Part shown: in pieces, positions 1-64,000 of the stretch
How the letters are laid out: every line of letters starts with the position of its first letter
Numbering within the stretch: position 1 is the first letter of the stretch
NCBI RefSeq assembly: GCF_003576315.1
Contig: NZ_QWFZ01000017.1
Span: 62,001 to 126,000, forward strand
DNA length: 64,000 nucleotides
DNA from: Henriciella mobilis
GTDB taxonomy: Bacteria; Pseudomonadota; Alphaproteobacteria; Caulobacterales; Hyphomonadaceae
Direction: 5' to 3'
Program-made: the position numbers and the translations under genes
The notes under the pieces: model-generated
What the model was told of the DNA's origin: nothing
Seen by the model: the letters and a program-made list of their open reading frames with translations, nothing else
The model's database searches: none

Positions 1-1
1 G

Positions 2-226
2 GCGATCGACCTGCCGAACGTGATCGCGCGCGGCAAGGAGGTGCGGGTCGAGACCGGCGTGCCGAAGGGCCAGGAATGGGCCGATACGCTGTCGGCGATG
101 GGCTATGAGGTGCAGGAGCGCGAAGGCGAGAATTCCGGGCTCAACACCATCCTTGTGCGCGATGACGGCCTCGAAGGCGGCTCCGACCGGCGCCGCGAGG
201 GCGTTGCAAGAGGCTTCAGGCCCTAG
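2..226 (+). CDS. gamma-glutamyltransferase, C-terminal fragment
   Basis: Only the last 74 residues are in the window; the 5' part lies upstream. The tail reads SGLNTILVRDDGLEGGSDRR and then EGVARG, which matches the end of the small subunit of gamma-glutamyltranspeptidases (usually a GGxDxRREG motif close to the C-terminus). These Ntn hydrolases are periplasmic or secreted and cleave gamma-glutamyl bonds, mainly of glutathione. The gene converges on the histidine kinase and shares the CTAG at 223-226 with it, so the two TAG stops overlap. Family assignment is by motif recognition on a short piece, so the exact subfamily is open. Confidence 0.75.
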   Translation, partial: AIDLPNVIARGKEVRVETGVPKGQEWADTLSAMGYEVQEREGENSGLNTILVRDDGLEGGSDRRREGVARGFRP

Positions 227-1614
227 GGCAGGACCAGCCGGAAACAGGTGCCTTCCGGGCCGGTCTCGATCAGTTCGAGATCGCCGCCCATGGACCGAGC
301 GAGATCGCGCGAGAGTGCAAGGCCGAGGCCTGAGCCGTCGCGGCGGGACGAGGCGGCGAAAGGCTTGAACAGGTTTTCCAGCGTCTTGGCCGGCAGGCCA
401 GGCCCCCTGTCGCAGATTTCGAGGCCCTTCTCGCATTGGCGGACCATGACCTCCCCATGACCGTCCTGGGCTTCGGCGGCATTGCGGATCAGGTTGGCGA
501 GGATGCGGTGAAGATGGTCCGGATCGGCAGTCGCGTCGGTATGGTCCGGCACAGTATTTTCGAACCGTGTATCGGGCTGCTGGCTGAGCGCTTCCTGCGC
601 CGCTTCTGTCGTGGCCTGATGCAGGTTCACCGTCTGCAGCCGCGGCTCCGGCGTATTGGACCGGCCATATTTCAGCGTCTCGCTGGCGAGCTTGATCGCC
701 CGCTCCAGCGCCCGCTCGAGCCGGGGAACCGAGCGCTGTACGCGCGGGTCGTCCGAGGTTGAGAGCGCATCGGAGGCCAGCTGCGCGGTCGCTAGCGTGT
801 TGCGCAGGTCGTGGTTGATCTTTGCTACCGCCTCGCCGAGCAGGGCGAGGCGTTCGCGCTGGCGCAGCGTGTCGGAGACGGCGCTCTCCATGTCGGCAAG
901 GGCGTTCTGTGCCAGGCCGATCTCGTCGCGCCGCGGGGTGGGCGAGAGGCGTTTGGTCCAGGAGGCCGGGTCCTTCTGGAACTGGATGACAGACGCGGTG
1001 ACCCGCTGCATCGGCCGCACGACCAGGAAGAAGAGCAGGAGGTAGATGATCCCGCCGGCGGTCAGCGAGATGAGTAGCGACAGGCCGAGGATGCGCCAGC
1101 CGAAGGCGATGAGGCCATGCTTCAGCGGGGATTCCGGGACGACGATTTCCAGCACACGCCCCGGCGCCGACCCCATGGCGCGGATGATCAGCATCCGGTC
1201 ATCCGGCGCGCCCCATGTCGCAATCGTCTCGCCGATCGCGCCCAGCATGCCTTCTTCCATCAGGTCGATCTGCTTGGTCGGCCCATCGAGCGGCATGGTC
1301 GGCGGCAGGATCTGCTCGCGCATATCGTCGCTGAGCTCGGCAACGGCCAGCACTTCGGCGCGCTCCAGCAGCTCGTTGGACAGCTCTTCCGATACCATCC
1401 GGCTGGGGGCCGCTTCCAGTGAGAGGGCGGCGATGCGGGCGGCCTGGATGCGCTCGTTCAGCCAGTTCTGACGGTAGCTCGCCGCGCTTGGCAGGAAGAC
1501 GACGAATTCGACGACGAGGATGGCGAAGATGGTGACAACGAACAGCCGTGCCGACAGGCTTTCAAACCAGCTGGATCGGCCGTTTCGCACGGAAGATGAC
1601 GGGGCGTCAGACAC
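223..1614 (-). CDS. membrane sensor histidine kinase
   Basis: A 463-residue protein with the classic layout: transmembrane helix about 23-45, periplasmic sensor about 46-170, second helix about 174-199, HAMP linker about 200-255, then a HisKA helix with the phospho-acceptor H268 in NHDLRN. The ATPase domain follows, with an N box (ANLIRNAAEA), a G1 box (DRGPGL) and a G2 box (GSGLGLAL). It would autophosphorylate H268 and pass the phosphate to a response regulator. No response regulator is next to it: the upstream genes are oxidoreductase, VTT and DUF547 genes on the same strand (16-base gap) and downstream is a convergent ggt. It therefore looks like an orphan kinase at the end of a four-gene leftward operon. 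The sensed signal cannot be read from the sequence. Confidence 0.9.
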   Translation of the reverse strand: MSDAPSSSVRNGRSSWFESLSARLFVVTIFAILVVEFVVFLPSAASYRQNWLNERIQAARIAALSLEAAPSRMVSEELSNELLERAEVLAVAELSDDMREQILPPTMPLDGPTKQIDLMEEGMLGAIGETIATWGAPDDRMLIIRAMGSAPGRVLEIVVPESPLKHGLIAFGWRILGLSLLISLTAGGIIYLLLFFLVVRPMQRVTASVIQFQKDPASWTKRLSPTPRRDEIGLAQNALADMESAVSDTLRQRERLALLGEAVAKINHDLRNTLATAQLASDALSTSDDPRVQRSVPRLERALERAIKLASETLKYGRSNTPEPRLQTVNLHQATTEAAQEALSQQPDTRFENTVPDHTDATADPDHLHRILANLIRNAAEAQDGHGEVMVRQCEKGLEICDRGPGLPAKTLENLFKPFAASSRRDGSGLGLALSRDLARSMGGDLELIETGPEGTCFRLVLP

Positions 1615-1629
1615 GCCAGCCGGAATAGG

Positions 1630-3108
1630 TCAGAGAATGCGCTGAAGCAAGCTTACCAGCAGGCGGGCCGGTTTGCCGAACACAGCATCGGAGAAATGCG
1701 CGCTGGCCGCCCGCTTCACCACCTCGGTCCGGGTCGGATAGGGCGAGATGAAATTGGTCAGCGAAGTGAGCTTCATCTTGTTCGACATCGCATAGCCGAC
1801 AAGCTGGATGATATCGCCTGCGCCCTCGCCAACGATGGACGCGCCGACCAGCTTGCCTTTCTTCAGGATGAGCTTGCATTCGCCCTCGGTCTTGCCCTCT
1901 GCGATGGCGCGGTCATTCTCGTCGAACGCAAAGCGCGTGACCTGGACCTTGTCGCCGAACCGCTCGCGCGCTTCGTGTTCGGTGAGGCCGACCTGGGCGA
2001 CTTCCGGAGCCGTGTAGGTGACCGCCGGGAGCGGCAGCGAGGATGACGTCGAGCCCTGTTTGAAGAAGGCGCGGCGGACGAGCACCGAAGCGTGCCAGCC
2101 GGCAAGGTGGGTGAACTGGCCTTTGCCGGCCACATCGCCCACGGCCCAGACATGCTTGTTGGAAATCGATCGCAGCTTGTCCGACACCCTGATGCCATGC
2201 TGGTCGAAATCGACGTCGCCAGCCTCCAGGGCAAGACCGTCGGTCACCGGCTTGCGGCCGGTCGCGACGAGCAGGTGAGTGCCGCTGATGGTTTTCGTGC
2301 CGTCTTCGCCCTCGGCATCGACACTGACCTTGCCGGCGTCCTTCCAGACTTTCACGGCACGGTGCCTGTCGAGGATGGAGACGCCTTCCTTGCGCAGGGC
2401 CTCGGACGCGATCTCTGCATGCGCCTGGTCGGCGCGGGCGAGCACGCGGTCCATCTCTATGACCGTGACCTCCGAGCCCAGCCGGCGGAAGGCCTGCGCC
2501 ATTTCCATGCCGATCGGGCCGCCGCCGAGGATGATCAAATGTGAGGGCAGGGACGGGACGGTGAAGATGGTCTCGTTCGTGAGGTAGTTCACATCGGCAA
2601 GGCCGGGCACGGGCGGGATGGCCGCGCGCGAGCCGGTCGCGATCACGATCCGTTTGGCCGAGACGGCGACGCTGGCCGAGGCAACCGTGTTCGGATTGGT
2701 GAAATGGGCGTGCTCGCGGATCACGGTCACACCGAGGCCTTCGAACCGCTCCCGGCTGTCGACGGGGGCAATCGTGTCGATCGTCTTGCGGATATGCGCC
2801 TTGACCGCCTCCCAGTCGGTGACCGGTTCGCCGGACATGACGCCGTAGGCGCTGCTTTCGCGGGCGGCCGCGGCGTACTTGGCCGCCGACAGGAGCGCCT
2901 TGGACGGCACGCATCCGCTGTTCAGGCAATCCCCGCCCATCTCGCCCTTTTCAAAGAGCACCACATCGAGGCCCAGCATCGCAGCACCGGCTGCCGCCGA
3001 AAGACCGCCGGACCCGGCGCCGATGACGACCAGGTCTGCCTTGCGCTTCTCCGGTGGTTGCCCGGCGCTGCCCGGTACAGCTGGGATTCCTGCGATGTCC
3101 TCTTTCAT
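1630..3108 (-). CDS. FAD-dependent pyridine nucleotide-disulfide oxidoreductase (mercuric reductase/LPD-like)
   Basis: A 492-residue class I flavoprotein disulfide reductase. An FAD-binding GxGxxG lies at about 29-35, the redox-active pair C61/C66 sits in GGDCLNSGCVPSK, and an NAD(P) Rossmann motif (GGGPIGMEMA) and the second FAD motif (VGDVAG) follow. A C-terminal dimerisation domain (YTAPEVAQVGL) closes it. Lipoamide dehydrogenases carry a His-Pro-Thr catalytic segment here; this protein reads SPYPTRTE, so the active-site His is absent. It also lacks the N-terminal HMA domain and the C-terminal vicinal Cys pair of true mercuric reductases, so the substrate is unknown. Its start overlaps the stop of the VTT protein gene by four bases, implying translational coupling. 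Members of this family often sit beside VTT proteins, which suggests a shared membrane-linked role (inference). Confidence 0.85.
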   Translation of the reverse strand: MKEDIAGIPAVPGSAGQPPEKRKADLVVIGAGSGGLSAAAGAAMLGLDVVLFEKGEMGGDCLNSGCVPSKALLSAAKYAAAARESSAYGVMSGEPVTDWEAVKAHIRKTIDTIAPVDSRERFEGLGVTVIREHAHFTNPNTVASASVAVSAKRIVIATGSRAAIPPVPGLADVNYLTNETIFTVPSLPSHLIILGGGPIGMEMAQAFRRLGSEVTVIEMDRVLARADQAHAEIASEALRKEGVSILDRHRAVKVWKDAGKVSVDAEGEDGTKTISGTHLLVATGRKPVTDGLALEAGDVDFDQHGIRVSDKLRSISNKHVWAVGDVAGKGQFTHLAGWHASVLVRRAFFKQGSTSSSLPLPAVTYTAPEVAQVGLTEHEARERFGDKVQVTRFAFDENDRAIAEGKTEGECKLILKKGKLVGASIVGEGAGDIIQLVGYAMSNKMKLTSLTNFISPYPTRTEVVKRAASAHFSDAVFGKPARLLVSLLQRIL

Positions 3109-3890
3109 TGTGCTGCTTCCTCAAGCCGGGCCGCCTTGCGGCCAGCTATTTTCTTGTAGGCGACCGGCAAAAGGGCCACGACGCCAAGGGCGAGAAGCGC
3201 GGGGAAGAAATTCTTCACCACATCGAACAGGTTCTCTGTCTCGCCGGCATCGAAGGTCGCACCGAGGCTCGCCCCGATCCATGTATAGGCCACAACGCCC
3301 GGAATGATCCCAAGTGCCGTGGTGACTGCATAATCCCTGTAGCGCGCGCCGAGCAGGGCCGGGGCGATGTTCGCCACGGGGAAGGGGACGACCGGCATCA
3401 GGCGCAGGGCGAACATGTAGGAGATGGCATTCTCCCGGAAGCCAGCTTCCATCCGCTTCACGAACCGGCCGGCGCGTTCGCGGAAGGCGGCACCGATTGA
3501 GGTTCGCGCAGCGAAGAACAGCGTGCTCGCGCCGAGAGTCGCACCTGCGACGGTGACCGCCGAGCCGCCAATGAGGCCGAACAGCAGCCCGCCCGAAATG
3601 GTGATCCAGAGCGCGCCGGGCAGCATGAACACGGTCGCGGCGGCATAGATGAGGATATAGGCCAGCACGGCAATGATCAGGTTGTCGGCGACGAAGGCCT
3701 GTAGCGTCTCGTTCTGTTCGCGCAGCGTGTCGATCGACAGGTAGCTGAACAGGCCGAACTGCCAGGCTGCGACGAGGCCGAGCGCGATGACATAGACCGG
3801 CCAGAGGCGGATCCAGATCGAGGTCGAGGGTTTCTTGTCCGCCTGCGTGGTGACGTCTGCCGATTCGGAGTTGTTTGTTTCTGAGGGCAT
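3105..3890 (-). CDS. TVP38/TMEM64 (VTT domain) membrane protein
   Basis: A 261-residue polytopic inner-membrane protein of the VTT/DedA superfamily, with about six hydrophobic segments and the conserved RLMPVVPFPVANIAPALLGA core typical of this family. The start at 3890 is chosen because AGGAAGGA lies just upstream and the longer frame to 4031 has a low-complexity Thr/Arg-rich leader and would run into the DUF547 gene. A soluble Ser/Thr-rich segment precedes the first helix. Its function in bacteria is not settled; relatives act in lipid scrambling or transport. It lies between DUF547 and the flavin oxidoreductase on the same strand and probably shares their transcript. Confidence 0.85.
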   Translation of the reverse strand: MPSETNNSESADVTTQADKKPSTSIWIRLWPVYVIALGLVAAWQFGLFSYLSIDTLREQNETLQAFVADNLIIAVLAYILIYAAATVFMLPGALWITISGGLLFGLIGGSAVTVAGATLGASTLFFAARTSIGAAFRERAGRFVKRMEAGFRENAISYMFALRLMPVVPFPVANIAPALLGARYRDYAVTTALGIIPGVVAYTWIGASLGATFDAGETENLFDVVKNFFPALLALGVVALLPVAYKKIAGRKAARLEEAAQ

Positions 3891-3939
3891 TTGGGCCCGT
3901 TCCTTCCTGTCGCCAGTGGCCGTGTTGCTTGCGGCCGTC

Positions 3940-4734
3940 TTATTTCGAGGTGTCGTTGAGCGACCAGTCATAGTCATGGTCGCGGATGTCTGGGTTTGCC
4001 CGGATCTTTTCCGCCAGTGCCGGGCCTGCATAGCTCAGCAGATGCGCGATCACGGCCTCTTCGCTGCCGCCGAAATCGGCTTCGAACCAGTCATAGATGG
4101 ACGAAACGCGCAGGCCATTCTTGAGGACGCTCACGCCGCGCGGATGGTTGATGTAGTCGCGGGCGGCCTCATCGAGGTCTGCGTTCAGCGTTTCGGCCTG
4201 CCACGGTTCAACGCGCAAATTCGGGCAGCCATAGGAGGCGCAATTGATCGCATAGTGCAGGCGCGGATCGTCGGCCCATTGCTGGCGCAGGACGCCATGT
4301 TCGATCCCGTCGAGGGAGATCTCCTCGCCATCCGCGATCACCTTGATCTTCTTCCATGGCCCGCGCGAGTACCAGGGCTTGATCGTGGAGAGGGGATATT
4401 CCTCGACGATGTAGCGAACCGTGACCGCATTGTAGAGATTGGCCCAGGCGGCGAACTGTTCGTCGCGCGTCAGGGCATCGAAATCGAGATCGGCATATTG
4501 CGCGATATAGGTGTCGAGGGCGTCACGGTCGGCCTGGTTGGCCTTTAGGGCGGCGTAATCCACCCGGTTCACGCCGTCGGCGCCAGGCTCGACATAGGTC
4601 TCCAGCAGCGCGCCCCATGGCGCGTGGGAGATGCTGGTCGATTTGGCCATGGCCAAGGGTGCGCCTGCCAGGAGGACGATGGCGGACAGGATTGTGCGGA
4701 CAAGGCTTGATGCGCGGGGGAGGACTGTGTTCAT
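3940..4734 (-). CDS. DUF547 domain secreted protein
   Basis: A 264-residue protein with an N-terminal signal peptide (hydrophobic stretch about 13-28 ending APLAMA) and a DUF547 domain. The domain's hallmark Cys-containing motif is visible as [11 protein letters not shown] near the middle, followed by the typical short helical C-terminus. DUF547 proteins are thought to share a papain/transglutaminase-like fold, but their substrates are unknown. It is the first gene of the leftward run DUF547-VTT-flavoprotein-kinase. The divergent neighbour is rpmH, so 4735-4905 carries promoters for both directions. Confidence 0.85.
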
Positions 4735-4830
4735 GGCCGCGATATAGCCCTAAGCGGGCAGTCTTACACGTCACGACCCGCGAAAGCGCCATCACAGTCG
4801 CGTGAGCCGCATCTCACGCACATCGCAGCC

Positions 4831-4859
4831 TTGACCATGCCGCCCTGTGGCTGTATCAG
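4831..4859 (+). promoter_or_regulatory. sigma-70-type promoter of rpmH
   Basis: TTGACC at 4831-4836 and TATCAG at 4854-4859 are separated by 17 bases. They lie 46 bases before the rpmH start. This is the best-formed housekeeping promoter in the window and fits the strong expression expected of a ribosomal protein gene. Confidence 0.65.
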
Positions 4860-4905
4860 CCGCGGTTTCCGATTTCGGTCAATCACAAGATCAAGGCGCA
4901 AGCCC

Positions 4906-5040
4906 ATGAAACGTACATTTCAGCCCAGCCGCCTGAAGCGCGCCCGCCGCCACGGCTTCCGCTCCCGCATGGCCACCAAGAATGGCCGCAAGGTGCTGGC
5001 TCGCCGCCGCGCCAAGGGCCGCAAGACGCTTTCTGCCTGA
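4906..5040 (+). CDS. rpmH: 50S ribosomal protein L34
   Basis: A 44-residue basic protein beginning [18 protein letters not shown] and ending in a KGRKTLSA-type tail, which is the full-length L34 pattern. The in-frame extension back to 4831 overlaps the promoter and is not conserved L34 sequence, so the ATG at 4906 is used. It is followed by rnpA, yidC and engB in the order conserved in alphaproteobacteria. Confidence 0.97.
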
Positions 5041-5071
5041 GCGCTCCGGCGCGCCTGATGGGGGTATCCCC

Positions 5072-5455
5072 ATGGCACGGACAGATGAACAGGTCACTGA
5101 GGTCGTACGGCTTGCCGTGCGGCCTCAGTTTCTTTTTGTGCGCGGCGGATTGTCCGAGCGCCGCAAGAGCCTGGTGATCCAGGCCCGGATGCGCGGCGAT
5201 CCGAGCAGCCATATCGGGGAAGGGTTCACTGCCACCAAGAAGACCGGAAACGCCGTTATCCGCAACAGGGCACGGCGCCGTCTCAAGGCCGCCGCACGCG
5301 AGTTGCTGCCCCGGCTGGGCGTGCCCGGAGCCGATTACGTCTTCATCGCCCGGATGGACACCGCTGGCATTGGCTGGCAGCGCTTGCTTGACGATATGGA
5401 AAGCGCGCTGATAAGCCTCGCCGCAACCTTGAAACAGGGGTCGGGCACGGCCTGA
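5072..5455 (+). CDS. rnpA: ribonuclease P protein component
   Basis: A 127-residue basic protein that binds the RNase P RNA and helps mature the 5' ends of tRNAs. The family signature RNR appears in GNAVIRNRARRRLKAAAREL, preceded by the GFTATKKTG strand that binds the pre-tRNA leader. The ATG at 5072 is chosen; the frame is open back to 4982 but that part overlaps the end of rpmH. It lies 31 bases after rpmH and 35 before yidC. The small yidD gene that often sits between rnpA and yidC in other bacteria is not seen here. Confidence 0.95.
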   Translation: MARTDEQVTEVVRLAVRPQFLFVRGGLSERRKSLVIQARMRGDPSSHIGEGFTATKKTGNAVIRNRARRRLKAAARELLPRLGVPGADYVFIARMDTAGIGWQRLLDDMESALISLAATLKQGSGTA

Positions 5456-5490
5456 CCCCCTTTTATTATGTAAAGACCGCGGAACTCGAC

Positions 5491-7338
5491 ATGAATCAGG
5501 GGATGGACCCGCAGGACCAGCGCAACTTCATCATCGCCATGGTGCTGATGATTGCCTTCGTGTTTGGCTATCAGGCGCTGGTCGTCCAGCCCCAGCAGGA
5601 AAAGCGCCAGGCCGCCCAGGAGCTGGCCGAACAGCAACAGGAAAGCGCCGGGGTCGATACGAGTGCAAGCGTTGAAAGCGGGCAGCCGTCCATCGAGATC
5701 GCGCCATCCGTCGAGGAAGCCCTGCAGGCCAACCAACGCCTGACCATCGATGGCGAGCGGGTCGATGGATCGATCCGCCTGACGGGCGGCATTCTTGATG
5801 ATCTGCGGCTGAAGGACCACTACACCACGGTGGAGAAGGTCAATGAGCTGCGTCTCCTGCGCCCGACAAATGCCGAGTATGGCTATTATGCCGGCTGGTA
5901 CTGGTTCGACGGCAGCCAGCCTGTCGCCGGCCCGTCTGCGCGGTGGCAGGTCGAGGGCAATGACACCCTCACCACCGGCTCGCCGGTGACCATGACCTAC
6001 ACCTCGGACGGCATTGCCATCGAGCGTACGATCAGCGTCGATGAGAACTACATGTTCACCTTCGCCGACCGCATCACCAATACAGGAAGCGAAGCGCGGA
6101 CCCTCTCGCCGCTTGGCTCGATCCGGCGCCATGGCGAATGGAAAGGCTTCCTGGAAGCCACCGATCCCGGCTCCTCGCGCACATCCGGCATGGCGCTTCA
6201 GGGCCTGCTCGGCGTGTTCGACAGCGAGCTGACCTGGCGCAACTACAAGAACCTCGACAAGGGCAAGGGGCTGAAGAAGGCTGACGATCAGGGTATCCGC
6301 CGCGCCTCTGAAGGCGGCTGGCTCGGCTTTACCGACAAATACTGGCTCACCAGCCTTATTCCCGAACAGCAATATGAATTTGCCGGCCGCTACGAACGCC
6401 TGTCGCGCGCAAACGGGCCGATCCTGCAGATTACGGCAACCAGTGCAGGACGCGTCATTCAGCCGGGCGAGACCATCACCTCCAAGAACCGCATTTTCTC
6501 TGGCGCCAAGGAATATGCCGTCCTGCGCGACTATGAGGATGCCGGCATCCCGCGTTTCGAGGATGCGATCGACTGGGGCAACATTCTCTACTACGTCACC
6601 AAGCCGCTCTTCTCGCTACTTTACTGGCTTGAGCACAATCTCGGCACCTTTGGCTGGGCCATCCTGGCGCTGACGGTCCTCGTGCGCCTGCCGCTCGTGC
6701 CGCTCTACAACCAGTCCTACAAGTCGATGGCGAAGATGAAGAAGCTCGCCGAGCCGATGAAGGAAATCCAGGAGCGCTTTGCCGCCGATCCGCAGCGCCG
6801 CCAGCAGGAGATCATGAAGCTCTACCAGCGGGAAAAGGCCAACCCGATTGCCGGCTGTATCCCGATCCTGCTGACCATCCCGGTCTTCTTCGCGCTCTAC
6901 AAGGTGCTCTACGTCACCATCGAGATGCGCCACTCGTCCTTTGCCTTCATCAGCGACCTCTCGGCGCCGGATCCGACGGCCATTGGCAATCTGTTCGGCC
7001 TCTTGCCCTGGGCGGCGGCTGACGTGAAGTCGATCCCGATCATCGGCCTGGTGATCGGCATTGGTATCCTGCCGATCCTCTACGGCGTGACGATGTCGGC
7101 CATCCAGGCGCTGTCGCCGCCGCCGACCGATGCGACGCAGAAGATGATCATGCGCTTCCTGCCGCTGATCTTCATGTTCGTCTTCGCCGGCTTCGCCGCG
7201 GGCCTCGTCATGTACTGGGTCTGGTCGAACACGCTGTCGCTGATCCAGCAATACTTCATCATGCGGCGTAATGGCGTTGAGACCGAGCTCGACAAGCTGA
7301 TTGCCCGCCTGCTGGGCCGGCAGAAGGAAGAGGCGTGA
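5491..7338 (+). CDS. yidC: membrane protein insertase YidC
   Basis: A 615-residue Oxa1-family insertase that inserts and folds inner-membrane proteins, alone or with SecYEG. The Gram-negative layout is complete: first helix about 10-27, a large periplasmic beta-domain to about 350, then the conserved five-helix core. The core includes the cytoplasmic coiled coil (MAKMKKLAEPMKEIQERF) and the IAGCIPILLTIPVFFALY segment. The Gln/Ala-rich linker after the first helix is usual. Its stop overlaps the GTG start of engB by three bases, so the two are translationally coupled. Confidence 0.97.
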   Translation: MNQGMDPQDQRNFIIAMVLMIAFVFGYQALVVQPQQEKRQAAQELAEQQQESAGVDTSASVESGQPSIEIAPSVEEALQANQRLTIDGERVDGSIRLTGGILDDLRLKDHYTTVEKVNELRLLRPTNAEYGYYAGWYWFDGSQPVAGPSARWQVEGNDTLTTGSPVTMTYTSDGIAIERTISVDENYMFTFADRITNTGSEARTLSPLGSIRRHGEWKGFLEATDPGSSRTSGMALQGLLGVFDSELTWRNYKNLDKGKGLKKADDQGIRRASEGGWLGFTDKYWLTSLIPEQQYEFAGRYERLSRANGPILQITATSAGRVIQPGETITSKNRIFSGAKEYAVLRDYEDAGIPRFEDAIDWGNILYYVTKPLFSLLYWLEHNLGTFGWAILALTVLVRLPLVPLYNQSYKSMAKMKKLAEPMKEIQERFAADPQRRQQEIMKLYQREKANPIAGCIPILLTIPVFFALYKVLYVTIEMRHSSFAFISDLSAPDPTAIGNLFGLLPWAAADVKSIPIIGLVIGIGILPILYGVTMSAIQALSPPPTDATQKMIMRFLPLIFMFVFAGFAAGLVMYWVWSNTLSLIQQYFIMRRNGVETELDKLIARLLGRQKEEA

Positions 7339-7979
7339 GCGAGACGCCCGAGTTTGATGAAGACACACTGGAAGCGGCGCGTATCCTGTGCGCCGGGCCG
7401 TGTGATTTTGTCCTCGGCGCCGCGTCCCTGACCCAGCTGCCGGCGGCCGACCGGCCGGAGATCGCCTTTGCCGGGCGCTCCAATGTCGGCAAGTCCAGCC
7501 TCATCAATGCGCTGCTCAACCGCAAGAATCTGGCGCGCGCTTCCTCAGAGCCGGGCCGCACGCGCGAGCTCAATTATTTCGACCTCGGTGAAGGGCGCCT
7601 GTGGCTGGTTGACCTGCCGGGCTTTGGCTATGCCAAGGTCTCGCGCAGCCAGGCGCAGGAGTGGCAGCGCCTGACCCTTCGCTACCTGCAGGGCCGGGTG
7701 AACCTTCGCCGTGTCTTCCTGCTGGTCGACAGCCGGCGTGGGCTGATGGACACAGACCTTGAGGTCATGGACATGCTCGATACGGCCGCGGTGACCTATC
7801 AGGTCGTCATGACCAAGGCCGACAAGATCAAGAAGACCGAAGCCGAGGCGACCCGCGCCAAGATCGAGAAGGCGCTGGCCAAACGCGCCGCCGCCCATCC
7901 GGTCATCCGGCTGACCTCAGCCGAGAAGGGATGGGGCCTGCCGGAATTGCGGGCCGAAATCCTCGGCCTTTCCGCCTAG
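7335..7979 (+). CDS. engB: ribosome biogenesis GTP-binding protein EngB/YsxC
   Basis: A 214-residue TRAFAC GTPase needed for large-subunit assembly. The G1 motif is GRSNVGKSSL, G2 is in the PGRTREL segment, G3 is DLPGFGYA and G4 is TKADK. GTG at 7335 overlaps the yidC stop. Its own TAG stop lies within the CTAG at 7976-7979 shared with the convergent lipoprotein gene. In many alphaproteobacteria argB follows directly; here argB is about 17 kb downstream. Confidence 0.96.
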   Translation: MSETPEFDEDTLEAARILCAGPCDFVLGAASLTQLPAADRPEIAFAGRSNVGKSSLINALLNRKNLARASSEPGRTRELNYFDLGEGRLWLVDLPGFGYAKVSRSQAQEWQRLTLRYLQGRVNLRRVFLLVDSRRGLMDTDLEVMDMLDTAAVTYQVVMTKADKIKKTEAEATRAKIEKALAKRAAAHPVIRLTSAEKGWGLPELRAEILGLSA

Positions 7980-8566
7980 CGGTCCTCGCGGTCGCCGAGC
8001 AGCTCCTGGCGTGATCCCCTATAGGCCGGGCGGTCGTCCCGAGAGCGGTTCTGCCGGGCGGCCGATTGTGAGCGGTCGCGCGGCGGGCGCGCCTGCGGCG
8101 GGGCCTTGGGCGCTGGATTCTCGGCCCGCGGGCCATGGCCCCGGTCGCCCCTCTGGCCGCGATCACCCCTGTGTCCGCGATCGCCCCGGTCCCTGTCGCC
8201 ACGGTGCCCGCGATCACCCCTGTCGCCATGATGGTCGCGCTGGTCGCGATTGCCATGATGGCCTTGATGACCTCCGCGCTGGTCCCGGTTGTGGTGGCCG
8301 TCCTTGCCGTCATGGCCGCCGCGATAATGTCCGTGATGACCGCTGTTTCGCGGATAGGACGGGTAGTAGTAATAGGTCTCGCCGTAATAATAGCCGGGGG
8401 TGTAATAGTACCCGTCGCCATAATAGCCATCATCGTAATAGCCGTCGCCATAATACGGGTCGTAATAGTCATAGGCGACGCAGCCCGTCGCCAGCAGCCC
8501 CATGGACATTACGCCCAGGGCAAGCGCCGGACGGGTCCATCTGCGTGTGTGTCGTTCGCTCATCAT
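7976..8566 (-). CDS. low-complexity Tyr/His/Arg-rich lipoprotein
   Basis: A 196-residue secreted protein. The hydrophobic signal ends in the lipobox LLATGC, putting the lipidated Cys at about 29. Residues about 30-70 are dominated by YYDDGYYGDGYY-like repeats. Residues about 75-140 are runs of GDRGHRGDR and HHGNRDQR, and the tail is Pro/Arg-rich. It has no recognisable enzymatic domain. The His/Asp density suggests metal or polyanion binding, and Tyr-rich tracts can crosslink or aggregate; both ideas are inference. A second in-frame ATG follows immediately at 8563. It converges on engB with overlapping stops. Confidence 0.7.
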   Translation of the reverse strand: MMSERHTRRWTRPALALGVMSMGLLATGCVAYDYYDPYYGDGYYDDGYYGDGYYYTPGYYYGETYYYYPSYPRNSGHHGHYRGGHDGKDGHHNRDQRGGHQGHHGNRDQRDHHGDRGDRGHRGDRDRGDRGHRGDRGQRGDRGHGPRAENPAPKAPPQARPPRDRSQSAARQNRSRDDRPAYRGSRQELLGDREDR

Positions 8567-8738
8567 GGGCCTTTCGGATCTGTCCTGTTTGTCCGAAGGT
8601 TAAGACAAGCCACCTGACTGGCGCATGAATGCGCGTTCAGCCGGGCATCGGGCCCGCTGGCCTCGCTGACGACTGCGGACGCTCGGAACACCGAGGCCGC
8701 TGAGGACGCTCCTTATGTCAGATACAAGGAGCAAGACC

Positions 8739-9122
8739 ATGACGAAAACTGACAACACACCCATCCGGGCCGTGCTCAAGCTGGATTGCCCGTTCTCCCT
8801 GAAATTCAGGATTTTCGTGACCGAAGCCGGGATCGCAGACCAGTTTGTCTTCGACGTCTTCGAAGAGGGCACACGGGCCTATGACGAAGCCAAAGCCACC
8901 CTGGAGAAGTGCGCGCCGGAGGCGACCTTCCCGGCCGTCGAGACCTCGCCCGGCACCTATATGGCCGACAGTGACACCCTGATCGACCACTATGCCAAAG
9001 CCTTCAGCGTGGACCGCAAGGCTCTTCCGCTGCTGGCGTATTATGAAGCGGGTGTCTTCAAGGCGATGACGCAGATGTTTCAGGAAAATCGCGAGATGAA
9101 GCAGAAGCTGGAGGCGGCCTAG
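8739..9122 (+). CDS. GST N-terminal (thioredoxin-fold)-like protein
   Basis: A 127-residue protein with a glutathione S-transferase N-domain-like segment: a strand (RAVLKLDCPFSLKFRIFVTEAG) with a single Cys at the position of the thioredoxin-fold active site, then a TFPAVET-cisPro-type element and a DSDTLIDHY segment resembling the glutathione-binding ESxxI motif. The all-helical GST C-domain is missing apart from a short tail, so it is a one-domain protein. The ATG at 8739 has AAGGAG seven bases upstream and is preferred over 8715. It converges on the DUF1697 gene through the CTAG at 9119-9122. Confidence 0.7.
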   Translation: MTKTDNTPIRAVLKLDCPFSLKFRIFVTEAGIADQFVFDVFEEGTRAYDEAKATLEKCAPEATFPAVETSPGTYMADSDTLIDHYAKAFSVDRKALPLLAYYEAGVFKAMTQMFQENREMKQKLEAA

Positions 9123-9673
9123 AGCGCCTCGACATCCAGTCCGGCCAGTTCGGCGACCTTGTAGATGGTGCGCATGTTGCGACCGGTCATCGGGACGCCG
9201 AGCAGCCGGTCCAGCTTCTCGACCAGTTTCGAGCGCCCAATGCCATCAGGGGCAAGGAGGTAGAAGGCCTCATCGGTCAGCTCGAAGGCTTCGTTATGCG
9301 CCTTGATCTCCTGAAGGTCATCAAGGCGTGCTTCTTCCGCCGGCTCGGCCAGCAGGAAGAAATGAACCGACTTCGGTTCTTCCAGGCCTTCATCCTTATA
9401 CGGATTAAGTGTGATGATGCGCACAAGGTCCTGTGGGGCATAGACCTGGCTGCGCGGGGTGATGTCGAAGTTTTCGCGCAGCAGGTCGGTCAGGTCTGCA
9501 GAGACATCCCAGTAATTGTCGTGCTCGGAATCAAAGACGATGTTCCCGCTCTGGATATAGGTCGCGACATTAGTGTAGCCGGCTTCTTCGAGAGCGGCGG
9601 CAAGCGCCTTCATCGGAAGCCGCTTGCCGGAGCCGACATTCACACCGCGAAGGAAGGTGATCCAGCGGTTCAA
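9119..9673 (-). CDS. DUF1697 domain protein
   Basis: A 184-residue cytosolic protein beginning with the family hallmark (FLRGVNVGSGKRLPM), followed by a NVATYIQSGNIVFDSE segment and a C-terminal part ending GRNMRTIYKVAEL, which is the full DUF1697 length. The biochemical role of the family is unknown. It overlaps the GST-like gene tail to tail. Confidence 0.88.
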   Translation of the reverse strand: MNRWITFLRGVNVGSGKRLPMKALAAALEEAGYTNVATYIQSGNIVFDSEHDNYWDVSADLTDLLRENFDITPRSQVYAPQDLVRIITLNPYKDEGLEEPKSVHFFLLAEPAEEARLDDLQEIKAHNEAFELTDEAFYLLAPDGIGRSKLVEKLDRLLGVPMTGRNMRTIYKVAELAGLDVEAL

Positions 9674-9706
9674 ACGCAGCGCTCTGGGTAGGAGGTCCGG
9701 ATCAAC

Positions 9707-10180
9707 CTAGTCGCCATCATAGATGATGATCTCATCGGGCTGTCGCGGGCCATCATAGGCACGATTGCGTTCCCAGCAGCCACAGTCGCTGCCCCAGGTG
9801 AAGGCCTCGCCCCGCCCGTTCACGCGCAGCGAGGATGAGGCATAGGAGCCATCATCGGTATTGCCGTACATGTCGGCATAACCGTCGCCATTACTGTCGC
9901 AGGTGTAGAAGCTTCCGGTATTGCGGCACTGGTTGTAACCAACCCAGTCGCCATAGGAATAGTTCGCCGGCCAGCCGCCATAGCTACCGAACGTATTGGG
10001 GGACCAGTAGCGCCCGCCATAGGCCGGCTGCGCGCCATAGCCATACTGGCTGGAGGTGTAGGCGGCGTCCGCCATGCCTGCGCTCAGCCCGGCCGATATC
10101 GCCTCAAGTTCAGCTGTCGTACAGCCGCCAAGGGCGCCCAGCGCCACTGCGCCAACTGCCCATCCAACATGTTTCCGCAT
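9707..10180 (-). CDS. Tyr/Gly-rich lipoprotein with a calcium-loop-like motif
   Basis: A 157-residue putative lipoprotein; the lipobox LGGC follows a short hydrophobic segment. The mature part is rich in Tyr, Gly, Asn and Ser. It contains DSNGDGYAD, which resembles an EF-hand or dockerin calcium loop, flanked by two Cys (QCRNTGSFYTC). A second Cys pair (DCGC) lies near the end. The ATG at 10180 has GGGGA nine bases upstream and is preferred over 10189 and 10216. I do not recognise the family. Confidence 0.65.
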   Translation of the reverse strand: MRKHVGWAVGAVALGALGGCTTAELEAISAGLSAGMADAAYTSSQYGYGAQPAYGGRYWSPNTFGSYGGWPANYSYGDWVGYNQCRNTGSFYTCDSNGDGYADMYGNTDDGSYASSSLRVNGRGEAFTWGSDCGCWERNRAYDGPRQPDEIIIYDGD

Positions 10181-10397
10181 GATCTGCATTCCCCGACTTT
10201 TGCCCGTTTTCCTCATAATCGCAAGAGACTAGCGGGCCGGCGATGAGCGCATCATGAACAGAATGCTCGATTTGCGGTGCACGCGCTGTGCCCGGCAGGA
10301 CACACAGCCAGACCGTCACAGCACTGTCGTCCATCCGTCGTCTGATTGTCGCACGATCCGCCTATGAGCGCCGCAAACAAGATAGCGGAGCCTCCCA

Positions 10398-12674
10398 ATG
10401 AAACCTGTTCTCCTTGCATCCACCTCCCTGATATTGATCGGTGCACTGACAATGCCCGCCGCCGCCCAGGACGGCAGCACCGATGGCGAGTTACGCCAGA
10501 CCACGGTTACGGTCACCGTGCAGAAACGCGCCGAGAATCTGCGCGATGTGCCGGTGGCCGTGTCGGCGATCGACGAGACGCTGATGGACGATCTCGGCCT
10601 CGATGAGTTCAGCGAACTCGCCCGCTATGTTCCGGGCTTCGAAGTGCAGGAGCAGAGCCCGAACAATCCAGGCTTCGTGATCCGTGGCATCACCTCCGAC
10701 AGCGGCGAGGCGAATATCGAGCCGCGCATCGCGATCTTCCAGGACGGTGTGTCCCTGTCGCGGTCACGCGGGTCGATCGTCGAACTGTTCGATCTTGAGC
10801 GCGTCGAGGTGGCCAAGGGCCCGCAGCCAACCCTGTTCGGCCGCGGCGCGCTGATCGGCGGGGTGAACGTCATCCAGGCCAAACCGGAATTCGAGTTCTC
10901 TGGCCAGGCAACGGCCGGGGTCGGCAATTATGACGAGCGCTATCTCGACGGCCACGTCACGGGCCCTCTGCTGGGCGACAAGGTCGCCTTCCGCCTCGCC
11001 GGCCGCCTGCGTGAGCGCGACGGCTATGTCGAGAGCCTCAACCCGGCCGAGGAAGACTTCAACAGCCAGGACATGAAGGCGGTGCGCGCATCGCTCGCCT
11101 TTGAGCCGTCGGCTGATCTGCGCTTCGACCTCATCGCCAACTACCAGGAAGACACCCCGTCAGGCACGAGCTTCAAGTCGAAGGCCTTCGATCCGCTGCC
11201 GGGCCGGTCCTCCGACCCATGGGAGCCGGCCAATCTGAATACGTTCGGTGACTTTCTTGGCGGCAAGAAGCTCGGCCTGGATCGGGAAGTGAGAAGCGTC
11301 ACCCTGCTCGGCAACTGGCAGATCTCGGACGCCCTGTCGCTGTCCTCGATCACCGGCTGGCGCGACTTTGACAGCCTGGAAGTGTTCGACCCGGACGGAT
11401 TCGGCCTCGACCTCCTGATCTTCGCGGAAGATGCCAAGGGCGAACAGCTGAGCCAGGAACTGCGCCTAAACTATGACAATGGCGGGCGCGTGCGCGGCTT
11501 TGTCGGCGCGAGCTATTTCGACGAGGAAGGCGAGCAGGGCGTGCCGCTGACCTTTGATGAGCGGTCTGTCCAGGCCCTGCTCGGCGGCCTGATCCCGGCT
11601 CCCGACGCGCCGCCGGCCAGCGCTTTCCCGGCCATCAACCTGACGGCCTTCCTGACCGACGGCACCATCATCCCGCTGAAGCCGATCCACAATGAGAAGT
11701 TCACCAATTACGGTGACACCCAGGCGGCGGAAGTCTTTGCCGACGGTACGGTCGATGTCACCGATCGCCTGCAGCTGACCGCCGGTCTTCGTTACACGAC
11801 AGAAGACAAGACCAGCGGCCTCAATGTCCAGCTGCTGAACGGCCCGAGCGCGGTGACCGGCGCCGGCCTGTTCGTGCAGCCGACCAATGGCACCATCTCC
11901 CGCAGCGAGACCTTTGACGACCTGACCTGGCGGGCCGCGGCGAAGTATGAGCTGACCGATACCGTCAATCTCTTCGCCAACTATGCGCGCGGGCGCCGCC
12001 CGGAAGTCATCACCGCCTCGGCCTCGGCGCCAGCGGCTGGCTTCGCGGTGCTCGATGCCGAGATCGTCGATGCCTACGAGGCCGGCCTCAAGGGTGCCTT
12101 CCTCGGCGGGGACCTGAACCTGGATGCGTCTGTCTTCTACTATGACTACACCAACTTCCAGTCGACGCGGATCACCGATGAAGGCCTGATCGAGCCGATC
12201 AATGCCGGCGACGCGACGGCCGAAGGCTTCGAGGCGCAGGCCAACTGGTTCGTCAATGACATGCTGAACCTCGTCGCCTCCTACGGCTACAACAAGGCCC
12301 GCTTCGAGACCGGCTCGTTCGACGGCAACAAGCTGCGGCTGTCACCCGACCACAAGGCGGCGGTGTCGGCCCGGATCATCCTGGCGGACGGCGGCTTTGG
12401 CGAACTCGTCCTCGTGCCGAGCTATACCTGGCAGTCGGATGTCTATTTCGACAACACCGAGCGCGAAGCCATCAGCCAGGACGCCTATGGCCTGATGAAC
12501 CTCAACGTCCAGCTCAACCTGGAAAACGGTTTCGGCATCGAAGCCTATGCGACGAACCTGCTGGGCGAGGATTACATCATCGATGCGGGCAATACTGGCG
12601 ATGGCTTCGGCATCCCCACCTTCATTGCCGGCCAGCCGATCTTCTACGGCGCGCGCATCCGCAAGTCCTTTTAG
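10398..12674 (+). CDS. TonB-dependent outer-membrane receptor
   Basis: A 758-residue receptor with a signal peptide ending at about 23, a TonB-box-like TTVTVTVQKR with the RAENLRDVPVAVSA plug start typical of CirA/FecA-like alphaproteobacterial receptors, a plug domain to about 180, and a 22-strand barrel ending in the expected terminal aromatic (Phe). Such receptors import siderophores, cobalamin, carbohydrates or other ligands using TonB-ExbBD energy. No transport partner or biosynthetic gene lies next to it, so the ligand cannot be named. A GC-rich hairpin follows the stop. Confidence 0.92.
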   Translation: MKPVLLASTSLILIGALTMPAAAQDGSTDGELRQTTVTVTVQKRAENLRDVPVAVSAIDETLMDDLGLDEFSELARYVPGFEVQEQSPNNPGFVIRGITSDSGEANIEPRIAIFQDGVSLSRSRGSIVELFDLERVEVAKGPQPTLFGRGALIGGVNVIQAKPEFEFSGQATAGVGNYDERYLDGHVTGPLLGDKVAFRLAGRLRERDGYVESLNPAEEDFNSQDMKAVRASLAFEPSADLRFDLIANYQEDTPSGTSFKSKAFDPLPGRSSDPWEPANLNTFGDFLGGKKLGLDREVRSVTLLGNWQISDALSLSSITGWRDFDSLEVFDPDGFGLDLLIFAEDAKGEQLSQELRLNYDNGGRVRGFVGASYFDEEGEQGVPLTFDERSVQALLGGLIPAPDAPPASAFPAINLTAFLTDGTIIPLKPIHNEKFTNYGDTQAAEVFADGTVDVTDRLQLTAGLRYTTEDKTSGLNVQLLNGPSAVTGAGLFVQPTNGTISRSETFDDLTWRAAAKYELTDTVNLFANYARGRRPEVITASASAPAAGFAVLDAEIVDAYEAGLKGAFLGGDLNLDASVFYYDYTNFQSTRITDEGLIEPINAGDATAEGFEAQANWFVNDMLNLVASYGYNKARFETGSFDGNKLRLSPDHKAAVSARIILADGGFGELVLVPSYTWQSDVYFDNTEREAISQDAYGLMNLNVQLNLENGFGIEAYATNLLGEDYIIDAGNTGDGFGIPTFIAGQPIFYGARIRKSF

Positions 12675-12698
12675 GCCGGCGGCCCTTTGACCCGGAAT

Positions 12699-12722
12699 GC
12701 CCCGGCCCGCAGAGGCCGGGGC
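12699..12722 (+). terminator. GC-rich hairpin after the TonB receptor gene
   Basis: GCCCCGGCC at 12699-12707 pairs with GGCCGGGGC at 12714-12722 around a six-base loop, 25 bases after the receptor stop. No T run follows, so it is either a weak intrinsic terminator or a transcript-end stabiliser. Confidence 0.5.
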
Positions 12723-12766
12723 GAATCCCGTCTTGACGCAGATTGCAGCTGTACGACACTTGTCTC

Positions 12767-13234
12767 ATGAGCGTCGTCATTGACCTTGCAAACCTCGATG
12801 CGGAGGATTTCAGGAGCCTGATCCAGGCCCACAAGGCGCTCATGCTTGAGACAACGCCGCCGGAAAGTTCGCATGCCCTGCTGATCGACGGGCTCAAGGC
12901 GCCCGGTATCACCGTCTGGGATATGCGCGAGAATGGCATGCTGATCGGCTGCGGGGCGCTGAAGCGACTCTCGGATGGCCGCTCGGGCGAGATCAAGGCG
13001 ATGCACACGGTCGCCCAGTTCCGAAAAGGGGGCCTTGGCCGGCGCATGCTGAACCACCTGCTCGCGGAGGCGCGCTCACGCTATTACGCCCGCGTCTACC
13101 TTGAGACCGGCAGCCAGGATGCCTTCTATCCTGCGCGCAAGCTTTATGAGTCGGCAGGCTTTGCCTATTGCGGGCCATTCGAAGGCTATCGCGACGATCC
13201 CAATTCAGTGTTCATGGTATACACTTTCGCCTAG
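12767..13234 (+). CDS. GNAT family N-acetyltransferase
   Basis: A 155-residue GNAT protein. The acetyl-CoA-binding motif A is seen as AQFRKGGLGRRMLNHLL (Q/RxxGxG/A type), followed by YLETGSQDAFYPARKLYESAGF, which is the usual motif B. It most resembles PhnO/YsnE-type small-molecule acetyltransferases; the substrate is unknown. The ATG at 12767 has no clear ribosome binding site. TTGACG at 12733 with an ACACTT-like -10 (12756-12761) would start the message close to the ATG, so a leaderless mRNA is possible. Confidence 0.82.
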   Translation: MSVVIDLANLDAEDFRSLIQAHKALMLETTPPESSHALLIDGLKAPGITVWDMRENGMLIGCGALKRLSDGRSGEIKAMHTVAQFRKGGLGRRMLNHLLAEARSRYYARVYLETGSQDAFYPARKLYESAGFAYCGPFEGYRDDPNSVFMVYTFA

Positions 13235-13300
13235 GCAGGGCGGGGCGCAGAGCGCGAGACTCGCTAACCATAACTTTATTCAATAACTCATTCCCATGAA

Positions 13301-13315
13301 ATCGATTTGTTCGAT
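13301..13315. promoter_or_regulatory. OxyR-like dyad upstream of katG
   Basis: ATCGATTTGTTCGAT is a dyad 57 bases before the katG start, in an AT-rich patch that stands out in this GC-rich sequence. It matches 8 of the 11 defined positions of the OxyR half-site pair ATAGnTnnnAnCTAT. OxyR control of katG is well established in other proteobacteria; whether this site works is inference. Confidence 0.35.
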
Positions 13316-13360
13316 GGAAACCTCGGTGCTATCCCGGCATCAGTCCTAAATCCGACATGA

Positions 13361-15616
<2,256 letters not shown>

Positions 15617-15642
15617 GCGGGCAAGCCCGAAACCATGACAGG

Positions 15643-15672
15643 AAGCGGCGCTCTCCGGGGCGCCGCTTTTTT
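15643..15672 (+). terminator. intrinsic terminator of katG
   Basis: AAGCGGCGC (15643-15651) pairs with GCGCCGCTT (15660-15668) around an eight-base loop, followed by a T run to 15672. It begins 27 bases after the katG stop. Confidence 0.85.
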
Positions 15673-15874
15673 CTGTCCGCCAGCACAACCGCGCGCGGCG
15701 CCGGGTCAGGGGCGGCGCGGTCAGTAAGAGGGGTTGTCAGGCGAGGGGCGTTCAGGACGGGCGGAGGAGCCGGTCTTCGGAGTGTCGACACCTCCAGGCT
15801 TTTCCGGCGGATCACGGCGTAGGGATTACGGAAGGCGCGCTTGAATACCGCGCCTGCGGCCGTAAACTCGGGCG

Positions 15875-16876
15875 ATGGGGGAGATCACGTCACTCTTTGC
15901 GCACAAGGTTGCCCGGCAGGTCAGTCCGGGCGTTGAGACGGGCGACGCGCTGAAATCCCTCGGCCTGCAGCCGGATGAACCGGTCGACTCCTCACAGATG
16001 GTCGCGTCGCATGCCTATTACGATTTCTTCGCAGACCTCGCGCGAAGGGACCCGGACGGCCTGACCCTGCCGCTTCGCGTCGGGGCGTCGATGCGGTGCG
16101 ATGATTATGGCGCGTTCGGCTTTGCGTGGAAGACGGCGACGACGCTGGCCGGCTCCTATGAGCGGGCCGAGCAATTCGGACGCAGGCTCACCACTGTCTC
16201 CTCCTATACGGTGGAACATGTGCAGGACGGCGCCTTCCTTCACCTCCATCGCGCCGGTGACCGTCATCTCGGCCTCAGGCTGTCGAATGAGGCGACCATC
16301 GCCAGTGTCGCGGCCATCAGCCATGAAGTGTCGGAAACCCCGTTCGTGCCGCGTGCGGTGTATTTCAGGCATGACGCCCCCGGACGGACCGACGCTCACG
16401 AATCCCATTTCGGCTGCGCGGTTCATTTCGGCGCCGACCGCGACGCGCTGCTCGTTTCAGCCGAACGCCTCAAGGCGAAGAACCGGCTGAGCGACAAGGG
16501 CCTGTCGGCCTATTTCGACCGCCGCCTGAAGGAGGAGCTGGCCGGCAAGGCCCGCGAGGAGGCCCTCGATGAGCAGGTGCGTCAGGTCGTGGCGCAGCAG
16601 CTGAGTGACGGCGTGCCCACGCTGTCGGGCGTCGCCGAGGCCCTCGGCATGGGCGCGCGCACGCTGCAGCGGCGGCTGGCCGATGAAGGGCAGTCTTTCC
16701 AGTCCGCGGTCGATGCGGCACGCCGCGAACTCTCCCGCCAGCTGCTGCGCGAGACCGATTACAGCCTGGCCGAAATCGCCTTCCTGACGGGCTTTGCCGA
16801 ACAGAGCGGCTTCACGCGCGCCTTCAAGCGCTGGTCCGGCCAGACGCCGAGATCCTACCGCCTCACCGCCCAATAG
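15875..16876 (+). CDS. AraC family transcriptional regulator
   Basis: A 333-residue regulator. The N-terminal two-thirds match the arabinose_bd-type ligand-sensing domain of the OruR/AraC subgroup. The C-terminal ~100 residues hold the two helix-turn-helix motifs, the second being LAEIAFLTGFAEQSGFTRAFKRW with the family signature. It stands just upstream of, and in the same direction as, the NmrA-like/DUF4345/DUF1772 genes and probably controls them (inference). The 258 bases before it (15617-15874) hold only the katG terminator and nothing else recognisable. Confidence 0.9.
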   Translation: MGEITSLFAHKVARQVSPGVETGDALKSLGLQPDEPVDSSQMVASHAYYDFFADLARRDPDGLTLPLRVGASMRCDDYGAFGFAWKTATTLAGSYERAEQFGRRLTTVSSYTVEHVQDGAFLHLHRAGDRHLGLRLSNEATIASVAAISHEVSETPFVPRAVYFRHDAPGRTDAHESHFGCAVHFGADRDALLVSAERLKAKNRLSDKGLSAYFDRRLKEELAGKAREEALDEQVRQVVAQQLSDGVPTLSGVAEALGMGARTLQRRLADEGQSFQSAVDAARRELSRQLLRETDYSLAEIAFLTGFAEQSGFTRAFKRWSGQTPRSYRLTAQ

Positions 16877-16992
16877 TCCGCCAGAGGCGTCATTTGTCGT
16901 GATCTGACAAAACTCCGTCGCGCTGTGGCAAGAACGCGGCGCTGTGCCTGCCCTATTCATTGGCTCGCTTATTCAAAGAAAGGAGCGACCCA

Positions 16993-17838
16993 ATGAATTT
17001 CCTCAACAGAAAGAAACCCCTTACCCTCGTGCTGGGCGGGACGGGCAAGACCGGCCGCCGCGTCGCCGAGCGCCTGAAAGCCATGGGCCGCGACGTCCGT
17101 ATCGGCTCACGCTCGCGTGTCCCGTCCTTTGACTGGGACAATGAGAAAAGCTGGGAGGCGAGCCTCAAGGGTGTCACGGCGGTCTACATCACCTACGCAC
17201 CCGACCTTGCCATGCCGGGCGCGAAGGATGCGATCCAGGCCTTTGTCGACCTGGCGAAGCGGCGCGGCGTCAAGCGGCTGGTCCTCCTGTCCGGCCGCGG
17301 CGAAGAGGAAGCCCAGGCCTGCGAGCGAATCGTGATCGCGGCCGGCCTCGAATGGACGATCGTGCGGGCAAGCTGGTTCAACCAGAATTTCTCCGAAGGC
17401 GCCTTTGTCGACATGGTCCTCAGCGGCGTGATCACCCTGCCGGCTGGTGATCAGGCCGAGCCCTTTGTCGACGTTGACGACATCGCCGATGTCGCCGCCG
17501 CCGCGCTCACCGAAGACCACCACCATGGCCAGGTCTATGAAGTAACCGGGCCGCGCCTGATGACGCTCGCCGATGTGGCCGCCGACCTCTCGCGGGCCAC
17601 AGGCCGCGAGATCACCTATGTGGACGTGCCACACGATGGATTCGTCGCCGAGGTCGCCGCCTCCGGCGCACCGAAGGATGTCGTCTGGATGCTGGATTAT
17701 CTGTTTTCCACCGTGCTCGATGGGCGCAACGCCCACCTGACCGATGGCATCCAGCGCGCACTCGGCCGCCCGCCAAAGGACTTCGCCGACTATGCCCGCG
17801 ATGTCGCGGCAACCGGCGTTTGGAGGACAGCAGCATGA
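16993..17838 (+). CDS. NmrA-like NAD(P)-binding protein
   Basis: A 281-residue atypical short-chain dehydrogenase/reductase. The N-terminal Rossmann motif is LVLGGTGKTGRRV; a VYITYAPD segment and a WTIVRASWFNQNFSEG segment are typical of NmrA/SDR_a5 proteins. These bind NAD(P) as redox sensors or act as quinone reductases; the canonical YxxxK catalytic pair is not evident. AAGGAG at 16980 fixes the ATG at 16993. Its stop overlaps the next start (ATGA), making an operon with the DUF4345 gene. Confidence 0.85.
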   Translation: MNFLNRKKPLTLVLGGTGKTGRRVAERLKAMGRDVRIGSRSRVPSFDWDNEKSWEASLKGVTAVYITYAPDLAMPGAKDAIQAFVDLAKRRGVKRLVLLSGRGEEEAQACERIVIAAGLEWTIVRASWFNQNFSEGAFVDMVLSGVITLPAGDQAEPFVDVDDIADVAAAALTEDHHHGQVYEVTGPRLMTLADVAADLSRATGREITYVDVPHDGFVAEVAASGAPKDVVWMLDYLFSTVLDGRNAHLTDGIQRALGRPPKDFADYARDVAATGVWRTAA

Positions 17839-18263
17839 GCCGCGTTCTGACGCGCCTAGCCCTGGCCGGGTCCGGGACGATCCTCGGCCTGATCGGCAGC
17901 GCGCTCCTGGCGTCGCCGCGGGCGTTCCTCGAGACGAGCGGCATATTGGTCGACCATGACCCCGGCCTGATGTCGGAACTGTCGGCGCCCGCCGGCATCT
18001 TGCTCGTCACCGGCGCACTGATGATCCTCGGCGCGGTCAGGCTGCGTTTCGCCAATGCAGGGCTTGCCGCTGGCGTGATCGCGTACGGCACATATGGCGC
18101 CGGCCGTCTTGTCAGCATGGCGCTGCACGGCGTGCCGTCGCAGTCCCTGATCGTGGCAATGCTGGTCGAACTCGGCATTGCAGCCGTGCTGGCCGTCCTG
18201 TGGATGAATACCGCATCCCGGCAGCAGCCGGCCGGAGGCCGCTACCACAACATCGCCGTCTAG
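17835..18263 (+). CDS. DUF4345 family membrane protein
   Basis: A 142-residue protein with four predicted membrane helices and the EFSAPAG-like motif (here ELSAPAGILL) after the first hairpin, as in DUF4345 proteins. Function is unknown. The ATG at 17835 overlaps the stop of the NmrA-like gene. A 13-bp hairpin follows, then the DUF1772 gene, so read-through to the latter may be partial. Confidence 0.78.
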   Translation: MSRVLTRLALAGSGTILGLIGSALLASPRAFLETSGILVDHDPGLMSELSAPAGILLVTGALMILGAVRLRFANAGLAAGVIAYGTYGAGRLVSMALHGVPSQSLIVAMLVELGIAAVLAVLWMNTASRQQPAGGRYHNIAV

Positions 18264-18272
18264 CCCGCCACT

Positions 18273-18301
18273 GTCCGGGAGCGGGCTGCCCGCTCCCGGA
18301 C
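18273..18301 (+). terminator. long GC-rich hairpin between DUF4345 and DUF1772 genes
   Basis: GTCCGGGAGCGGG (18273-18285) is perfectly complementary to CCCGCTCCCGGAC (18289-18301) with a three-base loop. No T tract follows, so it may damp rather than end transcription, or protect the upstream message. Confidence 0.5.
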
Positions 18302-18342
18302 CACGCTTCACCTTTCTCAAACCGAACCAAGGACCCAGGCTC

Positions 18343-18846
18343 ATGACCTATGAATGGACGCTTTATCTCTGCCTATTCCTCGCCCTGTGGAGCGCTGTGA
18401 TCGGCGGCGTGTTCTCTGCCTTTTCCGAATTCATCATGGCCGCGCTTCTCAGGGCCGAACCGGCCGGCGGCATCGAGTCGATGCAGCAGATCAACAAGAC
18501 CGTGATCAGAACCCAGTTCGTCGCCGGCATCCTGTTGATCGCGCCGGCTTCCATACTGTTCGCGCTGTACAGCCTGACCGTCTTCGAAGGCGCCGCCCTC
18601 GCCGCGTTGATCGCTGCGCCGCTGGTCTATGTGCCGAGCGTGTTCCTGATGACGATCATTGGCAATGTGCCCATGAACAACCGGCTCGACCGGCTCGACC
18701 ACACCTCGCCGGATGCGCAGGCCTACTGGGCACGCTATGGCCGCGACTGGACGCGGCTGAACCACGTCCGCACGCTCGGCAGTGTCGCGACGGCGGTGGT
18801 TTACATGGCTTCGGCTGTCTTGCTGCTCACGAGTGGTCAGGTGTGA
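18343..18846 (+). CDS. DUF1772 (anthrone oxygenase-like) membrane protein
   Basis: A 167-residue four-helix membrane protein with the GGVFSAFSEFIMAAL first-helix motif and the NVPMNNRLDRLD loop that mark DUF1772/anthrone-oxygenase-like proteins. The loop Asn/Asp and a W..Y..DW.R.NH segment are conserved. The biochemical role in bacteria is unproven. It completes the cluster AraC - NmrA-like - DUF4345 - DUF1772, a combination that suggests regulated handling of a redox-active or aromatic compound (inference). Confidence 0.82.
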   Translation: MTYEWTLYLCLFLALWSAVIGGVFSAFSEFIMAALLRAEPAGGIESMQQINKTVIRTQFVAGILLIAPASILFALYSLTVFEGAALAALIAAPLVYVPSVFLMTIIGNVPMNNRLDRLDHTSPDAQAYWARYGRDWTRLNHVRTLGSVATAVVYMASAVLLLTSGQV

Positions 18847-18885
18847 CGCTGATGAGCGGGATGGGTATTTGTCGCCTGCCTCGTC

Positions 18886-19440
18886 TCACCTCGCAAACTT
18901 TAGCGGCGAGGTTTCGTATCCCAGCTCTTGTGCCCGGTTCACGATCTTTTCGATTACCGCCTCGTCCGGCTGTTTTTCCCGCGCCAGTATCCAGAGGTAC
19001 CTACCATCGGGTGAGCCGACGAGCGCGGCGGAGTAGTCGGCTTCGAGGTGGAGGATCCAGTAGTCTCCCCAGGCGAAGGGGACCCATTCGGGGGCGAATT
19101 TTACCTTCAGTTTTGAGTTGTTCGAGCCGTCTACGGCTTTCGCGACACCTTCGGCGACATCGCGCTTGCCGGTCTTTTCCTTGGTGCAGGCATTGGTTAC
19201 CGAGATGCGGCCGTCATCGCGTAGGGCATAGTCGGCGGTGGTATCGGTGCAGCCTTCCTCGAAGCTGTTGGGGTAGCGGGCGATTTCGTGCCAGAGGCCG
19301 GCATAGCGCTCAAGGTCGACACTTTCGACGGTGGGCGGCGGGGCGCTTTCTTCGCGATAGTCAGGCTGGCTGAGACTGGCGCAGCCGGCGGCGAAGGGGA
19401 TGAGCGAGGCGAGGGCGACGGCGCGGAGAGCGAGTTTCAT
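18886..19440 (-). CDS. blc: outer-membrane lipocalin (Blc family)
   Basis: A 184-residue lipoprotein. The lipobox FAAGC places the lipidated Cys at about 20. The lipocalin GxW motif is in YAGLWHEIARYPNSFE, and the C-terminal strand WILAREKQPDEA is typical of bacterial Blc. A disulfide pair (GCTDTTADY and NACTK) is present. These proteins bind lysophospholipids or similar lipids at the inner face of the outer membrane. It is followed on the same strand only by a convergent gene, and the MipA-like gene lies 15 bases upstream, so the two are probably co-transcribed. Confidence 0.88.
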   Translation of the reverse strand: MKLALRAVALASLIPFAAGCASLSQPDYREESAPPPTVESVDLERYAGLWHEIARYPNSFEEGCTDTTADYALRDDGRISVTNACTKEKTGKRDVAEGVAKAVDGSNNSKLKVKFAPEWVPFAWGDYWILHLEADYSAALVGSPDGRYLWILAREKQPDEAVIEKIVNRAQELGYETSPLKFAR

Positions 19441-19455
19441 GCGGGCGGCTCCTGT

Positions 19456-20283
19456 TTACTGGAAGGTGCGGGAGAGAAACGCACCAAAGGTAAATTGGTC
19501 GCGTGAGCCGCGCAGGTCGACCAGCGGGGCGTCGCCGGCATCACCTGCGAGCTGGTCATAGCCAGCAATCATGACGAGCGACCAGCGATTGTCCCGGTCG
19601 AGCGGGACGAAGGCGCTGGCGCTGAGCCCATAGGAGTAGAGCCCGCCATCGGCCTCATATTGCGGCAGGCCGGAGCGGGCCGACTGGAGCGGCGTCACGC
19701 CGAAATAGGCGGAGGTGTAGTCGCTGTCTGCAAGCCGGATATTCGGACCGGCGGACCAGAAGACGGGAGGGCCAAAGCCAGTAAGCCGTCCGCCATATGA
19801 GGCGCCGAGGTCTGCGACGAGGCCTTCATGGCCACCAATGCCCTGTCGGACTTCGCCAGAGAGGGTGATGTCGCCCACCGTCCATTCGGCAAAGCCGCCC
19901 GCCTCAATCGTGGTGTCGATATCGCCGAGGCCGCGCAGGTCATCGGTCTCGCCACCTGTGACGGAGAAGGTCTGGTCGCCATCCTCATCGCGCGAGAAGC
20001 GGATCTTCGCGATCGGGCCGGCGGAAAAAGTCTCCGAGTTGAACAACCGGTAACCGACGCCTTCCTGGACTGACGCGAAGAAGCGCTCGCCATAACGGAA
20101 CTGGAGATTGGGGAGAACTTTCAGGTCATAGTCATCGTCGCCCTCATAGGTGGGCGAGGTGAGGACGCCCGCGCCGACGCTGACTTGCCAGCCTTTGAGT
20201 GGCTCTCGTTCCTGGGCCTGGGAAGGGAAGGCGAGGGCGACGCTGCCCAAAAGAAGGGCGGCGGTCGTCAGGGCATATTTCAT
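19456..20283 (-). CDS. MipA/OmpV family outer-membrane protein
   Basis: A 275-residue beta-barrel protein with a signal peptide ending at AFPSQA, the WQVSVGAGVLTSPTYEGDDDY opening characteristic of MipA/OmpV, alternating amphipathic strands and a terminal Phe-Gln in place of the usual terminal aromatic. MipA in E. coli scaffolds MltA with PBP1B; OmpV-type proteins are often osmotically or metal regulated. It probably forms a transcription unit with the lipocalin downstream. Confidence 0.88.
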   Translation of the reverse strand: MKYALTTAALLLGSVALAFPSQAQEREPLKGWQVSVGAGVLTSPTYEGDDDYDLKVLPNLQFRYGERFFASVQEGVGYRLFNSETFSAGPIAKIRFSRDEDGDQTFSVTGGETDDLRGLGDIDTTIEAGGFAEWTVGDITLSGEVRQGIGGHEGLVADLGASYGGRLTGFGPPVFWSAGPNIRLADSDYTSAYFGVTPLQSARSGLPQYEADGGLYSYGLSASAFVPLDRDNRWSLVMIAGYDQLAGDAGDAPLVDLRGSRDQFTFGAFLSRTFQ

Positions 20284-20346
20284 GGGAGGGTCCGTCTGCT
20301 GCGAGATGTTGGACTGTCTACGGCAGGAGGGGCCTCGCGGATCAGG

Positions 20347-20847
20347 CTAGTCTGCCGTTGGCCAGCCGCCGGGCGGCGGCAGGGCGCTGGCGACCTCTCG
20401 GTAGGGGGTCCATTGTCCCTTGTGCTTCTTTAGGATCAGGAGATAGGTGTTCGGGATCTCGACCCGCTCGCTCGCGCCTTCGGGCAGGTATGACTGCACG
20501 GTGGTGCCGTATTCGTAGGCCCAGTCCTCATTGATGATGACGAGCTCCTTCGGCGTGATGTCGAGCTGGTAGCCAGGCGGGAAGGGCGCGTTGCCGGCTG
20601 CCGCGAGCATCTCCAGATGCGCCGGGCCACCGGGCACGGTCTGCTGGAAGTCCGGATGGCTGAGCGCGCCGAGGGCGGCAAAATCCTGCGCCGCCATCGC
20701 GGCCATAAAGTCGGCGCGCAGCTGGTCGATCTCCGCAGCTTCGGCTTCGCCGTCAAAGGCCGGGCCGGCGGGCGCCGTCGTGCAGGCGGCGGCAAGGCCG
20801 AGCCCTGAAGCAAGCATCGCCCCCCGAATGATGGTCCTGTTGGTCAT
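20347..20847 (-). CDS. NTF2-like (DUF4440-type) lipoprotein
   Basis: A 166-residue putative lipoprotein. A signal ending LAAAC is followed by a SnoaL/DUF4440-like alpha+beta barrel: an IDQLRADFMAAMAAQDFAALGAL helix pair, HPDFQQTVPGG, then strands with WAYEYGTTVQSY and TYLLILKKHKGQW. The fold is common in small enzymes and ligand-binding proteins; no catalytic set is evident. GAGAGG upstream supports the ATG at 20847 over the longer frame to 20910. Its relation to neighbours is unclear. Confidence 0.72.
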   Translation of the reverse strand: MTNRTIIRGAMLASGLGLAAACTTAPAGPAFDGEAEAAEIDQLRADFMAAMAAQDFAALGALSHPDFQQTVPGGPAHLEMLAAAGNAPFPPGYQLDITPKELVIINEDWAYEYGTTVQSYLPEGASERVEIPNTYLLILKKHKGQWTPYREVASALPPPGGWPTAD

Positions 20848-20974
20848 GGCGCCCTCTCTCATCTCTCTCGCGCAGGCCGTCAGCATGCGGCGCGCCGCAG
20901 TGGCAGGCAAGAGCGGTCCGGGCCGATGACGCTGGCTTTGCCCGCAAATTGTTCACCCCGCGGTGTCCGCCGGT

Positions 20975-21002
20975 TTGACACTGCGGCGTCAATGCCTAGG
21001 TT
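20975..21002 (+). promoter_or_regulatory. putative promoter with overlapping dyad before the ATP-grasp gene
   Basis: TTGACA at 20975-20980 and TAGGTT at 20997-21002 are 16 bases apart. The -35 hexamer is also the left arm of a TTGAC-N8-GTCAA dyad (20975-20992), so a repressor could block the promoter. The 294 bases from 20848 to 21141 hold no gene; this is the only structure I see there. Confidence 0.4.
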
Positions 21003-21141
21003 CAGGGCATCCATGAACTGCATGACATACAGCGCTCCAACCGTCCGGCTGGGTGCATGACACAGGCGCGAGCTGGCCATTCCAGCGCCATGCAGCCCGA
21101 CTATTCGCAAACCGATTATTTTAAAGACCCCTGGAGGTCAA

Positions 21142-22368
21142 ATGACTGATTACAATCCCGACAAAGGCTATATCGCGCTCCTTGGCTGGAGCATCAACGC
21201 CATCGACGCGATGAAGAAATTCGACCGGCGCTACATCGTCGTCGCGCCGAGCTGGGCGAAGGAATATGCCGAGAAGAACGACATTCCCTTCATGTCCTGG
21301 AATTTCGAGCGCCTGAACGAGAACTCCTTCGAGATCGCGCAGATGCTGAAGGATGAGGGCGTCGATGTCGCCGTCCCGCTCTATGAGGAGACGGTGGAAT
21401 GGGCCGGCGCGGTCAATGCCGTCCTGCTCGACAATCCGCGCCTGCTCGGCCAGTCCATGCTGTTTCGCGACAAGTCGCTGATGAAGCGCCGCGCGCAGCT
21501 TGGCGGCATCCGGGTCGGCATTTTCGAGGAAGCGCATGACCGCGACGACGTCGCCCGCTTCCTGCGCCGCGTAAACCAGACCCTTCTGAAGCAGGAAGGC
21601 GACGATAATGATCCGATCCACATCAAGGCGTTCGACCTGGCCGGCTGCATGGGTCACCGGGTCGTGCGCACGGTTGAGGATGTCGATGAAATCCCCGACA
21701 GCGACTTTCCCGTCCTCATGGAAAGCCACCTCGATGGCTGGGAGTTCGCCGCCGAGGCGTGGATCCACGATGGCAAGGTGCGCTTCCTCAACATCTCCGA
21801 ATATGTGCGCCTCGGCTATTCGGTCTTCGTGCCGGCCAGCCCCGAGCTGGAAGCCATGCGCGACAAGGTGAAGGCCGAGATCGAGAAACTGATCAAGACG
21901 TTCGACATCAAGTTCGGCTTCATCCACCCGGAATATTTCATCGGGCCGGACGATGTCATGTATTTCGGCGAGGTCGCCTACCGCCCGCCGGGCTTCAAGG
22001 TGTTCGAGCTGCTTGAGCGCGTCTATGGTTTCAATGCCTATCAGGCGATGGTCATGATGTTCGATCCGAAGACTACCGAGGAGGAGATCGAGAATTTCCT
22101 GCCGACGCCGGTCGAGGATGCGAATGGCTATGCCGGCTGTTTCGGCGTCTATCCGCGCAACCGGGTCGTTTCGCGGCTGGAAATCCCGAAGGAGACCGAG
22201 GACCATGCCTATTTCGACTGGCACGAGCTGGGCGAGCCGATGGAGACCAAAGTGTCCAAGCGCTCCGCCTTCGGAACCCATTGGGGTCTCGTCTACTTCC
22301 ATGGTGAGGACGCCACCGAGATGCGCGACCTGCTGAAACGCCAGGAAGAGGTCGACTTCTATGTGTAG
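21142..22368 (+). CDS. ATP-grasp domain protein
   Basis: A 408-residue carboxylate-amine ligase-type protein. The N-terminal pre-ATP-grasp domain (about 1-110) begins IALLGWSINAI. The ATP-grasp fold follows, with the MLFRDKSLMKRRAQLGGI entry segment, the adenine-pocket strand VLMESHLDGWEF, and the metal/phosphate site at E277 and R281 in EVAYRPPG, which resembles the E-x-A-P-R version of PurK rather than the common E-x-N-x-R. A 70-residue C-terminal domain follows. Family members join a carboxylate to an amine via an acyl phosphate; the substrate is unknown. Its stop is 72 bases before the start chosen for the papain-like gene, with a small hairpin between, so they are likely one operon. Confidence 0.82.
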   Translation: MTDYNPDKGYIALLGWSINAIDAMKKFDRRYIVVAPSWAKEYAEKNDIPFMSWNFERLNENSFEIAQMLKDEGVDVAVPLYEETVEWAGAVNAVLLDNPRLLGQSMLFRDKSLMKRRAQLGGIRVGIFEEAHDRDDVARFLRRVNQTLLKQEGDDNDPIHIKAFDLAGCMGHRVVRTVEDVDEIPDSDFPVLMESHLDGWEFAAEAWIHDGKVRFLNISEYVRLGYSVFVPASPELEAMRDKVKAEIEKLIKTFDIKFGFIHPEYFIGPDDVMYFGEVAYRPPGFKVFELLERVYGFNAYQAMVMMFDPKTTEEEIENFLPTPVEDANGYAGCFGVYPRNRVVSRLEIPKETEDHAYFDWHELGEPMETKVSKRSAFGTHWGLVYFHGEDATEMRDLLKRQEEVDFYV

Positions 22369-22375
22369 GCGCTCA

Positions 22376-22393
22376 CGGCCTGTAGTCAGGCCG
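22376..22393 (+). other. small hairpin between ATP-grasp and papain-like genes
   Basis: CGGCCTG (22376-22382) pairs with CAGGCCG (22387-22393) around a TAGT loop, with no T run. It could tune expression of the second gene or stabilise the first; an intrinsic stop is unlikely. Confidence 0.35.
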
Positions 22394-22440
22394 ATGTGCC
22401 TTCGCTAGCCTCCCTGCATGGATTCGAAGGGCCAGATACG

Positions 22441-24426
22441 GTGAGCCAGGCAGACGGAAACCAGCCCGCTCCGGGCACTGATGCGATGCACCTGAAGCGT
22501 CTGGACAGCGCCATCGCCCGGCTTGCGAATGCAAGCGACTTGCTGAAAGCGACCTACCAGCCGGGCGCGATCGACCAGGCCGGCAAGGTGCTGCGCTCGG
22601 CGGGCGGGCTTGGCGATTGCCTGGACCGTATCCAGGCGCTCGATCAAGCCGGTATCTTCGCGGGCACGGACTGGAATGATCCGGCCCACCTCAAGCCGGT
22701 CCTGGTGCGTCACACCTTCGAGGCAGGCGCGCCCGATGCTCTCACCCTTGAGACGCTGAGCGAGCTTCGTTTCCTTGCGGTCGCGCGTGGCGACTATGCG
22801 CTGGAAACGCTTTCGGCCGAGGAGGCGCACCATTTCCTGGCCCAGGTTCTCGGCCTCAATCTCGAGCGGCTGTTTGGCGGTGGCACGGAAGTCTCGCGGC
22901 AGATCGGGGATGACTGGGCGCAGGCGATCAACGGCCTGTTCAAGCTGATCGCGGAAGAGATCGGCTACAGCCGGATTTTCGATGCCGTCATCACCGAGAT
23001 CTGGCGCATCCTCGCGCAGCGTCCGATCCAGACAGACCGGATCAAGGCCATGATCGCCCAGCTTGCGACCTGGTCCGGCGAGGCGTCCAGCGAACAGCCG
23101 CCTTCGGGCTGGGGCGCTGACCGGCTCGTCAGTGCGCTGTTCGGCCCGACCAATGAGTGCCGAGAGGATCCGGGCATCGAGCGCTATGCCGAGCGCCTTG
23201 CTGCCATCGATGACAAAGCGCTGTCGCAGGAAGCCACGGCGATGGCGCGGGCGATGCACGATACGGGGCTGGTATCGGCCTATCACGCCGTCTTGCTGCG
23301 CCACCTGCTCCAGCATCGCCGGGAGCTGATCCCCGACTGTCTCGGCCTGTCGGCAACGGGGCGTGAGAATTACGGCTCCTTTGCCCCGCTCATTCAGGCG
23401 CTGGCCGAGAAAGCCATCCATGTCGAGACCGCGCAGGCTATCTATGGCCTCTCGCTCATGCTTGAGCGCGGTATCCTGCACCTGCCGCCCACGGCCCCGG
23501 CCCTGTGGCGCCAGCTGAAGCTCAACCTTTCACCGGAGACGCGCCAGCGCATAGCCGCGAGTTTCGGACCGGCCCCGGATGCAGAGGCATGGCTACTCGC
23601 GGGCGTGATCAGCGTCCTCGGCCAGCCGCTTGGTGTGGGGCAGGGCAACAATCCGACCTGCCAGGCCGCGCGCGCGATTGCGATGTGGTCCTATGTCGAT
23701 CCCGACTACCTGCTGCAGCTGGTCACCTGGGCGGCGCGCGACAATGAAATCCGCATGCCCTTCGAGGGCCAGCCGGTCTCCTCGCGCGACCTGACAACGG
23801 CCCTGGCGAAAGGACCGCTTGTGGAGGTTGATCCGGTCTCGGCCATCCTCGTGCCCCACCTTGACCGCATCTACATGGAGATGGGCCGGCTGTGTGCGGG
23901 CCGTGAAGGCGACCCGCATCGCTGGATCAATCCGGAGATGCACGGCTGGTGGGTGGCGCGCGATTTCGACATCGTCGTGGATGTGCCGACCGGCAAGCTC
24001 GTCGATGTGGATGGCTTTGTTCGCCGTTTCTACACCGCCTTCCATCCCCACTATAATGGCAATCAGCCCGTCATCCATCCAAGCCCGGCCGGTATTGCCG
24101 TGACGGACAGCGCCGCGCGTTTTGTTGGCTGGCATGCCATTGCGATTATCCGTGTGGCGCGCGATCCGTCCGGCGAGGTGCGTGTCTACTTCTTCAACCC
24201 CAATAATGACAGCGGTCAGGACTGGGGCGATGGCATTGTCGTCTCGACGGCCGGCAATGGTGAGAATTACGGGGAATCCTCGGTGTCGATCGCGGACTTC
24301 GCCTCGCGGCTCTACATCTTCCATTTCGATGCGCTGGAGCAGGCCGCCACCGCCGCCGTCCCGCAAGGCGAAATCGACGATATCCGGGCGAAGATACTGT
24401 CCAGCTGGGGCCGCGACAGGGTTTAA
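22441..24426 (+). CDS. large uncharacterised protein with a papain-like Gln-Cys-His-Asn set
   Basis: A 661-residue protein that I do not recognise as a named family. The GTG at 22441 has GAAGGG nine bases upstream; a GTG at 22396 in the same frame has none. The first ~390 residues are helix-rich, without repeats or membrane segments. The C-terminal part has QGNNPTC with Q401 and C407, then H565 in GWHAIAIIRV and N586 in VYFFNPNNDSG. The order Q-C-H-N and the exact Q-x5-C spacing are those of papain (Q19, C25, H159, N175), and the His lies on a hydrophobic strand followed by another strand, as in that fold. It could be a cysteine peptidase, amidase or transglutaminase-like acyl transferase. 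No signal peptide is seen, so it is probably cytosolic. It follows the ATP-grasp gene in the same direction. Confidence 0.7.
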   Translation: MSQADGNQPAPGTDAMHLKRLDSAIARLANASDLLKATYQPGAIDQAGKVLRSAGGLGDCLDRIQALDQAGIFAGTDWNDPAHLKPVLVRHTFEAGAPDALTLETLSELRFLAVARGDYALETLSAEEAHHFLAQVLGLNLERLFGGGTEVSRQIGDDWAQAINGLFKLIAEEIGYSRIFDAVITEIWRILAQRPIQTDRIKAMIAQLATWSGEASSEQPPSGWGADRLVSALFGPTNECREDPGIERYAERLAAIDDKALSQEATAMARAMHDTGLVSAYHAVLLRHLLQHRRELIPDCLGLSATGRENYGSFAPLIQALAEKAIHVETAQAIYGLSLMLERGILHLPPTAPALWRQLKLNLSPETRQRIAASFGPAPDAEAWLLAGVISVLGQPLGVGQGNNPTCQAARAIAMWSYVDPDYLLQLVTWAARDNEIRMPFEGQPVSSRDLTTALAKGPLVEVDPVSAILVPHLDRIYMEMGRLCAGREGDPHRWINPEMHGWWVARDFDIVVDVPTGKLVDVDGFVRRFYTAFHPHYNGNQPVIHPSPAGIAVTDSAARFVGWHAIAIIRVARDPSGEVRVYFFNPNNDSGQDWGDGIVVSTAGNGENYGESSVSIADFASRLYIFHFDALEQAATAAVPQGEIDDIRAKILSSWGRDRV

Positions 24427-24549
24427 AGCCGTTCGCCTGCCCGCCTTGCGGGTTTCCCGGACAGGTGTGCGTGGCCGCTCACGGGGGCAATGGCTCCGAT
24501 TGATCCTTCGGCGATAGTCTTTAAATCCCCGGCAAACGGATGATTGCCC

Positions 24550-25008
24550 ATGTCATTGCTCAAGCCTGCGAAAAAGCCGCGTGCGCCCAAAGGGGTTCGC
24601 GCGAAATTCTACCGCGTGCACAAGTCCGTCGACCTGCATGACATGATCGCGGTGGTAAGCTTTCACGGCAAGATGCCTGACGGATCGAAAGGCAAGGATC
24701 ACGGCCGGTACATCGCCGCGCAGACGGTTTACTGGATGACCTGTATCGATGCCCTGTGCGTCGTGATGGATTTCCGGGACCTGGAATACCGATGGGGCGA
24801 CAGCATACTCGGGGCGCTTCAGACGATTGATATGCGCTGTCGGGACCAGTGGAGCGACCTCGGCATGTCTGTCCCGGTCAAGCTGCTGAGCTCGCAGAAA
24901 TCGAGCGGCCTTCTTTCGCTTGTGACCGATCCGAGCTTTTTCTTTTCCGAAATGGACGATGCCATCCTGGCCTGCAGCCGGGATGTCCGCTTCTGGATGG
25001 ACAATTGA
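24550..25008 (+). CDS. hypothetical protein, 152 residues
   Basis: A soluble alpha/beta protein with a basic N-terminus (KPAKKPRAPKG), alternating hydrophobic strands (MIAVVSFHGKM, ALCVVMDFRDLEY), a WGDSILGALQ helix and a C-terminal SEMDDAILACSRDVRFW. The strand/helix order is like a STAS or Rossmann-type half domain, but no signature is strong enough to name it. It follows the papain-like gene after 123 bases in the same direction and may belong to the same module; the gap holds no obvious terminator. The ATG at 24550 is preceded by an in-frame TTG at 24544. Confidence 0.6.
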   Translation: MSLLKPAKKPRAPKGVRAKFYRVHKSVDLHDMIAVVSFHGKMPDGSKGKDHGRYIAAQTVYWMTCIDALCVVMDFRDLEYRWGDSILGALQTIDMRCRDQWSDLGMSVPVKLLSSQKSSGLLSLVTDPSFFFSEMDDAILACSRDVRFWMDN

Positions 25009-25087
25009 CGGGCGGGACGCAGACACGCCCTGCATTTCGGGGGAAGCCACTTAACGTGTCCCCCGAAACCCGCTACACGCCGCTTCC

Positions 25088-25987
25088 ATGAACGACGAGA
25101 CCAAGACCCCAGCCCATTATGCCGCCTCGACCCTGTCGGAGGCGCTGCCTTTCATCCAGCGCTATGACCGCCAGACCGTGGTCATCAAATATGGCGGGCA
25201 TGCCATGGTGGACGAGGCGCTGTCGGAGGCGTTCGCACGCGATGTGGTGCTGCTGAAGCATCTCGGCGTGAACCCGGTCATCGTGCATGGCGGCGGCCCG
25301 CAGATCGCCAGCTTGCTGGAGCGCCTCGGCATCAAGTCGGAATTCCGCGACGGCCTGCGCGTCACCGATGATGCGACCATGGAAGTGGTCGAGATGGTCC
25401 TCTCCGGCCCGATCAACAAATCCATCGTGCGGGCGATCAACAAGGCGGGCGGCAAGGCGGTCGGCCTGTCGGGCTCGGACGCCGACCTGATGAAGGTCAG
25501 GCGCGCCTCGCGCACCAAGAAGGACCCGGACAGCCAGGTCGAGCAGCTGATCGATCTCGGCTTTGTCGGTGAGCCGGAACGGGTCGATGTCTCGGTGCTG
25601 AAGCTGCTCACCGACTATGATTACGACTTCATCCCCGTCATCGCGCCGGTCGGCTTCGATGGCGAGGGCAAGCGCTACAATGTCAATGCCGACACGGCTG
25701 CCGGGGCGATTGCCAGCGCGCTGGGCGCCTCGCGCCTGCTGCTGCTGACCGATGTCGCCGGCGTGCTCGACAAGGACAAGCAGCTGATCCGCGAAATCCG
25801 CGCCGATGACCTTGATGGGCTGATCGCGGACGGGACTGTTTCAGGTGGGATGATTCCCAAACTTGAAACCGCCACAAACGCCGTCAAGAATGGTGTCGGA
25901 GGCGCAGTCATACTCGATGGCCGCGCGAAACACGCCCTGCTCATGGAGCTGTTTACCGAACATGGTGCCGGCACGATTGTTCTCTAA
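25088..25987 (+). CDS. argB: acetylglutamate kinase
   Basis: A 299-residue amino-acid kinase catalysing the second step of arginine synthesis, phosphorylation of N-acetyl-L-glutamate. The N-terminal [10 protein letters not shown] and VHGGGPQIA loops bind ATP and substrate phosphates. The [20 protein letters not shown] segment and [10 protein letters not shown] follow, as in the family. Length is normal. The 3' end overlaps the start of the DUF1036 gene. In many alphaproteobacteria argB lies next to engB upstream and a HAD nucleotidase and dapD downstream; only part of that order is kept here. Confidence 0.97.
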
Positions 25988-27005
25988 GGTTTGCGCTGCT
26001 GCTGCGGCGCTGGGTGCGCTGTGGCTGACCGGCCTTGGCGCTGGCGCGGCGGATGCGCAGGCAGCCAAGGGCTGGCAGCTCTGCAACAAGACAAGCTATG
26101 TGATCGAGGCATCCGTCGGGCGCTATGAAGGCCAGGGTGTCGTCGTCGAGGGCTGGCGCCGGTTACGGCCGGGCTCCTGCGAGACGGCGCTGGAAGGCCC
26201 GCTGCGGCCCGGCATCCACTATCTCTTCGCGCGCTCGTCCAATGCCCATCGCGGCGGGCGGCGTATCTGGGGCGGAGACTTCCCGCTCTGCATCGATACG
26301 ACAGGCAGCTTCTCGGTCGAAAGCCCGAAGGAATGCACCACGATGGGGCTTGAAAGCCGCGACTTCCGCCCGGTGCTGATCGAGAACCGCAATGGCTGGA
26401 AAACCTCGCTGACCGAGACCGAGGAATTCGACATGGAGAAGGCCGGCGCGGCCGGCGTACAGCGCCTGTTGGCCGATGCCGGCATCTACAATGGCAATAT
26501 CGACGGCTATATCGGCCGCAAGACACGCGCGGCGATCGGCGAGTTCCTTAGCCAGAACAGCCTCGACGCCGACACTTCCGACGCGGACCTGATCGACGTG
26601 CTCGAGCAGATCGCGCAGGAGCGTGGGCGCAATATCGGCCTGACGCTCTGCAACCGCACGCGCAACCGCATCTGGTCGGCGATTGCCCGTCGCAAGGGCG
26701 AGGGCTGGGAGAGCCGCGGGTGGTGGCTGCTGGAAAGCGGCGGCTGTGCCCGCGTGATCGATGAGCCGCTGCTGACAGCGGAACATTTCGTCTTCGCCGA
26801 GATGGAGACCGAGAACGGCACGCGCACGCTGAAAAACGCGACTGACCCGTTCTGTGTCTCGCGCACCCAGTTTGCCATAATGGGGCGCAAGGACTGCACC
26901 GCGGCCGCCTATCGCGAGGCGCTGTTCGAGGCGACCCCGCCAGCCGAGAACCGCCGCCTGCTGTTCGAATTCTTCGACCGCGATTTCAAAGAGCCGGAGT
27001 CGTGA
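25962..27005 (+). CDS. secreted tandem DUF1036 protein with a peptidoglycan-binding-like linker
   Basis: A 347-residue protein starting inside argB (26-base overlap, ATG 25962), with a signal peptide ending near ADAQA. Two DUF1036 domains are visible. The first opens [20 protein letters not shown] with its W-R-x-L-x-P-G-x-C element; the second opens [20 protein letters not shown] with a matching WWLLESGGC. Between them sits a PG_binding_1-like segment ([20 protein letters not shown], then [10 protein letters not shown]). Each DUF1036 has conserved Cys that would form disulfides in the periplasm. Single DUF1036 proteins beside argB are seen elsewhere, but their function is unknown. It is translationally coupled to argB and to the HAD gene. 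Confidence 0.82.
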
Positions 27006-27748
27006 GCGCCAACGGAGCTGACCTCTCGCCACTGACAAGCCGTGATGTCTGGGTCTTCGATCTCGACAACACGCTTTACCCGGCCGAGTGCGACCTCTTC
27101 GCCCAGATCGACCAGCGCATGACCGATTTCGTCGCGCGTTTCCTGAGGCTGGAGCGGGCAGAGGCGCGGGCGCTGCAGAAGAAGTATTATGCCGAGCATG
27201 GCACGACGCTGAAGGGCCTGATGACGATGCACGGCATGTCGCCGGACGAGTTCCTCGCGCATGTCCACGAGATCGACCTCTCGCCGCTGCCCATCAAGCC
27301 GGACCTCTGCACCGCCATCGCCGCGCTGCCGGGCCGCAAGCTGGTCTACACAAATGGCTCGCGCCGCCATGCCGAGCGGGTGACCAAATACATGCAGGTC
27401 CACACCGCCTTTGACGGGATGTTCGGGATCGAGGATGCAGGCTTTCATCCGAAGCCCTCGCAGGATGCCTATGACGCCTTCTGCGCGGCCCATGATGTCG
27501 ACCCGGCGCGCGCCATCCTGTTCGAGGACCTGGAGCGCAACCTCGCCCCGGCGCATGCGATGGGCTTTGCCACCGTGCTGGTCCATTCGAGCAAGGACTG
27601 GAGCCATGAGCCGGTCGAGGCCCGCCCCGCCGGCCCGGAAGACGCCGACCACCCGCATGTCGACTACCTCACCGCCGACCTGACAGGCTTCCTGCAGGAC
27701 GTGCTGCAGGTGGTGACACCGGCGGCTGATGCGTCCGCCGGACCATGA
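27002..27748 (+). CDS. pyrimidine 5'-nucleotidase, HAD family
   Basis: A 248-residue HAD-superfamily phosphatase of the SDT1/PHM8-like subgroup. Motif I is FDLDNTLYP with nucleophile D20 and D22, motif II is YTNGSRRH, motif III the KPSQDAY Lys, and motif IV FEDLERN. It would dephosphorylate pyrimidine nucleoside monophosphates. GTG at 27002 overlaps the preceding stop. It is the last gene of the argB-DUF1036-nucleotidase unit. Confidence 0.88.
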   Translation: MSANGADLSPLTSRDVWVFDLDNTLYPAECDLFAQIDQRMTDFVARFLRLERAEARALQKKYYAEHGTTLKGLMTMHGMSPDEFLAHVHEIDLSPLPIKPDLCTAIAALPGRKLVYTNGSRRHAERVTKYMQVHTAFDGMFGIEDAGFHPKPSQDAYDAFCAAHDVDPARAILFEDLERNLAPAHAMGFATVLVHSSKDWSHEPVEARPAGPEDADHPHVDYLTADLTGFLQDVLQVVTPAADASAGP

Positions 27749-27825
27749 ATTGACCCAAATCAAGGCAGGCGAACGAGCGGTGCCTATCGGATCATCCAGT
27801 GACACGTCTGCTGGAGGAATGAGAC

Positions 27826-28167
27826 ATGAAGCGAGGTCGCTTGAGCCTTCTGGTCGCGGGCGCTTGCCTGGTTGTGCTGGGGGGCTGTGCCTGGGGGCAT
27901 CATGGCTATGGCCCACCGGGGCCGGGGCCCGGGACGCATGTCGTCTACATCCAGAAAGCGCCGCCGCCGTCGCGCCGAGTCACCATTCCGCCGCGCCCGG
28001 TGAGCGGGGCGATCTGGATCAGCGGCTACTGGGAATGGAGCGGGGTCGAGTTCCGCTGGGTCGATGGCTACTGGGAACGTAACCCGCCGCGCGGAAAGCG
28101 CTGGACGGCCGGCCACTGGGTCGAGACCCGCAATGGCTGGTACTGGAGCCCAGGCCGCTGGCACTAG
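27826..28167 (+). CDS. YXWGXW-type repeat lipoprotein
   Basis: A 113-residue lipoprotein. The lipobox VLGGC follows a single hydrophobic segment, then a Gly/Pro-rich stretch. Four Trp/Tyr-rich repeats of the kind ISGYWEWSG, VDGYWERN, TAGHWVETRNG and SPGRWH follow. This matches the YXWGXW repeat family of short envelope proteins, whose role is unknown. It has its own ribosome binding site and no obvious operon partner. Confidence 0.8.
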   Translation: MKRGRLSLLVAGACLVVLGGCAWGHHGYGPPGPGPGTHVVYIQKAPPPSRRVTIPPRPVSGAIWISGYWEWSGVEFRWVDGYWERNPPRGKRWTAGHWVETRNGWYWSPGRWH

Positions 28168-28265
28168 CTGTAAACACCACGTCCTTGCACCGGAGGCGGT
28201 CCCTCATCCATAAGGAGAGTGACGGTGTCCCGCTTCCGCGGGCGCGCGAAAAAGGACCGCACATC

Positions 28266-28688
28266 ATGAAGCAGTTTCCGAAAATGCGCTCAGCCGGTCA
28301 GGGGCTGGTTTTGCTGGCCGGGCTGACACTGCTAGGCCTTGCCGCCTGCAGCCCGCCGCCTGAAACCGCGCCGGAAGAATCGGCGGAAAGCGCGCCTGTG
28401 GATGCTGTCTATGACGATCCCGCGATGATCGAGAACGGCCGCGAGATCGCGGAGATGCAATGCGCGTTCTGCCATGCCATTGGCGCCGAAGGCGAAAGCC
28501 CGCGCACCGATGCCCCGCCGCTGAGATCGGTGCTTGCCGATTATGATCCCGACGCCCTCGCCGACGATTTCCGTGAAGGGATCCATGTCGGCCACAAGGA
28601 CATGCCGGACTTCGATTTCGGCCCGATCGGCACCGATTCCGTGCTCGCCTATCTCATCTCGATCCAGGACGAACCAGCGGGCGGCTAG
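28266..28688 (+). CDS. small c-type cytochrome lipoprotein
   Basis: A 140-residue class I cytochrome c. A lipoprotein signal ends LGLAACS, then an Ala/Glu/Pro-rich linker. The single haem motif is CAFCH in EMQCAFCHAIG, and the likely axial Met is in HKDMPDFDFGP. The C-terminal helix VLAYLISIQ is typical. It would transfer electrons in the periplasm. The ATG at 28266 has AAGGA upstream and is preferred over the frame opening at 28185. It lies just before the copper-efflux unit, in the same direction but with a separate promoter between. Confidence 0.85.
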   Translation: MKQFPKMRSAGQGLVLLAGLTLLGLAACSPPPETAPEESAESAPVDAVYDDPAMIENGREIAEMQCAFCHAIGAEGESPRTDAPPLRSVLADYDPDALADDFREGIHVGHKDMPDFDFGPIGTDSVLAYLISIQDEPAGG

Positions 28689-28758
28689 TCCTCTCGCTTG
28701 ATCAGGCATTGCAGGCGGCCGCCGCTCAGCCAGTGCCGCAGGGGAAAAGTGCGTGTGC

Positions 28759-28787
28759 TTGAATATACCCCTAGGGGGTATTATGTC
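28759..28787 (+). promoter_or_regulatory. copper-responsive promoter with a CsoR-type operator
   Basis: The perfect dyad ATACCCCTAGGGGGTAT occupies 28765-28781. It has the A/T-flanked C4-G4 core typical of CsoR-family operators and fills exactly the 17-base gap between TTGAAT (28759-28764) and TATGTC (28782-28787). A repressor there would block polymerase directly. The CsoR-family gene at 31081 is the obvious binder. A transcript from this promoter would start near 28794, supporting the ATPase start at 28831. Confidence 0.65.
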
Positions 28788-28830
28788 TGCTGCTTGCGAA
28801 CACCGGACATCCGGTCAGGAGGCCTATGCC

Positions 28831-31062
28831 ATGGCGCAAGAGCACACACACCACCAACATGATCACGGCCATAGCTGCCACCATCATGCGCACGCCGCGC
28901 CGGACAAGCCGGATGATGCCTATGACAATATCCCAGAGGACTATTCCGGCACGGTCTGGACCTGTCCGATGCACCCGCAGGTGCGCGAGACGTCGAATAC
29001 GGGCTGCCCGATCTGCGGCATGGCGCTGGAGCCGGAAACGGTCACCGCCGAGCAGGATACGAGCGAACTCGATGACATGACGCGCCGCTTCTGGGTGGGG
29101 CTGGCGCTGTCGGCACCGCTCCTCATCCTGACCATGGGCGAGATGATCCCCGGCAGCCCGCTGAAGGACTGGGTGGATCCGAGCTGGGGCGCGTGGCTGC
29201 AATTCGCGCTCGCAACGCCGGTCGTGCTCTGGGCAGGGCTGCCTTTCTTCCAGCGCGGCTGGCAATCGGTAAAACGGGGTAGCCTCAACATGTTCACGCT
29301 GATCGCGATGGGCGTGGGCGTGGCCTACATCTATTCGCTGGTGGCCACCGTTGCGCCCGGCATCTTCCCGGGGTCGTTCCGGGGGCATGGTGGCAGTGTG
29401 GCTGTCTATTACGAGGCTGCGGCCGTTATCGTGACGCTTGTCCTGCTCGGCCAGGTGCTTGAGCTGCGCGCCCGCAACGCGACCTCCGGAGCCATCCGCG
29501 CCTTGCTCGAACTCGCGCCGCCAATGGCGCGGCGGATTGCCGAAGATGGCAGCGAGGAAGAGGTCGACCTGGCCCATGTCCAGGCCGGCGACCGGCTGCG
29601 CGTGCGCCCGGGCGAGAAGGTCCCCGTCGACGGCGAGGTTCTTGAAGGCCATGGCAGCGTGGATGAATCCATGGTGACGGGCGAGCCCGTTCCAGTCGAG
29701 AAATCGGCCGGCGACCGGGTAACCGGCGGCACGGTGAACGGCACCGGATCTCTGGTGATGACGGCGACGCATGTCGGTGAGGACACGTTGCTCTCGCAGA
29801 TCGTTCAGATGGTCGCCGCCGCCCAGCGCTCGCGTGCGCCGATCCAGCGGCTCGCCGATGTCGTCTCCTCGATCTTCGTGCCGACAGTGATCGGTGTGGC
29901 CATCCTCACCTTCATTCTCTGGGCTGCCTTCGGACCGGACCCGGCCATGGCCTTTGCTATCGTCAATGCGGTCGCGGTTCTGATCATCGCCTGTCCCTGT
30001 GCGCTCGGCCTTGCCACGCCGATGTCGATCATGGTGGGCACCGGCAAGGGCGCCTCGAACGGTATCCTGATCAAGAATGCCGAAGCGCTCGAAACCTTCG
30101 AGAAGGTGGACACGGTGGTGGTCGACAAGACCGGGACGCTGACGCTCGGCCGCCCGGAGCTAATCCATGTCGAACCCGCTGAAGGCTTTGACGAGGCTGG
30201 GCTGCTCAGTCTCGTTGCCGCCGTCGAACGCTCGAGCGAGCACCCGCTGGCCGAAGCCATTGTCCGCGGCGCAGACGCCAAAGGCGCGCCCCGCAAGGAC
30301 GCAAGCGGCTTTGAATCGGTTACCGGCGAAGGCGCACAGGCCAGCGTCGACGGACAGACCGTCGCCATCGGCAATCGTAAAATGATGGAGCGCATCGGCG
30401 GCTGGTCGGACGCGCTTGGCTCCAGCGCTGACCAGTACCGCGCCGAAGGCCAGACCGTGATGTTCGTCGCTGTCGACGCAAAGCCCGCCGGCCTCGTCTC
30501 CGTGGCTGACCCGATCAAGGAGAAGACGCCGGAAGCCATCAAGCGGCTTCACGCCGAGGGGCTGAAGATCGTCATGCTGACCGGCGACAATGAGAAGACG
30601 GCCCGCGCTGTCGCAGACAAGGTCGGCATCGACGAGGTCCACGCCGATGTGTCGCCCGAAGACAAGCACCGCATCGTGTCGGAGTTGCAGACGGGCGGCG
30701 CGCGCGTCGCGATGTGCGGCGACGGGATCAATGATGCGCCAGCGCTCGCCCAGGCCGATGTCGGCATTGCCATGGGCACCGGCACCGACGTCGCCATGGA
30801 AAGTGCGGGCGTGACGCTGGTCAAGGGCGATCTGATCGGCGTTGCCAAGGCGCGCGAGCTCAGCCACGCGACCATGCGTAATATCCGCCAGAACCTGTTC
30901 TTCGCCTTCGTCTACAACGCACTTGGCGTTCCCATCGCGGCGGGTATTCTCTATCCGTTTTTCGGCCTGCTGCTCAGCCCGATGATTGCGGCCGGCGCGA
31001 TGAGCCTCAGCTCGGTCTCCGTGATCGGCAATGCGCTGCGGCTGAGAACCCTGAAGCTTTGA
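28831..31062 (+). CDS. copper-translocating P1B-type ATPase
   Basis: A 743-residue efflux ATPase. A His-rich N-terminus ([17 protein letters not shown]) is followed by a heavy-metal-binding domain with the two-Cys-motif pattern TCPMHPQV and [11 protein letters not shown], in place of the usual CxxC HMA domain. Six or more core helices carry the transport motif C388-P-C390, and the phosphorylated aspartate is D432 in [16 protein letters not shown] (actuator) and [10 protein letters not shown] (hinge) are present. The CPC motif and HMBD indicate Cu(I)/Ag(I). The ATG at 28831 is chosen for AGGAGG eight bases upstream; an upstream ATG at 28783 lies within the promoter. The csoR-like gene follows after 18 bases. 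Confidence 0.93.
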
Positions 31063-31080
31063 CCCTCGCGAGGATGCAAG

Positions 31081-31356
31081 ATGAAACCTGATACCCAGCA
31101 ATCGGCCGTCCGGCGCCTCGCCCGGATTGAGGGCCAGGTGCGCGGCATTTCGAAAATGGTGCAGGAGGACAAGTACTGCATCGACATTGTCCGCCAGGTG
31201 CAGGCCGTGAAGGCGGCCCTGTCCGGCCTCGAACAGGTCATCCTCGCCGACCATATCGACACCTGCGTCGATCATGCGCTGAGCGCCAGCGATCTCGAAG
31301 ACCGCCAGGCCAAGGTCGACGAACTCGTCGCCGTGCTCGGCGGCCGGAAGAAATAG
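31081..31356 (+). CDS. CsoR/RcnR-family copper-sensing repressor
   Basis: A 91-residue all-helical DUF156 regulator. The metal ligands of copper sensors are present as C33, H58 and C62, the x-Cys-His-Cys fingerprint with the same spacing as C36/H61/C65 of Mycobacterium CsoR. RLARIEGQVRGI is the conserved DNA-facing first helix. It lies directly behind the ATPase gene and most likely represses it through the operator at 28765-28781, releasing it when Cu(I) binds. Confidence 0.9.
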   Translation: MKPDTQQSAVRRLARIEGQVRGISKMVQEDKYCIDIVRQVQAVKAALSGLEQVILADHIDTCVDHALSASDLEDRQAKVDELVAVLGGRKK

Positions 31357-31367
31357 GGCAGCGCGCC

Positions 31368-32204
31368 TCAGGCCTTTGCGGGAGCCTCCTTTTTCTGCGT
31401 CGGTGTGAGCAGGTTGAGCGGGTAAAAGGCTTCCTCCGCCCAGTGGGGCTGTTCGCCGGGCACGCCGTAGCGCGAGGGCTTGCCATCCGGAACGAAAAGC
31501 GTGCCGAACATCCAGTCGAATACGGACAGGCAGAGGCCGTAATTGCGGTACATCTTGCCGTTCTTGCCAAAGCCGTGATGGGCGTGATGCATGCTCGGCG
31601 TGATGACAATGTGCATGATGGCGCGGAAGGCAGGATACTTCAAAAGGGCCTGATCAAAGCGCCAGTGGGTGTGGGTCAGCAGATTCCAGACATAGAGAAC
31701 AACCATTGAGATCGCCACGCCTGAGACCATGCCAAAATAGGTGAAAAGCGCGACCATCCAGATATGCGGGCTGAACAGGGCCCAGAAGATGTTCTGGCGC
31801 TGGACAACGGTGACATTGATCTCTGTCGCCGAATGATGGGTGCGATGAATCTTCCATAGCCACTCCAGCCAGTGGCCCTTTTTCTGGCCTTCATGCGACC
31901 AGCGGTGAACCCAGTAGAAGACAAATTCCAGCGATACGAAGCTGATCAGAACGGCCTGCCAGAGCGGTACGGTGGCGCCTGCGCCTGCAAAGGCCGGGAC
32001 GAGCCAGGCGGCCAAGACGCCCATGCCTAGCCCGACAAGGGGGCGGGTCACCACCGAATTGACCACGAAACACAACGCCGTCAGCCCAAAGTCGCGCCGG
32101 GTGCAGCCCTTCAGCTGCCCCGTGACCGCCTCGAGGACGAGGATGACCAGCGTGGCGATATAGATCCACCCCGCATCAGCAAGCGTGAACGTGTCTTCGG
32201 GCAT
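31368..32204 (-). CDS. sterol desaturase/fatty acid hydroxylase family membrane protein
   Basis: A 278-residue di-iron membrane oxygenase-like protein with four hydrophobic regions and the expected His clusters HRWSH, HRTHH and HHAHH on the cytosolic side. Substrates in the family are sterols, fatty acids, carotenoids or ether lipids; this one cannot be specified. AAGGGAGA upstream supports the start at 32204. It is divergent from a TetR regulator, with a perfect inverted repeat between them, so the regulator very likely controls it. Confidence 0.88.
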   Translation of the reverse strand: MPEDTFTLADAGWIYIATLVILVLEAVTGQLKGCTRRDFGLTALCFVVNSVVTRPLVGLGMGVLAAWLVPAFAGAGATVPLWQAVLISFVSLEFVFYWVHRWSHEGQKKGHWLEWLWKIHRTHHSATEINVTVVQRQNIFWALFSPHIWMVALFTYFGMVSGVAISMVVLYVWNLLTHTHWRFDQALLKYPAFRAIMHIVITPSMHHAHHGFGKNGKMYRNYGLCLSVFDWMFGTLFVPDGKPSRYGVPGEQPHWAEEAFYPLNLLTPTQKKEAPAKA

Positions 32205-32239
32205 GGCCGTGTCTCCCTTCTTTCGGCAATCCAACACAA

Positions 32240-32267
32240 CCAAATTAATTCACCCGCATTAATTTGG
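32240..32267. promoter_or_regulatory. perfect inverted repeat, TetR-type operator
   Basis: CCAAATTAAT (32240-32249) and ATTAATTTGG (32258-32267) are exact complements with an eight-base spacer. It lies between the divergent desaturase and TetR genes in an AT-rich patch. A shorter dyad ATGAC-N6-GTCAT follows at 32299-32314, nearer the TetR gene. Confidence 0.65.
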
Positions 32268-32334
32268 CAAATGAAAAGAAACAATATAGGGTAAATTCAT
32301 GACTTGATCGTCATCATTTAAGGTGATCGCGTTA

Positions 32335-32991
32335 ATGCCGAATACAAAGACAGAACAGCGGGATAGCCGTCACACAATCCTCGTGGCGGCGGAAAAGATG
32401 TTTGCGGACTATGGCCTCCATGGTGCGTCGCTGCGCCAGATCAGCGAGGCGGCCGGCCAGAAGAATACCTCCGCCATTCAATATCATTTCGGCTCGCGCG
32501 ACCGCCTGGTCGAGGCGGTGTTTGCGCTGCGCATGGCTGTCATCAATCCCCGCCGGCAGGCAGCGCTGGACGAGGTCCGCAAGGCAGGCCGAATCCATGA
32601 TGTCCGTGCCCTGGTGGAGGTGATGGTCTGGCCAATGGCCGAGGAGCTGCGCCCGCGCCCGGAAGGTAATCATTATCTCCAGTTCCTGACTCGGGCAGCC
32701 CGCGAGCGTCTGCTGGCGATTGAGCTTGCGCCGCCAGACCTGATGACAGCCTGGATGGAAACGATCACCCACCTGTCGGAGACCATGCGTTATTTTCCTG
32801 AAGCGATTGCAGAGGCCCGCCTATTGCTGGCCAGCGAGCAGTGCGTCTCCGCGCTGGCCTCTTTCGAGGCACGCGATATTGGCGCGTCGGCGGATTTCGA
32901 ATTCGAGGTCGAGACGCTGATCGACATGATTGCCGCCGGGATATCGGCACCTGTTTCGCCGCGGGCGCTGGCGGCGCTGGAACGAGACTAG
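32335..32991 (+). CDS. TetR family transcriptional regulator
   Basis: A 218-residue regulator. The N-terminal helix-turn-helix is about residues 10-55 (ILVAAEKMFADYGLHGASLR, then QISEAAGQKNTSAIQYHFGS), with the terminal HFG signature. The rest is a helical ligand domain without a recognised ligand signature. AAGGTGA eight bases before the ATG at 32335 decides the start over the GTG at 32323. It probably represses the divergent sterol desaturase-like gene and itself through the 28-bp operator. Confidence 0.9.
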   Translation: MPNTKTEQRDSRHTILVAAEKMFADYGLHGASLRQISEAAGQKNTSAIQYHFGSRDRLVEAVFALRMAVINPRRQAALDEVRKAGRIHDVRALVEVMVWPMAEELRPRPEGNHYLQFLTRAARERLLAIELAPPDLMTAWMETITHLSETMRYFPEAIAEARLLLASEQCVSALASFEARDIGASADFEFEVETLIDMIAAGISAPVSPRALAALERD

Positions 32992-33063
32992 CTCATACGG
33001 ACCCTTCCTGATTGGCGTTTGTGGAATCGCCCGCTAACCTTCTCAAAAAGCAAGGGAGGGGGC

Positions 33064-33843
33064 ATGTCTGAACCGTTTCAGCTGCCGGGGATCAACCGTG
33101 TCCCGATGAACGCGCCGATGACCTGGCTGGCGCGCGGATGGCAGGATTTGTGGCGCGCGCCGGGCGTGTGCCTCGCTTATGGCGTGGGGCTCGCCCTCAT
33201 CAGCTTTGCCGTGACGGCGACGCTGTATCTCACGGGCCAGTTCACATGGTTCCTTGTCATGGCGGGCGGCTTTCTGATTGTGGCGCCGCTGCTCGGCATG
33301 GGCCTTTACAGGGCGGCGGCCATGCTGGGGGAGGGTGAGGCGCCAGGGCTGGGTGACATGGTTTTTCCGAAGGGCGTGCTGCGGGCCGACACGGTCCTGC
33401 TGGGTGTCGCGCTGTTCGTGCTGTTCGGGATCTGGGCGGAGGCGGCCTACATCATCTACGGGCTGTCGACCTATTCGGTGCACACATCCGTAGCCGACTT
33501 CCTGGCCTTCCTGCTGACCACGCCCGAAGGACTTCGCATGGGCCTGATCGGCAGCGCGGTGGGCGGGGTGATCGCCTTCTTCGCCTTTACGCTGGTCGTC
33601 GTCTCCGCGCCGATGCTGCTCGCGCGCGACAGCGACGTCTTCATTTCGGTGATCACCAGCGCGCGCAGCGTCCTTGCCAACCTGCCGGTGATGCTGTTCT
33701 GGGCGTTCCTCATTGCAGCGCTGACGGCGCTCGGCATGGCGCTGGCGCTGGTCGGCCTCGTCATCGTGTTTCCATGGATCGGCTTGGCCAGCTGGCATGC
33801 CTATCGCGATCTGGTCCAGCACCGCGAGGCGCGCGCGGGTTAG
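33064..33843 (+). CDS. DUF2189 membrane protein
   Basis: A 259-residue protein with six or so hydrophobic helices and the DUF2189 opening in which a soluble N-terminus (INRVPMNAPMTWLARGWQDL) leads into the first helix. Function is unknown. An AGGGAGGGGG ribosome binding site supports the ATG at 33064. It converges on the LuxR-type gene with a 13-base gap. Confidence 0.82.
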   Translation: MSEPFQLPGINRVPMNAPMTWLARGWQDLWRAPGVCLAYGVGLALISFAVTATLYLTGQFTWFLVMAGGFLIVAPLLGMGLYRAAAMLGEGEAPGLGDMVFPKGVLRADTVLLGVALFVLFGIWAEAAYIIYGLSTYSVHTSVADFLAFLLTTPEGLRMGLIGSAVGGVIAFFAFTLVVVSAPMLLARDSDVFISVITSARSVLANLPVMLFWAFLIAALTALGMALALVGLVIVFPWIGLASWHAYRDLVQHREARAG

Positions 33844-33856
33844 GCGGGTTCCGTGT

Positions 33857-34357
33857 TCAAGCCGGTTGCAGCAGGTCTTCCAGGAAGAAGGCCGAGAGTT
33901 GGCTTCGCCCGGTGAGGCCTGATTTGCGGTACAGGCTGCGGGCCTGTTCGCGCACGGTTCGTTCGCTCGTGCCCCGGACCTGCGCAATCTCCTGATGGCT
34001 CAGCCCCTTGAGCAGCAGGAAGCCGATCTCGGCTTCCGCTTCTGTCAGCTGCCAGGCTTCGAACTGGCGTGTGATCGCGGCGGCCAGTCCCTGCAGGATG
34101 GCCTGATGTTCCGCACGCCAGCGCTCGGCATCGATCCGGGCCGTGTCGAGATCCACACTCACCCGACCGAAACGGTGCAGCATGGCCAGCATGCCGATGA
34201 GCGCGGCAACCAGCACGCTGCCTTCGAGGATCACGTGCAGCCAGCCAACGCCGTCGCGGCTGTCCAGCAGCAGGTCCAACGCGATCAGGACGGCGATCAC
34301 GCCAAACACGGTTGCCGAGATCAGACGGATGAAATGGCTGCCCCTGTCATCTGACAT
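33857..34357 (-). CDS. membrane-anchored LuxR-type regulator
   Basis: A 166-residue protein. Residues about 10-62 form two membrane helices (LISATVFGVIAVLIALDLLL and LHVILEGSVLVAALIGMLAM), then a short coiled-coil linker. A LuxR/GerE helix-turn-helix occupies about 100-160 (LTEAEAEIGFLLLKGLSHQE, ending RTVREQARSLYRKSGLTGRS). A DNA-binding domain tethered to the membrane without a phosphoreceiver suggests direct signal sensing at the membrane or release by proteolysis. Its targets are unknown; the divergent neighbour is the cytochrome b gene, 108 bases away. Confidence 0.82.
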   Translation of the reverse strand: MSDDRGSHFIRLISATVFGVIAVLIALDLLLDSRDGVGWLHVILEGSVLVAALIGMLAMLHRFGRVSVDLDTARIDAERWRAEHQAILQGLAAAITRQFEAWQLTEAEAEIGFLLLKGLSHQEIAQVRGTSERTVREQARSLYRKSGLTGRSQLSAFFLEDLLQPA

Positions 34358-34465
34358 GGCTGTCCCTCCAATGCACCAGGGCCGGATGGCCTGTCGAATG
34401 ACGTATGGCGCAACACGGCTGGCGGTCCCATCAGAGAATTCACCTAATGAGGAAAGGTGAATGCC

Positions 34466-35149
34466 ATGGCAGCGACATCAGCAACCGGCACCGAGCCGGA
34501 AAGAAAAACCATCAGGGTCTGGGACCCCATCGTCCGGCTTGTCCACTGGGGCGTCGTGATCGCGTTTTTTACCGCCTATTTGACGGGTGACGAACTGCCG
34601 GGCCTTCACACCTGGGCGGGGTATACGGTCGCTGTGCTGGTGGTGGTCCGCCTTGCCTGGGGTGTTGTCGGGACAAGGCATGCCCGGTTCGCCTCTTTCG
34701 TGCGTGGGCCCGCGGCTGTCCTTGGCTATCTGCGCGGGCTTCTGTCGGGAAAGGCCGAGCGGCATCTCGGCCACAACCCGGCCGGCGCTGCGATGATTGT
34801 CGCTCTCCTGATTTCACTGGCCGGCACAGCCGGCACCGGCATGGCGCTGCTGGCCGTGGAAAAGGGGGAAGGTCCGCTCGCCGGCATCATCGCGGTCGAT
34901 GCGCCCGGTGCTGCTACGGATTCTGAGGCAGGTCGAAGCGTGTATGAGGACGATGATCATGACGAACATGAAGAGCACGGCGAATATGGCGAGAGTGAAG
35001 CGGGCGAAGTGATCGAGGGCCTGCACTCCACCTTTGTCTATCTGACACTCGTCCTTGTTGGCCTGCATGTGATTGGTGTGATCGCCTCAAGCCTCGCGCA
35101 TGGCGAGAACCTGGTGCGGGCCATGATTACCGGCCGGAAGTCGTCCTAA
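34466..35149 (+). CDS. cytochrome b561/Ni-Fe hydrogenase b-type cytochrome family protein
   Basis: A 227-residue four-helix membrane cytochrome. VWDPIVRLVHWGVVIAFF and the GLHTWAGY, LHSTFVYLTL and VGLHVIGV helices carry the His residues for two b haems. Between helices 3 and 4 is a long acidic, His-rich loop (about 155-180, DDDHDEHEEHGEYGE), seen in some relatives. Such proteins pass electrons between the quinone pool and periplasmic partners. GAGGAAAGG fixes the start at 34466. A hairpin terminator follows. Confidence 0.85.
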   Translation: MAATSATGTEPERKTIRVWDPIVRLVHWGVVIAFFTAYLTGDELPGLHTWAGYTVAVLVVVRLAWGVVGTRHARFASFVRGPAAVLGYLRGLLSGKAERHLGHNPAGAAMIVALLISLAGTAGTGMALLAVEKGEGPLAGIIAVDAPGAATDSEAGRSVYEDDDHDEHEEHGEYGESEAGEVIEGLHSTFVYLTLVLVGLHVIGVIASSLAHGENLVRAMITGRKSS

Positions 35150-35157
35150 AAGCAGGA

Positions 35158-35184
35158 ACGCCCCGGCGCTTGAGGCCGGGGCGT
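35158..35184. terminator. shared hairpin between cytochrome b and OMP genes
   Basis: ACGCCCCGGC (35158-35167) pairs with GCCGGGGCGT (35175-35184) around a seven-base loop. It lies between two convergent genes, so it can serve both; the T-rich tract beyond it is short and mixed. Confidence 0.6.
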
Positions 35185-35201
35185 CCTGTCGTTTCCTCAG
35201 T

Positions 35202-35981
35202 CTAGAGGCCGCCGAAGCGGTAGCGGGCCCCGATGGAGAGGATGTGCTGGGTGTTCTCGATTTCGAGACTGCCCGGGAAGAGCTGGTTCTGCAGCTCGAT
35301 ATCCTCGGTCGCCCGGTAGGCATATTCGGCATAGACGCCCCAGTCGGGGTTGATCGCATAGGTTGCGCCGGCCTTGGCCTGGTAGGCGAACTTGCTTTCG
35401 CTGCCATTGATGACGCCGATGCCCGACGGGTTGTAGGTCACTTCGACGTCGGCATAGCCGAGACCGGCACCGAGATAGGGCTCGAACGCATTGCCGCGAT
35501 TGAAGTCATAATAGACGTTCACGAAGAGGCCGGTATTGGTGATGTCGCCCCGGCCATCGGCTACGACATCGGCGATGCTGACACCCAGCGGTGTCGGCGA
35601 GCCGGCGATTGCGGCGGCGTCCAGCGTGCCGATCGGTGAGCCGCCCAGGGCGACATTCTTGTGGGTGTCCACATCGGCGTCGGTGCGGGTGATCTCGATG
35701 CCCGAGCGCCAGCCTGTATCATAGCGCAGCCCCGCTTCCAGCGAATAGGCCATGCCGCTGTCGAACTCCGTCGTCCAGCCATAGGATGTGCCGGAGGCGA
35801 CATCGAGGGTCGTCCCGTCGCCGAGATTGCCCGTGGTGAAGGCGCCTGTGGAGCCTGAATTGTCGGAATCGGACTGATTGTTCAGGCCGATGGAGCCGCC
35901 AATATACCAGCCATCGGCATGGGCGGTTCCGGCAAGCATGAAGGCGGCAGATGCGAAAAGAAGGCTTCTTCCAAAGGTCAT
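35202..35981 (-). CDS. OmpA-like/opacity-type outer-membrane beta-barrel protein
   Basis: A 259-residue protein with a signal peptide ending AGTAHA, the mature start DGWYIGGSIGLNNQSD, and alternating strands such as FEPYLGAGLGYADVEVTY and YAEYAYRAT. It ends in RYRFGGL with the penultimate aromatic near the C-terminus. This matches small eight-stranded OmpW/OmpA/P44-type barrels common in alphaproteobacteria. The function is probably structural or adhesive. The region 35982-36242 to dapD is 261 bases with no gene evident. Confidence 0.83.
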   Translation of the reverse strand: MTFGRSLLFASAAFMLAGTAHADGWYIGGSIGLNNQSDSDNSGSTGAFTTGNLGDGTTLDVASGTSYGWTTEFDSGMAYSLEAGLRYDTGWRSGIEITRTDADVDTHKNVALGGSPIGTLDAAAIAGSPTPLGVSIADVVADGRGDITNTGLFVNVYYDFNRGNAFEPYLGAGLGYADVEVTYNPSGIGVINGSESKFAYQAKAGATYAINPDWGVYAEYAYRATEDIELQNQLFPGSLEIENTQHILSIGARYRFGGL

Positions 35982-36242
35982 CGGTTTCTCCTGTTAACCG
36001 TTGTTTTGCTCTCCCTCGATCCAGCGAACTAGATTTCGCATCGCGGCGATCAAGCCGATCGCGGCGCCTTGTCATTACGGTTTCGTTAGAAGAGGGAAGG
36101 CGGTCTCGCCGAATGGGCCATTCGCGAGAGAAGGGGATGACGCCCCCGGCCAGATGGACTATGTCACCGGCGACCTTGTGGCATGGCCTCAATCGCGATT
36201 GAACACGCCAGCACCTGAAAAGACCAAGACGGAGAGCGCGCC

Positions 36243-37073
36243 ATGACCGCGAAGCTTGAAAGCATTATCGAAAAAGCCTGGGACGAGCGGGCCAATGTCT
36301 CTACCGACACCAAAGGCGAGGTGCGCGACAGCGTCGAGGAAGCGCTGGCGATGCTGGATTCCGGCAAGGCGCGTGTGGCCGAGAAGGGCGCTGATGGCGA
36401 CTGGGTTGTGAACCAGTGGCTCAAGAAGGCTGTGCTCCTCTCCTTCCGCCTCAACGCCAATGGCCCGATCAAGGGCGGGCCGGACGGTTCGACCTGGTGG
36501 GACAAGGTGCCGAGCAAGTTCGACGGCTGGAGCGCGGATGACTTCGCAGCCTCCGGCCTGCGCGCCGTGCCGAGCGCCGTTGCGCGCCGCGGCTCCTACA
36601 TTGCCTCCGGCGTCGTGCTGATGCCGAGCTTCGTGAACATTGGCGCCTATGTCGATGAGGGCACCATGGTCGATACCTGGGCGACGGTCGGCTCGTGCGC
36701 GCAGATCGGCAAGGGCGTGCACCTGTCGGGCGGCGCGGGCATTGGCGGCGTGCTGGAGCCGCTGCAGGCCAATCCAACGATCATCGAGGACAATTGCTTC
36801 ATCGGCGCGCGTGCCGAGGTCGCCGAGGGCGTCATCGTGCGTGAGGGCTCGGTGCTGGCGATGGGGACGTTCCTGTCGCAATCGACCAAGATCGTGCACC
36901 GCCAGACCGGTGAGGTTTTCATGGGCGAGGTTCCGCCTTATTCGGTGATCGTGCCGGGCACCATGCCGTCCGGCGACAATAAGGGCCCGAGCCTTTATTG
37001 CGCGGTGATCATCAAGACCGTGGATGAGCGCACGCGCAGCAAGACCGGCATCAACGAACTCCTTCGGCCTTGA
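36243..37073 (+). CDS. dapD: 2,3,4,5-tetrahydropyridine-2,6-dicarboxylate N-succinyltransferase
   Basis: A 276-residue left-handed beta-helix transferase of the succinylase branch of lysine/diaminopimelate synthesis. The N-terminal helical domain (to about 100) and hexapeptide repeats ([18 protein letters not shown] onward) are intact, with the [17 protein letters not shown] lid and the GINELLR end. The partner dapE, often next door in alphaproteobacteria, is not within the window. Confidence 0.97.
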
Positions 37074-37149
37074 CGTTGTTCTGGCGTCTTGACGGGCAGA
37101 TCGAAGCAGGAGACAAGAGGTTTGTTACAAGTGTAGCGAATCAGCGAGA

Positions 37150-38580
37150 GTGTCCATCCTGATCACGATTTTCGGATTTGTCCGTCGGGCCGCCGTGGCG
37201 CTGTCATTCGTAGCAGCAGGCGTTCAGGGGCAAGTCGTTGCGCAAACCAGAGAGAACCTTCTCGCGCCTTATCTGGTCGCACCGGGCGACGACTTCCTGA
37301 TCAATGGCGTGATGATCCCCGGTTTTGAGGACGATACTGGCCGCGTCCCCCGGGACATTCTGTTCCTGAACGGTCGGATAGCCGGACTGGGCGCTGCCGG
37401 AACGCTCGCGGCACCCGACCACGTCTTGCGCATAGACGGGCGCGGCAAGTCGCTGCTGCCCGGCCTTGTCGGCATGCATAATCATCTGCATATGCCCGGC
37501 GCGCCATCCATGGGCGATGTTGCGGCCCGCCTCTACCTTGCCTCGGGCGTGACGACGATCCAGACGGCCGGCAGCGCTGATCCGATTGGGGAGTTGAGGC
37601 TTGCCCGGGAGATTGAGCGGGGAACTGTCCCCGGCCCCCGAATCCTGGCCTCAGCGCCGTACATCACCGGGCCAGGCGGCAATGCGCCGATGGACAAGCC
37701 CGCCGATGCGGAGGCCGCGCGCCGCTTCGTGGACGAATGGGCTGATCGCGGGGTCAGCACAATCAAGCTCTACCGGCATACCGACTCCGACATCGCAGCC
37801 ATCATCATCGACCAGGCGCACAAGCGCGGTCTGCGTGTGACGGGCCATCTCTGTTCGATCACCTATGCAGAGGCTGCCGAAATGGGCATCGATGGCCTGG
37901 AGCACGGCTTGCACCCGGCGAGCGACATGGTGCCGGACAAACCCCGTGGCGTCTGTGTGCCCAGTCTCGACGCAAAGGCAGCGATGGACATTGACGATCC
38001 GCAGATCCGCTCCCTGATCGAGACGCTGGTCAGCAAGGGTGTCGAATTGACGTCGACACTGGCCATCCTGGAGTCGCGTTTTCCGCATCGTCCGCAGGCA
38101 GATGAGCGCGCACTAAAGCTGCTTGCGCCACAACTGGCCGACGCCGCCCGCGCGCGGACGAAGGCGATGAATGAGAGCGCAGCAACGCCATCGACTGACC
38201 CGGCCTATTGGAGCCTCCTGACGGCGTTCGAGCGCCGCTTTGTGGAGGCGGGCGGGCGGCTGCTGGCGGGGCCGGATACCGGGCGCCACGTCTTGCCGGG
38301 CCTTGGCGATCAGCGAAACTTCGAGCTCCTGCGGGAAGCAGGATTCTCGACCTCGCAGACGATTGCCATCATGTCGCTCAATGGTGCGCGGGCGCTGGGC
38401 CTCGATGATGAGATCGGGCGGATCGAGCCGGGCTATCGGGCTGACCTGGTCCTGGTCGTTGGAGACATTGAGGCGGACCCGGCGGCCATTCGCAACATCG
38501 AAATCGTGTTCAAGGCCGGACGCGCATACGATCCGAAGCGGCTGACAGACGGGCTCGAGGGCCGGGTCGGCCTGCCATAG
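37150..38580 (+). CDS. secreted amidohydrolase family protein
   Basis: A 476-residue metal-dependent hydrolase. A hydrophobic N-terminus (about 5-30) suggests export. The first metal motif is GMHNHLHMP (HxH), a Lys appears in STIKLYRH, His ligands in VTGHLCS and GLEHGLH, and the catalytic Asp in GPDTGRH. The C-terminal composite beta domain (GRIEPGYRADLVLV) is typical of imidazolonepropionase/prolidase-like amidohydrolases. The substrate is unknown. GTG at 37150 has a GCGAGAG ribosome binding site. Confidence 0.85.
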   Translation: MSILITIFGFVRRAAVALSFVAAGVQGQVVAQTRENLLAPYLVAPGDDFLINGVMIPGFEDDTGRVPRDILFLNGRIAGLGAAGTLAAPDHVLRIDGRGKSLLPGLVGMHNHLHMPGAPSMGDVAARLYLASGVTTIQTAGSADPIGELRLAREIERGTVPGPRILASAPYITGPGGNAPMDKPADAEAARRFVDEWADRGVSTIKLYRHTDSDIAAIIIDQAHKRGLRVTGHLCSITYAEAAEMGIDGLEHGLHPASDMVPDKPRGVCVPSLDAKAAMDIDDPQIRSLIETLVSKGVELTSTLAILESRFPHRPQADERALKLLAPQLADAARARTKAMNESAATPSTDPAYWSLLTAFERRFVEAGGRLLAGPDTGRHVLPGLGDQRNFELLREAGFSTSQTIAIMSLNGARALGLDDEIGRIEPGYRADLVLVVGDIEADPAAIRNIEIVFKAGRAYDPKRLTDGLEGRVGLP

Positions 38581-38636
38581 GTCGCAGGAATGAACCGGGG
38601 CTGGAGCTCGGTGAGCGATCTGCCTATGGATGTCCT

Positions 38637-39080
38637 ATGGCAGGCAACCCTGACACCCTCACCCGGCCATCGGCACTCGCCATGATCGGTGATCCTGCGC
38701 CGGAAGAGGCCGGTCGGTGGGAGGTGCACCTGGCATACCGGCTGGTCTCGTCGAACTCCGTCGTCGACCTCCGGGCCATCGCGGATTTCGTCCAGATCGA
38801 CAGTGCTTTCAGCGGACAGACCACCGTGGATTTCCAGATCGGGGATGTCACAAAATACAGCGTCGAGGCCGATGTCGAGGGTGAGCTGACCGGCAATCTC
38901 GTCCTGCTCGACCTGCATATGCATGAGGGCACGCTCAGCGTTTCCCCCTTTTTCTGTACCGGCGAAGCGAAGACCGAGGGCGAGCGCTATGAGGGCAAAT
39001 GGCATATGCCCTGCCTCAAGCCGGATACGTGCGGCTGTGAGGGTGACGACGGCTACTTCTCGCTGACCCGCGTCGGATAG
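38637..39080 (+). CDS. hypothetical protein with a C-terminal Cys cluster
   Basis: A 147-residue soluble, strand-rich protein that I do not recognise. The last 30 residues contain HMPCLKPDTCGCEGDDGYFS, a C-x5-C-x-C cluster that could bind a metal, and another Cys lies 24 residues before. A second ATG at 38682 could be the true start. It sits between the amidohydrolase and the S10 peptidase in the same direction. GC and codon use look like the neighbours, so it is likely real. Confidence 0.6.
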   Translation: MAGNPDTLTRPSALAMIGDPAPEEAGRWEVHLAYRLVSSNSVVDLRAIADFVQIDSAFSGQTTVDFQIGDVTKYSVEADVEGELTGNLVLLDLHMHEGTLSVSPFFCTGEAKTEGERYEGKWHMPCLKPDTCGCEGDDGYFSLTRVG

Positions 39081-39147
39081 CGCCCTTGCCCGCCTGCTGA
39101 TTAGCGTGTGAATGGAGCCATCCGAATTTGAGTTGAGGGGATCGATC

Positions 39148-40674
39148 ATGCGCAGATTTCTGGTGGCCTGCCTGGTGGCGACGTCGGCGGCGGGTCTTGC
39201 CTGGGCCGATGAGGCTGGAGCAGACAAGGCCGAAGCGGCGGCAGAGCCCATCCCCGAACCGGTGATGTTCGAGACGGCCCATCGCGGCACGTTCAACGGC
39301 ACGCGGGTCAACTACACGGTCGAGGCCGGCGAAACCTATATCGACAATGAAGATGGCGAGCCGGCCGCAAGCCTCTTCACCATCTCCTATGTGAAAGAGG
39401 GTGCGGGCCCGCAGCGGCCTGTGGCCTTCGTGTTCAATGGCGGGCCGGGCTCGGCCTCGGTCTTGCTGCATCTTGGACTGCTCGGGCCAAAGCGCGCCGT
39501 CGTTGCGAGCAATGCCGACGCCGATGATGGCGCAGCGCCCTATCGCATGGTCGACAATCCAGAAAGCCTGCTCGATGTCTCCGACCTTGTCTTCATCGAC
39601 CCGGTCGGCACCGGCTTCAGCCGGGCCATCGGTGAGGGTGAAGGCAAGGATTACTGGAACGAGGATGGCGACAAGGGCTCGATTGCCGAGTTCATCCGCC
39701 TCTGGCTGAACAAGCACAAGCGCTGGAATGCGCCGAAATACATCATTGGGGAAAGCTTCGGCACGACGCGCGCGGCCTATCTGGCCGAAGAATTGTCGAC
39801 CGGGGATGTCGATATCGCCCTCAATGGCCTGCTGCTGATCTCGCAGGCGCTGGACTATCAGGGCTCGACCTCGGTCCACGACAATGTCTATTCCTACATC
39901 ACCTACCTGCCGAGCATGGCGGCGGCCGCGCAGTATCACGGCAAGGCCGGGCAGGGCGTGCCTCAGGACCAGTTCCTGGCCGAAGCCCGCACGTTCGCGC
40001 GTGACGACTATGGCCCGGCCCTGCTGAAAGGTGCGCGGCTGACGGAGACCGAGCATGCGCGCATCCGCGACCGGCTTGCCTACTTCACCGGCCTTGATCC
40101 GGCCTATATCGAGACCTCCGACCTGCGCATCCTGATGCCGCGCTTCCAGAAAGAGCTGCTGCGCGATGAGGGCCTCGCCATCGGGCGCCTCGACGGTCGC
40201 TATGCAGGCGATGAAGCCGATGACGCCGCCGAAACCCCGTCCGGCGACGCGGCGAGCTATTTCGTGTCCTCGGCCTATTCGGCGCTGATGAACCAGTACC
40301 TTCTCGGTGATCTCAAGGTTGAGATGGACCGGCCCTATATCGCCTCCAGCGGTGAGGTCGGCAGCGGCTGGAAATACGGCCCGGAGGATGGCGCCTGGGA
40401 ACCGCACTATGTGAATTCCGCCCGGCAGCTGACCACGGCCATGCGCCGTAACACGGCGATGCAGGTCTGGGTGGCGAATGGCTATTACGACATGATCACG
40501 CCCTTCTTCGATGCCGAGATGACCTTTGCGCGCTATGGTATTCCGCAGGACCGGGTGACGATGAGCTACTATCCGGCCGGCCACATGATGTACCTGCACG
40601 AGCCGTCTCTCGAAGCGATCAGCGAAGACATGCGCGCCTTCCTGCGCGGCGAGCTGGAGGATGCACGCCCCTGA
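39148..40674 (+). CDS. S10 family serine carboxypeptidase-like protein
   Basis: A 508-residue secreted alpha/beta hydrolase. The signal peptide ends near GLAWADE. The oxyanion segment NGGPGSASVLLHLG, the catalytic Ser in GESFGTTRAAYLAE, the Asp in VANGYYDMITP and the His in YPAGHMMYL are all present. S10 enzymes remove C-terminal residues at acidic pH; bacterial members of this long subgroup are periplasmic and poorly studied. GAGGGG before the ATG at 39148 fixes the start. Confidence 0.9.
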   Translation: MRRFLVACLVATSAAGLAWADEAGADKAEAAAEPIPEPVMFETAHRGTFNGTRVNYTVEAGETYIDNEDGEPAASLFTISYVKEGAGPQRPVAFVFNGGPGSASVLLHLGLLGPKRAVVASNADADDGAAPYRMVDNPESLLDVSDLVFIDPVGTGFSRAIGEGEGKDYWNEDGDKGSIAEFIRLWLNKHKRWNAPKYIIGESFGTTRAAYLAEELSTGDVDIALNGLLLISQALDYQGSTSVHDNVYSYITYLPSMAAAAQYHGKAGQGVPQDQFLAEARTFARDDYGPALLKGARLTETEHARIRDRLAYFTGLDPAYIETSDLRILMPRFQKELLRDEGLAIGRLDGRYAGDEADDAAETPSGDAASYFVSSAYSALMNQYLLGDLKVEMDRPYIASSGEVGSGWKYGPEDGAWEPHYVNSARQLTTAMRRNTAMQVWVANGYYDMITPFFDAEMTFARYGIPQDRVTMSYYPAGHMMYLHEPSLEAISEDMRAFLRGELEDARP

Positions 40675-40690
40675 CAGGGGGCGCTTTCGA

Positions 40691-41782
40691 TCAGCCCAGG
40701 CTGACCTGCACCGCCGCGAGACCGAAATAGGTGACCAGGATGGCCGCACCCTCGAAGCCAATGCCGCGGCGCTCGCGCATGATCAGGCCCATCAGGAGGA
40801 TGGCGGTGATGATGATCGCACCCATCATCATCAGTCCGTCGGCCTGCGACATCGCATGATAGATCGAGCCATCGCGATAGGCCGCATCCGACAGGGACAG
40901 GAAGAGGACGTCGAAGGTGTTGCCGCCGATGATCCCGCCGACTGCCAGCTGCAGCGCACCGCGCCGCACGGCCGCCATCGTCGTGACGAGTTCGGGCAGG
41001 GAGGTGGCAACCGCGGTCATCAACGCGCCGACCACGGTCTGCGAAATGCCGAGTTCCACCGAGATCGTCTCGCCGGCCCGCGCAATGGCGAAGCCGCTGA
41101 CGGCAAGGATCAGGCTGAGCCCGGCAAATGTCGCGGCCATCAGCCAGAGCGGGCGGGCATGGGCGGCGGCTTCATCAGGGGCATCGGCGCGGGTTTCGGG
41201 CGTGCTTTGCGGGCGCCACATCGGCGTGTTGTTCAATGACACGGCGGCACGCGCCCCGAACAGGTAGATCACGAAGAGCAGGATGGAGACCGGGTGGATC
41301 GCGAACAGCGTGACCGGCGGAGCATAGGCCGCGCCAAGCGGCAGCGCCACCATCAGGACGAGCATCGCCGCCATCAGGAGGTTGTTCGCGTCAGCGGCGG
41401 CATGCTCAAGATTGGCCCGCCGGTGCAGCATGTCAGCGAGGACGAGGAAGGTCGTCTGCGCGGTGATCCCGCCAACCGCATTGGAGAGGGCGAGCGACGC
41501 CTGTCCATCCAGCGCGGCGGTTACCGACGTCACGATGCCGGAGAGCGATGTGCTCCCCCCCAGCAGGACCCCGCCAAACACCGCTTCGCCAAGGCCTGTC
41601 CGGTCGGCCAGCCGGTCGGCTTCACCGGTGATCGCGACACCGGCCAGCGTCACCACACCGGCGGCGGCGATCAGGATTGCAATGGCGATTTCGAGCGAAA
41701 TGGACGGACCTCTCCTGGCGAACCGGACACGCAAGGGCAATGTCTTCAGGGCACGAAGGTTCCGCCCGGACGAGAGCGCCAA
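40691..41782 (-). CDS. sodium/calcium antiporter-like membrane protein (CaCA superfamily)
   Basis: Up to 363 residues, about ten membrane helices in two inverted halves. The alpha repeats appear as GLGEAVFGGVLLGGSTSLSG and GISQTVVGALMTAVATSLPE, followed by GNTFDVLFLSLSD; the first carries Ser where classical exchangers have Glu. Ion specificity is unclear. The start is uncertain: TTG at 41782 has no ribosome binding site and lies against a hairpin, while AGGAGAGG at 41709-41716 sits seven bases before an ATT codon at 41701, just where helix 1 begins, which would give 336 residues. Confidence 0.8.
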   Translation of the reverse strand: MALSSGRNLRALKTLPLRVRFARRGPSISLEIAIAILIAAAGVVTLAGVAITGEADRLADRTGLGEAVFGGVLLGGSTSLSGIVTSVTAALDGQASLALSNAVGGITAQTTFLVLADMLHRRANLEHAAADANNLLMAAMLVLMVALPLGAAYAPPVTLFAIHPVSILLFVIYLFGARAAVSLNNTPMWRPQSTPETRADAPDEAAAHARPLWLMAATFAGLSLILAVSGFAIARAGETISVELGISQTVVGALMTAVATSLPELVTTMAAVRRGALQLAVGGIIGGNTFDVLFLSLSDAAYRDGSIYHAMSQADGLMMMGAIIITAILLMGLIMRERRGIGFEGAAILVTYFGLAAVQVSLG

Positions 41783-41786
41783 GAGC

Positions 41787-41829
41787 GGCTGCCCGGCATG
41801 GCCCCTCGTTACAGGCCAGCCGGGCAGCC
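41787..41829 (-). terminator. strong hairpin between the 84-residue gene and the antiporter gene
   Basis: GGCTGCCCGGC (41787-41797) pairs with GCCGGGCAGCC (41819-41829); inside it TGGCC (41799-41803) pairs with GGCCA (41814-41818). The result is about 16 bp with one bulged A and a ten-base loop. It follows the small minus-strand gene and has no clear U tract. Confidence 0.5.
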
Positions 41830-41842
41830 CAGCGGCCGCGGC

Positions 41843-42097
41843 CTATTTCGCGATGGGGTTGCGAACGGCGCGGCGCTGTTCCTGCAGCTCCAGAGTGGTT
41901 GCGTGTTGCTCAAGGACCCCACCGGCCAGGCGGTAGCATTGCACCGCGTCTACCGCTTCGCCGGTGTGAAGCCCGGGTTCGTCCGAGATGATGCTGGCCG
42001 CGCCGATGATCACGGGCGCAAGGATCGAGGCGGTGAGGACCGCGAGGACCAGTTCTCTTCCCAGCCCAGCCAAGCGGCTCGTGTTCACCTGGGTCAT
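41843..42097 (-). CDS. small single-helix protein, 84 residues
   Basis: A small protein with one hydrophobic segment at about 15-35 (LVLAVLTASILAPVIIGAAS) and a polar C-terminal part containing one Cys. It could be a signal peptide or a membrane anchor. A good ribosome binding site (AGAGGAG) precedes the ATG. It is divergent from the GlxA-type regulator gene, with a dyad between them, so it may be a target of that regulator. I do not recognise the family. Confidence 0.6.
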   Translation of the reverse strand: MTQVNTSRLAGLGRELVLAVLTASILAPVIIGAASIISDEPGLHTGEAVDAVQCYRLAGGVLEQHATTLELQEQRRAVRNPIAK

Positions 42098-42165
42098 CTC
42101 TCGTCTCCTCTGCAGGTTCCGTCCTTGTCTGCATCGAAACTAGGGGGTTGAAGCCGGCGCCTGTA

Positions 42166-42181
42166 TTGGCAATAATGCCAA
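42166..42181. promoter_or_regulatory. palindromic site between GlxA-type regulator and small ORF
   Basis: TTGGCAATAATGCCAA is a perfect 6+4+6 dyad in the divergent intergenic region. It is a plausible operator for the adjacent AraC/GlxA-type regulator (inference). Confidence 0.5.
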
Positions 42182-42229
42182 CAGTTGGTGGATTTTCGCC
42201 AAAGTGAGGCCCGACACGAGGAGGAAGCC

Positions 42230-43225
42230 ATGGCTGACGGCGCCGCAAAGCCGCACCGCATCGTGACCCTCGTCTATGACCGGTTCTGGCCGTTCGAGTT
42301 CGGGATCGCGGTCGAGGTATTCGGCTGGTCGCGGCCGGAAATCCTCGGCATCCCCTGGTATGACTTCAAGGTCGCCGGTCCGGGCGGGCCTGTGCGAAGC
42401 CTCGGCGCTTTCTCGCTGACGCCGGATCATTGCTATGACATTGCGGCTGAGGCCGACACGCTCATCGTCCCGGCCTGGCGGGAGGTCGATGAAATCCCGC
42501 CGGACGACGTCCTCGAGGCGGTTCGCCGCGCGCACAAGGCGGGCGCACGGATCGTTTCCTACTGTACAGGTAGTTTCGTGCTCGGGCATGCCGGCCTGCT
42601 GAAAGGGCGACGGGCAACCACGCACTGGCGCTACATGCAGGGCTTCAAACAGGCCTTTCCCGACACCAAGGCGACCGAGGACGTGCTCTACGTCGATGAT
42701 GGTGAGATCATTACGTCAGCAGGCAGCAGCGCGGCCCTCGATGCCAGCCTTCATATCATTCGCACTGACTTTGGCAGTGAGATCGCCAATCGCATTGCGC
42801 GCAGCCTTGTCACGCCGCCCCATCGCGAAGGCAGTCAGGCCCAATACATCGAAGCGCCTTACCAGGAGCGGGCTGGCCAGTCTGTCGCTGTTGTCCTCGA
42901 CTGGGCCCGCGAGCGCCTCGATCAGGTCATCGAGATTGGCGAGATGGCGGCCTTCTCCGGCATGAGCGAGCGCACCTTCCTGCGCCGCTTCCGAGAGGGG
43001 ACGGGTACAACGCCGCTAAAATGGCTACGCCGCGAGCGCGTCCTGCGGGCAATGAGCCTGCTGGAAAAGACGCAGCTTCCGCTGTCTGATGTTTCGCACC
43101 AGTGCGGGTTCGGTTCCTTCGAGACCTTCCGCGCCGCTTTCCGAGAAATTGCGGGCATCACCCCGCACGCCTATCGCAAGCGCTTCGAGTGCGGGATCAG
43201 CCGGGCCGGGGCGCCGGCCGACTAG
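42230..43225 (+). CDS. GlxA family (DJ-1/PfpI + AraC) transcriptional regulator
   Basis: A 331-residue regulator. The N-terminal ~190 residues are a class I glutamine amidotransferase-like DJ-1/PfpI domain with the Cys elbow in IVSYCTGSFVLGHAGLL. The C-terminal part is an AraC helix-turn-helix pair (MAAFSGMSERTFLRRFREGT, then LSDVSHQCGFGSFETFRAAF). Such proteins often control amine or nitrogen metabolism. GAGGAGGAAG decides the start at 42230. The gene converges on the MaoC gene with overlapping CTAG stops. Confidence 0.92.
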   Translation: MADGAAKPHRIVTLVYDRFWPFEFGIAVEVFGWSRPEILGIPWYDFKVAGPGGPVRSLGAFSLTPDHCYDIAAEADTLIVPAWREVDEIPPDDVLEAVRRAHKAGARIVSYCTGSFVLGHAGLLKGRRATTHWRYMQGFKQAFPDTKATEDVLYVDDGEIITSAGSSAALDASLHIIRTDFGSEIANRIARSLVTPPHREGSQAQYIEAPYQERAGQSVAVVLDWARERLDQVIEIGEMAAFSGMSERTFLRRFREGTGTTPLKWLRRERVLRAMSLLEKTQLPLSDVSHQCGFGSFETFRAAFREIAGITPHAYRKRFECGISRAGAPAD

Positions 43226-43692
43226 TCCTCGACAGGCGCGTCCGGGTCGCGCACCCGGATGAGGCCATTGCCGATCATGCTCATGACCAGCTCGTCATCC
43301 TGGTTGAAGACACGTGTTTCGGATTTGGTAAGCCCCATATCGGGCCGGCTCTTCATCCGCCGTTTGGAAATCAGCTCCGACTCAGTGCGCAGCGTGTCGC
43401 CCGGATAGACCGGCTTGATCCATTTCAGCTCGTCAATGCCGGGTGAGCCAAGGCCGGCCTGCGGCTCGCCGGCCTGGAAGGTCTCGACCATCAGGCGCAT
43501 CGTCATCGCCGCCGTATGCCAGCCCGATGCGGACAGCCGCCCGAAAAAGGTCTGCTTTGCAGCCTCGTCATCGAGGTGGAAGGGCTGGGGATCGTACTTG
43601 CCCGCAAATTCGATGACTTCCTCGCGCGTCACCTCATAGCTGCGCGGCGAGCGCGTGATGGTACCGATTTCCAGATCCTCGAAATACTTCAT
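43222..43692 (-). CDS. MaoC family dehydratase
   Basis: A 156-residue hot-dog-fold protein. The hydratase motif with catalytic Asp/His is seen as FAGKYDPQPFHLDDEAAKQT, followed by GWHTAAMTMRL and a ELKWIKPVYPGDTLRTESEL segment as in R-specific enoyl-CoA hydratases and MaoC proteins. The CoA-ester substrate is unknown. Confidence 0.9.
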   Translation of the reverse strand: MKYFEDLEIGTITRSPRSYEVTREEVIEFAGKYDPQPFHLDDEAAKQTFFGRLSASGWHTAAMTMRLMVETFQAGEPQAGLGSPGIDELKWIKPVYPGDTLRTESELISKRRMKSRPDMGLTKSETRVFNQDDELVMSMIGNGLIRVRDPDAPVED

Positions 43693-43725
43693 TCCCTGTC
43701 CTCGATGGTTTCCTGAAGGCCCTAA

Positions 43726-44304
43726 ATGACGAAGCGCCCGCCTTCCGCCAAGCCTGACGGTACGGCAGTCCGGCTTGCCAAGGCGCGGGGCGGCTGCTTC
43801 AAGCGGTGGATGAATACACTTCTTCCCATCGCAGCCGAGATCGGCGAGCGGCTGAAAGCGCGTGGCGAGACCGTCGCCATATCCGAATCGTCGTCTGGCG
43901 GCCTGATTTCGGCGGCGCTGCTGGCACAGCCGGGCGCATCGGCGTTCTATCGCGGCGGCGGTGTCATCTATACGCCGCAGGCCTTTCGCGGACTGATGGG
44001 GCTTGGCCGGGCCGACATCGAGGGCATGCGCTCATCGACCGAGCCCTATGCCCGCGTCCTGGCGCGTACCATTCGCGGCAAGCTGGACGCCAGCTGGGGC
44101 CTTTGTGAGACCGGTGCATCCGGGCCGTCCGGCAATCCATATGGCGATGCCGCTGGTCATACCTGCGTCGCGCTGATCGGCGAAGACGAGACCGGCCCGC
44201 TCGAACTGTCCCGCACGCTGGAGACGGGCTTGTCCGATCGCGAAGAGAATATGCGCCGGTTTGCCTATGAGGCGCTGCAACTGCTGCACAACGCCTTGAG
44301 CTGA
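43726..44304 (+). CDS. CinA C-terminal domain protein (nicotinamide-nucleotide amidase-like)
   Basis: A CinA_C/PncC-type amidohydrolase that opens NMN to nicotinic acid mononucleotide in characterised members. The motif AISESSSGGLISAALLAQPGAS carries the nucleophilic Ser region (usually AESCTGG; here SSSGG, so the Cys-Thr is replaced). GASGPSGNPYGDAAGHT follows. The ATG at 43726 has GAAGG upstream; homologues usually begin nearer the ATG at 43810, which lacks a clear site. It is divergent from the MaoC gene. Confidence 0.85.
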   Translation: MTKRPPSAKPDGTAVRLAKARGGCFKRWMNTLLPIAAEIGERLKARGETVAISESSSGGLISAALLAQPGASAFYRGGGVIYTPQAFRGLMGLGRADIEGMRSSTEPYARVLARTIRGKLDASWGLCETGASGPSGNPYGDAAGHTCVALIGEDETGPLELSRTLETGLSDREENMRRFAYEALQLLHNALS

Positions 44305-44319
44305 ACAAGGAGAACGCCC

Positions 44320-45144
44320 ATGGCCGCGACTGAAAGATGGACCTCCGGAGCGCCGGTTGTCGGCTATGCCTGGCCAGCAGACCAGCCGAAAGCCAACCTG
44401 TTGCTGCATCATGGCTATGGCGAATATGCCGAGCGGTTCGTTACGGGCCATGGCGGCCTTATTCCGGCGCTGAACGCGGCCGGGATCAGCGTCTATGCCT
44501 ATGACGCCATCGGCCATGGCCGCACACCCGGTCCGCGCGGGATGATCGACCTGAAACGGGCCGTCTCGCACCATCTGGCCGCGCGCAAGACCCTGGCAGG
44601 CGATCGCCGCCCGCTCTTCCTGTTCGGCCACTCGCTCGGCGGCCTGGTGACGGCGGCCAGCGCTGCGCACGATCCTGACGGAACAGCCGGCGTCGTGCTG
44701 AGCGCGCCCGCCTTGGAGATCGACGTCAATCCAGTGCTCCGTGCGATTGCCGGGGCCGTCGCGGCCATCGCGCCGACAGCCCGTCTGACCCCGCCGCTGG
44801 ACGCCGATGCCATCTCCCGCGACGCCGCTGTCGTCAACGCCTATCGCGACGATCCGATGGTCATAAAGCGCGCACCGGCTGCCCGGACGGGAGCGACGGC
44901 CTTCAAGGTACTCGATCGGGCCTGGCGCGAATTTGAGGGCTGGCAGCTGCCAGTGCTCGTCATCCACGGCGATGCGGACCGGCTCGTTCCGATCAGCGGC
45001 AGCCGCCGCTTTGTCGAGACGGTGCCGGCCAGCGACAAGACGCTTGAGGAATTCAAGGGCGGCTATCATGAGCTGCTCGACGACACCGACCGCAAGCGGG
45101 CGATGGAGACGGTGCTCGGCTGGCTGCGCGCGCGCCTGAATTGA
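44320..45144 (+). CDS. alpha/beta hydrolase (lysophospholipase/monoacylglycerol lipase-like)
   Basis: A 274-residue alpha/beta hydrolase. The nucleophile elbow is GHSLGG, the oxyanion region LLHHGYGEYAERF matches the monoacylglycerol lipase group (HGxGEH/Y), YDAIGHGRTPGPRG is the next hallmark, and the acid and His are in IHGDADRLVP and YHELLDDTD. It likely hydrolyses lipid esters in the cytosol. It lies 15 bases after the CinA-like gene and may be co-transcribed with it. Confidence 0.88.
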   Translation: MAATERWTSGAPVVGYAWPADQPKANLLLHHGYGEYAERFVTGHGGLIPALNAAGISVYAYDAIGHGRTPGPRGMIDLKRAVSHHLAARKTLAGDRRPLFLFGHSLGGLVTAASAAHDPDGTAGVVLSAPALEIDVNPVLRAIAGAVAAIAPTARLTPPLDADAISRDAAVVNAYRDDPMVIKRAPAARTGATAFKVLDRAWREFEGWQLPVLVIHGDADRLVPISGSRRFVETVPASDKTLEEFKGGYHELLDDTDRKRAMETVLGWLRARLN

Positions 45145-45210
45145 ACGCCGCCTTGACCCCGGCGCCGCGACGGACCTTACTGGCCGGCAGGCTGAGATGA
45201 GGGGGCAGGC

Positions 45211-45789
45211 GTGAAAATTATCCGGAATATTCGACGTGCCGGCCTGATCGCCGCCGCCGTGCTGGCCCTCGGCGCCGGGCCAGCGCTGGCCTGCTCCTGC
45301 GCACCGGCCGAAAGCGCCGAGGCCCAGGCGGCCGGGTATGACCTCGTCGCCGTGGTCACAGTCGGCGAAAGCTGGGCGCTGGAATCCGAGAGCGAGACGG
45401 CGGAGGCCGAGGCGTACAAGTCGTACCAGGACGAGAAGGCCGAGGCGCTACGGACCTATGCAGAGGCGCTGGCGGCGGGCGAGGATGTGCCGCCGCTGGC
45501 GGACTTCATGGACAATTTCTACAGCCAGTCCACCTACCGGCCGGCGCCTTATGTGATCGGGTCGCACCTTACCATGATGCATGTGCAGAGTGTGCTGAAG
45601 GGTGAGATGTCGCGTCACGTGGTCGTGAAATCGATGGACCCCGGCATGCCGGCCTGCGGCGTGCGCTATCGCCCGGGGGCGCAGGTGCTGTTGCTGGCGC
45701 AGGGCAGCAATGGCGTCTACCGCACCTCGATGTGCGACCGGGCGCAGTTCCCGCTCGAGGATTTTGAGGCAGCTCTCAACACCGAGTAG
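45211..45789 (+). CDS. secreted protein with a mature ACSC start (TIMP/NTR-like)
   Basis: A 192-residue protein. A signal peptide ends ALA and the mature chain begins CSCAPAES, as in bacterial tissue-inhibitor-of-metalloproteinase/netrin-module-like proteins. An Ala/Glu-rich helical insert (about 65-100) precedes strands (LTMMHVQSVLKGEMSRHVVV). Two further Cys (PACGVRY and TSMCDRAQF) match the expected disulfide partners, and YRPGAQVLLLAQG is typical of the fold. GTG at 45211 follows a GGGGG-type site. Its target is unknown. Confidence 0.72.
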   Translation: MKIIRNIRRAGLIAAAVLALGAGPALACSCAPAESAEAQAAGYDLVAVVTVGESWALESESETAEAEAYKSYQDEKAEALRTYAEALAAGEDVPPLADFMDNFYSQSTYRPAPYVIGSHLTMMHVQSVLKGEMSRHVVVKSMDPGMPACGVRYRPGAQVLLLAQGSNGVYRTSMCDRAQFPLEDFEAALNTE

Positions 45790-45801
45790 GAGGCAGGACG
45801 A

Positions 45802-46215
45802 ATGGCCCAGACCGCCGGATATTCAGGAAAGCCTCTGGCACAGAAGCTGGGCCTGAAAGACGGTATGCAGGCCGCCGTGATTGCCGCGCCCGAACAGTAT
45901 GACGCGCTGATCGACGCCTTTCCGGTCACCCATGTGCCGGCCTCCGACAGGCTGGAGGGGGACTGGGCGTTCCTTCATCTCTTCTGCCGCGAGACCGCCG
46001 ACCTCGAAGCCGGACTGGCGCCGGTTTTCGCGCATCTGGCGGAAGGCGGAATGATCTGGGTGTCGTGGCCAAAGAAATCCTCGAAGCTGTGGCGCGACAT
46101 GACCGAGGACGATGTGCGCCGTGTGGCGCTGCCTATGGGTCTGGTCGATGTGAAGGTCTGTGCGGTCGATGCCGACTGGTCGGGCCTCAAGCTGATGCGT
46201 CGCAAGAAGGGATGA
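45802..46215 (+). CDS. DUF3052 family protein
   Basis: A 137-residue cytosolic protein. YSGKPLAQKLGLKDGMQAAV at the start, DWAFLHLFCRE in the middle and the WVSWPKKSSKL motif are the family pattern. Role unknown; members may act in stress or small-molecule binding. It lies 12 bases after the TIMP-like gene and likely shares its transcript. Confidence 0.85.
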   Translation: MAQTAGYSGKPLAQKLGLKDGMQAAVIAAPEQYDALIDAFPVTHVPASDRLEGDWAFLHLFCRETADLEAGLAPVFAHLAEGGMIWVSWPKKSSKLWRDMTEDDVRRVALPMGLVDVKVCAVDADWSGLKLMRRKKG

Positions 46216-46262
46216 GTGAGCCCCCTGCTTGCCTCCGCGTGACGAATAACAGGGAGGAAGAC

Positions 46263-46679
46263 ATGACAATTCAAAAGCGGTTTCTGGTGCTGGGGGCGGC
46301 GCTGTTCCTGCTCGGACTGGTCTCCGGCCTGCTTCCGGGGATCATGGCCAATCCCCGAATGGGCCTGTCGGCGCACATGCAGGGGCTCACCAATGGCATG
46401 TTCCTGATCGCACTGGGCGCAGCCTGGCCGCATGTTTCGCTGGGCGAAAAGCTCGAACCGCTCTGCTTCTGGCTCCTGGCTTTCGGGACGGTCGCCAACT
46501 GGCTGGCGACAAGTCTTGCGGCTTTCTGGGGCACGGGACAGCTGACGCCGATTATTTCGCCGGATCCCACGGCGCCGGGATGGCAGGAAGCGATTGTCTC
46601 GGTTATGCTGCTCTCGCTGACGCTGGCCATGCTGGCGGGGACAGCGCTGGTTCTTGCCGGATTTCTGAGAAAGACATGA
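46263..46679 (+). CDS. hydroxylaminobenzene mutase-like membrane protein (HabA type)
   Basis: A 138-residue four-helix membrane protein. NPRMGLSAHMQGLTNGMFLI and FGTVANWLATSLAAFWG resemble the HabA/HabB hydroxylaminobenzene mutases of nitrobenzene degraders. No nitroaromatic pathway genes are nearby, so the natural substrate may differ. GGGAGGAAG supports the ATG at 46263. Its stop overlaps the GNAT start (ATGA). Confidence 0.72.
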   Translation: MTIQKRFLVLGAALFLLGLVSGLLPGIMANPRMGLSAHMQGLTNGMFLIALGAAWPHVSLGEKLEPLCFWLLAFGTVANWLATSLAAFWGTGQLTPIISPDPTAPGWQEAIVSVMLLSLTLAMLAGTALVLAGFLRKT

Positions 46680-47146
46680 AGATCCGCCCCTACCAGCCTG
46701 AGGATGCCGGCCGCATGGAAGACATCTTCCTGCGAGCGGTCCGCAAGATCGGCCGGGAATTCTATTCAGCCGAGCAGGTCGCGGCCTGGTCGGGCCCGCG
46801 CGTCAGTGCCGAACGCCTCGATGGGCTCTATTCCGACGGCCGGGTAACCTTCATCGCGACGGACCGCGAGGACCGGGCCATCGCCTTCAGCGACCATGCC
46901 GCCGACGGTCATATCGACATGCTCTATTGCGATCCGGCCTTTGCCCGGCAAGGCGTTGCGACGGCTTTGCTGGAAGCAGTGGAAAGCAATGCGCGCTCTG
47001 TCGGGATCGACCGGCTATTCACGGAGGCCAGCGAAGCGGCAAAGCCTGTCTTCCGGAAGGCGGGCTTTCTCATTCTTCGCCGCCGGGAGCTGAATGTCGA
47101 CGGCGTCTCGATCCACAACTGGGCGATGGAGAAGCGGCTGGCCTGA
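46676..47146 (+). CDS. GNAT family N-acetyltransferase
   Basis: A 156-residue GNAT protein. The acetyl-CoA loop is FARQGVATALLEAVESNA, preceded by GHIDMLYCDPAF; the TEASEAAKPVFRKAGFLILR strand and C-terminal HNWAMEK complete the YafP-like subtype. The start overlaps the mutase-like gene. The stop abuts the convergent cupin gene so that TGATCA supplies both stops. Confidence 0.88.
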   Translation: MKIRPYQPEDAGRMEDIFLRAVRKIGREFYSAEQVAAWSGPRVSAERLDGLYSDGRVTFIATDREDRAIAFSDHAADGHIDMLYCDPAFARQGVATALLEAVESNARSVGIDRLFTEASEAAKPVFRKAGFLILRRRELNVDGVSIHNWAMEKRLA

Positions 47147-47593
47147 TCAGTAGGGCGTTCCGTCCTCATGGCGGTAGATGCCGTCCGGGCCGACCTTCAT
47201 GTCGAGGCCGGGATAGGTGCAGCCATCCATCTCGTTCCGGTTGCTGACAACGAGAAAGACAAGGTCTTCGCTGCCTTCATTCCGAATATGATGGGCCTCG
47301 CCCCCGGCCGGGAAGGCCGCCATCTCCCCCGGTTTCAAAATGTCCTCGCCCTTGCTGGTGACGAGCCGGCCTTCGCCTGAAAGGATGATCACGAATTCAT
47401 CCTCATGGCTGTGGTCATGCATCTGGCTCGACCATGTGCCCGGCGGGATGGTGCAATAGTTTACGCCGATCAGGCTGAGACCGCCCGCATCGCCGACGGG
47501 CTTCCAGCGCCGCGCCTTTACCTTCATGGCATGTGGATCGGGATAATTCGTACCGCTCTTTTCGGGCACAGCGGCAAGGTCGATCTTGGGCAT
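47147..47593 (-). CDS. cupin domain protein
   Basis: A 148-residue single cupin. The metal ligands lie in HDHSHEDEFVIILSGEG (motif 1) and FPAGGEAHHIRNEG (motif 2). The family includes dioxygenases and sugar-binding proteins; this one is not assignable further. It lies just upstream of the truA side of the cluster, in the leftward set cupin-ATPase-truA. Confidence 0.85.
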   Translation of the reverse strand: MPKIDLAAVPEKSGTNYPDPHAMKVKARRWKPVGDAGGLSLIGVNYCTIPPGTWSSQMHDHSHEDEFVIILSGEGRLVTSKGEDILKPGEMAAFPAGGEAHHIRNEGSEDLVFLVVSNRNEMDGCTYPGLDMKVGPDGIYRHEDGTPY

Positions 47594-47596
47594 GGC

Positions 47597-48157
47597 TCAG
47601 GTCTTTTTCGTGAGTGTCAGGCCGAGTGCTCGTAGCATGAAGTCCGCCCGTGTCGCCACGCTTGCTTTTGGCAGGTCAATGATGGCATAGCCGCGTTTCG
47701 GATAGGCATGGCGCAGCCACTGATATTCGAGCACGGCGATGTCGAAGGGTAGCGGGCGCTCGTCATCCTGTTCGTAGAGTGCTTCCCAGGGCGGAGCGAA
47801 GAAGACAGGGTTGGAATAAAGGCAGGCCTCTCCGATCGCCTTCAGCTCAGGCGGCGCGGAAATCGACAGCCGCTCGAAATGCGCCAGTGCGTCGACGGCG
47901 GACCGGTCGAAGAAAACGGGCGCGTCGAGGTTCGCAACAGCATGCAGGGTCTCGTGCGCATACTCGATCGCCTTGCGCACAAAGGCTTCGGGGTTGATCC
48001 ATGGCAACGCGTCCCCGCCCGTCGCCAGCGCCTCGCGCACAATATTCCGGCCAGGCTCCTCGACGGTGTGATACCCGCGCGCTGACAGTTCGCCCAGCAG
48101 GGAGGACTTGCCGCCCGAAGAGCAGCCCGAGATCACGATCCGGCGCCGGTCTCTCAC
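47597..48157 (-). CDS. AAA_28-type small ATPase
   Basis: A 186-residue P-loop protein. Walker A is ISGCSSGGKSSLLGEL, the Walker-B-like part is FFDRSAVDALAHF, and a VEEPGRNIVREAL segment is typical of AAA_28/COG3911 ATPases related to small kinases. Its substrate is unknown. It lies 6 bases from truA on the same strand. Confidence 0.82.
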   Translation of the reverse strand: MRDRRRIVISGCSSGGKSSLLGELSARGYHTVEEPGRNIVREALATGGDALPWINPEAFVRKAIEYAHETLHAVANLDAPVFFDRSAVDALAHFERLSISAPPELKAIGEACLYSNPVFFAPPWEALYEQDDERPLPFDIAVLEYQWLRHAYPKRGYAIIDLPKASVATRADFMLRALGLTLTKKT

Positions 48158-48163
48158 CTGGCC

Positions 48164-48937
48164 TCACTTTCCTGTCGCCTGACCCCAGGGATGGTCTTCA
48201 TACATCACCCGCTCAAGATAGAGCCCGTCCGGCGGAGCGACCGGCCCGCAGGCTGAGCGCTCACATGCTTCCAGGATCTCCTTCATCCAGCCCGGATCTC
48301 GCACGCCCCGGCCGACCTCGACCAGGCTGCCGACAATGGAGCGGACCTGCCGGTGCAGGAAGCTGCGGGCCGTGGCTGTGATCTCCACCCGGCCCGCCAT
48401 CCGGTGAACCTCGAGCGTGTCGAGCGTCTTGACGGGGCTGGCTGCCTGGCACTCGGCATCGCGGAAGGTTGAGAAGTCATGTTCGCCGATCAGGTGGCGG
48501 GCGGCGGCCTGCATGGCATCGGTGTCGAGCTGCTGGGGCACGCGCCAGACAAGGCCCTTGTCGACGGTGAGGTCCGCGCGCCGGTTGACGATGATATAGC
48601 GATAGGCCCGCCCCGTTGCGGAGAAACGGGCATGGAAATTCTGGTCGACTTCCTCGGCCTTCAGCACGGCGACCGGTTTGGGCCGCAGGTGGAAGTTCAG
48701 CGCGTCGGCGATCTTGCGGATCGGCCTCGGCTTTAGGAGGTCGATATGCGCGACCTGACCTGTGGCGTGGACGCCAGCATCGGTGCGCCCGGCGCCCTGC
48801 ACCAGGACCGGCGCGCCGTCGAGCATGGCGCAGGCGTCTTCCAGCGCGCCCTGTACGGTCGGCTGGTCGTCCTGACGCTGCCAGCCATAGAAGGGCCGGC
48901 CGTCATATTCGATCAGGAGGCGGACACGCTGGCTCAT
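48164..48937 (-). CDS. truA: tRNA pseudouridine(38-40) synthase
   Basis: A 257-residue pseudouridine synthase for the tRNA anticodon stem. EYDGRPFYGWQRQ opens it, the catalytic Asp is in GAGRTDAGVHATGQVAH, and RSFLHRQVRSIVG is the third conserved element. Full length. The start overlaps the GNAT stop by four bases, and fmt and def follow upstream in the order usual for alphaproteobacteria. Confidence 0.97.
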   Translation of the reverse strand: MSQRVRLLIEYDGRPFYGWQRQDDQPTVQGALEDACAMLDGAPVLVQGAGRTDAGVHATGQVAHIDLLKPRPIRKIADALNFHLRPKPVAVLKAEEVDQNFHARFSATGRAYRYIIVNRRADLTVDKGLVWRVPQQLDTDAMQAAARHLIGEHDFSTFRDAECQAASPVKTLDTLEVHRMAGRVEITATARSFLHRQVRSIVGSLVEVGRGVRDPGWMKEILEACERSACGPVAPPDGLYLERVMYEDHPWGQATGK

Positions 48938-49431
48938 GCGGGTGCCGTGAAGGCTTTCGGATAGGTGAGCTCACCTTCGCGCGGGGCGTCCTCGCGCAGT
49001 TCGATGCCCATGAAGGCCGGGCCCGACCATGGCGCCTGGTAGCGGGCGGCGACGGCGGGCGAGAAGCCGAATTTCGGATAATAGTCGGCATGGCCGAGCA
49101 CGAAGACCAGCCCGCGGCCCTGGCCTTCCATCATCGTCATGCCAAGCTTGATGAGCCCGCGTCCGATCCCCGATGCCTGCCGGCCCGGCTTCACGCTCAT
49201 CGGGCCGAGCCCGGCGGCGATGTCATTGCCATCGACGAGGATGCGGAAGAACTGGATGTGGCCGAGAATGTCGCGGTCGTCATGGGCAACCAGCGAGGCG
49301 AGGCTGTCGCCGTCTTCAGCGAGGCGGGCGACGATGTTGGCCTCGGCCGGTGAGCCGAAGGCCTCGGTATTGAGCGCGGCGATGGCGTCGGCGTCTTCCG
49401 GGCGGGCGAGGCGGGTCCAGATGTCTCTCAT
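48934..49431 (-). CDS. GNAT family N-acetyltransferase (YhbS-like)
   Basis: A 165-residue GNAT. The acetyl-CoA loop appears as [20 protein letters not shown], preceded by the [11 protein letters not shown] strand; [14 protein letters not shown] is the YhbS-type motif. It is inserted between truA and fmt with four-base overlaps at both ends, so all three are translationally coupled. Confidence 0.9.
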
Positions 49432-50381
49432 TCGAAGCGGGTGCCTTTCGCCACCTTGTTACCGCGCAGGAAGTCGTCTGCCTCCATGGCGCGCGAACCG
49501 GGTTTCTGCAAGGCGTGCAGGCGCACCGCGCCGCCATCGCCGCAGGCCACGTGCAGCGTGTCGTCCAGCACGGTGCCTGGCGGCTGGTCATGGGTTTCGT
49601 CTGTGAGGCGGCTGGACAGGGCCTTGATCCGCAGCGGTTCGGTCTCGCCCGCAGGCGTCCAGTGAAACCAGGCGCCGGGGAAGGGCGAAAGCCCCCGGAT
49701 CTGACAGTCGACCGCGTGGGCCGGCTGCGACCAGTCGATGCGCTGGTCGGCGGCGGTGATCTTCGAAGCATAGGTGACGCCGTCCTCGGCCTGAGGAACC
49801 GGTTTCAGGCTGCCATCGGCCAGGCCTTCCAGCGCGCGCGGGGCGAGGTCGGCGGCGAGGTCGGCGAGCTTGTCGTGCAGGCTGCCGGCCGTGTCGAAGG
49901 GAAAGATGCGCGTCTCCTCGCTGGCGAGCACGGGGCCGGTATCGAGGCCGGCTTCCATCATCATTGCCTGCACGCCGGTCATCTCGTCCCCGGCCATGAT
50001 GGCGCGCTGGATCGGCGCGGCGCCGCGCCATCGCGGCAGCAGCGAGGCGTGCATGTTCAGGCAGCCAAGGCGCGGCGCATCGAGCACCGCCTGTGGCAGG
50101 ATCAGGCCATAGGCGACGACGACGGCGGCATCGAGGTCGAGGGCGGCAAAGCGGGCTTTCTCCTCGGCGGGTTTGAGGGATTTGGGCGTGCGCACCTCAA
50201 ACCCATGGTCTTCTGCCCAGGCATGCACGGGGGTCGGGCGCAGCTTCTTGCCACGGCCTGCCGGGCGGGGCGGTTGGGAATAGACGCAGGCAATCTCGTG
50301 ACCCGCCTCGACGAGGGCGGCGAGGACCGGCACGGAGAAATCAGGGCTGCCCATGAAGGCGATGCGCAGGGGTGTCGTCAT
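49428..50381 (-). CDS. fmt: methionyl-tRNA formyltransferase
   Basis: A 317-residue enzyme that formylates initiator t[18 protein letters not shown] opens the N-terminal formyltransferase domain; the catalytic motif is [20 protein letters not shown], with DTGPV after it. The C-terminal OB-like domain begins with the [20 protein letters not shown] segment. Length is normal. It works with the def product upstream. Confidence 0.97.
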
Positions 50382-50504
50382 GTGGCGGGGTCTAGCGAAG
50401 CGGCGGGGAAGTGCAAGCGGCTCGGTGAAAACCGACGCGGCCCTGCGGCTTGACCGTTCGGTCCATCCCCGGAGTTCTCAGGAAAATCGACCATTGGAGA
50501 TGGG

Positions 50505-50525
50505 CACCACGGTCCAGCCGTGGTG
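50505..50525 (-). terminator. hairpin between def and fmt
   Basis: CACCACGG (50505-50512) pairs with CCGTGGTG (50518-50525) around TCCAG, 37 bases after the def stop. No U tract follows on the minus strand, so it may only attenuate read-through into fmt. Confidence 0.4.
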
Positions 50526-50561
50526 AGGCGTCAAATGTCAATTGCCCAGCAATAATCTGTC

Positions 50562-51122
50562 CTAGGCCACCGTGGCCGGTGTGGAACGAGCACGCGACTT
50601 CGAGGCCTTGGCGTTCAGGCGGTTCGCCTTCTTCACCTTGTCGATGGCGCGCTGGCGTTTCAGCCGCGACAGGTGGTCGATGAAGAGCGTGCCTTCGAGG
50701 TGGTCCATCTCGTGCTGGATGCAGACCGCATACATGCCCTCGGCAATCTCCTCGACTTCCTTGCCATTGTAATCGAGGTACCTGACACGGCAGCGCGTCG
50801 GGCGCTCAACCTCGTCGAACACGTCCGGCACCGACAGGCAGCCTTCTTCATAAGGCGCCAGGTCTTCGGTCAGCGGCAGGATTTCCGGGTTCACGAAATA
50901 GCGCGGATTGGGCTCCTCGCCTTCGCCGGCAAGGTCCATCACGATGACGCGCTGGGGCACGCCGATCTGGATCGCCGCAAGGCCGATGCCGGGGGCGTCG
51001 TACATGGTCTCCAGCATGTCATCCATCAGCGCGCGGATTTCATCCGTGACGCCGCCTTCGACGGGCTTGGAGACTTCCTTCAGACGCGGGTCCGGGACGG
51101 TGATGATTTCACGAATGGCCAT
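50562..51122 (-). CDS. def: peptide deformylase
   Basis: A 186-residue metalloenzyme that removes the N-formyl group of nascent proteins. All three motifs are present: GIGLAA, EGCLS (metal Cys) and HEMDH (metal His pair and Glu). A 20-residue basic tail follows, longer than in E. coli. It is 180 bases upstream of fmt, with a hairpin in the gap, and 48 bases after rmuC. Confidence 0.97.
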
Positions 51123-51170
51123 GCGGAGAAAATAGGTGGCGGGCGGCGGAAAATCAACGCTGGTGGCTGA

Positions 51171-52541
51171 CTACGCCGCATCCTCCTCATCCTCATTGTC
51201 GGCGCTGGAGAAATCGAGCTCGCCGGTGCGGTCCGGCAGCATGGCGCGTTTCTCGATGGTCTCGATCTCCGGGACCGATTTTTCCGGGGGGGCGATCTGC
51301 AAATCCTCGAACTTGCGGGCCGCTGGCAGGACGCGAGAGGTCAGGCTGGAGCCGAGCTTGTTATAGGCGTCCACGGCGCCATTCAGCGACTTGCCGACCT
51401 TCTCGACATGGCCGCCCAGCGTGGTGAGACGGGCATAGAGATCACGGCCTAGCTCCGCGGCCTGGCGGGCATTCTCGGTTGCCTGTTCCTGGCGCCAGCC
51501 ATAGGCGACCGCCTTGGCGAGGGCGAGCAGGGTGGAGGGCGTCACCACGATGACCTGGCGTGCGGCGGCAAAGTCGAACAGGTCCGGCTCGTGCTCGAGG
51601 GCGGCGACGTAGAAATTCTCGCCCGGGATGAAGAGGGCGACGAAGTCCACGCGCTTGGAAAAGGCGCTCTGATAGTCCTTCGAGCCAAGGCGCTTGATGT
51701 GTTCTCGAACCTTCTGGCCATGCGCCTTGAGATAGGCCGCGCGACGAGCCGGGTCGGTCTCGTCGAGCGCTTTCAGATAGTCCTCAATGGAGACCTTTGA
51801 GTCGACCACGATCTCGCGTCCGCCGGGCAGCTTGATGATCACGTCCGGGCGGATCGACTTGTCGTCGACGCGGTCATGCACCTGTTCGGAGAAGTCGCAA
51901 TGGGCCGACAGGCCGGCATGCTCCATGACATTGCGCAGCGTCGTCTCGCCCCAGCGACCGCCGCCTTTCGGGGCAGACAGCGCGGTGACGAGCTTGTTGG
52001 TCTCGGTCGTGTGCATCTTCAGGCTCTCGCCAATGGCCTTGACCTGTTCCTGAATGGCGGACTTGTCCTGAGCCCGGACCTTTTCGAGGTCAGCGACCTT
52101 TTTCGCAAAGTCCTCAAGGTTCTTGTTGATCGGGCTCATCAGCTCCTTGAGGTTGGACTGCGCGCCTTCCTTGTGGCGTTTGAAATGCTCATCGGCCTGA
52201 GTCAGGAAGCGCCGGCTCGACTGGTCGAGCACGCGCTGGGCGAGGTCGGCGAACTTCTTCTCGTCTTCCTCACTGCGCGCTTCGGCGCGGGCGAGAGCGA
52301 TCTTTGCCTCTTCGGCCACCGCTGCCTGTGTCTTCAGCTGCTGACGCAAATCCTCGCGCTCGGCCTTGGCCGTTTCGAGCAAGTCCTGTGTGTGGGCGAG
52401 GTCCCGCTCAACGTCGCCCGCGCGCGTCTGCAGCTCGCCGCGCATCCAGATCAGGACGCCGGCCAGCGCGGCCGCTGTGACGAAAAGGATGAGGTGGATA
52501 AGGTCGAGGCCGACCGAGCCGATGGTGATGAAAGCGTCCAT
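51171..52541 (-). CDS. rmuC: DNA recombination protein RmuC
   Basis: A 456-residue protein. An N-terminal membrane helix (about 6-28) leads into a long coiled coil (about 30-200). The RmuC domain follows, with RWGETTLRNVMEHAGL and the nuclease-like KLPGGREIVVDSKVS segment, and a VDFVALFIPGENFYVAAL strand. RmuC limits DNA inversions and rearrangements in E. coli. It is the most upstream gene of the rmuC-def-fmt-truA series. Confidence 0.93.
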   Translation of the reverse strand: MDAFITIGSVGLDLIHLILFVTAAALAGVLIWMRGELQTRAGDVERDLAHTQDLLETAKAEREDLRQQLKTQAAVAEEAKIALARAEARSEEDEKKFADLAQRVLDQSSRRFLTQADEHFKRHKEGAQSNLKELMSPINKNLEDFAKKVADLEKVRAQDKSAIQEQVKAIGESLKMHTTETNKLVTALSAPKGGGRWGETTLRNVMEHAGLSAHCDFSEQVHDRVDDKSIRPDVIIKLPGGREIVVDSKVSIEDYLKALDETDPARRAAYLKAHGQKVREHIKRLGSKDYQSAFSKRVDFVALFIPGENFYVAALEHEPDLFDFAAARQVIVVTPSTLLALAKAVAYGWRQEQATENARQAAELGRDLYARLTTLGGHVEKVGKSLNGAVDAYNKLGSSLTSRVLPAARKFEDLQIAPPEKSVPEIETIEKRAMLPDRTGELDFSSADNEDEEDAA

Positions 52542-52648
52542 GGCATTATTCCTAGTCCGATTCGGCTTGACTCTCTTGTCCGCAAGCGCTCAGAACATAC
52601 AAGGAACAAATGGCGCCGTCCAGTGTGGAGCGGCAGGCAGGGTGGGGC

Positions 52649-53290
52649 ATGATCGCGAGTATGGACCCGTCATTGAAGGCTGTGGCGCGCCGGCATGCCC
52701 GGTCGGCGGATGAGGCGGACGATCTTGTCCAGCAGGCGCTGCTGGCCGCGATCGAGGCCGGGCGAACGGATTTTACATCCGGACAGACACGGGCCTGGCT
52801 GAAAGGCGTGATCCGCAACAAGGCTCGCATGGCGGCTCGCGGAGCGGTGCGCCGCAAGGCCCGCGAGACAGCCTGGCAGGACGGGGCAGCTCTGACCATT
52901 GAACGCAGCACCGCTGGCCTGCCGGATGTGTCCGCGCTGCCGCGTTCGCTGCGGCTGGTCGCCTTGCTTGCCTTTGCCGGGGCGACGCGGCCGGAAATCG
53001 CCTGGCTTCTCGGCCTGTCGGATACCGCGCTGCGCCAGCGGATATCGCAGCTGAAACGCGCCCTGGACGGTTTGCCGGAAGGCGAGGGCGGCCCGGCGCT
53101 GCAGGGTGCGCTACCCTTTGGTGCGCTCCGGCGCAGCATGGTCGAGCGGCTGAAGGCGCGCGGCGGTTTCCTCGCCAGCCATGACCCGGACGGGCATTTA
53201 TTTGTCATTGCCAGCTCACAAAAGCCGGCCACGCGGCAACAGCAGGGTGAGCCACCAGAAAAGGGGAGACATCCATGCTCGCAAAAATGA
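52649..53290 (+). CDS. ECF-like RNA polymerase sigma factor
   Basis: A 213-residue protein. Sigma region 2 is seen as ARSADEADDLVQQALLAAIE with WLKGVIRNKAR, and region 4 as FAGATRPEIAWLLGLSDTAL with RQRISQLKRAL. A 60-residue C-terminal extension follows region 4, unusual for a minimal ECF factor; it could be a regulatory tail. No anti-sigma gene is adjacent. The ATG at 52649 (after AGGGTGGGG) is chosen; ATG 52661 is possible. Its end overlaps the VOC gene by 16 bases. Which genes it controls is unknown. Confidence 0.78.
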   Translation: MIASMDPSLKAVARRHARSADEADDLVQQALLAAIEAGRTDFTSGQTRAWLKGVIRNKARMAARGAVRRKARETAWQDGAALTIERSTAGLPDVSALPRSLRLVALLAFAGATRPEIAWLLGLSDTALRQRISQLKRALDGLPEGEGGPALQGALPFGALRRSMVERLKARGGFLASHDPDGHLFVIASSQKPATRQQQGEPPEKGRHPCSQK

Positions 53291-53667
53291 ATATCGGCGC
53301 CATCGTTTTCTATGTCTCGGACATCGACCGGACGGAGGCGTTCTACAGGGAGACCCTCGGCCTGGACCTGAACCGCATGCCCGGCGAACCGGGCGAAAGC
53401 GGCGGGGCTGACTGGCTGATGGCCGGCATGGCCAATGGTGTCAGCCTCATCTTCTTCCAGATGCCGGGCAAGCAGGGCGACAGTCCGGTCCCCGTCTTCG
53501 AGCTCGCGGAGGGCGGGATCGAGGCGATCGTTGAGGGGTTGGCGTCAAAGGGGGTGACGATTGTGACCCCGGTCTCGCACGCCCCGGACGGCGGCCTGAC
53601 GGCTGATTTCGCCGACCCCGACGGCCACACCCTGTCCATGTACCAGGCGCCGGACAAGCCGCGCTAG
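53275..53667 (+). CDS. VOC (glyoxalase/bleomycin resistance) family protein
   Basis: A 130-residue single-module VOC protein. The betaalphabetabetabeta unit starts IGAIVFYVSDIDRTEAFYRE and ends TADFADPDGHTLSMYQ with the metal His/Glu positions. It may dimerise to bind a metal. It overlaps the sigma gene, so it is likely co-expressed. It converges on the flavodoxin-like gene through CTAG at 53664-53667. Confidence 0.88.
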   Translation: MLAKMNIGAIVFYVSDIDRTEAFYRETLGLDLNRMPGEPGESGGADWLMAGMANGVSLIFFQMPGKQGDSPVPVFELAEGGIEAIVEGLASKGVTIVTPVSHAPDGGLTADFADPDGHTLSMYQAPDKPR

Positions 53668-54155
53668 AAGACGCCCATGGCGAGCCCGGCGGCCATCGCT
53701 TCGCCGAGCTCGCGGCACTTTTGCAGGTCTTCCTCGCCGATGGTCTTGTCGGCGAGGATCTGCTCGGTTGTCTGGGCGTGGGTGCAGATGATGAACGGCT
53801 CCTGCGCTACTTTTAGCCGCCAGCCGGTCGCGATCCGGGCGGTCTGTTTCATCGCGTTTTCGCCATCGGAGCCGGCGCAGATCATCTGGGCGTAGGGCCG
53901 GCCTTCGATCTTGCCGAGGACGCTATAATAGGAGCGGTCGAAGAACTCCTTCATGCCGCCGGCAATGGCGGCGAGGTTCTCCGGTGCGCAGAAGATATAG
54001 CCGTCGGCGGCGAGCAGGTCGTCCGGCCCGGCGTCTTCAGCCCATTTCAGGATAGCCTCGGTGCCGTCTTCGGACTGCGCGGCCTCGAAGGCGGCTTTGG
54101 CCATCTGCTTGGCGCCGCCGGTGCGGGAGAAGTAGATGATGAGGAGTTTGGGCAT
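53664..54155 (-). CDS. flavodoxin family protein
   Basis: A 163-residue flavodoxin-like fold protein. The FMN phosphate loop is YFSRTGGAKQMA and the isoalloxazine side is FCAPENLAAIAGGMKEFFDR, as in NAD(P)H-dependent FMN reductase/WrbA-like proteins. The redox partner is unknown. It is a single gene. Confidence 0.88.
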   Translation of the reverse strand: MPKLLIIYFSRTGGAKQMAKAAFEAAQSEDGTEAILKWAEDAGPDDLLAADGYIFCAPENLAAIAGGMKEFFDRSYYSVLGKIEGRPYAQMICAGSDGENAMKQTARIATGWRLKVAQEPFIICTHAQTTEQILADKTIGEEDLQKCRELGEAMAAGLAMGVF

Positions 54156-54213
54156 GGCGTGGCAACCGCATTGTGTTTGGTTCTCGCTGTCTAGCGGGAC
54201 TCCTGCAGATCAC

Positions 54214-54248
54214 AAAAAGCCCGCCTGCACAGGGTCGGGCAGGCGGGC
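54214..54248 (-). terminator. intrinsic terminator of the EF-hand protein gene
   Basis: On the minus strand GCCCGCCTGC and GCAGGCGGGC (arms at 54239-54248 and 54219-54228) form a 10-bp stem with a ten-base loop. A run of five U follows (A run at 54214-54218 on the plus strand). Confidence 0.85.
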
Positions 54249-54292
54249 GGCGCGCCATTCGGCTCGAATGGCGTCTGGGTCATCGGACCGAT

Positions 54293-54751
54293 TTACTCGT
54301 CATCGTAATATTTGACGCGGACCTGATCCCAGTCCTGAGTGTCGACGGCGTCGTCATCATTGAAGTCCCAGTCGTCGAACAGGTCGGCATCGTTCGTGGC
54401 ATCGGCATATTCGACGAAGTCGATCATGCCATCACCATCGGAGTCGTATTCGATGTAAGCCTCCTCATCGAGGTCCCAGTCGTCATGGAAGGTTTCGGTG
54501 AAGGAGACCCATTCGGTGTCTTCGAGATAGCCGTCATTGTCCCAGTCGGCCATGCCGAATGCATAGGCATAGTACTCGCCGTCTTCGACAAAACCGCTGC
54601 GGTCAACATCGACATCTTCGAAGGTGCGCCACTGATAGGTGTCGTCGGTCGCTTCGGATTCGGCTGATGCCGGTGCCGGCGCAATCGTGATGGCTGCGCC
54701 AAGGGCGGTTGAGGCGAGAAGGGCGGAAAAGAAATGTTTGCTGAGTGTCAT
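54293..54751 (-). CDS. secreted EF-hand protein with four calcium loops
   Basis: A 152-residue protein. A signal peptide ends ASAES. Four loops follow: DVDRSGFVEDGEY, DWDNDGYLEDTEW, DSDGDGMIDFVEY and DFNDDDAVDTQDW. The first and third match the DxDxDG-x-I/V-xxxE consensus well, the second has the full acid set, and the fourth is degenerate at the Gly. The mature protein is very acidic. It probably binds Ca2+ in the periplasm or outside; the effect is unknown. AAAGGAGC decides the start at 54751. Confidence 0.85.
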   Translation of the reverse strand: MTLSKHFFSALLASTALGAAITIAPAPASAESEATDDTYQWRTFEDVDVDRSGFVEDGEYYAYAFGMADWDNDGYLEDTEWVSFTETFHDDWDLDEEAYIEYDSDGDGMIDFVEYADATNDADLFDDWDFNDDDAVDTQDWDQVRVKYYDDE

Positions 54752-54846
54752 GGTTGGCTCCTTTCTTTGATGCCCAACCAACGGAGGGCAACCGGAGCGT
54801 GTTCCAGTGAATTTCAGATCAATCTGAGGGGGTGGTCCAAACCGCC

Positions 54847-55944
54847 TCAGACGTTGAATCGGAAGTGCATCACGTCGCCTTCCTGGACGACGTATTCCTT
54901 GCCTTCCGCGCGCATCTTGCCCGCTTCCTTGGCCGCCGTTTCACCGCCACAGGCGATGAAATCGTCATAGGCGATGGTCTCGGCGCGGATGAAGCCTTTC
55001 TCGAAGTCGCCATGGATGACGCCAGCGGCCTGCGGGGCCGTCCAGCCCTTGCGAATGGTCCAGGCGCGGGCCTCCTTCGGGCCGACCGTGAAATAGGTCT
55101 GCAGGCCGAGCAGCTTGTAGCCGGCGTGGATGAGACGGTTGAGGCCCGGCTCTTCGAGGCCCTGCATTTCCAGGAACTCGGCCCGCTCGGCTGGGTCCAG
55201 AACGGCCATCTCGGCCTCGATCTGGGCCGATATGACAACGGCCTCGGCGCCTTCCTTTGCAGCGCGTTCCATGACGGCCTCTGAATACTTGTTGCCTGTG
55301 GCCGCGCTCTCCTCATCGACATTGGCGACCAGCAGGACCGGCTTGGCGGTCAGCAGCTGCAGCATCCGCCACGCCTTGCGGTCTTCCTTCGGCACATCGG
55401 CCATGCGCGCCGGGCGGCCTTCATTGAGTTCGGCGAGCGCAAGGTCGAGCAGGGCCAGGGTTTCCTTCGCTTCCTTCTCGCCGGACTTGGCTTTCTTCTC
55501 GACGCCTGCGCGGCGCTTCTCCAGGCTCTCCATGTCGGCGATCATCAGCTCGGTCTCGACGATATCGAGGTCGGCGATGGGATCGACGCGGCCGGCGACA
55601 TGCGTGATGTCGTCATCCTCGAAGCAGCGCAGGACGTAGATGATCGCGTCGGTTTCGCGGATATTGGCAAGGAACTGGTTGCCGAGGCCTTCGCCCTTGG
55701 AGGCACCTTCGACGAGGCCGGCAATATCGACAAAGTTCATCCGCGCCGGAATGATTTCCTTGGATCCGGCAATTTTGGCCAGCTCGGCAAGGCGCGGTTC
55801 AGGCACGGCGACCTCGCCAACATTCGGCTCGATCGTGCAGAACGGATAGTTCGCCGCCTGGGCGGCCGCCGTCTGGGTCAGCGCATTGAACAGGGTGGAC
55901 TTGCCAACATTCGGCAGGCCGACGATGCCGCACTTGAATCCCAT
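54847..55944 (-). CDS. ychF: redox-regulated ATPase YchF (OLA1 family)
   Basis: A 365-residue Obg-like P-loop protein. Walker A is [14 protein letters not shown], switch-type [12 protein letters not shown] and [20 protein letters not shown] are present, and the C-terminal TGS domain ends [15 protein letters not shown]. It hydrolyses ATP rather than GTP and acts in ribosome and stress functions. In many bacteria it sits directly next to pth; here the TIR-like gene lies between. Confidence 0.96.
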
Positions 55945-56092
55945 GGAACACTCCTCCGGCTGGTCTTGCGGCGAGCGGCATAGCGCATTTTGCGCAGCAG
56001 GACAGGGTGTTTTGTGTGTAGAAACTGGTATTCAGGGCTGAAGACAGGCGCAAAGCTTGCATCAGGTGTGGGTAAAACCCGGAGGACTATCG

Positions 56093-57109
56093 ATGGCTTA
56101 TGACGTGATGATCGCGTCTGCCATGGCGGACAAGGCGAAAGCTGAACTGGTCGCAAAGCGCTTGCGGTCGCTGAAATTCAGGGTCCGCTACGACGCCAAG
56201 CGTGAGCACACCACGCCGACCACGCGCGACCTGAACGATGCGAACAGGTCCGGCGCCGTGCTGGTGCTGTGGTCGAAGGCGGCGTGTGACACGAGCACAG
56301 GCGACAGCGACTGGGTGCATTCGATTGCGCACCTTGCGCGCTCGCGCAGGAACGCCCTGTTCCAGGCCGATCTCGACGCGACGACTCCAGACGAGCCATT
56401 CGACAAGGATGAGCGGTTCAAGCTGACAGGCATGGGCCCGAAGCGAATCCCGAACGGGCTGTTCGACCTGGCCGACGCGCTGGGCAAGAAGCAGCGCCGC
56501 AAGGACCTGTCGGACTTTCTGAAGATCGCCGCGGGCGACACCGAAGCCAAGGATGCGTGGAAGAAGGCGCATCCGCGCGACCCGATTTCGCTTGCAGGCA
56601 AGGCTGCTGCGGCGAAGAAGAAAGCGGCGACCAAGAAGCCGGCTGCGAAGAAGACCACGGCCAGCAAGACTGCGACCAAAGCGGCGGGTGCCAGCACACC
56701 GGCAGCGTCCGACGCGGCGCCAGCCAAGGATACGGCCGCGCCGGAAACGCCGAATACCGACAACCTCGTTCCGAAGATCAAGCTGAACCCGCCTGTCTCG
56801 CCGTCCGCGATGCCGTATCGGCGCCCGGCCGAACCGTCGCTGCGCGATGAAGACCGTCAGGAGATCGGCTGGGTCATGCTTGGCCCGATCATCGCCGGCA
56901 TCGTCCTGATGATGCTGCTGGCCTACGCTTTCCGCTCGACAACGACGGCGAGTGCGCCGGCGGCCGGCATGCCGGCGATCGCCAATGCGCGGCCTGTCGT
57001 GATGGATGTCTGTCCGCCCGGCCAGGTGCCGCGCTCACTCATTGAGATTCCGCCGCTGCGCACTGGGCCGATCATCGACGATACCGAAGAGGCAGAACCG
57101 GCCGAATAG
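56093..57109 (+). CDS. TIR-like domain protein with Lys/Ala-rich stalk and membrane helix
   Basis: A 338-residue protein. Residues 1-140 have a TIR-like alpha/beta pattern: YDVMIASAMADKAKAELVAK (strand A, helix A), LKFRVRYDA (strand B), SGAVLVLWSKAAC (strand C) and SDWVHSIAHLARS (helix C). The catalytic Glu of NADase TIRs is expected at the fifth position from W74 but is I78. Residues about 168-235 are histone-H1-like (AAAKKKAATKKPAAKK), then a Pro-rich part, one membrane helix at about 262-283, and a 55-residue tail. CGGAGGA supports the ATG at 56093. It lies on the plus strand between pth and ychF on the minus strand. Call by fold pattern; function unknown. Confidence 0.72.
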   Translation: MAYDVMIASAMADKAKAELVAKRLRSLKFRVRYDAKREHTTPTTRDLNDANRSGAVLVLWSKAACDTSTGDSDWVHSIAHLARSRRNALFQADLDATTPDEPFDKDERFKLTGMGPKRIPNGLFDLADALGKKQRRKDLSDFLKIAAGDTEAKDAWKKAHPRDPISLAGKAAAAKKKAATKKPAAKKTTASKTATKAAGASTPAASDAAPAKDTAAPETPNTDNLVPKIKLNPPVSPSAMPYRRPAEPSLRDEDRQEIGWVMLGPIIAGIVLMMLLAYAFRSTTTASAPAAGMPAIANARPVVMDVCPPGQVPRSLIEIPPLRTGPIIDDTEEAEPAE

Positions 57110-57119
57110 GCCGCGGCCG

Positions 57120-57737
57120 CTAGCTTTCGCGCGCGTCCTTGCGCGGATCGGACTTGGGCGCCGGCGCCAGTCTCAGGACTTCCGTCTGATAACGCTCGTC
57201 ATTGCCCTCGACGAGATAGGGCAGTGCGCGGGAGCAGGCGTCCAGCAGGGCCTCGACCCATTCCTTCTCTGCCTTCGCGAAATCGGCGAGCACATAGGGC
57301 ATCACCTTGGTCTTGTCGCCAGGATGGCCGACACCGAGCCGGATGCGGCGCACGTCCGGGCCAAGATGCGCCAGCATGGAGCGGATACCATTATTGCCGG
57401 AATGCCCGCCGCCGCGCTTCACGCGCACACGGCCGGGCGCTAGATCGATCTCGTCATGGAAGACAGTGACGGCCTCTGCCGGCAGCTTGTAGAAACGCGC
57501 AGCTTCGCCAGCGGCGCGGCCGCTTTCATTGTAGAAGGTCTGCGGTTTCAGCAGGAGCAGCTTCACCGGACCGTTCGCGGTCTGGATGGTGCCTTCAGCG
57601 GCCTCACTCTGGAAACGCTGCTTCCATGGGCCGAAGCCATGGTCGGATGCGATACGGTCAAGTACCATGAAACCGAGATTGTGCCGGTTTCCGGCATACT
57701 TCGCGCCGGGATTTCCCTGGCCTGCAAGAATCTGCAT
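57120..57737 (-). CDS. pth: peptidyl-tRNA hydrolase
   Basis: A 205-residue enzyme that frees tRNA from prematurely released peptidyl-tRNA. LAGQGNPGAKYAGNRHNLGF contains the catalytic His (about 20), and the Asp/Asn set is in FHDEIDLAPGRVRVKRGGGHSG. Length is normal with an Ala/Pro/Arg tail. It follows rplY on the same strand after 77 bases that contain paired hairpins. Confidence 0.96.
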   Translation of the reverse strand: MQILAGQGNPGAKYAGNRHNLGFMVLDRIASDHGFGPWKQRFQSEAAEGTIQTANGPVKLLLLKPQTFYNESGRAAGEAARFYKLPAEAVTVFHDEIDLAPGRVRVKRGGGHSGNNGIRSMLAHLGPDVRRIRLGVGHPGDKTKVMPYVLADFAKAEKEWVEALLDACSRALPYLVEGNDERYQTEVLRLAPAPKSDPRKDARES

Positions 57738-57763
57738 GACAGGCTCCGCGCTCGCACCCGTGT

Positions 57764-57803
57764 CAGGCCCTGTGGGCCTGGGCTGGCCAGTCAGCCAGCC
57801 CAG
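57764..57803 (-). terminator. two overlapping hairpins between rplY and pth
   Basis: CAGGCCC/GGGCCTG (57764-57770 and 57774-57780) and CTGGGCTGGC/GCCAGCCCAG (57778-57787 and 57794-57803) share three bases, so they cannot both form fully. They could end or attenuate the rplY message before pth. Confidence 0.45.
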
Positions 57804-57814
57804 TATCCGGGTGA

Positions 57815-58489
57815 CTATTCCTCGGATTCGCCGCTCTCTTCTTCGCCGCCTTCTTCTTCGTCCTGCTTGATGGCCTCGACTTCGTCGGCTTCCGGTGCCT
57901 CTTCATCCTCGGTTGCCGGCTGAGCCATGCGGCCAGCAATCGTTGCGATGGTGAAGTCACGATCGGTGATGGTCGGCTCGGCGCCTTCCGGCAGGGTGAT
58001 GTCGGAAATCTTGACGTTGTCGCCGATATCCAGGCCGGTCAGGTCGGCATCGAGTTGTTCCGGAATGCTGTCGGCGCGCACATGCAGTTCGACCGCGTGG
58101 CGAACGATGTTGAGCGCACCGCCGCGCTTGAGGCCCGGCGACTTCTCTTCATTGTGGAAGTGGACGGGCACTTCAACGGAGATGACCTGGCTCGCCTTCA
58201 CGCGATAGAGATCAACGTGCTGCGGCATGTCGGTGACCGGGTGCATCTGGATCGCTTGCGGGATGACCAGCTGTTTCTTGCCGTCATGGACCAGGTTGGC
58301 CGTCGAGGTCAGGAACTGGCCGGAATTCACGGCGCGGATCACTTCGTTGAGTTTCAGATTGATCGCGACCGGGTCTTCGCCGCCGCCATAAAGGACGCCG
58401 GGGACGTAGCCATTGCGGCGGGCTTCGCGTGCGCCGCCCTTGCCGGTGCGCTCGCGCACGGTCACATTGAGACTGATCTTGCTGGACAT
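57815..58489 (-). CDS. rplY: 50S ribosomal protein L25/Ctc
   Basis: A 224-residue long-form L25 (TL5/Ctc type) binding 5S rRNA. The N-terminal L25 domain (SLNVTVRERTGKGGAREARR, then NGYVPGVLYGG) is followed by the C-terminal beta domain and a very acidic tail (Glu/Asp about 195-224). The start at 58489 follows AAAGGAA; the longer frame to 58702 runs through the BlaI operator and is not L25-like. In many alphaproteobacteria it stands between prs and pth; here other genes separate it from prs. Confidence 0.95.
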   Translation of the reverse strand: MSSKISLNVTVRERTGKGGAREARRNGYVPGVLYGGGEDPVAINLKLNEVIRAVNSGQFLTSTANLVHDGKKQLVIPQAIQMHPVTDMPQHVDLYRVKASQVISVEVPVHFHNEEKSPGLKRGGALNIVRHAVELHVRADSIPEQLDADLTGLDIGDNVKISDITLPEGAEPTITDRDFTIATIAGRMAQPATEDEEAPEADEVEAIKQDEEEGGEEESGESEE

Positions 58490-58641
58490 GTTCTTTCCTT
58501 TCGCCCTGAAGTCCGCCTGCGGAACCTTCCGCCGGTGACAGCCTGACAGGAACGGCCTTGCGCCGCCCTTTCTGAAGCGTGGGCCATTACACGAAGCAGC
58601 CGGACCTGACAACCGGCCCACTGAATCGGGCTTGACGCAAT

Positions 58642-58688
58642 ACGTTACAGCTGTCACACATAAATCAGTAAAGTGACAGCTGTAACGT
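58642..58688. promoter_or_regulatory. double BlaI-type operator
   Basis: ACGTTACAGCTGTCAC (58642-58657) and GTGACAGCTGTAACGT (58673-58688) are exact complements 15 bases apart. Each arm contains its own dyad around ACAGCTGT, close to the TTACAnnTGTAA boxes bound by BlaI/MecI dimers, so two repressor dimers could bind side by side. A TTGACG -35-like hexamer precedes it at 58632. It lies between rplY (minus strand) and the BlaI gene. Confidence 0.75.
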
Positions 58689-58705
58689 GGAAGGGTCACC
58701 ACACA

Positions 58706-59107
58706 ATGTCCAAACCAAACTCATCAGAACTCGTCATCCTGAAATATCTGTGGTCGGCAGGACGGCGCACGGCACGTGAGATCCACGATGCCGTCGGTCC
58801 GGCGCGCGACTGGCAGCTCTCGACGACGCGTACCGTTATCAATCGCATGGAAACCAAAGGCTGGGTGAAGCGCGACGGCGAGTCGCCGGAAGCGGCTGCC
58901 TTTTATGTTGCCGTGTTGGACCGGGTCGAAACGCTGGGCGGTCTGGTCCGCCAGCTTGCCCGCCAGGTGCTGGACCTGAAAGGACCGGTGCCCGCTGCGC
59001 TGTTCGCCGATAGCCCGCACCTGTCGGAAGAGGAACTCGACGAACTCGACGCGATCATCAACGCCGCCGAAGACAAGGAAAACGCCAAAGGGGACGAGAA
59101 AAAATGA
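58706..59107 (+). CDS. BlaI/MecI/CopY family repressor
   Basis: A 133-residue winged-helix repressor. LVILKYLWSAGRRTAREIHD and WQLSTTRTVINRMETKGWVK form the DNA-binding domain; the C-terminal helices (LVRQLARQVLDL, DELDAIINAAED) dimerise. In characterised systems the partner membrane peptidase leads to BlaI cleavage after signal sensing. The partner gene overlaps by four bases. The ATG at 58706 (GGAAGGG upstream) is chosen because the earlier in-frame GTG lies in the operator. Confidence 0.93.
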   Translation: MSKPNSSELVILKYLWSAGRRTAREIHDAVGPARDWQLSTTRTVINRMETKGWVKRDGESPEAAAFYVAVLDRVETLGGLVRQLARQVLDLKGPVPAALFADSPHLSEEELDELDAIINAAEDKENAKGDEKK

Positions 59108-60540
59108 GCATCGCCTGGCTGGTTATCTTCATTATCCTCTGGACCGGCTTCCTGGCCGGTATCGCCAGCCTGGTGACATCCGGGCGCGTGCAGGCGCGGT
59201 TTGCCCAGCTGGTCTGGCGCGGCGCGGCCCTGCTGTCGGTTGCGCCGCTGGCTGTGATCGGATTGTCGAAGCTGATACCCGCCAGGCTGCCGGCAGCCTT
59301 GCCGGACATTCCCTATGTCGAACCGGCCGCTGGTCTGATGACCAGCGCCACCACAAGCCTGAAGACCGCCGTGTCAGGCCCTGAATGGTCCTGGACCGTG
59401 CCAGCCCTGATGATCGTGCTGGCGGCAGGCTGGACGGTACGGTTCGGCGCAGCCCTCCTCGCGCAGGCCCACCTGCAGCGGCTGAAATCCCGCTCGACGC
59501 CCAAACGGCACCTTATCGACGCCTTGCCCCTGACAGAGCTGGGCCTTGAGCGGGTCCCCGCTATCCGCAGCATCCCCGGCGGCTCGCCCTTCATCGCGGG
59601 CTTTCTGCGGCGGGAAATCTACGTTCCGGAAGCGCTCACCGAGCCGCGGGACCTGCGCCAGATCGCGATCCATGAATGTGTTCACCTCAAGCGCGGTGAC
59701 CTTATCACCCGGCCGCTCGAGCGGATCGTGGCGGATGTGTTCTGGTTCTCACCATTTTCCTGGATGATGCGCCGCCAGCTGGATTTCTGGCGCGAGGCTG
59801 TCTGCGACGAGATTGCATCAGACCTCAGCGGTGACCGCATCGGCTATGCCCGGACGCTGGCTCAGGCCGCACGGATTGCCGCGCCCCTGCGTGCCCTGCC
59901 AGTGGCCGCCTTTATCCTGCCGCGCCGCAAGAGTCTTCCCCGGCGCCTCAGCCGCCTGCTGGAGCCAAGCCCCGCGCAGTCGCGTCCGATCATGGCGCTC
60001 GGCGCCAGCCTGGTCGCGCTGGCGCTCTCGCCGCTCGCTCTCGCCCAGGCCGGCGGGGATGACGTCATCGCATCGTCTGAAAAGGGCAAGAAAGCCTCGT
60101 TCGACTTCGCTGTCCTGCTCAGCCCGGAGGCGCGCGTCACCTCAGACTTTGGCGAGCGCAAGGATCCGATCAAGAAGAAGATTGCCTTCCACAATGGCAC
60201 CGATATCGGCGCGCCGCTGGGTACCCCGGTCCACGCGCCGGCCTGCGGCAAGGTCATTTTCTCCGGCTACAAGGATGGCTATGGCGAAACCATCGAGGTC
60301 GCTTATGGCGATGGCAGCAAGATGCGGTTTGCGCAGCTGTCCGAACGTTTCGTGCATCATGGCGAAGAGGTGACGGCCGGATCGGTCATCGGTCATGTCG
60401 GCATGTCTGGCCGCGCGACGGGGCCGCACCTGCATCTCGAGCATTGGGAACCGACGCTCGACCCTGAGACAGGCGATGTGAAGATGAGCCCGGTCGACCC
60501 GCGAAAGACCGCTGGCCTCGTGCTCTATACGAACGGTTAG
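59104..60540 (+). CDS. BlaR1-like M56 membrane peptidase fused to an M23 domain
   Basis: A 478-residue protein. Membrane helices lie at about 3-24, 38-60 and 97-116, and one near 299-317 (MALGASLVALALSPLALA). The M56 zinc motif is H190-E191-x-x-H194 in IHECVHLKRGD, with the downstream EAVCDE as third ligand region, on the cytosolic side. The C-terminal ~145 residues, outside the membrane, are an M23/LytM-type domain: H363 and D367 in HNGTDIG, and H442/H444 in GPHLHLEHW. The residue matching the second catalytic His of LytM (the AHL motif) is Q411 in FAQLSE. So the zinc site is complete but hydrolysis may be weak or absent. BlaR1 proteins normally carry a penicillin-binding domain here. It is coupled to the BlaI gene. 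Confidence 0.9.
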   Translation: MSIAWLVIFIILWTGFLAGIASLVTSGRVQARFAQLVWRGAALLSVAPLAVIGLSKLIPARLPAALPDIPYVEPAAGLMTSATTSLKTAVSGPEWSWTVPALMIVLAAGWTVRFGAALLAQAHLQRLKSRSTPKRHLIDALPLTELGLERVPAIRSIPGGSPFIAGFLRREIYVPEALTEPRDLRQIAIHECVHLKRGDLITRPLERIVADVFWFSPFSWMMRRQLDFWREAVCDEIASDLSGDRIGYARTLAQAARIAAPLRALPVAAFILPRRKSLPRRLSRLLEPSPAQSRPIMALGASLVALALSPLALAQAGGDDVIASSEKGKKASFDFAVLLSPEARVTSDFGERKDPIKKKIAFHNGTDIGAPLGTPVHAPACGKVIFSGYKDGYGETIEVAYGDGSKMRFAQLSERFVHHGEEVTAGSVIGHVGMSGRATGPHLHLEHWEPTLDPETGDVKMSPVDPRKTAGLVLYTNG

Positions 60541-60558
60541 ATTAGATTTCTATCAGGT

Positions 60559-60600
60559 GAAAGGCTCTCTTGCCCCGATGGCAAGAGAGCCTTTCCTTTT
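60559..60600. terminator. strong bidirectional terminator
   Basis: GAAAGGCTCTCTTGC (60559-60573) pairs perfectly with GCAAGAGAGCCTTTC (60581-60595) around a seven-base loop, with CTTTT after it. It separates the convergent M56-M23 and aldehyde dehydrogenase genes. Confidence 0.9.
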
Positions 60601-60607
60601 GAATGCC

Positions 60608-62005
60608 TCAGCCCATCACATTGATGGCTTTCACGTTGACGAACTCCTTCAGGCCGAAGCCGCCATGCTCGCGGCCATAGCCTGAATCCTTCACGCCGCC
60701 GAAGGGCATGTTGGGTTGGGCGAGGCCGAAGCCGTTGATGAACACCATGCCGGTGTCGAAATGCTTCTCGGCCAGTTCGATCGCCCTGTCGGTGTCTTCG
60801 GTGAAGATGCCGCCGCCGAGGCCGAACCGGCTGTCATTGGCAATGCGCATGGCTTCCTCGGCATCCTTCGCGCGGATGAGCGAAGCGACGGGCCCGAACA
60901 GCTCATCGTCATAGGCCGGCTGGCCGGGCTGGACATTGTCGAGGACGGTTGCCGGATACCACCAGCCATCCTCATCAGGCACTTCGCCGCCACACTGGAT
61001 GCGCGCGCCCTTTTCCACGCTCTTGCCGACCTGCTCATGCAGGTCATCGCGCAGGTCTTTACGCGCCATCGGGCCGATATCACCCTCATTGGTAAGCGGG
61101 TCGCCCATTTTGACGTCCTTCATCGCCTTCACGAATTCATGGCGGAAGGCATCGAAGATCTCGTCGACGACGATAAAGCGCTTGGCGGCCACGCAGGTCT
61201 CGCCATTATTGTAGACGCGGCCCATGACGCACTGGCGCACGGCCTTCTCAAGATCGGCATCGGCGAGCACGATGTAGGCGTCGTTCGAGCCGAGCTCGAG
61301 GACGGTCTTCTTCAGCTTCTCGCCCGCCTGTTTGGCAATGATCCGGCCCGCAGACGCGCTGCCCGTCAACGTCACGCCGCGCACCAGCTTGTGCGCGATG
61401 ACGGCGTCGGACTGGTCATGGCTGATGCGCAGGACCGAAAAGAGGTTGTCCGGCAGGCCGGCCTCGCGGAAGATTTTCTCCAGCATCAGGCCGGAGCCGG
61501 TCACCGACTCCGCATGCTTCAGCAGGACGCCATTGCCCGCCATGAGGTTTGCGATGGCATAGCGGATGACCTGATAGGTCGGGAAGTTCCAGGGCTGGAT
61601 GCCGTAGACCACGCCGATCGGCGAATAGGCGATCCGGCCCTTGCCGCCATTCGGCAACTCTCGCTCCTCGGAAGCGAGTTCCTTCGGGCCGTTGGCCGCC
61701 GTCCAGTCGCAGATGCCGGCGCAGAGATCGACTTCCTGCTCGCCCTGTTTGACGAGCTTTCCCATCTCGTTGGTCATCAGGCGCGAAAGGTCTTTCTTCT
61801 TCGAGCGCAGCCCGTCCCCGATGGCCTTGATGATCTCGGCGCGCTTTTCCGGGCTTTCATGGCGCCAGTCCAGGAATGCCTCATGGCACTTCCGGATCGT
61901 GTTCTCCACATCGCTGTCGCCCATGAGCGGATAGCGTTCCAGCTCTTCGCCGGTTGCGGGATTGATGGTGGTGAGCATGTCGCCCAGTCTTTGACTGTCA
62001 GCCAT
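60608..62005 (-). CDS. NAD(P)-dependent aldehyde dehydrogenase (succinate-semialdehyde dehydrogenase-like)
   Basis: A 465-residue ALDH. The general-base Glu is in LELGSND, the nucleophilic Cys in NNGETCVAAKR, and the coenzyme-binding IQPWNFP and TGSASAGRIIAKQAG are present. It most resembles the GabD1/SSADH-like group, which oxidises succinate semialdehyde. AAGGAAGGG supports the start at 62005. It is a single gene between prs and the M56-M23 gene, with its own terminator and an upstream dyad. Confidence 0.92.
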   Translation of the reverse strand: MADSQRLGDMLTTINPATGEELERYPLMGDSDVENTIRKCHEAFLDWRHESPEKRAEIIKAIGDGLRSKKKDLSRLMTNEMGKLVKQGEQEVDLCAGICDWTAANGPKELASEERELPNGGKGRIAYSPIGVVYGIQPWNFPTYQVIRYAIANLMAGNGVLLKHAESVTGSGLMLEKIFREAGLPDNLFSVLRISHDQSDAVIAHKLVRGVTLTGSASAGRIIAKQAGEKLKKTVLELGSNDAYIVLADADLEKAVRQCVMGRVYNNGETCVAAKRFIVVDEIFDAFRHEFVKAMKDVKMGDPLTNEGDIGPMARKDLRDDLHEQVGKSVEKGARIQCGGEVPDEDGWWYPATVLDNVQPGQPAYDDELFGPVASLIRAKDAEEAMRIANDSRFGLGGGIFTEDTDRAIELAEKHFDTGMVFINGFGLAQPNMPFGGVKDSGYGREHGGFGLKEFVNVKAINVMG

Positions 62006-62029
62006 TTCTTGGCCCTTCCTTGTTGCTGG

Positions 62030-62040
62030 TTCGTTACGAA
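62030..62040. promoter_or_regulatory. dyad upstream of the aldehyde dehydrogenase gene
   Basis: TTCGTTACGAA is a dyad with a one-base centre, 25 bases before the aldehyde dehydrogenase start. It could be an operator; no regulator gene is adjacent. Confidence 0.35.
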
Positions 62041-62097
62041 ACCAACACCAGGAGGAGGGGCCTGTTCCCGCGATAATGCCGCAGGGGTGACTTTACA

Positions 62098-63030
62098 TCA
62101 GTCGAAGAGTTTCGAGACGCTCTCATTATTGGCGATGCGGCGGATCGCTTCGCCGAGCAGCGGCGCGACCGACAGCACGCGCAGGCTCTTGGACTTGAAG
62201 TCCTCTTCGGTCGGGCGGATCGTGTCGCAGATCACGATCTCGTCCATGACGGACTTCTCGATCCGCTTGACCGCATTGTTCGACAGCACGCCGTGGGTGA
62301 CATAGGCGCTGACGCCGCTGGCGCCCTTGTCCTTGAGCGCGGCTGCCGCGTTGACCAGCGTGCCACCGGAATCGCAGATATCGTCGACCATGATGCAGTG
62401 GCGGCCCGAGACATCGCCGATAATGTTCATCACTTCCGACTTGCCGGCTTCCGGGCGGCGCTTGTCGACGATGGCAAGATCGACACCCAGCCGGTTGGCG
62501 AGGTTGCGCGCCCGCACCACGCCGCCGACATCGGGTGAGACGACCATGACATCATCGCTCGCATGGCTGGTGCGGATATCCTTTTCGATCACCGGCATGG
62601 CGACGAGGTTGTCCGTCGGAACGTCGAAGAAGCCCTGGATCTGGCCAGCATGCAGGTCCATGGTCAGGACGCGGTCGGCGCCGGCCTTGGCGATAAGATT
62701 GGCGACCAGCTTGGCTGAAATCGGCGTGCGGCCGTCGGTTTTGCGATCCTGCCGGGCATAACCGAAATAGGGGATGACGGCCGTGATGCGGCTGGCTGAT
62801 GCCCGCACCAGCGCATCAATGCAGATCAGCAGTTCCATGAGGTTGTCATTGGCCGGCTTGGAGGTCGACTGTATGACGAAGACGTCCTCGCCGCGCACAT
62901 TCTCGTTGATGCGCACGAAGATCTCATTGTCTGCGAAATTCTTGATCTCGGCATTCGAGAGCGGGCAGTCGAGATGGTCGGCGATGGCTTCTGCGAGCGG
63001 CCGGTTGGCATTGCAGGAAATCAGTTTCAT
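62098..63030 (-). CDS. prs: ribose-phosphate pyrophosphokinase
   Basis: A 310-residue enzyme making PRPP from ribose 5-phosphate and ATP. The ATP loop [18 protein letters not shown] and the PRPP-binding motif [18 protein letters not shown] are present, with [13 protein letters not shown] as the flexible-loop region. Length and start are normal. pgeF lies 97 bases upstream on the same strand. Confidence 0.97.
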
Positions 63031-63127
63031 CGCTCAGGTCAGCCCTTCCCGTTAGTCCGTTTGCGGTGCTTTTGGAACAAGGCGCGCCGAGTCGCAAGGA
63101 AAAGGGTGCAGGTGGGGCGCAGGGGCC

Positions 63128-63907
63128 TCACCCTTCCAGCATGATCACCGAGCCCTGGCGGCCATAGTCGGGTTCGCCCAGGTGATTGCGGCGGCGGTTG
63201 GAGAAGTACATCTCGTCCATGGCGCAGGTGTCGTGGCCGATGACGTCGACCCAGGCGATCTTGGTTTGAAGTAGCCGGTTCTTCACGAAGGTCTCGATAT
63301 TGAAGTGGAACCGGTCGCCTTGTCCGGCATGGAAGAGGTTGCCGCTCCACGGGGCCTGCTTGAGGAACTCGTCGCGAAATTCCGGGCCGACTTCGTAGCT
63401 TTCCTGGCCGATGCAGGGGCCGATGGCGGCGTGGATATCTTTACGGTGGGCGCCGATCTCTTCCATCTTGGCGATGGTCGCTTCGCAAATGCCGCCAAGC
63501 GCGCCCTTCCAGCCGGCATGGCAGGCGCCGATCACCCCGGCCTTGCGGTCGGCAAAGAGGACGGGGACGCAGTCAGCCGTGAGGATGCAGAGGGCAATGC
63601 CGGGCAGGTCCGTTACCATGCCGTCGGCCTGCGGGCGGTCCTTTCCCCAAGGCATGGTGGCAAGGATGGCGCGGTCGGAATGGATCTGGTGGCAGGAGAG
63701 GAGAAGGTCGACCTCCTTCACGCCAATCGTGTCGGCCACGCGCCGCCGGTTGCGCATCACCGCTTTGGGCTTGTCATCCGAGCCGATACCCAGATTGAGG
63801 CTTTCATAAATGCCCTCGGACGTGCCGCCCTGACGGCCGAAGAAGCCGTGGCGTATGCCTTTCATGCTGGCAAGGTGCGGGGCGAGGGTGTGCGGAATGA
63901 CGGTCAT
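63128..63907 (-). CDS. pgeF: peptidoglycan editing factor PgeF (laccase-domain, YfiH family)
   Basis: A 259-residue multicopper-oxidase-fold protein. The conserved HGFFGRQGGTSEG, CHQIHSD, ADGMVTDLPGIAL, LTADCVPVLF and CHAGWKGALGGI motifs are all present with the metal Cys/His. In E. coli YfiH prevents misincorporation of amino acids into peptidoglycan; related proteins act on purine nucleosides. It lies directly upstream of prs and downstream of another minus-strand gene that runs out of the window. Confidence 0.92.
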   Translation of the reverse strand: MTVIPHTLAPHLASMKGIRHGFFGRQGGTSEGIYESLNLGIGSDDKPKAVMRNRRRVADTIGVKEVDLLLSCHQIHSDRAILATMPWGKDRPQADGMVTDLPGIALCILTADCVPVLFADRKAGVIGACHAGWKGALGGICEATIAKMEEIGAHRKDIHAAIGPCIGQESYEVGPEFRDEFLKQAPWSGNLFHAGQGDRFHFNIETFVKNRLLQTKIAWVDVIGHDTCAMDEMYFSNRRRNHLGEPDYGRQGSVIMLEG

Positions 63908-63950
63908 GCAGAGGGCCTAGGGCCAAATACTAAAAATGCAAACGCCGCGA

Positions 63951-64000
63951 TCACTCAGCCTGGTCCGTGGACGCATCGGCTGCGGGCTCAACCTCGTCTT
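63951..64000 (-). CDS. 3' end of a minus-strand gene, product unknown
   Basis: Reading leftward from the window edge one frame gives DEVEPAADASTDQAE and then TGA at 63951-63953, an acidic tail without recognisable domain. It lies 43 bases before pgeF on the same strand. In many alphaproteobacteria a SAM-dependent methyltransferase gene precedes pgeF, but nothing in these 16 codons proves that. Confidence 0.45.
   Translation of the reverse strand, partial: DEVEPAADASTDQAE

Follow-up and report, generated by a model that had tools for sequence, protein, structure and literature searches.

A BlaI-type repressor and an M56-M23 fusion protein in Henriciella mobilis: a putative cell-wall receptor with predicted envelope-gene targets

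The genome of Henriciella mobilis harbors a gene coding for a BlaI/MecI-type winged-helix repressor (58706..59107, plus strand, 133 aa) that shares 4 nt (an ATGA overlap) with a second gene of the same strand (59104..60540, plus strand, 478 aa), whose product joins an M56 protease to an M23/LytM domain and may serve as a receptor. Positions refer to the window, i.e. the whole 64-kb stretch of DNA that was analysed. We lean towards the view that this pair is a one-way switch of the BlaR1/BlaI type, in which the M23 domain is the periplasmic receptor and BlaI acts on its own promoter and on envelope genes. This view is built on computed features, namely the domains and fold of the fusion protein, the conservation of its residues, an operator motif and the phylogenetic footprint of that motif.

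According to the proposed mechanism, the M23 domain would hold zinc without possessing the full catalytic set and would act as a periplasmic receptor, most likely for stem peptides or cross-links of the peptidoglycan. The ligand would be bound without turnover; TM4 would relay its binding or loss to the M56 protease on the cytosolic side, and this protease would inactivate the co-encoded BlaI. The repressor would otherwise occupy the paired palindromes at its own promoter and sites before envelope genes, chiefly that of a TonB-dependent receptor, and its inactivation would free this receptor, the envelope genes and its own operon together. A more specific version, which we offer only tentatively, is a cell-wall surveillance receptor made of a crippled endopeptidase fused to a BlaR1 protease. 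As a mirror of BlaR1, it would control through BlaI proteolysis, depending on the status of cross-links or stem peptides, the TonB-dependent receptor (for the uptake of cell-wall fragments or for the growth of the wall) as well as psp-linked and periplasmic repair genes. Cell-wall fragments have already been placed in the BlaI pathway, since the accessible part of PMC3305447 describes a peptidoglycan dipeptide that binds BlaI/MecI and destabilises the repressor-DNA complex.

Domains, fold and position 411 of the fusion protein

The overlapping BlaI and M56/M23 genes reported in the preliminary description were confirmed by the reading frames and by Pfam. The repressor matches PF03965 (Penicillinase_R) with 68.7 bits against a cut-off of 22.6 (E 6.8e-19), and both domains of its partner, for which a Pfam search had been recommended, lie above their cut-offs: Peptidase_M56 at aa 28-283 (3.5e-20; PF05569, 72.8 bits for a cut-off of 31) and Peptidase_M23 at aa 362-449 (3.1e-25). 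The nearest NCBIfam model of the repressor is CopY_TcrY, below its cut-off. A copper repressor of the CopY/CopR type was rejected because the 133-aa protein has no cysteine, hence no C-terminal CXC metal motif. The CopY/CopR operator RNYKACANNTGTMRNY, as given in the available text of PMC7253601, does fit the motif of the window, but these repressors differ from the present one by their CXC motif and by the protease partner found here.

The M56 part contains the zinc-protease motif HECVH (59671..59685, plus strand; aa 190-194) and a downstream glutamate, and residues H190, E191, H194, E231 and D235 are invariant in 35/35 fusion proteins. The predicted periplasmic M23/LytM domain covers aa 333-475 (60100..60528, plus strand), and its H363, D367, H442 and H444, which include the zinc ligands, are likewise invariant in 35/35. 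The 50 best Foldseek rows are mostly M23 or LytM proteins, with no BlaR1 among these 50 matches listed. BlaR1 appears at ranks 43-49 of the VIA-align comparison, whose rows cover mostly the M23 half of the fusion, consistent with a BlaR1-like transmembrane and protease fold. The top structural matches include the LytM domains of DipM and EnvC. No penicillin-binding (class D-like) domain was found at the C-terminus, which is occupied by the M23 domain, and a beta-lactam sensor was rejected for that reason. The presence of an M23 domain where BlaR1 has its penicillin sensor, as initially described, was thus borne out by both Pfam and fold matches. The two observations that were to count against it were an absent M23 fold and a C-terminal domain on the cytosolic side; the fold obtained is of the M23/LytM type, and the domain is predicted to be periplasmic.

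In the consensus of the family alignment, TM4 ends with a conserved LALAQ-like stretch that resembles a signal-peptidase site; a cut after TM4, if real, would prevent the M23 domain from signalling to M56. Some homologues of the fusion are longer than the usual 440-490 aa by about 250-390 aa (829 aa in G033, 791 aa in G052, 783 aa in G040 and 740 aa in G044), and the extra part of the G033 protein is located C-terminally of the M23 domain.

The M23 domain departs from active enzymes at position 411, where the codon CAG (60334..60336, plus strand) specifies a glutamine in place of the catalytic histidine (LytM His260, Pgp3 His216). The complete catalytic set, with a histidine about 30 residues before the HxH motif, is therefore absent from this protein. 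The spacing of 31 between Gln411 and His442 equals that between His216 and His247 of Pgp3, which are strictly conserved core catalytic residues in M23 according to the part of PMC6978369 at hand. In the available text of PMC9662197, the catalytic histidine (LytM His260) is positioned next to the attacking water, and the first histidine of HxH is the proposed activator of this water; the latter residue is kept in all 35 fusions. These 35 proteins comprise that of the window, 22 from congeners, five from other genera of its family, six from family f5 and one from family f4, the copy of G026 being excluded because it is broken by a contig end.

Position 411 is occupied by Gln in 27 of them, by Ser in four and by His in four, giving 31/35 for Gln and Ser combined, and none of the 28 members of the window's family has His (28/28). 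The histidine is retained in 4/35, three from f5 (G040, G044 and G060) and one from f4 (G055), and also in Aliikangiella and a Flavobacteriaceae MAG, whose distantly related M56-M23 proteins are encoded beside a BlaI-like gene; an impaired site is therefore not a rule for the M56-M23 architecture. At least three changes between His and not-His were counted on a tree whose long branches make this number a guide only. For comparison, 79 of the 80 M23 stretches from the best 80 of 573 loci in named genomes have His, in a set partly found through the HxH pattern, so that HxH was selected for and position 411 was not; the exception, with Gln, is the fusion of a Hyphomonas MAG. The structure alignment took in 49 of the 80 loci, and the residue count was repeated on all 80. 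Moreover, the stand-alone M23 genes situated just 3' of the fusion in other congeners keep the histidine in 4/4 cases, which indicates that its loss is specific to the receptor. These genes (L046:6023-6568 and the same place in L047, L048 and L049) lie on the same strand, code for a signal-peptide-like start and retain all catalytic residues; the enzyme is a possible output or partner of the fusion.

As judged from the sequences, a domain that keeps its zinc ligands but has lost one catalytic histidine is more readily understood as a binding sensor than as a hydrolase. The main argument for a sensor is the parallel with BlaR1, whose own sensor resembles class D beta-lactamases with a much slower turnover (PMC7593790, in the part available). 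The fusion could instead be a working or slow membrane-tethered peptidoglycan endopeptidase for which sensing is incidental, and the four members that keep every catalytic residue, as well as the first HxH histidine kept throughout, would agree with this. We regard it as very unlikely, given that Gln or Ser replaces the other catalytic His in 28/28 members of the window's family and that the invariable blaI partner points to signalling. The M23 domain might also be a protein-docking module, as in EnvC and NlpD, and sense a partner from cell division or a hydrolase in place of peptidoglycan. The accessible part of PMC9662197 describes degenerate M23 folds as hubs, DipM and EnvC are among the top fold matches, and the main target gene lies beside ddl-ftsQAZ. 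EnvC and NlpD, however, are said there to have an incomplete catalytic set, to lack zinc, or both, whereas the metal site is invariant here in 35/35. The invariance of this whole site suggests that the M23 groove is in use, and we hold docking to be unlikely, though less so than a tethered endopeptidase.

Operators and predicted target genes

The promoter of blaI carries an operator region (58642..58688, plus strand) just 3' of a -35-like TTGACG (58632..58637, plus strand). It consists of two BlaI-type palindromes, GTTACAGCTGTCAC (58644-58657) and GTGACAGCTGTAAC (58673-58686), which together make up a perfect inverted repeat of 16 bp whose arms are 15 nt apart. We favour ATG 58706 as the start of blaI, since the GTG at 58673, which would give a longer protein, falls within the second palindrome and since the gene starts in many relatives at the ATG that corresponds to 58706. 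An operator at the family's own promoter was recovered as KACANNTGTM in 32/35 promoters and as the strict 10-mer TACANNTGTA in 25/35, the two sites of the window being of the looser type, and in 29/35 a TTGAC is found no more than 45 nt 5' of an operator-like site.

With zero mismatch, GYKACANNTGTMRC occurs five times in the genome of the window: twice before blaI, once before an amidohydrolase gene, once before a TonB-dependent receptor gene and once elsewhere. The pattern KYTACANNTGTARM gave 81 sites over the 24 fusion-bearing genomes of the genus and one over the five without fusion, a sharper contrast than that of its reversed control (118 and 13, respectively). When one mismatch was allowed in the own genome, the operator pattern matched 77 times and the reversed control 227 times. 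The pattern is not enriched over this control, so only position and contrast carry weight, and we relied on footprints at orthologues. A loose scan of the window with two mismatches gave four matches, a number reached by 8/100 shuffles, which proves nothing. A similar caution is called for with BlaI/MecI sites as with those of CopY, for which the 10-mer alone is insufficient for binding (PMC7253601, in its available text).

The clearest footprint is found at the TonB-dependent receptor gene, which adjoins ddl-ftsQ-ftsA-ftsZ in the window's genome (names as read from translations). Its GYKACANNTGTMRC site is located 45 nt before the presumed ATG; a longer reading of the ORF would include the site, but alignments of relatives favour the shorter start. 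The encoded protein has a Pfam plug domain (8e-06), and a sequence search against solved structures gave no match. At E 1e-60 the gene is present in 21 of the 29 genomes of the genus, i.e. in 20/24 with the fusion and 1/5 without (Fisher p 0.013, a value that ignores kinship). TACANNTGTA lies upstream of it in all 20 fusion-bearing congeners that have the gene (19 orthologues and the fragment of G026). It is absent upstream of both receptor paralogues examined (2/2) and at the fragmentary homologue of the fusion-free G023, and none of the 80 control windows contains it; these windows extend up to 200 bp 5' of pth, ychF, prs, the dehydrogenase gene and a gene downstream of prs, and not all of them are intergenic. 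The footprint is weaker outside the genus, where TACANNTGTA precedes the receptor homologue in two of five fusion-bearing family members (G035 and G036), while the strict 10-mer is found in none of the three receptor loci examined from the fusion-free G031 and G034. Among the f4 and f5 genomes, the 10-mer precedes a receptor homologue only in G056 and G060, with a sequence more like that of a second BlaI (see below).

In other genera, the near-operator variants TACATGCGTA (L286, the G033 receptor) and TACAACAGTA (L280, G032) were observed upstream of receptor homologues, perhaps as drifted or differently specific sites. One further match to the pattern lies inside the receptor gene in G000 and G021.

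The TonB-dependent receptor is the chief predicted target of the fusion-linked BlaI, which would act there as a repressor. That the outputs lie elsewhere, as anticipated in the preliminary description, accords with the predicted target sites at distant envelope genes. A class A beta-lactamase as output was rejected, none being clear in the genome when this class was searched.

TonB-dependent receptors are often used for metal uptake, and the M23 domain could accordingly be read as a periplasmic zinc sensor that reports zinc occupancy, with the TonB-dependent receptor importing zinc or a zinc complex. The zinc ligands are indeed all invariant while the catalytic His is lost, and the receptor is the most consistent target. 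The genes at the other recurrent sites (a psp cluster and those for an AhpC/TSA protein and for a hydrolase) are not obvious zinc genes, however, and the receptor matches no solved structure by sequence that could indicate its cargo. M23 enzymes, moreover, bind zinc tightly, which counts against a sensor of this metal. We consider such a zinc sensor improbable and retain peptidoglycan as the likelier ligand of the putative receptor.

Another, higher-scoring BlaI is encoded in 27 of the 29 genomes of the genus, and at least one site GACYACANNTGTARTC precedes its gene in 20/20 genomes read. In the genome of the window, this second BlaI is paired with a plain BlaR1-like M56 protein of 678 aa devoid of M23 (G000:C36:28026-29413, L069), the 678-aa protein showing a weak DUF4230 match below the cut-off. 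A half-site matrix, evaluated by leaving out one genome at a time and after one distant G001 match had been dropped, classed the training sites of the two repressors correctly in 34/34 and 38/38 cases. The same matrix assigns 19 of the 23 receptor sites, spread over 15 of the 19 genomes, to the fusion type. The exceptions (G004, G014, G018 and G020) form one clade whose receptor site is more like that of the second BlaI, and some handover between both repressors is likely on this account.

The receptor sites could therefore belong to the second BlaI, with the fusion pair regulating only itself. The better fit of the sites of 4/19 congeners to the second motif, seen likewise by eye in some other genera, speaks for this, but 19/23 sites fit the motif of the fusion. 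Furthermore, the second BlaI persists in four fusion-free genomes: G002, G005 and G027 have no receptor gene at E 1e-60, and G023 has it in fragments that lack the site. Control by the second BlaI alone hence appears improbable, and the receptor gene is kept as a candidate target of the fusion-linked repressor.

The only TACANNTGTA of the 64-kb window belongs to the operator-like site GTTACAAGTGTAGC (37124..37137, plus strand), 12 nt before the GTG start of an amidohydrolase gene (37150..38580, plus strand; Pfam Amidohydro_1 9e-24; best NCBIfam model Xaa-Pro dipeptidase, below cut-off), which is a candidate member of the regulon. This gene is rarer than that of the TonB-dependent receptor; the site is kept in both fusion-bearing genomes that have the gene (one being G025) and is absent in the fusion-free G005. 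In the window, the amidohydrolase gene, a small ORF and a gene for an S10-type serine carboxypeptidase follow each other behind this site (37150-40674).

A further 31 site regions were fetched, the sites of G022 and G025 being not all among the matches listed. Seventeen of the 31 fall in four gene groups, and the other 14, inside genes or before unrelated genes, may be due to chance. The largest group contains eight sites about 40 nt before a conserved 60-aa ORF (G001, G003, G008, G015, G016, G024, G026 and G028). In G028 and G003, the two loci that were read completely, this ORF comes after a pspC-like gene, and pspA belongs to the same cluster (Pfam in G028: PspC 9.2e-20, PspA_IM30 3.7e-38). 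Five sites precede an exported AhpC/TSA-type protein (G008, G011, G016, G024 and G028; Pfam run on that of G008). Another three are followed by the gene of an alpha/beta hydrolase whose start is lipoprotein-like (G015, G016 and G028; Pfam run on that of G016), and in G001 a site is situated 201 bp 5' of a gene whose product has a peptidoglycan-binding domain. From their sequences, these psp-linked, AhpC/TSA, hydrolase and peptidoglycan-binding candidates look like envelope genes, with sites in subclades. The 60-aa ORF (L222:2595-2774 and its equivalents) has the operator in 8/8 loci read, these loci having been chosen by the operator.

Relation to known systems

The pair differs from BlaR1/BlaI and MecR1/MecI of staphylococci and bacilli by an M23/LytM domain in the place of the penicillin-binding sensor, and by its targets, which are predicted to be a TonB-dependent receptor and envelope genes in a genome where no class A beta-lactamase is clearly recognisable. 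The pair probably functions in the manner of BlaR1 and is not a beta-lactam-sensing BlaR1, since the defining sensor domain is absent. Compared with the M23 endopeptidases ShyA, LytM and Pgp3 (MepM by sequence), one catalytic His is replaced by Gln and the domain is fused behind an M56 membrane protease. The degenerate LytM factors EnvC and NlpD have in common with the fusion an M23 fold with an incomplete catalytic set, but here the zinc ligands are kept, a single catalytic residue is lost and the partner domain is M56.

The combined architecture, which the preliminary description suspected to be already known, is indeed in print as a rare domain combination: M23 proteins with an M56 domain are noted in PMC9662197, where M23 proteins carrying any second catalytic domain, including M56, together make up less than 1% of hits. 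The proteins mentioned there have the same two domains, and the available text of that article gives no function, partner repressor, operator or catalytic-site analysis for them. A limited literature search found no description of the function, catalytic site or regulon of M56-M23 proteins. We take 'M23/M56 family metallopeptidase' to be the database name of this architecture.

The initial interpretation is therefore partly supported. Its frame stands, that is a BlaR1/BlaI-type pair with a predicted periplasmic M23 domain, outputs elsewhere and a known architecture, and the idea of a sensor has been strengthened by the recurrent loss of the catalytic His with zinc ligands kept and by the predicted envelope-gene regulon. 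If true, BlaR1-type signalling would be a general chassis that obtains its sensors from crippled cell-wall enzymes, and a Gram-negative system would read the state of the peptidoglycan directly and tie it to outer-membrane transport. The analysis also yields a short list of predicted target promoters. Hyphomonas neptunium, a species already studied by CRISPRi depletion and M23 biochemistry (PMC10945521, in its accessible part), is a possible test organism.

Distribution and genomic context

The fusion is present in 24 of the 29 genomes of the genus. A class-wide count over 385 genomes at E 1e-20 found it at full length, among the matches listed, only in the two sampled members of the window's family, but absence elsewhere in the class is weak evidence because at most three candidates per genome were scored and M23 paralogues crowd the matches listed. 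Against the contigs of named genomes, the single-protein query gave no match and the alignment query gave the best 80 of 573 loci. Three of these 80 (L139, L140 and L204) encode, according to a profile search, an M56-M23 protein with an adjoining BlaI-like gene. The best full-length match in a named genome is that of the Hyphomonas MAG (L139), about 40% identical.

The pair is situated in the last 6 kb of the window, between a diverging rplY-pth and a converging aldehyde dehydrogenase-prs. These neighbours are shared by many of the 23 congeneric loci, own locus included (rplY 23/23, pth 22/23, prs 23/23, dehydrogenase 12/23). The survey of homologue neighbours proposed at the outset was carried out, and blaI was found immediately 5' of the fusion gene in 35/35 loci, with a gap of -8 to +3 nt. 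Between the converging M56-M23 and aldehyde dehydrogenase genes lies a terminator-like perfect 16-bp inverted repeat followed by a T-rich stretch (60559..60595). Finally, the 350-aa product of a gene adjoining pth (56057-57109) begins with a TIR-like region (Pfam TIR_2, under the cut-off) and has a hydrophobic segment close to the C-terminus; proteins resembling it are encoded next to pth in several congeners.
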